Positions 1 to 32,961 of a DNA stretch of 32,961 nucleotides are shown here, in pieces. Position 1 is the first letter of the stretch. Each line of letters begins with the position of its first letter. The stretch comes from Candidatus Iainarchaeum sp. (GTDB taxonomy: Archaea; B1Sed10-29). Both the position numbers and the translations under genes were made by a program. The notes under the pieces are model-generated. The model saw only the letters and a list, made by a program, of their open reading frames with translations. It made no database searches and was not told the DNA's origin. Location of the stretch: NCBI GenBank assembly GCA_003558235.1, contig PWMI01000015.1, positions 1-32,961 on the forward strand, read 5' to 3'.

Positions 1-177
1 AGGGTTCTTCCTGATGCTTACTTGGTTAAGGAGGGATCTAGAGCTATAGATTTAGCTTTTGCTGTTCACTCTGATATTGGTGAGTCTTTTAAGGGCGCCA
101 TCGATGCTAGGACAGATAAAAAATTGGGTAAAGAATCGGAGTTGAAGCATGGTGATGTTGTGAAGATACTTACTTAG
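1..177 (+). CDS. C-terminal fragment (TGS domain) of a YchF/OLA1-like GTPase, 5' truncated by the window edge
   Basis: Frame 1 is open from base 1 to TAG at 175-177: RVLPDAYLVKEGSRAIDLAFAVHSDIGESFKGAIDARTDKKLGKESELKHGDVVKILT*, which has the TGS-domain pattern typical of archaeal YchF-family GTPases. Confidence 0.7.
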   Translation, partial: RVLPDAYLVKEGSRAIDLAFAVHSDIGESFKGAIDARTDKKLGKESELKHGDVVKILT

Positions 178-487
178 TGTCTTTCTCTAGTTCTTTCTTT
201 GCTTCTGCGGCTGCTTTTCTGAGTTCTTTTTCGAATGGCATTTCCTCTGATCCAATTGGGAATGGGTAGCCTAGTTCTTCCGCTGCTTTTTCTTCTTCTT
301 TGAGGGCTGTTTCGAAGATTGCTATTTCCTTCTTTTTCTTTAGTCTCGCTAGTGCGTAGTAGTATGCGTTTATGATGGTATCTAATCCCATCTTTCTTCT
401 TTCTGGGCCTCTGGATATCTCGCTAACGTATAGCTCTACTAGCCTGTAGGCTATTTCTTCGTCCGATGGTGCTCTTTTTATCGCCAT
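170..487 (-). CDS. Conserved hypothetical small protein (105 aa), helical and charged
   Basis: ORF track. It overlaps the 3' end of the convergent GTPase gene by 8 bp, and its composition matches neighbouring minus-strand genes. Confidence 0.65.
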   Translation of the reverse strand: MAIKRAPSDEEIAYRLVELYVSEISRGPERRKMGLDTIINAYYYALARLKKKKEIAIFETALKEEEKAAEELGYPFPIGSEEMPFEKELRKAAAEAKKELEKDTK

Positions 488-497
488 TTTTTTTCTC

Positions 498-1211
498 CTA
501 CTCGTTTCTTGCTATTGCTCCTAGCGTTATTTTCCCTTGTTCCCTGAATTTTTCAAGTGATTTTTCAGCCATCTGGTCTCTTTCGGTTGCTCTAACCGTC
601 TTTTTGGCTTTGTTTTTGCTTCTTACTTTGCTTATTTTTTCTTTTAGTTGATCTATTTCTTCTTCGAGTTCATCTATTTGGTTGTATGTCTTTATCATTT
701 CTTGGTGGTACTTTTCGCTTCTGTCTGCTCTTTGTGTCACTATTTTGTGGTGTATGTTGGCTTCGGTTGTGATTTGTCGAACTTCTTTCTTGAGGTCTTT
801 TTGTTCTTTCTTGAGTATTGATATCTTCTTTGCGTCTTCTTTTTTCTTTTCCAGTTCTTCGAGTTTTTCGAGTATTCTTTCTTCTTCTTTCCTGGATACT
901 GGTTCTGTTTGGTACTTCCAGTAAACTTGATTGTGTTCTTTTTTGTATGCCTCGTATGATTTTTCCAGTTCCCCTTGAACTTTAGCTAGTTCTTTTTGGA
1001 CTTGTTCTAGCCTACTCTTTTTGCTGTCTTTTTCCTGGTTTTTTTGTTGTCTTAGTGCTTTGTGTCTTGAGACTGATTTGTTTTCTTCGTCTCTCTTCTC
1101 TTTCAGTGCATTTATCTCTTTTTTGAGTTTGTTTGAGAGAGCCATCTTCTCCTGTTTTTTTCTTTCAAGAGTGTTTATTTCCATGTTCTCGTTTCTCTTT
1201 TCTTGATTCAT
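498..1211 (-). CDS. Coiled-coil protein resembling the archaeal COG1340-type family
   Basis: 237 aa, almost entirely K/E/Q-rich heptad-like sequence; ends ...FREQGKITLGAIARNE. Confidence 0.7.
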   Translation of the reverse strand: MNQEKRNENMEINTLERKKQEKMALSNKLKKEINALKEKRDEENKSVSRHKALRQQKNQEKDSKKSRLEQVQKELAKVQGELEKSYEAYKKEHNQVYWKYQTEPVSRKEEERILEKLEELEKKKEDAKKISILKKEQKDLKKEVRQITTEANIHHKIVTQRADRSEKYHQEMIKTYNQIDELEEEIDQLKEKISKVRSKNKAKKTVRATERDQMAEKSLEKFREQGKITLGAIARNE

Positions 1212-1256
1212 GTTTGCACCATTAATTTAGGTCTTTGAATTTATAAATTTTATTGC

Positions 1257-1676
1257 TTATTTCTTTACTTCTGCTCTTAGGTCGAAGAACTGTCTTTCGA
1301 GTGCCTCTATTTTGTTTCTTAGTTCTTTTATTTCTTTGTCTATGTAGTCTCTTTGGCTTGAAAGTTGTAGGTCTCTTTTTATCTTGATCTCTTTCTTTAC
1401 TTTGTCTATCTTGGCGTCTATTCTTTCCATTAATTCCTCTTTGTTTTCTTGGAATGCTTTCCTTGTTTCTATCGTTAGTCTTGATTTTATGAAGTCTTCG
1501 TATCCTTGTTCAGCTTTTTTCAAGGTTCCTTCGGCTTCTTGTTTTTTTAGACCGAGTTCTTCCAGGTTTTTGAGTATTTCTTGTTTTTCTTCTCCTTTGA
1601 TGAGCATGTCTAGTACTATTTCACGCATCTCTTTGCTGGATTGTTTTTCTTCTGTTTTCTTTTTGAATAGGCTCAT
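1257..1676 (-). CDS. Hypothetical coiled-coil protein (139 aa)
   Basis: ORF track; MSLFKKKTEEKQSSKEMREIVLDMLIKG..., C-terminal coiled coil. Confidence 0.6.
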   Translation of the reverse strand: MSLFKKKTEEKQSSKEMREIVLDMLIKGEEKQEILKNLEELGLKKQEAEGTLKKAEQGYEDFIKSRLTIETRKAFQENKEELMERIDAKIDKVKKEIKIKRDLQLSSQRDYIDKEIKELRNKIEALERQFFDLRAEVKK

Positions 1677-1800
1677 TTTGGTCTCCTTTTTTTCGGTGTG
1701 TTTATTTTGTATTTGGTGTTTAATTAGTTTTGTTAATTAACTTTGATTAACTTGTTGTTGGGGAAAAAAGGTTTTCTTCGATGTTGATTAGAGTTTTTGT

Positions 1801-1971
1801 ATGGATGATTGTGCACAGATTTCAGCTGAGTTGTTGATATTGATGGCTGCGGTGGTTGGTTTTGCTCTTTTGTTGATTCAGAGTTTGTCTTCTACTTCTG
1901 GTCAGGCTGCTGAGAAACTTAATGAGTCCACCAGTAAGCTTTTGGAGGAAATTGGGAATATAACGGGGTGA
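1801..1971 (+). CDS. Small class III signal peptide pilin-like protein (56 aa), not in the supplied ORF track
   Basis: ATG...TGA read by hand: MDDCAQISAELLILMAAVVGFALLLIQSLSSTSGQAAEKLNESTSKLLEEIGNITG. A|QISAE cleavage-like motif followed by a hydrophobic stretch. Confidence 0.65.
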   Translation: MDDCAQISAELLILMAAVVGFALLLIQSLSSTSGQAAEKLNESTSKLLEEIGNITG

Positions 1972-1975
1972 TTTT

Positions 1976-2152
1976 TTGGAGGATAGGGCGCAGATTTCAG
2001 CTGAGTTGATAATTGTTTTGGCTGCTTTGCTTGCTGTGGCTGTGATATTCATAGGTAGTTTGGATACTTTTTCCAGGAGGGCGAGGGATCGTCTTAGGAA
2101 GGAGATGGATAGGGCTCTTCAGAGTCAGATTGATATCGGTAAGTGGAGTTGA
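1976..2152 (+). CDS. Second small class III signal peptide pilin-like protein (58 aa, TTG start), not in the supplied ORF track
   Basis: Read by hand: (M)EDRAQISAELIIVLAALLAVAVIFIGSLDTFSRRARDRLRKEMDRALQSQIDIGKWS. Same A|QISAEL motif as the preceding ORF. The start codon (TTG at 1976) is tentative. Confidence 0.55.
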   Translation: MEDRAQISAELIIVLAALLAVAVIFIGSLDTFSRRARDRLRKEMDRALQSQIDIGKWS

Positions 2153-2173
2153 GTTTATTCAGGGGTTTTTTGG

Positions 2174-2539
2174 ATGATGCGTGGCCAGGTTTCTCTTGAG
2201 TATCTGCTGGTTTTCGGGGTCTCTGTTTCTATGTTTTTGTTTGTTCTGCCTGTTATTAGTAATGCTAGGGGTGCTTCGAGTGATGTTGCTAGGGTGGTTT
2301 ATCTTGAGCGTTTGGCTCAGGATCTTTCAGTTAATTGTGAGAGGTTGTCTCTTTTGGGTTCTTCTTGTTACTCTTTTTCTTTGAATTACCCTGTTTCCAT
2401 AGTGGTTGTGGGTGATAATTTGGTTGTTGGTTGCTCAAATTCTTCTTTGAATTTTTCTGTTGGTTGGAGCGAGTTTTGTGGTGTTGATGAGGGTTTTTTT
2501 AGTGTTGGGGATACTGTTTCTGTTTGTTTTGTTGGGTGA
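2174..2539 (+). CDS. Class III signal peptide prepilin-like protein
   Basis: MMRG|QVSLEYLLVFGVSVSMFLFVLPVI...; canonical Q-x-S-x-E and hydrophobic domain. Confidence 0.75.
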   Translation: MMRGQVSLEYLLVFGVSVSMFLFVLPVISNARGASSDVARVVYLERLAQDLSVNCERLSLLGSSCYSFSLNYPVSIVVVGDNLVVGCSNSSLNFSVGWSEFCGVDEGFFSVGDTVSVCFVG

Positions 2540-2858
2540 TGCTGCTTCTGAAGGTTATGTTTTTTTCTTGTCCTCTTATTCTCCTGGTGATCGCTATCTT
2601 TCCTTTTGGGTTGAGTTCTAGGTTGGGGTTTATTTTCTGTATTTTGCTGAAGCAGTTTTGCTTTGGAGTATTGTTTTTTATGCATGTTTCGACTATGTCT
2701 TGGGCTTGTTGCTGTAGGAGCTCGGTGTTTAGGTTTGTTGTCTCTGTGTTTGGTCGATTGGTTTCCACGGTGGTGATGAATGCTGTTAGTAGTATTAGGC
2801 AGATCGCTGCCTCTGTTCCTAGTGCGAATCCTTTCCTTGGTTTGTGATCTTTCTTCAT
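2499..2858 (-). CDS. Pilin-like or single-TM secreted hypothetical protein
   Basis: MKKDHKPRKGFALGTEAAICLILLTAFITTVETN...; hydrophobic N-terminal segment. Chained to the upstream gene by a 4-bp overlap, with 41 bp convergent overlap with 2174..2539. Confidence 0.6.
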   Translation of the reverse strand: MKKDHKPRKGFALGTEAAICLILLTAFITTVETNRPNTETTNLNTELLQQQAQDIVETCIKNNTPKQNCFSKIQKINPNLELNPKGKIAITRRIRGQEKNITFRSSITQQNKQKQYPQH

Positions 2859-3358
2859 TCGATTACACCTGCTTTGATTGTGTGGATTTTTCCTTCGAGT
2901 AGTGCTATTCTTTTTATTTTTCTTTCCGTTTGGTCTTTGGTTTTCTGAATCTTTTTCTCGAGTACTTTGTGGTTATCTATTGATTCTATTTTTAGGTGGC
3001 TTAGATCGTGTCCAACCCCTAGTTTTTGGTTTATTTGATCTAGGGTCATCTCTTCTAGCTGCATTACTTTTTCTGGGTCTAGGTGGTGGTTTTGCACGGT
3101 TTTTTGACTGTATTTTGCTAGTCCGATTCTTTCTATGTCTCTTTCTTTTTCGTGCCAATCCGTGGGGGCTCCTTGTGTTGTTATTAGTATTTCCGTGGCT
3201 TCGTATAGTGCCCTGTCTTTCTGGAGCTGGGTATGCGTGTTTTTTGAGTGGTTGATTAGTATCATTGAGTAGCTGAGGGTGGTGGTCATTGTGGCTATCA
3301 CCATTATGGTCGCGATGGTTGCGTCCATCGTGCCTATCTGTCCTTTTTGGAGTACCAT
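2855..3358 (-). CDS. Pilin-like protein with variant class III signal peptide
   Basis: Likely start is the internal Met (MVLQKG|QIGTMDATIATIMVIATMTTTLSYSMI...) rather than the longer ORF start at 3538, because the upstream portion lies inside the 3334..3699 gene and looks like out-of-frame translation. Confidence 0.65.
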   Translation of the reverse strand: MVLQKGQIGTMDATIATIMVIATMTTTLSYSMILINHSKNTHTQLQKDRALYEATEILITTQGAPTDWHEKERDIERIGLAKYSQKTVQNHHLDPEKVMQLEEMTLDQINQKLGVGHDLSHLKIESIDNHKVLEKKIQKTKDQTERKIKRIALLEGKIHTIKAGVIE

Positions 3359-3699
3359 GGTTTTAGGGATGCGCATACTAATCCTTCGTGGCTCGCTGTT
3401 GCTTCGGGGGCTATTGTTGTGGATTTGGCTTTTGCTTCGCCTTCTTCGAGTGTTAACCTGTTTTTTTCTATCTTGGTTGGGAGGGTGAGTGTTTCGTTGG
3501 TTTGGATAGATCTTCCGTGTATGTACATGTAGCTGCATCTTTGTGCTGTTTTGTCTATCTTTTCGTATGTTCTGATTCTTTCTAGGGTTGTTTTGAACTG
3601 TTGTCTTGTTTGGTTTTGTGATTGAAGTGCTGCGAGGATTAGTAGTGAGTATGCGGTTACTGCCAGTAGGAACTCGAGGGTGACCTGGGCTTTTTTCAT
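3334..3699 (-). CDS. Class III signal peptide prepilin-like protein
   Basis: MKKA|QVTLEFLLAVTAYSLLILAALQ... Confidence 0.7.
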   Translation of the reverse strand: MKKAQVTLEFLLAVTAYSLLILAALQSQNQTRQQFKTTLERIRTYEKIDKTAQRCSYMYIHGRSIQTNETLTLPTKIEKNRLTLEEGEAKAKSTTIAPEATASHEGLVCASLKPWYSKKDR

Positions 3700-4316
3700 T
3701 TGGTTCCCTCCCTGGTTTCTATTTTGGTGTTGCTCGGTATGATCACTAGTTGTGTTCTTTTTCCTGTTCTCTGTTTAAATATGAATGAGGGTTCTCCTAG
3801 TATTTCTTCGGGGTTTTCGGTGTAATCGATGTATCCATTGTTTCTTACTGTTGCTTTTTTTCCTTTTATTGAGAGGTAGTTGATGCAGAGGGTGGCTTCT
3901 GGCTTTTTTGCTCCTAGTGCTTTGGCTGGGTCTTTCTTTAGGTGTTCAGCGATGTTTAGGGTTGCTTTCCCCGTGTTTTCACTTTTTTGGTAGGTGACAG
4001 GATCTAGGTGCCCTGCTTTCAACGTTACCTTTGTGTTTTTGTTGTTGTGTTCTTGAAGCCAGTTCAGTAGTTCTTCGCATGCTAATTGTTCTCTCACTAT
4101 TGGGTCTTTGTTGGTTGTTTTTTTCATGGAGTTTTTGATTGTGTCTCTGAATCCTTGGTTTAGTCTGTACTTTGTTTCCTGTGTTTCTTGGTTGAGTTGC
4201 ACGTGATTTTTTATGAGTCTGTTGTGTCTGTTCAGGGTTTCTTGTATCTGTAGTGCGTAGTAGGTTGTGGATATCGCTGTTAATAGTATCGCTGTGGCTA
4301 GAAATCCTTTTTTCAT
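3696..4316 (-). CDS. Membrane-anchored hypothetical protein, probable pilus-associated subunit
   Basis: MKKGFLATAILLTAISTTYYALQ... N-terminal hydrophobic anchor, 206 aa; 4-bp overlap with the next pilin gene. Confidence 0.6.
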   Translation of the reverse strand: MKKGFLATAILLTAISTTYYALQIQETLNRHNRLIKNHVQLNQETQETKYRLNQGFRDTIKNSMKKTTNKDPIVREQLACEELLNWLQEHNNKNTKVTLKAGHLDPVTYQKSENTGKATLNIAEHLKKDPAKALGAKKPEATLCINYLSIKGKKATVRNNGYIDYTENPEEILGEPSFIFKQRTGKRTQLVIIPSNTKIETREGTK

Positions 4317-4419
4317 GTTTACTTTGTTTTTGGGTTTTTTACGTTATTTCTTCTATTTGGATGCGTGAAATCTAGTTGTTTCTAGTTAGTTTTTTAACGG
4401 AGTACTACCTACAGTATGT

Positions 4420-5031
4420 ATGCGTTTTGGTAGGACTGAGTTAATTCACTTGTTTATATCCATCGTGACCATAACTTTGGCTTTCTGGATTCTTTTTTCC
4501 AGGCGTGGGATTGGTCTTTTAGGGTCACTTGATGCTGGAACTGGTTTGATGGTTGTTTTTTTAGCTGTTGGGCTGGGTTTCTTTATTCACGAGGTTGGAC
4601 ATAAACTTGTGGCTGAGAAATTGGGTTGTAGAACCGTTTATAGGGCCTGGATGCCTGGTTTGTTGCTTGCTTTGGCTTTCGCGATGTTCACTCCATTTAT
4701 TTTTGCTGCTCCGGGGGCTGTTTATATACATAAGCGTTTTTTGAGTATTAGGGAGAATGGTTTGATTAGTTTGTCGGGTCCTTTGATGAACGTTATTCTT
4801 GGTGTTGCATTTCTTTTGATTTTTCTTAATGTTGGTTCGTTGAGTTTGCTTGGTTTCATTGCTTTGTTTGGTTTTCAGATTAATTTCTTCCTTGCTTTGT
4901 TTAATTTACTGCCTTTTCCTCCTTTGGATGGGAGTAAGGTGCTTAGTTGGAATCCCTTGGTGTGGGGGGTCATGTTCTTTTCGTTGGTTTACTTTAATTT
5001 CTTTTTCCCTGTCAGTATGTTTGGTTTTTAG
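4420..5031 (+). CDS. M50-family (site-2 protease-like) membrane metalloprotease
   Basis: Zinc motif HEVGHK (FFIHEVGHKLVAEKLG) and second motif NLLPFPPLDGSKVL; multiple TM segments. Confidence 0.85.
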   Translation: MRFGRTELIHLFISIVTITLAFWILFSRRGIGLLGSLDAGTGLMVVFLAVGLGFFIHEVGHKLVAEKLGCRTVYRAWMPGLLLALAFAMFTPFIFAAPGAVYIHKRFLSIRENGLISLSGPLMNVILGVAFLLIFLNVGSLSLLGFIALFGFQINFFLALFNLLPFPPLDGSKVLSWNPLVWGVMFFSLVYFNFFFPVSMFGF

Positions 5032-5063
5032 GGGTATTTAAAAGGAGTTGATTGATTTTTTGT

Positions 5064-7223
5064 TTAGACGTAGCTTACGCTTTGGGATCCTTCTTCGAAT
5101 TTTTGGTACTCTTCTCCGCTGACGTCTTTTAGGCTTGGTTTGACTTGTTTTAATGCTTCTTCGAAGTTTTCTTTGGTCACTTGTTCTACTTCCTTGTTTT
5201 TTCTTAATGCGTTCATCGCTGCTTCTCTTACTAATGCTTCTAGGTCTGCTCCTGAGTAGTCTTGTGTTTTTGTAGCGATTTCATCGATGTTTACTTCTTT
5301 TGATAGGGGTGTTTTTCGTGTGTGTACTTCTAGTATCTTTTTTCTTGTTTGTTTGCTTGGTTTTTGTGTTTTTACTAGTCTGTCGAATCGCCCTGGTCTT
5401 AGTAGTGCTGGGTCGACCATGTCTGGTCTGTTCGTTGCTCCTATCACTATGACTTCTTTGAGTTCTTCGAGTCCATCCATCTCTGTTAGTAGTTGGTTTA
5501 CTATTGACTCGGTTACGTGTGATCCTGTTGTTCTTCCTCTTTGTGGTGCTAGTGAGTCCACTTCATCGAAGAATATCACGCAGGGTGCTGATTGTCTTGC
5601 TTTTCTGAATATTTCCCTCATTCCTTTTTCGCTTTCTCCTACCCATTTGGATAGTAGTTCGGGTCCGTTTACTAGTATGAAGTTTGATTCGCTTTCTCTT
5701 GCTACTGCTTTTGCTAGTAGTGTTTTTCCTGTTCCGGGGGGTCCGTATATGAAGATTCCTTTTGGTGGCTTTATGCCTAGTTTGTCGAACTGTTTTGCGT
5801 ACTTGAGTGGCCATTCTACTGCTTCTTTTATGTTTTCTTTGACTTCTTCTAGGCCTCCTATGTCTTCCCATCTTACGTTTGGTTTTTCCACGAATACTTC
5901 TCTCATCGCGGAGGGTTGTACTTCTTTGTATGCTTCTTCAAAGTCTTCTTTGGTTACTTTTAGGTCTTTTAGTATCTCCATGGGTAGTTTTTCTTCTTCC
6001 ATGTCTATCTTGGGGGATATTCTTCGGAGGGTCTTCATGGCTGCTTCTCTTGCGAGTGCTTCTAGGTCTGCTCCAACGTATCCGTGGGTTCTGTTTGCTA
6101 GTTTACCTATGTCTACTTTTTCTCCTAGGGGCATTCCTGTTATGTGTATTTGAAGTATTTCTTTTCTTTCATCTTCGCTTGGTATCCCTAGTTCTACTTC
6201 TCTGTCGAATCTGCCTGCTCTTCTTAGCGCGGGGTCTATTGAGTTGACTCTGTTTGTTGCTCCTATAACTATTACGTCTCCACGTGATTCCATTCCGTCC
6301 ATGAGTGATAGTAGTTGCGCTACTATTCTTTTTTCTACTTCTCCCACTACTTCATCTCTTTTTGGGGCTATCGCGTCTATTTCATCTATGAATATTATTG
6401 CTGGAGCGTTTTTCTTCGCGTCTTTGAATATCTGTCTTAGTTTTCCTTCTGCTTCTCCAACGAACTTTGAAACTATCTCTGGTCCTTGTATGGTTGTGAA
6501 GTATGCGTCTGATTCGTTTGCTACTGCTTTTGCTAGTAGTGTTTTTCCTGTTCCGGGGGGCCCGTAGAGTAGTACTCCTTTTGGTGGATCTATCCCTATC
6601 TTTTTGAATAGTTCAGGGTGTTTTAGGGGTAACTCGACCATTTCCCTTACTTTTCTTATCTGTTCTTTCATTCCTCCTATGTCTTCGTAGGTTACTGATG
6701 GTCTTTCTTCAAGTTCTTCTATCGTTTCTTTTAGTATCTTGACTTCGGTGTCTGCTGTGACTTTGGTTATGCCTTTTGGTTTTACTTCTACTGCTTGGAA
6801 GGGTAGTGGTTGAGCGAGGTACGTTATGTATACTTTGTCTTGTTCTGATATTGGTTTTCCGACTAGGTTTTTTCTTATGAAGTCTTTCCAGTTTCCTCCG
6901 AATCGTATGTCTTTGGTTCTCTTGGTTCTGGCTAGTGCGAAGCTTTTTGTTGGTTTTATATCATCGAGTTTTTCTACTCTGACTTTGTCTCCTACTCCTG
7001 CCCCTGCGTTCTGTCTTATTATCCCGTCCATTCTCACTACTTTTCTGTCTTCGTCTTGTGGGTAGCTTTGCCATACTTTTGCTCCTGTTTCTCTTTCTCC
7101 GACTACTTTTACTATGTCTCCGCTGGATACGCCGAGTTCTCTCCTTGTGGCTGTGTCCATGCGGATTATTCCTTTTCCCAGGTCGGATCCGTATCCTTCT
7201 GCTACTTTTAGTTCTGCTGGCAT
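5064..7223 (-). CDS. cdc48: CDC48/VAT AAA+ ATPase (two AAA domains)
   Basis: N-terminal double-psi-barrel-like region, then two Walker A ([15 protein letters not shown]) and Walker B ([16 protein letters not shown]) sets; 719 aa. Confidence 0.95.
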
Positions 7224-7251
7224 CTTTACACCTTTTTCGTGGTTGGGTTTT

Positions 7252-7284
7252 GAAGAAGTACTTCGTGTAGTATATTACTTCTTC
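7252..7284. promoter_or_regulatory. 9-bp perfect inverted repeat (GAAGAAGTA / TACTTCTTC) bracketing a TATA-like element upstream of cdc48
   Basis: Arms 7252-7260 and 7276-7284, 15-nt spacer; TAATATA (minus strand, about 7270-7276) lies about 50 nt upstream of the cdc48 ATG. Confidence 0.4.
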
Positions 7285-7372
7285 TTCTCTTTTAAATGTT
7301 TTTTATCTTTTTTTCCTTTGGTTTGTTCCGATTCTGTTTTATATTTTGGTTCCCATAATCTTTGTGGTGATT

Positions 7373-8050
7373 ATGCTTCCTACTGGATGTGAATCTATTG
7401 ATTCGTTGCTTGGTGGTGGATTGGTTTCGAAGAGGATTAATCAGGTTTATGGTTCTTCCGGGACTGGTAAGACGAATCTTTGTCTTCAGGTTTTGATTAA
7501 TGCGGTTAAGTCCGGTCGAAAGGTTGCTTTCGTTGATACGGAGGGAGGTTTTTCGCGTAGGAGGCTTGATCAATTGACTGGTGAGCGTTCTGATGATTTT
7601 TTGAATGAGGTGTACTTGTTCAGGGTGACTGATTTCTCTGAGCAGAACGAGGTTATTGATGATTTGGAGAACGTTGATGTTAATTTGATAATAGTTGATT
7701 CGTTGACTTCTCTTTATAGACCTGAGTTGAGTGAGGGCGATTTTAGGGAGACGAATAGGGAGTTGGGTAGGCAGATAAAGGTTCTTGGTAGGTTGGCTGA
7801 GTCTAAGGAGATCCCAGTGTTGGTCACTAACCAGGTTTACTCTGATTTTAATTCAGAGGACGGTGGTGTTATTCCTGTTGGGGGAGATATCTTGAAGTAT
7901 GGTTCTAAGGTCATCGTTCAACTGGAGAAGGATGGTGGGGATCGTAGGTGTGTTTTGAGGAAGCATCTTTTTAAGAAAGAGGGTGAGAGTGCTTTGTTTA
8001 GGATTGAGCATACTGGTTTGAAACCTGTTGAGGGTTACGATGGTTTTTGA
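7373..8050 (+). CDS. radB: RadB recombinase paralogue
   Basis: MLPTGCESIDSLLGGGLVSKRINQVYGSSGTGKTNLCLQV...; RecA/RadA fold Walker A GSSGTGKT and LIIVDSLTSLYR. The ORF track start is 7346, but homologous RadB proteins begin near the internal ATG at 7373. Confidence 0.85.
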   Translation: MLPTGCESIDSLLGGGLVSKRINQVYGSSGTGKTNLCLQVLINAVKSGRKVAFVDTEGGFSRRRLDQLTGERSDDFLNEVYLFRVTDFSEQNEVIDDLENVDVNLIIVDSLTSLYRPELSEGDFRETNRELGRQIKVLGRLAESKEIPVLVTNQVYSDFNSEDGGVIPVGGDILKYGSKVIVQLEKDGGDRRCVLRKHLFKKEGESALFRIEHTGLKPVEGYDGF

Positions 8051-8841
8051 TTTGTTTGTTTCACTATTCTACATCCATTTGGAGGCATTTTTTCGAGTAC
8101 CCAGTTTGTGTCTAGTTTTACGTTGAACTTTTTTTCCAGTATGCTTTTGATGAGTTTGCTTGCCTTGTTTTTTTCTGTGTTGCCGGGTTTCAGTAGCACG
8201 TAGTCCTTGGTCTTGCTTTTGATTGCTTCTTCGGGCGCTGCTTGTAGTTTTCCTTTGATTAGGGTTAGTGCGATGTTTAGCTCGGTGTTTTTATGGAAGT
8301 TCTTTTTTCCTTCTATTCTGAATGATCCTGTTGGTAGGTATTCGCCTGATTTTGCGCTGGTTTTAACTTGTTCTGGTTCCACGTGGTAGACTTCGGCTAT
8401 TCCTAGTCCTTTTTTCCATGCTGAGGAGTAGCTGGCTGCGAAGGTTGCTGCTTGTTTTTTGTCTTCTTCTGGTGCTTCTTTCCCGTTTTTCAGTATGGTG
8501 CTGGGTGCTCCTGGCATGAGTGTGTGGAAGTATAGGTCGTTTTTTTCCAGGTGGTTTTTGACTACTTTTTCGTTCTGTTCCGCGTTTTTTCCTGCTATTA
8601 CCAGGTAATCGTTGGTTGTTTTGCACCATCTGTACTTGGTGTACCATCCTGATGTTTTTTTGAGCATCTTCGGTTCTTTTTCTTCTTGTATGCCTTTTTC
8701 TTTTATCTTCTTTATCTGTTTCTTGGTTTCTTCTATTGCTTGTTTGGCTCCTTCTATCTTGTTTTTGTACTTCTTGCTTTTCTCGTAGTACTTGGCTGCG
8801 TTTTTGGTGATCTTTTGCCTTGGATCTATCTCAACTTTCAT
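8035..8841 (-). CDS. NFACT-R (DUF814) domain protein: C-terminal half of the RqcH/NEMF architecture
   Basis: MKVEIDPRQKITKNAAKYYEKSKKYKNKIEG... coiled coil, then DLYFHTLMPGAPSTILKNG...AASYSSAWKKG...YHVEPEQVKTSAKSGEYLPTGSFRIEGKKNF, typical of NFACT-R. No NFACT-N domain. Confidence 0.85.
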   Translation of the reverse strand: MKVEIDPRQKITKNAAKYYEKSKKYKNKIEGAKQAIEETKKQIKKIKEKGIQEEKEPKMLKKTSGWYTKYRWCKTTNDYLVIAGKNAEQNEKVVKNHLEKNDLYFHTLMPGAPSTILKNGKEAPEEDKKQAATFAASYSSAWKKGLGIAEVYHVEPEQVKTSAKSGEYLPTGSFRIEGKKNFHKNTELNIALTLIKGKLQAAPEEAIKSKTKDYVLLKPGNTEKNKASKLIKSILEKKFNVKLDTNWVLEKMPPNGCRIVKQTNQKPS

Positions 8842-8977
8842 TTGGTCACCTTATCAATCTTCTTTATCCTACCCCTTTAATACATTGTAGTTAGGAGGAT
8901 AAATACCCCTCATCCCACATTCCTCTTTAGTTTTGTATTATGGTCAATGTTAAATACTGGAATACTCTAGAATATCT

Positions 8978-10675
8978 ATGGAGCCTCTTAACTTCCAGAA
9001 GGATCCTCTGTTACTTGGAGAAGATAGCTATAAGACAATGGTAACTGCAAACCAACTTCTAAAGGAAAAATTTCCCCTTCTTCTGGAAGGGAAAAAATTG
9101 AACCTCTACTCATCCTTGGTGAAATCATTTGACTTTGAAAAAACTCTGGGATCTCATTGTTTCTGCAGCATATCTCCTGATAAAATTAAGGAATATCTCC
9201 CATCATCTTACAACTCTAAAAACTTCAGAAAACTCAGAGAGGATATGAAGTGTTACTCAGAAAAAGAAATATTATCAAGATCAGTTAGGACTTGGACTAA
9301 AAATGAAATATGGCCTTTGTTTATTCTACGGGTTATCAGTAGACTCTATGACGAAGATAAAGAAATTTTAAGTGATCTCCTAAAATCTGTAAATTACTTC
9401 ACTGACTCTACCCATAAAAATAAATTTATCCCACCCAAAACCCTCTCAAAGCTTTTAACAAAAGAGCAAGCATACTTCATTGGATGTGCTTTTGGGGATG
9501 GAGGTTTCAGCACTAATGAATATTGGGTTATAGTAGACGGAGGTAAAAAAGAAGAACTAATTTACTCACAACAATGGTTAGGAGAGCTCTCCTCCTTAAT
9601 TAATAGAATGTATAATATTGAATTCACAGATAATAACCCTCGGCAGAGAGAGAATAAAGTAGAGCTCTGGGTAAGTAATACTTGGTTTGAACGTTTTGTA
9701 AATTTTTGGTTCTCCCTCCCTTATGGTAAAAAGAAGAATAAAATAGAGAAACCAAAAATTTTTAAATTGTCCAAAAATCCTGAAAAACTCTATAAACACT
9801 TCTGGAGAGGTATGTTCGATGCTGATGGGCACTGTAGCAATGAGTCAATGAAAGCGTCTTTATCTTCTGCTACTTCAAAAGTATTAAATCAATGTCAAGC
9901 AGATTTTAAAAAACTCGATATAACTTCTAAAATCAGTAAACCACGAAATTTAAGGATTTATAGCAAATCTTTTGCTCAATTTGGAAGGAAAATTGGTTTT
10001 TCCCATCCAAGGAAAAGAAGAATCCTCTTGAAACAACTAGCAAAAGGGCCTAAAGAAACTCAATTCAAAGGAATTAACCCAGAAAAGCTTATAGACAACA
10101 AATTCTTTGATTTAAATTATATTAAAAATTTAAGAGTTTATGGCATTAAGGAAGATATTAGAGAAATACGCAAGGAACTTGGTTTAACTCAACAAGAGCT
10201 TTCTAATAAACTTAAATTGGGTTCTTCCCAAACTTTTTACTGGGAAAAGGGATGTGGGATACAGTTCGAACCGCTTATAAATCTTTATGGTCTTTTAGGA
10301 GTTAAAAAGAAGGAATTACTAAAACTTCTCTCGCAGAAAAACATATCTTGGGGCCTAAGCGGACGAGGTCTTACTTCAAATTTAGTTAACTTACCCATAA
10401 AAGTAACTGATAACGTGATTAATCTAGCATACCATCTGCGCCCTTATGATTGTGAAGTTAGACTCCGGAAAACCGGACATTCAAAGGATACTATGAAAAA
10501 AATAGAAAACACTTTTGGAATTGAGGTAAAGGAACTAAGAGAGGAGGTATATTATTTAAGTAGCCAGGTGCTGATAAAATTTCTTAAAAACTTCTTTAGT
10601 TACGGTCCCTACTGGAAACCATTCGATAAAGACGAATTAAATAAACTTGACAAAAAACTTAAAGTCAACTTTTAA
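8978..10675 (+). CDS. Free-standing LAGLIDADG homing endonuclease with an embedded HTH domain
   Basis: Two LAGLIDADG-type helices (KEQAYFIGCAFGDGGFS and KHFWRGMFDADGHCS) about 100 aa apart, and an XRE-like HTH (IREIRKELGLTQQELSNKLKLGSSQTFYWEKG). A-rich composition unlike its neighbours. Confidence 0.85.
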   Translation: MEPLNFQKDPLLLGEDSYKTMVTANQLLKEKFPLLLEGKKLNLYSSLVKSFDFEKTLGSHCFCSISPDKIKEYLPSSYNSKNFRKLREDMKCYSEKEILSRSVRTWTKNEIWPLFILRVISRLYDEDKEILSDLLKSVNYFTDSTHKNKFIPPKTLSKLLTKEQAYFIGCAFGDGGFSTNEYWVIVDGGKKEELIYSQQWLGELSSLINRMYNIEFTDNNPRQRENKVELWVSNTWFERFVNFWFSLPYGKKKNKIEKPKIFKLSKNPEKLYKHFWRGMFDADGHCSNESMKASLSSATSKVLNQCQADFKKLDITSKISKPRNLRIYSKSFAQFGRKIGFSHPRKRRILLKQLAKGPKETQFKGINPEKLIDNKFFDLNYIKNLRVYGIKEDIREIRKELGLTQQELSNKLKLGSSQTFYWEKGCGIQFEPLINLYGLLGVKKKELLKLLSQKNISWGLSGRGLTSNLVNLPIKVTDNVINLAYHLRPYDCEVRLRKTGHSKDTMKKIENTFGIEVKELREEVYYLSSQVLIKFLKNFFSYGPYWKPFDKDELNKLDKKLKVNF

Positions 10676-12694
10676 CTAATTACTCTCTGAGGATTTACCC
10701 CAAGAATCTTTAGTAGGACACTCTACCTTAAGGCACATTTCGTAGTTTCTTCCTCTGTATTTTATCATCTTTATTCTGGGGGAGCCGCATTCCTCGCAGT
10801 TTTCATCTAGTGGTACTACTTTTCCTTTGGGTGGTAGTGGATAGGTGTTTGTGCACTTGGGGTATCCTCCGCACCCTACGAATCTTTTTCCTCTTCTGCT
10901 TCGTCTTTTGACTAGTTCCTCTCCGCACTGGGGGCATTTGCCTAGGTATTTGTCTCTTGTGACTGCTTTTCTGAGTTGTTTTTGTACTTGGTCTTCGTGT
11001 TTTTCTAGTTTTTCGACTATCTCTTTGAGCATTTTCTTTGAGTCTTCGACTACTTCTTGCTTTGTTTTTTTGCCTTGGCTTACTTTTTCCATTTCTTTCT
11101 CAAGTTGAGAGGTCATTTTGGGTTGTGTTATCTCTTCTGCGTGTTTTTCTAGTGTTTCTATGACTGATATGGCCATTTCAGTTGGTTCGTATCCTTGGTT
11201 TTTCGTTATGTAGTTTCTTTTTCTGAGTTTCTGTATTATTGCGGGTCTGGTGGACTTTGTTCCGAGCCCGAAGTCCTGCATGTACTTTATGAGTTGACTT
11301 GGTGTGTATCTGGGCCTTGGTTGTGTTTGTTTTTCCTCTGAGCCTGTATCGACTACTTTTACTTGTTCTTCTTCTTTCACTTCAGGTATAGGTACTTCTC
11401 TTGTTCTTTTGTATTGGTATATTGCTTCCCACCCTTCTTTTAGTATCTTTTTGCCTTTTCCTTCGTAGTTGTGTCCCTCGTAGTCCATCTGGACTTTTAT
11501 GCTTTGTATTGTGGAGTTTTCGCTGAGTGTTGCTAGGAACCTGTCCGCTATGAGTTTGTATACTTTCCATTGGTAGTTGTTCAGTTTCTTGGTTGGTCTT
11601 TTGACTGGGTGTATGGGTGGGTGGTCGGTTGTCTTTTTCTTTCCTTTGGTTGGTTTGAGTGTTTTCTTTTTCAGTATTTTCTCCGCGTGTTCCTGTAGTT
11701 GGTCTACGTGGCTGAGTTCTTCGACTATCTTTCTTAGTTTTAAGTTTTTGGGGTACTGGGTGTTGTCTGTTCTTGGGTAACTTATTATTCCTTCTTGGTA
11801 TAGTGATTCGGCTGTTGATAGTGCTGATGAGGGTGTGAATCCGATGTTGCTTGCTTCTCTTAGGAACGCTGTTGTGTCGAAGGGTGTTGGTGGTTTTCTT
11901 GAGTACTTGCTTTTTCTGACTTTTTTCACGGTTGCTTTGTTTGCTTTGAGTTTTTCTAGTTTTTTGGCTTCTTCTTCGTTGAATACTTTTGATTTTTCGT
12001 AGAATGCTTTGTACTTTTTTTTGTCTTTTTGATAATCTATCCAGAGTTTCCAGTATGTTTTGGGTTTGAATGCTTTTCTTTCTTTTTCTCTGTCGACTAT
12101 TTCTGCTAGTGTGGGTGTTTGGACTCTTCCTGCGCTTAGGTATGCTTTTCCTAGTCTTCCTGATGTTAATGAGAGGTATCTTGTGAGTACTGCTCCCCAT
12201 GCTAGGTCTATTTCTCTTCTTGCGTCGGCTGATTCTGCGAGGTTCCAGTCGAATTCCTTGAGGTCGCTGAATGCTTCTTTGACGTCTTCTTCCGTGAGTG
12301 AGCTGAACTTTGCTCTTTTTATCGGTATGGTTGGGTTCTTTTTTTGGGCTATCTCTATTGCTTCTTTCCCTATGGATTCTCCTTCTCTATCGTAGTCCGT
12401 TGCTATGTGGAGTTCATCTGATTTTTCGGCGTAGTGTTTTACTGCGTTGCTTATCGATCGCCTTGTTTCGTTGTAGTTTATGGGTGCGTTGATTAGGTCC
12501 TGTAGCTTGGTTCCTCTCCAGTTGTTGTACTTCGTGGGAAAGTCGAGGTCCTTGACGTGGCCTCTTAGTGGTACTACTACTTTGTCATCTAGTTCGTAGC
12601 AGGTTATTCTTCCTTTTTTGACTTGCTTGGGTTTTCCGAGTATTTCGGCTATTCTCTTTGCTGCGTTGTTTTTCTCTGCTATGACTAGATCCAT
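10676..12694 (-). CDS. topA: DNA topoisomerase I (type IA) with C-terminal zinc ribbons
   Basis: TOPRIM N-terminus MDLVIAEKNNAAKRIAEIL..., DYDREGE, active-site region GIISYPRTDNTQYP, C-terminal CPQCG...CGGYPKC and CEECG...C motifs. Confidence 0.95.
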   Translation of the reverse strand: MDLVIAEKNNAAKRIAEILGKPKQVKKGRITCYELDDKVVVPLRGHVKDLDFPTKYNNWRGTKLQDLINAPINYNETRRSISNAVKHYAEKSDELHIATDYDREGESIGKEAIEIAQKKNPTIPIKRAKFSSLTEEDVKEAFSDLKEFDWNLAESADARREIDLAWGAVLTRYLSLTSGRLGKAYLSAGRVQTPTLAEIVDREKERKAFKPKTYWKLWIDYQKDKKKYKAFYEKSKVFNEEEAKKLEKLKANKATVKKVRKSKYSRKPPTPFDTTAFLREASNIGFTPSSALSTAESLYQEGIISYPRTDNTQYPKNLKLRKIVEELSHVDQLQEHAEKILKKKTLKPTKGKKKTTDHPPIHPVKRPTKKLNNYQWKVYKLIADRFLATLSENSTIQSIKVQMDYEGHNYEGKGKKILKEGWEAIYQYKRTREVPIPEVKEEEQVKVVDTGSEEKQTQPRPRYTPSQLIKYMQDFGLGTKSTRPAIIQKLRKRNYITKNQGYEPTEMAISVIETLEKHAEEITQPKMTSQLEKEMEKVSQGKKTKQEVVEDSKKMLKEIVEKLEKHEDQVQKQLRKAVTRDKYLGKCPQCGEELVKRRSRRGKRFVGCGGYPKCTNTYPLPPKGKVVPLDENCEECGSPRIKMIKYRGRNYEMCLKVECPTKDSWGKSSESN

Positions 12695-12768
12695 GGTTAT
12701 TCCTTATTTCGATACAAGTATAAAAAGATGAAAGCATCTTTCTGTTTTTTTTTGTTACTTGTATTTTT

Positions 12769-13503
12769 TCATAGTCCCGATAATGGGTATCTCTTTAGGT
12801 ATAGTTCGGTTGCAAATATTTGGAGTATTGGTAGGACTATGAGTGATACTAGTATCAATGAGACCAGTTTGTGTTCCCATATGAAGTACTGCCCGAGCAG
12901 TGCTTCTAGGAAGACTAGTATGACCATCATTATTACTCCTAGCCCGATGTATCCTACTAGCGCGATTGGGTACATTCTTATGAACTTTAATGCGTCCTTC
13001 ATTGATCCTAGTACCCCGAAGTTTTCTATTACTGCTACTTGTGGGGTGAATATGAATAATAGCCATATTATCAGTATCGCTATGTGTATTAGGTCCGCGG
13101 GTGCGTTCAGGTAGGTCATGGTGGTCCCTACTGCTATTGAAAGTGCTGTGACTATCGTTAGGTAGAGGAATATCTTGGTCACGTATTTTTTGAAGGTGCT
13201 CATGACTTTGGAGTACGTGACGTGGTCGAGGGTTTCTTGTAGCTTGACTATTGATATTAGTCCTGATAGGAAGATGCTTATTAGTGCTATTGAGATTATG
13301 GATACTGAGAAGAGTAGTAGTAGTTCCGCGAGCGTCATGTCTGCGTAGATGGATGTGAATCGAATGAATCCTGTTCCCACGGATGTGAAACTCGATACTA
13401 TCGGCATGAGTAGTAGTGTTAGTAGGATGAATGTTCCGAAGAGTGTTACTATGTCTAGGTTCTTCGTGTATTTTTCTGTGGTTTTTCTAATTTCTCTGTA
13501 CAT
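12769..13503 (-). CDS. Multi-pass membrane protein, function unknown
   Basis: 244 aa with about six predicted TM stretches. Confidence 0.7.
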   Translation of the reverse strand: MYREIRKTTEKYTKNLDIVTLFGTFILLTLLLMPIVSSFTSVGTGFIRFTSIYADMTLAELLLLFSVSIISIALISIFLSGLISIVKLQETLDHVTYSKVMSTFKKYVTKIFLYLTIVTALSIAVGTTMTYLNAPADLIHIAILIIWLLFIFTPQVAVIENFGVLGSMKDALKFIRMYPIALVGYIGLGVIMMVILVFLEALLGQYFIWEHKLVSLILVSLIVLPILQIFATELYLKRYPLSGL

Positions 13504-13520
13504 TGTTTATTACACGTTTT

Positions 13521-14798
13521 TTAGGTATTTATTTGTTTTCCTGTTAGTCCTCTGGAGCTGGCGTTTGTTATCTTTACTTTTACTTTGTCTCTGTTTGTTT
13601 TTTCGAGTTTGACTTTCTTGTAGTTGTTGGTCCTGCCGAAGGAGTTTTCTTCGTCTGTTTCAGTTACTAGTGTCTCCATTGTTTTGCCTAGGTACTGCTT
13701 GTTTTTGTTTTTACTTATCTCTTTGACTTGTTTCGTTAGTTCTATCGATCTTTCTTTGAGTGTTTGGCTGGTAAGTTGTTTTAGGGTGTTTCCCACGGTG
13801 TTTGGTCTTGGGTGGAACCTGGATATGTTCACTATGTCCAGCTCCGTGTTTTTTATTAGTTCAATGGTCTCTTGGAAGTGTTCTTTTCTTTCGGTTGGGT
13901 ACCCGACGATTATGTCAGTTGCTAGGTTTATGTCTTTCACTTCTTTTTTAAGGTAATTCACTAGTTCTAGGAACTTTTGTACTGTGTATCTTCTGTTCAT
14001 GTCCTTCAGGACCTTGTTTGATCCTGATTGAACTGGGATGTGGAGGAACTTGTATATCTTCTCGTTTTGAAGTGCTTTTGTTAGTTCTTCTTTGATCTGT
14101 AGGGTGTGTTCAGGGTTCATCATCCCTACTCTTACTTTGAACTCTCCTTCGAGGTTCGCTAGTGCTTGTATCAATCTGGGTAGGTTAGTTTTTTCTTCCA
14201 GGTCTTTTCCGTAGCAACCTGTGTCTTCCGCTGTTATGTATATCTCTTTCTTTCCTTCTGCTAGGTGTCTCTTAGCTTCTTTTAGGATGTCTTTTTCGGG
14301 GTAGCTGGTTAGGTTTCCCCTTGAGTTTTTTACTCCACAGTAACTGCAGTTTCCCAGGCACCCTTCCGCTATGGGTACTATGCCATAGGTTTTTTTAGTG
14401 TTTTTGGTTTCGTTTTGATCCATTCTGAGTTTGTTTAAGTGTTTTTCGCTGAAGTGAACTGGTTTCTTCCCTTTCTGTATCTCCATTATTGCTTTCGGGA
14501 TCTTTTCTATGGAGTTAATGTCTACCATGGGTGCTTGTAGTTCCTCCAGTATCTCCGTGTTGACTCTGGGGAGGCATCCTGCTACGAGTACTTTTTTTCC
14601 TTGTTCTCTGTATTGCTTTATCTTTGAGAGCATTCTTGATTGGGTTTTGTTCTTCACTGCGCAGGTGTTCAGGATGACTATGTCGCTTTCTTCTACGTTG
14701 GACTCTTCAGCGTTCTTTATTTTCTTTATTTGGTTTGATATGAGTTCCCCGTCCGCTTGGTTGTGTGTGCATCCGTAGGTGTCTACAGCTATCTTCAT
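13521..14798 (-). CDS. Radical SAM tRNA methylthiotransferase (MtaB/CDKAL1-like, t6A37 to ms2t6A37)
   Basis: MKIAVDTYGCTHNQADGEL (UPF0004 domain), CLGNCSYC radical SAM cluster motif, C-terminal TRAM-like region. Confidence 0.9.
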   Translation of the reverse strand: MKIAVDTYGCTHNQADGELISNQIKKIKNAEESNVEESDIVILNTCAVKNKTQSRMLSKIKQYREQGKKVLVAGCLPRVNTEILEELQAPMVDINSIEKIPKAIMEIQKGKKPVHFSEKHLNKLRMDQNETKNTKKTYGIVPIAEGCLGNCSYCGVKNSRGNLTSYPEKDILKEAKRHLAEGKKEIYITAEDTGCYGKDLEEKTNLPRLIQALANLEGEFKVRVGMMNPEHTLQIKEELTKALQNEKIYKFLHIPVQSGSNKVLKDMNRRYTVQKFLELVNYLKKEVKDINLATDIIVGYPTERKEHFQETIELIKNTELDIVNISRFHPRPNTVGNTLKQLTSQTLKERSIELTKQVKEISKNKNKQYLGKTMETLVTETDEENSFGRTNNYKKVKLEKTNRDKVKVKITNASSRGLTGKQINT

Positions 14799-14824
14799 TT
14801 CTTCACCTTTGATTGAAAATTAGT

Positions 14825-15160
14825 TTACTTCCTGGACTTTATGTAGTGTTGTGCTATTCTTAGGGCGCCACCTGCTAGTAGTAGTACCGAGAACCATAGG
14901 AAAACTGAGTCTGTGAAGCCCTGTATTCCCATTATGCTTAGTTCCCAGTTCCTCCATATTGGCATGGCTGCGTATGCTACTACTGTGAGGAAGGGTAGTA
15001 GCACTACCGCGATGTAAGAGTAGCTTATTTTTTCTTCAAGTCCACATTTGTTCAGTATGTCTGGGAATATGTAGCCGAGTATTAATCCAGATGCGATGAT
15101 CATCGCTGTGCCTATGTTCATTTTTCTCACTTTTGGTTGACCGGTTATTTTATTAAACAC
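14825..15160 (-). CDS. Small membrane protein (111 aa), unknown
   Basis: Three hydrophobic segments; ORF track. Confidence 0.55.
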   Translation of the reverse strand: MFNKITGQPKVRKMNIGTAMIIASGLILGYIFPDILNKCGLEEKISYSYIAVVLLPFLTVVAYAAMPIWRNWELSIMGIQGFTDSVFLWFSVLLLAGGALRIAQHYIKSRK

Positions 15161-15177
15161 TGAAGTTATTAATGATT

Positions 15178-15198
15178 ACGGGCTACGGGTTTGCCCGT
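15178..15198 (+). promoter_or_regulatory. Short hairpin in the region upstream of rfcS
   Basis: ACGGGC (15178-15183) - 9 nt - GCCCGT (15193-15198), a perfect 6-bp GC-rich stem. Confidence 0.3.
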
Positions 15199-15227
15199 GA
15201 GATATATGTTTAGGAACAGTGATTTTA

Positions 15228-16187
15228 ATGGGTATTGAGCTCCCTTGGACGGAAAAGTACAGGCCGAAAAATCTGAATGAGGTTATTGGACACGTTGAGA
15301 TAGTTAGTAGGTTGAAAGCCTATGTTAAAAAGGGTAACATGCCTAATCTTCTTTTCACTGGTCCCGCTGGAACTGGAAAGACCGCTGCTTCCCTCGCGAT
15401 GGGTAGAGAGTTATTTGGGGAGTACTTTTCGGAGAACTTCCTGGAGCTTAATGCGAGTGATGAGAGAGGCATAGACATCATCAGGGGGAAGATAAAGGAC
15501 TTTGCAGCCACTAAGCCTTACGGGGGACTTGGTTTCAAGATAATATTTTTGGATGAGTCTGATTCACTCACTTCAGATGCTCAGAATGCCCTTAGGAGAA
15601 CTATGGAGACTTATTCTGAGAGCACGCGTTTTATTTTAACCGGTAACTATGGTAGTAAGTTGATCGACCCTATTCAATCAAGGTGCGCTCTCTTCAGGTT
15701 CAATCCACTTAGTGAGGATCAGGTTAAAAGCAGGTTGAAGCACATAGTTGAGGAGGAAGATCTGGATGTGGCCGAAGGAGCTTACGATGCCCTGGTCTAC
15801 ACTTCGCAGGGTGATATGCGTAAATCGATTAACTACCTTCAAACGGCCAGTACGCTGGATGAGAAGATAACCGAGGAGGATATCTACAAGGTTTCTTCAA
15901 GAGCTCGTCCTGAAGAAGCCAGGGATCTGATAAACCTTGGTTTAAAGGGAAAGTTTGAGAAGGCCAGGTCCAAGATGGATGATCTTCTCTATAAGTATGG
16001 TATGAGCGGGGAGGATGTTTTGATTCAGATGTATGGGGAGATAATAAGGCACGATGGGATACCGGGTGAACTTAAGGTTGATCTGATAGACCGAATCGGT
16101 GAGTATAACTATCGTTTGACGCAGGGTGCGAATGAAAGGATTCAGTTGGAGTCCCTGATCGCTTACCTTGTTCTCAAGTCTAAGTGA
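15228..16187 (+). CDS. rfcS: Replication factor C small subunit
   Basis: MGIELPWTEKYRPKNLNEVIGH...LLFTGPAGTGKTAAS...FLDESDSLTSDAQNALRRTME...IQSRCALFRF. ORF track start 15219 (GTG); ATG at 15228 preferred. Confidence 0.95.
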   Translation: MGIELPWTEKYRPKNLNEVIGHVEIVSRLKAYVKKGNMPNLLFTGPAGTGKTAASLAMGRELFGEYFSENFLELNASDERGIDIIRGKIKDFAATKPYGGLGFKIIFLDESDSLTSDAQNALRRTMETYSESTRFILTGNYGSKLIDPIQSRCALFRFNPLSEDQVKSRLKHIVEEEDLDVAEGAYDALVYTSQGDMRKSINYLQTASTLDEKITEEDIYKVSSRARPEEARDLINLGLKGKFEKARSKMDDLLYKYGMSGEDVLIQMYGEIIRHDGIPGELKVDLIDRIGEYNYRLTQGANERIQLESLIAYLVLKSK

Positions 16188-16192
16188 ATCTT

Positions 16193-17218
16193 TTAGTTCA
16201 CTTTATATCTGAGGATAGCTCCTATTCCTCCGAGTGATCTTAGTTTCTGGGACTCGGGATTTTCTTTTGATACCACTATCGTTTTTCCTTTCTTCTGTTC
16301 CGTTTTCTCCATCATCTTGTTCACTTTTTCTTCGTTCTTAAATAGTTCTTCATCCAGGACGACCAGTTTTTCTACTGCTCCGTAACCTATCGCTTTCTCT
16401 ACTTCATCTCTTCCATAGGTTGCGTTGCCTTCTTCGGATGCTATCTGCCTTATCAATTCATCTATAGCTTTTGTTTCTCTTTTCAGCCTTGATTTTAGCA
16501 GTATTTTATCTATCTTTCCTTCTCTTATGATTTCGTAGACCCCGTTCTGCCCTATGTTGTTCGTTTTAACTCTGGATACCTTTTTCTTCATCTTTGGGTC
16601 TTCTTTTTCCAGGTACTTCATGAAGTTGTCTCCTTCGAAGCCTGGTCCCGCTACCACGTACTTGTCTTTCTCCGTTCTTTTCATTATCTGGAGCACTTGT
16701 TTGTAGCTTTCTTCTATCCCTTCCGTTTCCGCGTACTTCCCTCTTCCAGGTAAACTCATTTCCCCTTTTTTCTCGAGTCCATACTGCTTTATCGTGAATA
16801 CTTCTGCTTTCCTTTCATCCATGATGGTCACGGTTATCTTGGGTTGCTTGGACTCTTCTTTAGCTTGTTTCAATCTGTCCAGCTCGTGTTTACTCCATTT
16901 TTCCTTGATTATCGTGAGTGTTTCGAACGGTGAGATGTAGAAAGAGTGGTGTGATCCGAGTGAAACAAGGTCCTCTGGTCCCTCCAGGATGGTTCCAAGT
17001 ATCTTGAGTTTTCTGTATCCTTTGTGAAACTCGGTTTTATCTATCTCCAAAGTGAGCCTCATCTTTTCCCTGGTGGTCCCTGATGCTTCTTCTCTCTTTC
17101 TCTCGGTGATGGCTCTCACTTTATCCCCTTGCTTCACTATCTTTTCAAGGTGCCATAGGTCTTCGTTGGACTCTGGTCTCAACACGATTTCGTTGTCTCT
17201 TCTCTTAACTATGAACAT
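16193..17218 (-). CDS. pelA: Pelota (Dom34) mRNA surveillance / ribosome rescue factor
   Basis: 341 aa with the three-domain Pelota pattern: KLTLEIDKTEFH, FETLTIIKEKW, VAGPGFEGDNFMKYL, YGRDEVEKAIGYGAVEKLVVLDE. Confidence 0.9.
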   Translation of the reverse strand: MFIVKRRDNEIVLRPESNEDLWHLEKIVKQGDKVRAITERKREEASGTTREKMRLTLEIDKTEFHKGYRKLKILGTILEGPEDLVSLGSHHSFYISPFETLTIIKEKWSKHELDRLKQAKEESKQPKITVTIMDERKAEVFTIKQYGLEKKGEMSLPGRGKYAETEGIEESYKQVLQIMKRTEKDKYVVAGPGFEGDNFMKYLEKEDPKMKKKVSRVKTNNIGQNGVYEIIREGKIDKILLKSRLKRETKAIDELIRQIASEEGNATYGRDEVEKAIGYGAVEKLVVLDEELFKNEEKVNKMMEKTEQKKGKTIVVSKENPESQKLRSLGGIGAILRYKVN

Positions 17219-17307
17219 GCTTCATCCTTTTCCTTAGATATTTAAATACAGGCTGAATTAAATACTTGGGAGCACAATTAATTAATGGTAATCTAGGAGG
17301 AAGTTTA

Positions 17308-17505
17308 ATGAAAGTAGATAAATTTGGAGTAGGTAGCCTTGTGGTTGGAATTCTCCTGGTTCTGGGTATTCTTCACTTCTTCTTCATGGAGGGTGGATGG
17401 AGCATGCCTGGACTGGTAGCTGCTTTGGTGGTCACCATTCAAGGAGGACTAATACTTCTGGGCGTATTCTTGGTCGTCATAGGCTTGCTTCTGCTTTGGC
17501 TCTAG
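17308..17505 (+). CDS. Small two-TM protein, unknown
   Basis: MKVDKFGVGSLVVGILLVLGILHFFFMEGGWSMPGLVAALVVTIQGGLILLGVFLVVIGLLLLWL, preceded by an AGGAGG-type ribosome binding site (about 17295-17301); preferred over the longer start at 17266. Confidence 0.6.
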   Translation: MKVDKFGVGSLVVGILLVLGILHFFFMEGGWSMPGLVAALVVTIQGGLILLGVFLVVIGLLLLWL

Positions 17506-17554
17506 TTACAGGCCAATTCCCTGAGGAAGTTAGTTTTACTGGATGTAGTTTTAA

Positions 17555-19321
17555 ATGACTCGAATAGCTGTAGTAGATAAAGAGAAGTGTCACCCTGGAA
17601 AGTGTAGTCTGGAGTGCATCAATTTTTGCCCCGTGAACAGGCAGAACAAGGATTGCATAACTCTTAATGAAGAAGAGGACGTTGCTGAGATCAAGGAGGA
17701 AAGATGCACCGGATGCGGAATATGCATCAGGAAGTGTCCTTTCGACGCCATAACCATAATTAATAAGCCTGAAGAGACCGGTGAACCTGTTCATCGGTAT
17801 GGTATGAATGCTTTTAGGGTCTATGGGTTACCTTCACCTAGAGAGGGAGTTGTTGGACTGATAGGTAGGAATGGTGTTGGAAAATCAACGTTGATAAAGA
17901 TACTTTCAGGTACCATGAAGCCGAATATGGGAAAGTACAACGAGGAAGTGACTTGGGAGAATGTCTTATCTTACTATAAGGGCACAGAGACCTATAACTA
18001 CCTCGATAAATTAATAAGGGGAGAGATAAAAACAGCTTACAAACCACAGACAGTTAGTAAGATACCTAAAGTACACTCTGGTAGAGTTTCTGAACTTCTT
18101 GAGAGAGTTAATGAAAAAGGAGATGCTTTGAGCTACTACAAGGAAAAACTGAGCCTTCAAGAGTGTTGGGGAAAGAAACTGAATGAGGTGTCGGGAGGAG
18201 AACTGCAGAGGATAGCAATATGTGCGACCCTGATAAAGAAAGCTGATTTTTACTTCATCGATGAACCCAGCAGTTACCTCGATATAAAGCAAAGGATGAA
18301 GGTAGCTGAGTTGATAAGGGAGATAGGGCAGGAGAGCAGAGTAATTGTTGTAGAACATGACTTAGCCATACTGGATTACCTAACGGACAACATATACATA
18401 CTTTACGGTGTTCCAGGTGTCTACGGAGTACTATCCGGACTCAAATCCAGTAGGAAAGGGATAAACCAGTTCCTGGATGGATTCCTGGATGAGGAGAACG
18501 TTAGGATACGGGATTATCAGATAAACTTTGAGACAAGGCCTCCCAAGACACAGTACAAGGGTGAACACTCAGTTTCATACGGTGAATTCACTAAAACATA
18601 CCCTGAATTCAAGTTGGTTGCTGAGAAAGGGGATCTGAAGAAGACTGAAGTGATCGGGATAATAGGTGAAAACGCGATAGGTAAATCGACCTTCGTGAAG
18701 GCACTCGCTGGAGAGATCGAGACAGATGGTGATAAAATAGAGATGGGTTCGAAGATAGCCTATAAGCCACAGTACGTTTCCTTTGAGGATGGAGGCATGG
18801 ACGTTGAGACCTTCTTAGCTACAAGAAAAGACTTCGACAGGGAACTGTTCAATTCCCGGTTGAAGAGCTTCGTTGAGGATCTTTATTCGAAGAAAGTAAA
18901 TGAACTTTCGGGTGGAGAGAGACAAAGGTTGGCGATAGTGATTTCCCTAGCTGAAGAGAGCGACATCTGCCTGATGGATGAGCCCTCTGCTTTCCTGGAC
19001 ATAGAACAGAGGTTCAAGGTATCTAAGGTGATTAGGAGAGTCACTGAGAACAAGGAGACAGCTACAGTGGTTGTTGATCATGATCTGCTGTTCCAGGATC
19101 TCGCTTCGAATCGCTTGATGCGTTTCACAGGGTCCCCGGGAAAGGAAGGAAGAGCACATTCCCCTGTAAGTCGGAAGGCAGGTATGAGTGAGTTCCTCAA
19201 GGGACTGGGTGTCACTATGAGGAGGGAACCTAGGACCGGGCGACCTAGAATAAACAAGAAGGGTTCACAGAAGGATATGGAACAGAAGAAGAAGGGGGAG
19301 TATTACTATACTTTCAAGTAG
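17555..19321 (+). CDS. ABCE1 / RNase L inhibitor family ribosome-splitting ATPase
   Basis: N-terminal Fe-S domain (KCHPGKCSLECINFCPVNRQ...CTGCGICIRKCPFDAI), twin ABC domains with GRNGVGKST and GENAIGKST and signature motifs VSGGELQR and LSGGERQR. Confidence 0.95.
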   Translation: MTRIAVVDKEKCHPGKCSLECINFCPVNRQNKDCITLNEEEDVAEIKEERCTGCGICIRKCPFDAITIINKPEETGEPVHRYGMNAFRVYGLPSPREGVVGLIGRNGVGKSTLIKILSGTMKPNMGKYNEEVTWENVLSYYKGTETYNYLDKLIRGEIKTAYKPQTVSKIPKVHSGRVSELLERVNEKGDALSYYKEKLSLQECWGKKLNEVSGGELQRIAICATLIKKADFYFIDEPSSYLDIKQRMKVAELIREIGQESRVIVVEHDLAILDYLTDNIYILYGVPGVYGVLSGLKSSRKGINQFLDGFLDEENVRIRDYQINFETRPPKTQYKGEHSVSYGEFTKTYPEFKLVAEKGDLKKTEVIGIIGENAIGKSTFVKALAGEIETDGDKIEMGSKIAYKPQYVSFEDGGMDVETFLATRKDFDRELFNSRLKSFVEDLYSKKVNELSGGERQRLAIVISLAEESDICLMDEPSAFLDIEQRFKVSKVIRRVTENKETATVVVDHDLLFQDLASNRLMRFTGSPGKEGRAHSPVSRKAGMSEFLKGLGVTMRREPRTGRPRINKKGSQKDMEQKKKGEYYYTFK

Positions 19322-19365
19322 TTTTTTCTTCGATTGATCGGTAGAGATTAGTCATTAAGATTAGA

Positions 19366-20013
19366 TTATTTTATTGCTTTTATTTCGTAGCTCTGTATCT
19401 CTCCTTTTTTGAGTGTGAATAGGTTCACTTCTATTTCTGAGAAGTTTTTGAAGAGTTCCCTTATTTCTTCTTCGGTATAGAAACTGTGTATCTCCTTTAT
19501 GCCTCTGCCGAACCCGTGTTCCCTTGTTCTGTATGTTTCTCCTTTCTCTATTGTTTCCCCTGTGTTGTACCTTGCATCCCCTTTCGCCGGTAGGTTTCCG
19601 AAGAATAGTCCTCTTTCTTTCAGTACTCTGTGTATCTCTTTCACTGTTTGCCTTATCTCGGGTTTGGTCGCGTGCCCTATTACCGTTATGGCTAGCACCG
19701 CGTCGAACCCTTTGTCTTCGAATGGCAGATCCTTCATGTCTCCCTGAACGACGTTTGCTTTCAGTCCTTTTTCTCCCAGTTTTTCCTGAGTCATTTGAAC
19801 TGCTTTCTGCGATATGTCTATGCCTTTAACTTGAAACCCTTGTTCAACTAGGTATATGAGGTGTCTTCCGAATCCGCAGCCCAGGTCCAGGATATTTTTT
19901 CTCCCTTCTTCCTTCATCTCTTTCGCTAGTTTTTTAACGTATCCTCTTGGGCTCTCTATTCCTTTAGGTACTTCTTCTAGGCTTCTGTAGTACTTTTCCC
20001 ATTCCTCCGTCAT
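19366..20013 (-). CDS. Class I SAM-dependent methyltransferase
   Basis: ILDLGCGFGRHLIYL motif I, GDMKDLPFEDKGFDAVLAI. Confidence 0.85.
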   Translation of the reverse strand: MTEEWEKYYRSLEEVPKGIESPRGYVKKLAKEMKEEGRKNILDLGCGFGRHLIYLVEQGFQVKGIDISQKAVQMTQEKLGEKGLKANVVQGDMKDLPFEDKGFDAVLAITVIGHATKPEIRQTVKEIHRVLKERGLFFGNLPAKGDARYNTGETIEKGETYRTREHGFGRGIKEIHSFYTEEEIRELFKNFSEIEVNLFTLKKGEIQSYEIKAIK

Positions 20014-21261
20014 CTAGTTTCCTTCCAGTTCTTGGTGTATCTTTTTTATGTGTGGCATCAGTTCGTGTCCTTTTTCTAGTTTTATCTTGCTTTTTTCCGC
20101 GTCATCTTCGTTGAACTTCGCTGTGTTTTTTCCCATGTTTGAGTGGGATATCATGAAGGGCACCGGGTCGCTGCTGTGGGCTTTCAAGATGCATGGCGTT
20201 GCGTGGTCGCAGGTCACTACTATGATTGTTTTACTGGAATCTATCTTGCTGAGTAGTTTCTGGTAGTATTCTCTATCTATCTCCTCTATCTTCTGTTTTT
20301 TCTCGATTGGTTTTCCGTCGTGTCCTGGGAGGTCCGGTCCTTTGAGGTGGATGTAGAGGCACTTGGTTTCTTTCATTGCTTGTATTGTTTTTTCTACCCA
20401 TTCATCGTAGTTTTGTTCTTCGTTTATTTTCTTGATTTTCATGCCTGCTGCTTTTGCTATGCCTATTTCAAGCGGCATGTTCGCTAGTATTGTCCATTCT
20501 GCGCCGTATAATTCGTTTATATCTCTTAATCCAGGTTTTTCTGTTCCAGCGTCTCGTGTGAGTACTGCGTTAGCTTCGAGCATTCCTTTTTTTCTTCTTT
20601 CTTTGTTTATTTCTGTTTCTTTGAGGGCTTCGGTTGTTTTTTGGGTGAATTCATTTACTAGTTGCGCTGATTTCTCTGATCCTTTCCTTAGGGGTTTGCA
20701 CTTCATTAATTTTGGTTCGTAGGTTTCTTTGGCTACTGATACTAGTCCTTCTTTGCTGTATGCTGGATCTGTGTTGGTTATGTGTGGTTCTAGTTTTTCT
20801 TTGCTTTCTATCACCAGTGCTCCTCTGTGTGCTAGCGTTGATTTGAAGGTGAAGTTTGCGTCTGTGAGTTTTACTTCTTTGTTTATGGTTTCCTGTAGTT
20901 GCTGTGCTTCTTTTTCTGTGAGTGATCTTGCTACTCTTCTGTCGAGTATTTCGTCGTCTTTTAGTGTCGCGAAGTTGCATCTTAGTGCTAGGTTTCCTTT
21001 TTGGAACTTCATTCCTGCTCCAAGTGCTTCGAGTGGTCCTCTTCCTGTGTATACTTTCTCTGGGTCGTATCCTAGTAGAGCTATTACTGCTGAGTCGCTT
21101 TCCGGTGCTATTTCCGGTACGACGGTCATTTGACCTATCTGTGAGTTCTCAGCGAGTTTGTCTAGTGTTGGTGTGTTTGCTGCTTTCAGAGGTGTTTTTC
21201 CCTTTAGTTTTGGGTGTGGTCTTCCCGCTGCTCCGTCCAGTACTGTGAATAATAGGTTCAT
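20014..21261 (-). CDS. apgM: 2,3-bisphosphoglycerate-independent phosphoglycerate mutase, archaeal type
   Basis: [43 protein letters not shown]...; [17 protein letters not shown]. Confidence 0.9.
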
Positions 21262-21620
21262 TCTTCATTCACTATCTCCAACTTTGTTTCTTCTCCCCTA
21301 TTGTTGTATGCTTTGACTGATTCTTTGTTGTATGGTTTGGCTAGTATCAGGTGGTACCTGCCCATCTTCGAGAAGAATGCTTCGTCTGCTCTTGAGGGGC
21401 TCGCGTTGCTTGATGGGTGGCTGTGAAATGTTCCTTTTTTCTTTACGTATATTGGTAGTTGATTTAGTTTTACGCTGACGCTTCTGGGTGTGTATCTGCC
21501 GGGTATTAGAACGTAGTTGTCTATTACTTCGTCTCCGAGTAGTAGTCCTCCTATCTCTGAGGGGTAGAATGCTTCTGCTACTTTGAGTATGTCTGTTAGT
21601 GTTCTTTGTTTTATCTTCAT
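21258..21620 (-). CDS. JAB1/MPN/JAMM-domain metalloprotease
   Basis: JAMM motif: FHSHPSSNASPSRADEAF with upstream SEIGGLLLG. Confidence 0.85.
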   Translation of the reverse strand: MKIKQRTLTDILKVAEAFYPSEIGGLLLGDEVIDNYVLIPGRYTPRSVSVKLNQLPIYVKKKGTFHSHPSSNASPSRADEAFFSKMGRYHLILAKPYNKESVKAYNNRGEETKLEIVNEE

Positions 21621-21664
21621 TGTTTAGTTATTGTGTTTGTTACTTATTATTTTACTACTTATTT

Positions 21665-22801
21665 TTAGATGAGTAGGAGCGCTGTTGGTATTGTTAGGCT
21701 CGCCATGCAGTTTATTCTTGATACTCTTAGTTTAACGGTGGCTATTCCTATTGCCGTGGCTGTTACTAGTACTGCTAGCCCGGTTATATTTGTTAGGAGT
21801 ATGTTTACTGTGAGTAGGAAGATTAATGCGGTTATGGTGATTTTTTTGTGGTTTTTTCTGTTCATGAAGTTTATTATTTTGGGTGTTGAGGTTTTTACTA
21901 CTGCGTAGGCTATTGATGCGGATGCCATTAGTGTCGCTATGGTCATTAGCGTGTTGAATGGAAACTGTGTTGTTGCTATTGCTGCGGTTGTTCCTGTCCT
22001 TGTTTTTCCTAGGTATAGTAGTGTTAGGAAGGATATGGTCATGTAAGTGGTGTTGCTTGCCCCTATGAATGATAGGTACTCTTCTTCATCCATTTTGCCG
22101 AGGGCTTTCCCGATTACTGCTGTTACCGCTGTTGATACTGCTGGTATTGTTCCCATGAATGTTGAGATTATTGTTGATGCTACTGCTGGTCTGGTTGTTT
22201 GCCATCCTTTCTTTCTCGGTTTATTCTTCTTTGTTTGAATTGTTTTTCTTTTTCCTTTGGCTAGTGCTACTATCAGTGTGCTTGTTCCGAAGAATCCTGT
22301 TAACATGGGCATGATGGTTGAGTTGCTTAGTGTGGTTAGTCCTAGTGCTGCGGATAGGATGGCTATTGGTGCTGCCTGGGGTTTATTGATCACGAGGAGG
22401 GTTATGGTTACTAGGATCACTGGGAATAGCTTTGCTAGGTGCCCGTAGAGGGAGGGTGCTAGTAGTGTGAAGTAGATTGCTATGATGGGTGTTAGTATGA
22501 TGGATGTTAGTGTTCCTTTCAGCGTTAGGTGTATCGCTGTCATGCCTTTTCCTTGGTTGGTTAGTTTGTGTCCTGGGAGTACAGCTATGTTTTCTCCTGA
22601 TGGTGCTCCTAGTAGTACTGAGGGTACTGTGGAGGATACTGTGAAGGCTGATGCTGTTGCTGCTGTGAATATGAATAGGTTTGGGTTCATTATTGGTAGG
22701 GCTACGATGGCTGGCGCTATGTTGTTTGTGTGTAGTCCTGGGAGTAGTCCTGCGGTGGTTCCGAGGAGCGTTCCCGTGATTAGGTATAGTACTTGAAGCA
22801 C
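21665..22801 (-). CDS. TctA/DUF112-family membrane permease
   Basis: MLQVLYLITGTLLGTTAGLLPGLHTNNIAP...APSGENIAVLPGHKLTNQGKG...; multi-TM. Confidence 0.8.
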   Translation of the reverse strand: MLQVLYLITGTLLGTTAGLLPGLHTNNIAPAIVALPIMNPNLFIFTAATASAFTVSSTVPSVLLGAPSGENIAVLPGHKLTNQGKGMTAIHLTLKGTLTSIILTPIIAIYFTLLAPSLYGHLAKLFPVILVTITLLVINKPQAAPIAILSAALGLTTLSNSTIMPMLTGFFGTSTLIVALAKGKRKTIQTKKNKPRKKGWQTTRPAVASTIISTFMGTIPAVSTAVTAVIGKALGKMDEEEYLSFIGASNTTYMTISFLTLLYLGKTRTGTTAAIATTQFPFNTLMTIATLMASASIAYAVVKTSTPKIINFMNRKNHKKITITALIFLLTVNILLTNITGLAVLVTATAIGIATVKLRVSRINCMASLTIPTALLLI

Positions 22802-22807
22802 TCTACC

Positions 22808-23146
22808 TCACCTTCTTTTCTTTATCTTTACTTGGTCTGGGAAGAGGAAGCAGTCTTCTCTGTACTTTGATGCTCTTCCCAGTATCTTTACTTGGTCTCC
22901 TGGGATGATTTTTCTTTCGTTGAGTATTACTGGGACTTCGAATCCTTTTTCGGATACTATTCCTATGTAGTTTCCCTTGTTTGAGTGGAACGTGTTTGCT
23001 ACCTCTCCTTTTATCTCTACTTCTCCTTTGCAGTTTACGTTGAGGTGTTCGATTGATACTGGTGTGTACTTTATTCCTTGGGATGCTTGAAGTACTACTA
23101 TGCCTACTATTGCTATGGTTAGTGATAGTAAGGTGGATTTTTCCAT
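22808..23146 (-). CDS. Membrane-anchored predicted OB-fold protein
   Basis: N-terminal TM, then a beta-rich CKGEVEIKGEVANTF...GNYIGIVSEKGFEVPVILNERKIIPGDQVKILGRA pattern resembling OB-fold nucleic-acid binding proteins. Confidence 0.55.
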   Translation of the reverse strand: MEKSTLLSLTIAIVGIVVLQASQGIKYTPVSIEHLNVNCKGEVEIKGEVANTFHSNKGNYIGIVSEKGFEVPVILNERKIIPGDQVKILGRASKYREDCFLFPDQVKIKKRR

Positions 23147-23220
23147 GTAGGATTAGTTTCTTGCTTTGTTAATGGCTTTAACTCTATCTTTCTAGGTTAG
23201 TTCTGGTTAAGATTGTATGT

Positions 23221-23631
23221 TTAGTAGTCAATTGTTTTGGTGAACTGTGTTTTTCTTTCTACTGTGTCTGTGTTGATTGTGTACTCTACTTCTATGGTTA
23301 TGGTGCTTGGGCAGTTGTTGTTTACTGTTAGTGTATGGCCGAAGGTGATCGGTCCTTGCTCCATGAGGTTGTTGTTTAGCGCGGAATTGATGTAGCTCTC
23401 TATTTTACTTGCTGCGTCGTTACAATCTTCTCCTTGGTTTATTCCATCTTCTATTGCTTTTTCTATTATCACGTGTGTTTCTTGTTGCCGGTTTATGACT
23501 GTGTCTATCTCCATTTTTTGTTTTATGGCTTCTTCTTGCGCTAAGTCTCCTATCACCACGTAGTTGGCTGATGCTATTAGTATGAGCGCCATTATGAACA
23601 TTAATCCCGTTAGTATTAATCCTTTTTTCAT
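23221..23631 (-). CDS. Pilus-associated membrane-anchored protein
   Basis: Likely start at internal Met: MKKGLILTGLMFIMALILIASANYV...; 4-bp overlap with the upstream gene. Confidence 0.65.
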   Translation of the reverse strand: MKKGLILTGLMFIMALILIASANYVVIGDLAQEEAIKQKMEIDTVINRQQETHVIIEKAIEDGINQGEDCNDAASKIESYINSALNNNLMEQGPITFGHTLTVNNNCPSTITIEVEYTINTDTVERKTQFTKTIDY

Positions 23632-23933
23632 GGTAAGCACACCTTTGTTGTTTTTAGTTCCAAGTTTCCGTTGTCTGTGTATACTACCGCTTGATTTGTT
23701 CCCACCGTGTCTGCATTTCCGCAGTCGTTCACTGTGATCCAATTGAGGTTTACTGTTTCTCCCGTTGCTTCTTCGACTATGTTTATGTCCGCTGCTAGTC
23801 TTGAGAGGTAGAGTATGTCTTCGTTGCTCTGTTGAGTTGTTTGTAGTACCATCATCACTGTTGCTGTGGCAAGTAGGATTATGAATACTGCGTAGGCTGC
23901 GTCCATCGTGAATACGAATGCTTTTTGATTCAT
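23628..23933 (-). CDS. Prepilin-like protein with variant signal peptide
   Basis: MNQKA|FVFTMDAAYAVFIILLATATVMM...; 4-bp ATGA-type overlaps on both sides. Confidence 0.65.
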   Translation of the reverse strand: MNQKAFVFTMDAAYAVFIILLATATVMMVLQTTQQSNEDILYLSRLAADINIVEEATGETVNLNWITVNDCGNADTVGTNQAVVYTDNGNLELKTTKVCLP

Positions 23934-24355
23934 CTGCAGATCACCACCGTTAGGGTGTCTATGTTTCCGTTTGAGTTCTTCACTATCCTCCTTGAGTTTA
24001 CTGCTCTTTCGGCTGTTCCGCATGTCCCTGGATTTATCTCTATTGTTCCCTGTACTTCGTAATGGTAGTGTGCAGGTATGAATTGGTCCATGAAGGTATT
24101 TAGTTCATCTACTTTGTTTTCGTCTATGGTGTTTGCTCTGCCTTCTTCTGCGAGGATGTTTTTGATGGCTATTTGGGCTGCGTCTCCCGCTATTGTTCTC
24201 ATTTCACGGTTAGCTTGGAGTGACTGGGTGTTTTTTATCTCTGTTTGGTAGTGTAGAGTGACTCCCATTATCAGGGTTACTGCTATGAGTGCTGCTAGTA
24301 CGTCCAGCGTGAATATCTGTCCTTTTCTTCCTTTCATTTCTTTATCCTCTGACAC
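23930..24355 (-). CDS. Class III signal peptide prepilin-like protein
   Basis: ...MKGRKG|QIFTLDVLAALIAVTLIMGVTLHY; start at 24355 (MSEDKE...) or 24337. Confidence 0.7.
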   Translation of the reverse strand: MSEDKEMKGRKGQIFTLDVLAALIAVTLIMGVTLHYQTEIKNTQSLQANREMRTIAGDAAQIAIKNILAEEGRANTIDENKVDELNTFMDQFIPAHYHYEVQGTIEINPGTCGTAERAVNSRRIVKNSNGNIDTLTVVICR

Positions 24356-24755
24356 AGGGTTCTCCTCCTACTTCATTGCAACTTGAGTCATATTCTATTC
24401 CGGTTGGAACTGGGTATGTATATGTTGCTTGTTTTCCTTCGCCGTAGTCTACCGTGATCGTGAGTTCTTCGTCATTTGTTCCTTTTGTTACTGTGGTCGT
24501 TGGTTGTGTTAGGAAGTCCTTGATCCCTGGGTCTATGATTGCGCTGTAGTCCCCGTTTTCTGGGTTTGATGCGTAGAAGTTGTTCATGATTGTTCCTATT
24601 GCCGTGGTCTTTCTTTGTAGTTCTTGGTTTATGCCTGTTTCTTGTGTTTGGTCTGTTTGTAGTAGTAGATATCCTTGTATGGTCGTGAATATGAAGATTG
24701 AGATCAGGATGGCTACGAATAGGTCGAGTGTTATTTGTCCTTTTTGTGCTTTCAT
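24342..24755 (-). CDS. Class III signal peptide prepilin-like protein
   Basis: Likely start at internal Met: MKAQKG|QITLDLFVAILISIFIFTTIQGYLL...; overlaps the upstream gene by 4 bp. Confidence 0.7.
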   Translation of the reverse strand: MKAQKGQITLDLFVAILISIFIFTTIQGYLLLQTDQTQETGINQELQRKTTAIGTIMNNFYASNPENGDYSAIIDPGIKDFLTQPTTTVTKGTNDEELTITVDYGEGKQATYTYPVPTGIEYDSSCNEVGGEPCVRG

Positions 24756-25348
24756 TTTTTCCCTCCTTTGACTATTCTTTCTATCTCTGTTGGTTGAAGC
24801 GGTTTGAAGAGGGATGTTGATACTTTTACTTTTACTCTGTCTCCTTTTTTTGCTTTTACTGTGTTTTTCACGGCGTACTTCTTTGGTTTTACGCCTGATA
24901 GGAAGTCGTACTCTGGTCTTATTATTGCGTCTTCCCCGTCTGCTACTAGTACTTCTGCTTTGACTCCTTTTTTTGATATGAATGTCCTTATGGAGAGTGA
25001 GGTTGCTACGAGTAGGATTAGTGCTCCCATTACTATCTGTGTTCCCATTGGGGACATCTTCATGGTTACTCTTGTGAGTACTGCGGGGGAAGCTACTGCT
25101 AGTGCGTATATCGTGCCGAGTATCCCTGTGTACTTGGCTGTTTTTTCGGGGTAGTTTTTGTTTACTTGGTGTAGTGAGTGTACCATGACGGCTGCGGTGC
25201 CTATGTTGAGTAGTATTATCCATGGTTGAATGATTGTGGCGAATAGTGTTATTACTAGTGCTAGTAGTATGGATATCTCCATCTTGGTTACTATGTAGGG
25301 TTCTATTGATCCGTATTCTTCTTGGTACTGTTTTAATATGTTCTTCAC
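24752..25348 (-). CDS. Multi-TM membrane protein with soluble C-terminal domain, in the pilus locus
   Basis: 198 aa; several TM segments, then a beta-rich C-terminus (VKAKKGDRVKVKVS). Confidence 0.65.
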   Translation of the reverse strand: MKNILKQYQEEYGSIEPYIVTKMEISILLALVITLFATIIQPWIILLNIGTAAVMVHSLHQVNKNYPEKTAKYTGILGTIYALAVASPAVLTRVTMKMSPMGTQIVMGALILLVATSLSIRTFISKKGVKAEVLVADGEDAIIRPEYDFLSGVKPKKYAVKNTVKAKKGDRVKVKVSTSLFKPLQPTEIERIVKGGKK

Positions 25349-25710
25349 TGTATTATCACCTCATAGGTTTCTCCTATGCATGTTATGTATCGGTTTCCGC
25401 TTGGTGTTTGTCCGCATATTTCTTTTTCTATTGTGTCTGCTACTTCTGTTGCTGTTGGGTGGCATGCTTCTGGTTCTATTTTAATCATTATCTGCCCGTT
25501 TTGAACGTTGTACTCGGTTATGATGGGGTCTATGCACCCGGGTTCTTGTATTTCCCTGGTTGTTAATAGATTTGAAACCGTTGACCTGGTTGCAGATTGA
25601 ACCGCTGTTTCTCTTGATTCGTTGAATGCTGCGGAGAGTACTGATGCTGTGACTAGTAGTACTAATCCTAGGATGATGAGGAACTCGAAGGAAGCTAGGC
25701 CTTTTTTCAT
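25345..25710 (-). CDS. Class III signal peptide prepilin-like protein
   Basis: MKKG|LASFEFLIILGLVLLVTASVLSAAF... Confidence 0.7.
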   Translation of the reverse strand: MKKGLASFEFLIILGLVLLVTASVLSAAFNESRETAVQSATRSTVSNLLTTREIQEPGCIDPIITEYNVQNGQIMIKIEPEACHPTATEVADTIEKEICGQTPSGNRYITCIGETYEVIIQ

Positions 25711-25714
25711 TTTT

Positions 25715-26116
25715 TCACCTTTCAACCGTTACTTTGCCTGTTTTGCTCGCGGGTATGTTTTCTCCGGAGTAGGTTACTCCTGTTCCTGGCGCTATGTTTC
25801 CTATTGTTGTGCCTGTGTATTCTTGGCTCGGTGTTCCGGCGATACATTGGAGTGTTATGCTTGAGTCTGATACTAGGTATTCGCAGTCGGGTGGTGTGTT
25901 CAGTGTTATGGTTTGTTTTGCTCCTTCTGCTTGTAGGGCAACGATGTTCACCGTGTTATGTAGTGTCGTGTTGTGTATATTTATCGCTTGTTCTGTTTGT
26001 ATTTGTAGTGTGTTGGTGCTAGCGAAGTCCATTAGGTCTGTTGAGATGCTTGTGAAGAGCATTATCAGTATTACCAGTATTAGTAGGTACTCTATTGTTA
26101 GTTGTCCTTTTTTCAT
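25715..26116 (-). CDS. Class III signal peptide prepilin-like protein
   Basis: MKKG|QLTIEYLLILVILIMLFTSIS... Confidence 0.75.
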   Translation of the reverse strand: MKKGQLTIEYLLILVILIMLFTSISTDLMDFASTNTLQIQTEQAINIHNTTLHNTVNIVALQAEGAKQTITLNTPPDCEYLVSDSSITLQCIAGTPSQEYTGTTIGNIAPGTGVTYSGENIPASKTGKVTVER

Positions 26117-26283
26117 CGTGTGATCATCTCCTTTAGCCTGTTTCGGTATAGTTCACCTGTTTCTTTTACTGCTCCGGACATGGTGAAGTAGTTTCCCGCA
26201 ACTGTCATCACTACTGCTCCTAGTATGACTATCAGTGCTATTAGTACTAGGTACTCGAAGCTTACCTGGGCTTTATTGTTCAT
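26113..26283 (-). CDS. Small class III prepilin (56 aa), not in the supplied ORF track
   Basis: Read by hand: MNNKA|QVSFEYLVLIALIVILGAVVMTVAGNYFTMSGAVKETGELYRNRLKEMITR*; ATGA overlap with 25715..26116. Confidence 0.75.
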   Translation of the reverse strand: MNNKAQVSFEYLVLIALIVILGAVVMTVAGNYFTMSGAVKETGELYRNRLKEMITR

Positions 26284-26297
26284 TTTAACCTCTTAAT

Positions 26298-26465
26298 TTA
26301 GTTTATTTGTATTAATTTCTCTCGGTACATCCTTAGAGTGTCTCTGAGGATGCTTTCCATGTTTAGGACCCTGGTAGTGAGTACTATTGCTAGTGTTGCT
26401 ATTATAACCACTATTCCAACCATTATCAGGTACTCTAAACTTGTTTGGGACTTGTTCTCCATCAT
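26298..26465 (-). CDS. Small class III prepilin (55 aa), not in the supplied ORF track
   Basis: Read by hand: MMENKS|QTSLEYLIMVGIVVIIATLAIVLTTRVLNMESILRDTLRMYREKLIQIN*. Confidence 0.75.
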   Translation of the reverse strand: MMENKSQTSLEYLIMVGIVVIIATLAIVLTTRVLNMESILRDTLRMYREKLIQIN

Positions 26466-26484
26466 TTTACCTAAAGTCTTCTGA

Positions 26485-27483
26485 TTATATAAATGTTTCG
26501 AGGACTATGAGTATAACTAACCCTAGGGTAACTACTGGGATGAAAGGTAGGCTTTTCTTGGTTTTTAGCGTGGTTATTCCTTTGTTCTTTATCCACTCTA
26601 TTTCTTTTTCTGTCAGACCCCTTGCTTTTCTTGAGTTTATGATCAGTTTTCCTTTTTCCTTGGTGGTTACTATCTTTGGTTCTCTTTTTTCTGGTTTTCC
26701 TTGGACCAGCCATATGTCTTCCGCTGGTATGTCTCCTTCTTCCAGGTTTTCTGCTTTTTTTTCTTTTCTCAGAACGTTATTTTTTATGGATCTATATGTT
26801 TGTGTTCCGGTTACTAGTAGGATTGATATTCCTATGAAGTAGCCGAAGGTGATTAAGTTGCTTATGGGTTCTCTTAGTGCTGCTAGTGTGAATAGGAATG
26901 CTGTTACTGGGTAGCCGTACTTCTTGGTTAGGTATATTGCTGGGGCTATTGCTAGTGTGGCTGCGGGGTGTATTCCTAGGATCTTTGTTAGCGTAAGTGC
27001 TGCTGTTAGGGTTAGTGCTGAGTACAGTGACTTTGGTAGGGATTTCTTTATGTCTTCCATGAGTTGTTTTCCATCTTGTTTTACTGCGTGGTAGGTGCCG
27101 TATATCAGGATGAATGGGAGTACTGAGATTGTTGATGCTGCCAGTATCAGTACCGGGAATGGTATTGGGAAGGTTATTTGGCTTATTGTTCCGTAGTAGG
27201 GGAGTAGTGCTCCTAGTGCTGTGAATAGTTTTACGTCTCCTCCAGCCCATCCTCCCATTAGGTAGATTGCGTATGAGATTGAGAACATTGCTAGTGCTAC
27301 TGATGAGGAGTATAGTATTGGGTTTGGGTTGCTTGTTACTGCTGATTGTACTAGGTGTAGTGTTAGTCCAAGGATTAGCATTCCGTGAGTGAAGAATGGT
27401 GGCGCGGTTCTTTCTTTTATGTCTGTGTGGCTTAGTATTGCTAGGAATATGATTGCTAGGGAGATGTAAAGGTAGTTCCACAT
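26485..27483 (-). CDS. A24-family prepilin peptidase
   Basis: SHTDIKER and GGWAGGDVKLFTALGALLP motifs (the catalytic Asp pair of type IV prepilin peptidases); multi-TM. Confidence 0.85.
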   Translation of the reverse strand: MWNYLYISLAIIFLAILSHTDIKERTAPPFFTHGMLILGLTLHLVQSAVTSNPNPILYSSSVALAMFSISYAIYLMGGWAGGDVKLFTALGALLPYYGTISQITFPIPFPVLILAASTISVLPFILIYGTYHAVKQDGKQLMEDIKKSLPKSLYSALTLTAALTLTKILGIHPAATLAIAPAIYLTKKYGYPVTAFLFTLAALREPISNLITFGYFIGISILLVTGTQTYRSIKNNVLRKEKKAENLEEGDIPAEDIWLVQGKPEKREPKIVTTKEKGKLIINSRKARGLTEKEIEWIKNKGITTLKTKKSLPFIPVVTLGLVILIVLETFI

Positions 27484-27536
27484 GTATTGGTTTAGGGTGG
27501 TGCCTTATTTACTTCTTTTGTTTTTCAGGGAGTTAG

Positions 27537-27821
27537 TTAATCGGATATTAACTCTACCTCTCCTTCCATACAGTAGGCTATATTTTGAGCTTCATCTCCT
27601 ACTCCTAGACATGCTGTTTCGCAGAATTCACATGATGGGCTCACAGTGGTTTCGTGTCTCACTGCGCACCTTGATGCTGCTGCTTTGCATGCTGCGAGTG
27701 ATGCTTCGCCTCTTTGTCCTCCGAAGACTCCTGAGACGAATCCCACTACTACCGCAACTATCCCTAGTACAGCTGCTACTATTATCAGGTACTCTAAGGC
27801 ACCTTGTGCTTTTTCGTTCAT
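27537..27821 (-). CDS. Cys-rich class III prepilin
   Basis: MNEKA|QGALEYLIIVAAVLGIVAVVVGFVSG...; seven Cys in the mature part. Confidence 0.8.
   Translation of the reverse strand: MNEKAQGALEYLIIVAAVLGIVAVVVGFVSGVFGGQRGEASLAACKAAASRCAVRHETTVSPSCEFCETACLGVGDEAQNIAYCMEGEVELISD
27764..27807. repeat. 44-bp perfect direct repeat, copy 1, encoding the pilin signal/hydrophobic segment
   Basis: ctagtacagctgctactattatcaggtactctaaggcaccttgt, identical to 28182-28225. Confidence 0.9.
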
Positions 27822-27849
27822 TTTATCTGTCGCTCTATCCAGCTATTTC

Positions 27850-28239
27850 TTATTCGTCTTCTAGTTTTTGTCTGAACCAATCGGGTTTTCCTGCGTAACA
27901 TGCGTCCTGAGCATCTTCGATGTGCTCAAGAGCTGCTGCCGCACTTGTTGGAACTACAATTTCCTCATAGTTGAACCATCTTGGATTTTCGGTTCCATCA
28001 CAAAATTGTGTGCACAGAACTTCACCTTGGGTTTGGGCTGTTGGTGTTCCTGGTTCATATCCTTCCGCTGCCAGAAGTGATGCGCATCTTGATGCGTCTG
28101 TTTGCATTTCGCTTACTGTTGCTGTTGCTCTTCCGCCTGTGAAGGCTCCTGAGATTATCACGATTACTACTGCAGCTATTGCTAGTACAGCTGCTACTAT
28201 TATCAGGTACTCTAAGGCACCTTGTCCTTTTTCATCCAT
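27850..28239 (-). CDS. Class III prepilin, paralogue of 27537..27821
   Basis: MDEKG|QGALEYLIIVAAVLAIAAVVIVIISG...; four Cys. Confidence 0.8.
   Translation of the reverse strand: MDEKGQGALEYLIIVAAVLAIAAVVIVIISGAFTGGRATATVSEMQTDASRCASLLAAEGYEPGTPTAQTQGEVLCTQFCDGTENPRWFNYEEIVVPTSAAAALEHIEDAQDACYAGKPDWFRQKLEDE
28182..28225. repeat. 44-bp perfect direct repeat, copy 2
   Basis: Identical to 27764-27807. Confidence 0.9.
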
Positions 28240-28303
28240 ATTTTGATCAATCCTCCAATATCTTGATTTGTGTACTACCTTTGCTTAAGGAAGCATTTTT
28301 GGG

Positions 28304-28311
28304 TATTTAAA
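28304..28311 (-). promoter_or_regulatory. Candidate TATA box for the major pilin pair
   Basis: Minus-strand TTTAAATA about 65 nt upstream of the pilin ATG at 28239, with GGAGG (rc of cctcc, about 28252-28256) upstream of the start; overlaps the palindrome TAAACGTTTA (28308-28317). Confidence 0.45.
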
Positions 28312-28335
28312 CGTTTATGTTTCACTGCATCACCA

Positions 28336-29265
28336 TCATAGTAGTAGTGCTGCTACGGTTGTTCCTACTCCCGTCGTTGTTCCTCCTAGTACAACTAGGA
28401 ACTGTGATGCCACTATAACGTAGATCACGTATGTTATGAGTACGAGTATCGGTATGTATATTACTGCTTTTGACATGCTTCCTTCTCTTACTTGTACTGC
28501 TGCTAGGGTTGTTAATGCTGATTCCATTATTAGATATACTTTGAATATTAGGTCGAATCTGGCTATTAATCCGTTTCCGGTTCCTGCTCCTCCTACACTT
28601 ACGAGTATGGTTAGAACTGATTTTACTACTCCGAATACGAATGGCGCGACGAAGCATCCTGCTACAACTATGAATAGGAATTGTAGTAGGGTTTTTGTTC
28701 TTCTTTCTGCCCTAAGTCTTTCTAATGCTCTTATATCTTCGCTCATTGCTGTTAAGGTATCTACTAATCCTCCTCCGCTTTTTCTAGCTGTTATTATTAT
28801 CATCGCTGTTTTTTCGAGTAGTTCGCTTCTTGAGGCTATGGCGAACTCTTTGAATGCTCTTTCGAATGTGGATCCTTCGCGTATGTCGCTGAGCATTCTC
28901 TTTATTCCTTTGGTTATTGGACCGTAGTCTACTCTGCTGGCTTCTTCGAGTGCCACCTCAACGGTTCCCCCTGTTTTTAGGGTGGTTGACATGTGGTGAA
29001 GCATATCTGGTAGAGCTGTTTCTATCTTTCTTACTTTTCTTCTTGCGAGGAAGAAAGGCATTCCAATTCCTATATCGATTATGACTAGCGGTATTAGTAT
29101 TGCTAGGGTTATGTCTACGAGTGCTCCTAGGAAGAATCCTATTATAGATGCTGCTAGTGTTATCACGAGGAGTTTTTTCGCTCCTATGCTCATCTCCGCG
29201 AATCTGACTGTTTCTTCATAGCTTTTTATTTTTTCTGAAATGTTCAGTTTCTTTTTTTTGCTCAT
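28336..29265 (-). CDS. Type II/IV secretion GspF/TadC-like membrane protein 2
   Basis: T2SF-like: PDMLHHMSTTLKTGGTVEVALEEAS...GGGLVDTLTAMSEDIRALERLRAERR. Confidence 0.85.
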   Translation of the reverse strand: MSKKKKLNISEKIKSYEETVRFAEMSIGAKKLLVITLAASIIGFFLGALVDITLAILIPLVIIDIGIGMPFFLARRKVRKIETALPDMLHHMSTTLKTGGTVEVALEEASRVDYGPITKGIKRMLSDIREGSTFERAFKEFAIASRSELLEKTAMIIITARKSGGGLVDTLTAMSEDIRALERLRAERRTKTLLQFLFIVVAGCFVAPFVFGVVKSVLTILVSVGGAGTGNGLIARFDLIFKVYLIMESALTTLAAVQVREGSMSKAVIYIPILVLITYVIYVIVASQFLVVLGGTTTGVGTTVAALLL

Positions 29266-29277
29266 TTTTTTCCTCCG

Positions 29278-30405
29278 CTAGAGTGATCCGGGGTCACTCG
29301 CTTTTAGGTAGTATATGAAGATCATTAGTAGTCCTGGTACTATGGCGAAGAACACCATGGTTAGGAACATCGGTGAGAAGATTGAGAAGGCTCCTAGGTA
29401 CTGTTGGAGTTGTGGGGTGCTTCCGATGGTTGTTAGTATTGAGATCATTACTGGTAGTACTATCGCTGACATCATCAGGAAGAGTCCCATTAGGTTGAGT
29501 TTTTCCGCGAAGTCGGCTATCTTTTGTCTTCTTTGGAATGAAACATCTTCAGCTATCTTCACCATCACGTCTGAGAGGCTTCCTCCTGTTCTGAGTGCTC
29601 TTACTATGTGTGATACTACTCTTCTTACTGATTGGCTTCTTGTTCTTTCGGACCATGCTTCTAGGGCTGCTTCGGTTGAGACTCCTTTTTCTATGTTTGC
29701 GAGTATCCATCTGAATCCTTCGCTGAGTTCTCCGTAGTCGGATGCTGCTATCGACTGCATTGTTTCGTATATTCCTACTCCTGCTTTTATCTGTATGGAC
29801 ATGTGTCTTAGTGCGAAGGGGAGTTGTCTTTCTACTTCGTTACCTATCTTTTTTGCTTTGCTGTTGGGCATGATGAATGCTATTCCTGGAACAATGAGGG
29901 CCGTTATTATTGTTAGGATTAGTGAGAAGGTGACTGGCATTATTCCTAGGAAACTAAGTAGGAGTGTTAGTCCAAAAACTACTGCTGTAGCGATTATTGT
30001 TCCGACCAGCATTAGCGCTATGTACTGTTCTATGGAGTAGTTCATTCTTGCGCTCACAAGATCTCTCTCTAGTTTTTGTCCTACTTTGTCCTGGATTAAG
30101 TGCTCTATTTTTCGTAGGGGTTTCTCTATTATCAGGTATATCTTTCCGAAGAACTTTACGAATGCGTTGTCGAATGTTTCCAGTTGTTTGGCGGATGATT
30201 GACCTATTCTGTAGTTTCTTTCGCCTCTCATTAGTTTTCTTAGTTCTGTTGTTCTTTCCGGTGAGTCTTCTTCTGTTAGGATGCCTTCTTCTCTGTATTT
30301 GTCGCTCATTCTTTCTATTATTTTGTCTAGTACTTCTTCTTCTACTTCACTTTCTTCTTCTTTTTTTTCCTTGAGGAGTTTGCTTAGTTTTTTCTCTTTA
30401 GCCAT
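29278..30405 (-). CDS. Type II/IV secretion GspF/TadC-like membrane protein 1
   Basis: T2SF-like: ERQLPFALRHMSIQIKAGVGIYETMQSIA...ALRTGGSLSDVMVKIAEDVSFQRRQKIADFAEKLN. Confidence 0.85.
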   Translation of the reverse strand: MAKEKKLSKLLKEKKEEESEVEEEVLDKIIERMSDKYREEGILTEEDSPERTTELRKLMRGERNYRIGQSSAKQLETFDNAFVKFFGKIYLIIEKPLRKIEHLIQDKVGQKLERDLVSARMNYSIEQYIALMLVGTIIATAVVFGLTLLLSFLGIMPVTFSLILTIITALIVPGIAFIMPNSKAKKIGNEVERQLPFALRHMSIQIKAGVGIYETMQSIAASDYGELSEGFRWILANIEKGVSTEAALEAWSERTRSQSVRRVVSHIVRALRTGGSLSDVMVKIAEDVSFQRRQKIADFAEKLNLMGLFLMMSAIVLPVMISILTTIGSTPQLQQYLGAFSIFSPMFLTMVFFAIVPGLLMIFIYYLKASDPGSL

Positions 30406-32038
30406 CTTTGTTCACCATGTGTTGACCCATTATTCTCTTGACTTCATCTAAGTTGGTTATGTTTCTTTTAACTAGGTTTTCAAGAACTTCTTTTCTCTCT
30501 TGTAGTTCTTTTTCTAGGTCTTCTTTCGTAATGTTCGTGTACCTTAATATCTTTTGTTCATATATAGATGGTGTTCTTTCTCTTTTTAACTTGTCTTCAG
30601 CGGGATCGTATGTGTATAGTATGTTTATTTTGGCTGAGCCGTCTTCAGCTATTTCTTGGACTTCGGCGATGGAGGTTATTCTTCTGGTTAGCCCGGTTTT
30701 TTTCTTGTGTATTCTTTTCTGTATTATTATGAAGTCTAGTGCGTTGGCCATCACTACGGGGACGTTCATGGGTGGGCTTGTGACCCTTGTTATTGTTTCT
30801 TTCGCAGAGTTCGCGTGTATCGTTCCCATGCATCCGTTGTGGCCTGTGTTCATGCCTTGAAATAGGTTGTATGCTTCTTCTCCCCTTACTTCCCCTACCA
30901 GTATTCTGTCTGGCCTCATTCTAAGTGAGTTTTCGACTAGTGCCCCCATGGATATCTTTCCTTTTCCTTCCATTCCCGGTGGCCTAGTTTCCATTCTTAT
31001 CATGTGTTCTATGGGTAGGTTTAGTTCTGCTGTTTGTTCTATAGTGATTATTCTTTCCCTGATTGGTATGAAACTGCTTAGAACGTTTAGAGTGGTTGTT
31101 TTTCCCGATGCTGTTCCTCCTGAGACCAGCGTGTTGGCGGGCCTTACACCCATTCCTTCTGCCATTAGCCAGAAGAATGCTCCTACTTCTGGTGTTAGGG
31201 TTTTCCATTTTATCAGGTCTGTTATGGTTATTGGGTCTTCTCTGAACTTCCTTATTGTTAGGGTGTGTCCATCTAGTGATATTGGTTGGATTGTGGCGTT
31301 TACTCTTGATCCGTCCGGTAGGCGTGCGTCAAGTAGTGGATTTTTCCTATCGATTCTTCTTCCGACTTGTCTGGCTATTCTTTCTATTATTTCCCTTATT
31401 TCTTCGTTGTTTCCAAACTGGACGTTGCTCTTCATCATGCCGTATTCTTGGTGGAACACGAATACTGGTTTGTTTGGTCCTACTACCATTACTTCTTCCA
31501 GCATCTTGTCTCTGACTAGTGCGTCTATTACTCCGTAGCCTATCATCTCCCTTGTTACCATTTCTGAGTAGAATTCTATTTTGGTCTCGGGGAGCCCTAT
31601 CTCGGGGTTTGATTCTATTATCTCCTTTATTTTGTTGAAGTAGAACTTTCTTCGTCTCTCCATCGATCTGAACTGCTCGGGTGAGACCATTATGAGTCGG
31701 GTGGCGGCTTCTTTTATGGTGTTTACGATTCTTTTTTCCGGTCCGCTGGGTTTTGTTACTGGTACTGAGTAGAATAAGAGGGGTTCTTCTTTTACTTTGT
31801 ATATGACTGTGTTTCCGTACTTGGTTACTACTTCTTTTTCTCCTTCTATCTTTACTTCTCTTGCTTCTTGTTTCTTGATTTCGTCAGCTTCTTCCTGAGC
31901 TTTTTGTGATTGTTTTTCCTTGATTTCTTCTTTAGTTAGTTCTTGGTCTTTCTTTTCTTCTTCGGCTTTTTCTTCTTCTTTCTTCTGTTCTTCTACTTCT
32001 TGCTTTGATTCGCGTATTGCCTCGTCAAGATAACCCAT
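30398..32038 (-). CDS. TadA/VirB11-like secretion ATPase
   Basis: VSGGTASGKTTTLNVLSSFIP (Walker A), RMRPDRILVGEVRGEEAYNLFQGMNTGHNGCMGTIHANS. Confidence 0.95.
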   Translation of the reverse strand: MGYLDEAIRESKQEVEEQKKEEEKAEEEKKDQELTKEEIKEKQSQKAQEEADEIKKQEAREVKIEGEKEVVTKYGNTVIYKVKEEPLLFYSVPVTKPSGPEKRIVNTIKEAATRLIMVSPEQFRSMERRRKFYFNKIKEIIESNPEIGLPETKIEFYSEMVTREMIGYGVIDALVRDKMLEEVMVVGPNKPVFVFHQEYGMMKSNVQFGNNEEIREIIERIARQVGRRIDRKNPLLDARLPDGSRVNATIQPISLDGHTLTIRKFREDPITITDLIKWKTLTPEVGAFFWLMAEGMGVRPANTLVSGGTASGKTTTLNVLSSFIPIRERIITIEQTAELNLPIEHMIRMETRPPGMEGKGKISMGALVENSLRMRPDRILVGEVRGEEAYNLFQGMNTGHNGCMGTIHANSAKETITRVTSPPMNVPVVMANALDFIIIQKRIHKKKTGLTRRITSIAEVQEIAEDGSAKINILYTYDPAEDKLKRERTPSIYEQKILRYTNITKEDLEKELQERKEVLENLVKRNITNLDEVKRIMGQHMVNKDG

Positions 32039-32086
32039 CTACTTACCTCTTTGTTCTTTGCCTTTGGTTAAGTAACTGCATGAGGG

Positions 32087-32096
32087 TTTATATTAA
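32087..32096 (-). promoter_or_regulatory. Candidate TATA-like element for the secretion ATPase gene
   Basis: Minus-strand TTAATATAAA about 50 nt upstream of the ATPase start. Confidence 0.35.
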
Positions 32097-32134
32097 TAAC
32101 TTCTTCGGGTTTCTCTGTAGTATTAATTTACTTT

Positions 32135-32961
32135 TTATTTGAATATTGGTCTTTTGCTGAGTTTTTTTGGTAGGGGTAGTGGTTTGTAGGGGTATCCTGC
32201 TGTTTTTCTTTGGATGTGGTTCTGTATTTCTTCCATGCTCATCTTTTTTTCTTGTTCTTCTCCCCTTATTCTTGGTTTGTATACTCTTGTTTTTTCTTCT
32301 TGTGGCCCTATGACTATCGTGACTGGTATCCATTCTTTTTCTGCTCTTCTTATCTTTTTTCCGACTGATTCTTCGTTGTCATCTATGTCTACTCTTATGT
32401 TTTCTTTTTCTATGGCTGCTGCTAGTTCTTCAGCGTGTTTTAGTGATTCATCGCTGACTGGAATTAGTCTTAGTTGTGTTGGTGATAGCCAGAGTGGGAA
32501 TTTGGGTTCTTTTCCTTGTTTTATGCTTCTGGCTGCGTTTTCAAGGATGCTTGCGAGTGATCTTTCTATTGATCCGAAGGTTGAGCAGTGTATGATTGTG
32601 CAGGGGTGTTTTTCGTTGTCTTTTCCTGTGTAGTTTATGTCGAATCTTTTTCCGTTGACTTCATCTATTTGGACTGTTGAGATTTGTGATGCTGTTCCGT
32701 CTGGGTATACTGCTTGGAACTCGTTCTTCATTGAGTAGTAGTGGCTTCTTTTTTTCATTATTTTGACTAGGCCTGGTACTTCCATTTCTTTGTTGACGTT
32801 TTTGATCCATTCTTTGTTTTGTTCCCAGAATTCCTTTGTTGTTTCCCATCCTAGGACCCAGTTTCCTTCGCTTATTATTGAGTTCATTAGGTCTTTGCAT
32901 GTGAAGCATAGTTCTTCGAATTCTTCTTTTCCTTTTTCCATGTTTTCCGTGAATGCGTGTA
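32135..32961 (-). CDS. thrS: Threonyl-tRNA synthetase, C-terminal part (5' end beyond the window)
   Basis: Frame remains open to the window edge (HAFTEN-MEKGKEEFEELCF...). Class II core ends with STFGSIERSLASILE, followed by the anticodon-binding domain FPLWLSPTQLRLIPVSDESLKHAEELA. Confidence 0.85.
   Translation of the reverse strand, partial: HAFTENMEKGKEEFEELCFTCKDLMNSIISEGNWVLGWETTKEFWEQNKEWIKNVNKEMEVPGLVKIMKKRSHYYSMKNEFQAVYPDGTASQISTVQIDEVNGKRFDINYTGKDNEKHPCTIIHCSTFGSIERSLASILENAARSIKQGKEPKFPLWLSPTQLRLIPVSDESLKHAEELAAAIEKENIRVDIDDNEESVGKKIRRAEKEWIPVTIVIGPQEEKTRVYKPRIRGEEQEKKMSMEEIQNHIQRKTAGYPYKPLPLPKKLSKRPIFK

Follow-up and report, generated by a model that had tools for sequence, protein, structure and literature searches.

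At positions 1801–4316 of a 32,961-nucleotide stretch of archaeal DNA (the window, which is contig C41 of an 829-kb assembly that is 82% complete), seven short pilin-like proteins are encoded without a motor of their own. No ATPase, TadC-like platform protein or A24 prepilin peptidase is found between 1 and 23 kb of the window, as the initial annotation had noted for this cassette, and the nearest such set in the window is part of locus A, at 26.5–32.0 kb. The cassette is thus not a complete type IV pilus/Tad locus, which would contain its own ATPase, platform protein and peptidase. The reading favored here, with a probability of roughly one half (0.52), is that the cassette encodes, apart from the machinery, a second set of pilins for a type IV (Tad-like archaeal) pilus that is assembled by locus A.

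The seven open reading frames (ORFs) had been annotated as three on the plus strand and four chained on the minus strand. All of them are present, and the two groups converge tail to tail (a slash precedes residue +1):

1801–1971, + strand: p1, class III pilin of 56 residues, MDDCA/QISAELL (sequence and same-position homologues in relatives)
1976–2152, + strand: p2, class III pilin of 58 residues with a TTG start, EDRA/QISAELI (sequence and profile A2)
2174–2539, + strand: p3, class III pilin of 121 residues, MMRG/QVSLEYL (supported also by an hhalign match to the 25715–26116 pilin)
2499–2858, − strand: m4, pilin-like protein of 119 residues, RKG/FALGTEA, acidic residue at +6
2855–3358, − strand: m3, pilin-like protein of 167 residues, MVLQKG/QIGTMDA, acidic residue at +6
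3334–3699, − strand: m2, class III pilin-like protein of 121 residues, MKKA/QVTLEF
3696–4316, − strand: m1, pilin-like anchor of 206 residues, MKKG/FLATAIL, lacking the acidic +5 residue

The minus-strand genes form a tightly packed quartet, in which the start of each ORF overlaps the stop of the preceding ORF by 4 bp (m1/m2 and m3/m4) or 25 bp (m2/m3). The tails of p3 and m4 overlap by 41 bp. The p1, p2, p3 and m2 proteins display all of the class III features, namely, a short leader ending in G or A, Gln at +1, an acidic residue at +5 and a hydrophobic helix. The remaining three proteins depart from this pattern: in m3 and m4 the acidic residue is at +6, with Gln at +1 in the former and Phe in the latter, and m1 has no acidic residue. 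The +1 Gln is present in five of the seven proteins. When ORFs were counted strictly, by a Q-x-[ST]-x-[ED] motif near the start codon followed by a hydrophobic stretch, four were observed in the 2.5 kb, compared with a mean of 0.004 and a maximum of 1 in 500 dinucleotide shuffles. The presence of the seven ORFs is confirmed, and they are not a product of chance.

Pfam and NCBIfam searches of the cassette proteins yielded nothing beyond sub-threshold matches to the class III signal model (PF04021; best score of 20.4 bits against a cut-off of 23.7), and profile searches of the PDB gave no significant match, the best one for p3 being PilA (6xxd, E 0.45). Because the signal model remains below its cut-off, the pilin assignment rests on the motif, synteny and conservation. 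AlphaFold places a helix at residues 3–61 of p3 and 2–67 of m1, with confidence for approximately the first 60 and the first 50–60 residues, respectively, and the heads are poorly modeled from shallow alignments. The predicted long N-terminal helices of p3 and m1 are as expected for pilins. Since the heads are poorly resolved, the shaft and tip roles considered below rest on size, gene order and precedent. By size and the QISAEL motif, p1 and p2 (56–58 residues) look like archaeal shaft pilins, and p1 is probably of the shaft type; for comparison, the major pilin of Methanococcus maripaludis has 74 residues and its minor pilins EpdA–C have 130–156 residues (PMC3875500). The initial description of the cassette products as tip or minor subunits is too narrow given these two shaft-like proteins.

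The cassette is followed by two conserved neighbors, identified by Pfam and synteny:

4420–5031, + strand: M50 (site-2 type) protease (PF02163)
5064–7223, − strand: CDC48

The M50 gene was used as an anchor for locating the cassette region, and 20 relatives were read around it. Most of these relatives share a block in which an overlapping quartet is faced by a QxSLE pilin and by one or two short pilins of the QISxE type, with M50-CDC48 on one side and DUF7121/coiled-coil genes on the other. M50 lies beside the cassette in nearly all relatives, and the block is inverted relative to M50 in several. The convergent cassette beside M50-CDC48 recurs in the class of the window, in AR10/Diapherotrites and in Micrarchaeota records, is present on the complete chromosome of GW2011_AR10, and has homologues in the same arrangement across dozens of genomes. 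At E ≤ 0.001, the short-pilin profile A2, which represents p2, has matches in 70 of the 73 genomes from AR10's phylum. Twenty further regions, which were picked after the profiles had been built, contain nine blocks complete for p2, p3 and m1–m4 and several partial ones. Among 28 loci, p3 and m4 overlap tail to tail in 24. Because of its synteny in relatives, the cassette was judged not to derive from a contaminant. With the sole exception of G131, no ATPase, TadC or A24 peptidase adjoins the cassette in the relatives examined. Rearranged forms also occur: p3 and m1 lie on the strand opposite the other pilins in G007 (L044), and M50 is inserted between the two halves of the cassette in G148 (L216). 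The records L099 and L113, titled Chloroflexota and Thaumarchaeota, carry a Diapherotrites-type M50-CDC48-cassette block, and these titles are probably wrong.

Locus A (23.2–32.0 kb) is conserved in relatives and comprises ThrS, the ATPase, two TadC proteins, QGALE pilins, the A24 peptidase, two short pilins, two medium pilins, DUF2101 and a quartet arranged as q2-q3-q4-q1. Its components relevant to the cassette are as follows:

30398–32038, − strand: secretion ATPase (TadA/PilB-like), the proposed motor (PF00437, linkage)
29278–30405, − strand: platform protein 1, TadC-like (PF00482)
28336–29265, − strand: platform protein 2, TadC-like (PF00482)
26485–27483, − strand: A24 prepilin peptidase, the proposed processor of the cassette pilins (PF01478)
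25345–26465, − strand: region with the counterparts of p1–p3, QTSLE (26298–26465), QVSFE (26113–26280) and QLTIE (25715–26116)
25345–25713, − strand: additional pilin, LASFE
23221–24758, − strand: quartet, q2 (24342–24758), q3 (23930–24340), q4 (23628–23936) and q1 (23221–23631)

Locus A stays close to the cassette in other genomes. In 27 assemblies with a single contig carrying both the cassette and the ATPase of locus A (G111 left out), the median distance between them is 22 kb, and 24 distances are below 50 kb, with outliers at 50.5, 62.7 and 145 kb. In G111, the distance on an 840-kb contig is ∼95 kb if the contig is circular. The initial annotation would have been contradicted by a dedicated ATPase locus linked to the cassette in relatives. 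Such a locus was sought, and the only linked ATPase-platform locus found is locus A. One type of lone ATPase without TadC is also often located within 30–60 kb of the cassette, and part of the linkage is therefore attributable to general neighborhood conservation. G131 provides a direct junction (L211), in which the m1–m4 quartet begins ∼55 bp after the locus-A DUF2101 gene on the same strand, so that one lineage has a physical junction between the cassette and the head of locus A. The locus-A tail, TctA-q2-q3-q4-q1, is found ∼30 kb away beside M50-CDC48 (L256); the neighbors of the cassette and locus A are thus exchanged reciprocally in this genome.

The kinship of the two loci was analyzed by hhalign comparison of family alignments of each cassette and locus-A pilin. 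The p3 family matches that of the locus-A 25715 pilin with a probability of 98% (E 1.6e-14, 123 columns), and the match persists after removal of the helix (95%, E 2.9e-8). The match of p3 to this pilin scores 85, compared with at most 49 for the other machine-linked pilins compared. Within the quartets, m3 matches q3 (the 23930 ORF) at 98% (E 1.2e-13, 127 columns), and m4 matches q4 (the 23628 ORF) at 96% and q3 at 95%. The match of m2 to q2 (the 24342 ORF) reaches 93% and lies mostly in the membrane helix. No significant match to the locus-A families, q1 included, was obtained for m1. The orders m1-m2-m3-m4 and q2-q3-q4-q1 are collinear apart from one subunit. When full-length scores were summed over the 24 possible quartet pairings, the collinear pairing was highest (203); with after-helix scores, one other pairing lies slightly above it (63 versus 61). 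The acidic residue is at +6, not +5, in most members of the m3/q3 and m4/q4 families, and a C-terminal Cys...R-[IL]-[VL]...Cys pattern is common to most m3 and q3 family members but is lost from the m3 of the window. By these profile comparisons, the cassette and locus-A quartets appear partly paralogous, in two or three of four subunits. The resemblance between the minus-strand set and the 23.2–24.8-kb quartet, as initially proposed, accordingly holds for m3 and m4, extends to m2 mainly through its helix and fails for m1 and q1.

Kinship with the cassette quartet extends beyond locus A. The m3 family matches family b2 of another pilus locus, locus B, at 97% over 147 columns, with a score of 77 against 81 for q3, and this near-equality weakens any use of the quartet to single out locus A. 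The m3–b2 match points to a module common to several pilus loci of these archaea. A further locus with an ATPase and two TadC genes in AR10 (L192, 920–939 kb) contains a quartet in the order QITVE, QVFSTD, FIVSLD and GFVISIS, and its motifs likewise suggest that the quartet is a general module.

A genome-wide search for secretion ATPases, which the initial annotation had proposed as a check, identified seven PF00437 proteins in the genome of the window (G000). In addition to the locus-A ATPase, these are distributed as follows:

Contig C56: locus B, an ATPase and TadC with pilin-like proteins
Contig C62: locus C, an ATPase and two small TadC-like proteins
Contig C3: locus D, an ATPase and TadC with six pilin-like proteins
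Contigs C64 and C87: lone ATPases
Contig C74: the seventh PF00437 protein, on a contig whose content looks foreign

The last contig (L051; 4.7 kb), in which a PilT-like ATPase is accompanied by long, GC-rich reading frames, is a probable contaminant. Given these further motors, the motor missing from the cassette need not be that of locus A. No pilin genes adjoin locus C in the genome of the window or in the relatives examined. The locus-C ATPase (L053:7429–9120) contains an N-terminal ferredoxin-like 4Fe-4S domain (Pfam Fer4). Among 27 type C ATPases, 17 have a Cys-rich Fer4-type motif within their first 140 residues, several of the others being truncated or lacking the N-terminus; the motif is absent from all A, B, D and lone (C64-type) ATPases examined. 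A literature search found no paper on a fusion of a ferredoxin-like domain with a secretion ATPase. Exactly two A24 peptidases occur in 16 of 18 genomes checked (G098 has four and G120 has three), and one of them lies in or beside locus A wherever its position was read. The genome of the window has two, one in locus A and the other on contig C49. With no A24 gene in the cassette, its pilins depend on a peptidase encoded elsewhere, barring assembly gaps.

Conserved linkage, the G131 junction and the location of one of the two A24 peptidases in locus A make the 26–32-kb machinery the best-supported partner of the cassette. In the proposed mechanism, the cassette precursors would be cut in trans by an A24 peptidase; the Methanococcus peptidase EppA requires a +1 Gln (PMC4371748). 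The processed subunits would then be assembled in trans by the ATPase and two TadC proteins of locus A, which also bears the paralogous pilin set. The p1 and p2 proteins, possibly together with p3, would build or lengthen a shaft, and m1–m4 would constitute an initiating or tip complex, by analogy with the minor-pilin quartets that prime and tip bacterial pili (PMC7541494). Lacking the acidic +5 residue, m1 may be the odd member of the set, of the kind seen in other minor-pilin quartets. Through such processing and assembly in trans, the cell could equip a single machine with alternative filaments or tips. Precedent is provided by Makarova et al., who argue that the ATPase/TadC pairs of archaea can function with differing sets of pilins (PMC4858521). 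Assembly by locus A is supported by the maintained cassette layout, the p3, m3 and m4 paralogues, the linkage, the G131 adjacency and the two-peptidase pattern, whereas the m3–b2 match, the nearby lone ATPase, the widespread, pilin-less locus C, the restriction of AlphaFold confidence to the N-terminal helices of p3 and m1 and the 82% completeness of the genome count against it. A full pilin set is, moreover, already present in locus A, which has no need of the cassette, and the linkage could be inherited synteny without function. The supply of subunits to the 26–32-kb machinery envisaged in the initial annotation therefore gains from linkage and adjacency and loses from a kinship that extends beyond locus A.

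Locus C offers a rather unlikely alternative, in which a motor without adjacent pilins assembles pilins without an adjacent motor. Such a pairing would resemble that in Saccharibacteria, where a pilin-poor machine uses an orphan pilin locus (PMC12206443). At a strict cut-off, locus C is found in 21 of the 25 near-complete genomes from AR10's phylum, and additional copies score slightly under that limit. Phyletic patterns failed to discriminate between loci A and C, since both are widespread and several apparent absences of locus C are copies just below the cut-off. Genomic distance argues against the pairing: locus C is ∼480 kb from the cassette in AR10 (locus D is also ∼460–480 kb away) and ∼380 kb in G113, where locus A is at ∼11 and ∼19 kb, respectively, and locus C is on a separate contig in G058, G131 and G078, as opposed to 7–35 kb for locus A. 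Moreover, locus C adjoins locus B, which has its own pilin-like proteins, in most relatives of the class. It is improbable that the cassette encodes the filament of locus C, that is, a pilus split over two far-apart loci and driven by a possibly redox-gated motor.

It is unlikely that the cassette pilins have no fixed partner and fit several machines (A, B and others), with the linkage to locus A being inherited synteny. The near-equal m3 scores for q3 and b2 favor this promiscuity, as does the proposal by Makarova et al.; the six PilA pilins of Haloferax volcanii are encoded away from pilB/pilC (PMC3875500), and such compatibility has been proposed for archaeal PilA. However, the strong match of p3 outside the cassette is the locus-A pilin, and the only genome that joins the cassette to a machine, G131, joins it to locus A. 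It is very improbable that no filament is made and that the products are class-III-anchored envelope proteins or a secretion pseudopilus, perhaps turned over by the M50 protease. The nearly constant M50 neighbor and the lack of any pilin-domain match beyond the N-terminus, or any structural match, are compatible with this idea, but two short and one medium class III pilins plus a quartet, with counterparts in a locus that has an ATPase, TadC and a peptidase, are arranged as in a pilus system.

Assembly by locus A would have parallels in several known systems. The Epd pilins of M. maripaludis similarly have +1 Gln and +5 Glu and include minor pilins of 130–156 residues and very small ones of 67–76 residues, with the ATPase and platform genes located away from the epd operon (PMC3875500). 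Unlike the cassette, the epd operon includes a gene for a peptidase, EppA, but not those for the small pilins; the cassette unites pilins of both sizes in one convergent, peptidase-less block, and a second full set is found at the machine. In the T4P-2 system of the saccharibacterium TM7x, the machinery is likewise separate from the pilins, with the former in locus 2 and five pilins in locus 3 (PMC12206443). TM7x was shown to make one pilus from these loci; its pilus is a bacterial T4aP with other machinery and with one pilin in the machinery locus, while locus A has a full set. Myxococcus xanthus carries paralogous minor-pilin sets away from a shared machine, as minor-pilin clusters 1–3 (PMC7541494) and Kil Tips 1–4 (PMC12075869), and these sets give exchangeable tips (PMC7541494; PMC12075869). 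As in a tip cassette of the Myxococcus type, the quartet is paralogous to that of the putative shared machine, for two or three of four subunits. The M. xanthus clusters differ in that they encode minor pilins, in one case with PilY1 and in the other with variable tip domains, whereas the cassette lacks a large adhesin and includes shaft-like pilins as well. The location of H. volcanii PilA1–6 away from pilB/pilC is comparable (PMC3875500), but these are six related pilins and not a set with a divergent quartet.

Pilins encoded apart from their machinery (M. maripaludis, H. volcanii and TM7x) and tip sets for a shared machine (M. xanthus) are thus already known, and the mechanism itself is a variant of known ones; the new part is the deep conservation of a motorless pilin block. 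In the openly searchable literature, no description was found of the convergent cassette, or of a Tad-like locus in these archaea to which a second full set of pilins is linked. Pilus subunits evolve rapidly and are usually annotated as hypothetical, so the pairing of pilins with machines is often obscure in small archaea with a presumed life on partner cells. A motorless set that is syntenic and has a paralogous counterpart beside a linked machine provides a test case for whether one archaeal motor serves more than one filament or tip, and the convergent block beside M50-CDC48 is a practical anchor for locating pilin genes that are difficult to detect.

The M50 gene has similar company elsewhere. 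In the records L082, L089 and L116 (labeled Methanobacteriaceae, Euryarchaeota and Methanobrevibacter), the M50 homologue lies ∼3–6 kb from a TadC-like gene and a short pilin of the QxSAE type, and from this gene content the protease is possibly associated with pilin genes more widely. In the window itself, a free-standing LAGLIDADG protein with a helix-turn-helix domain is encoded at 8978–10675 (+ strand), between the 8035–8841 gene and a topoisomerase.
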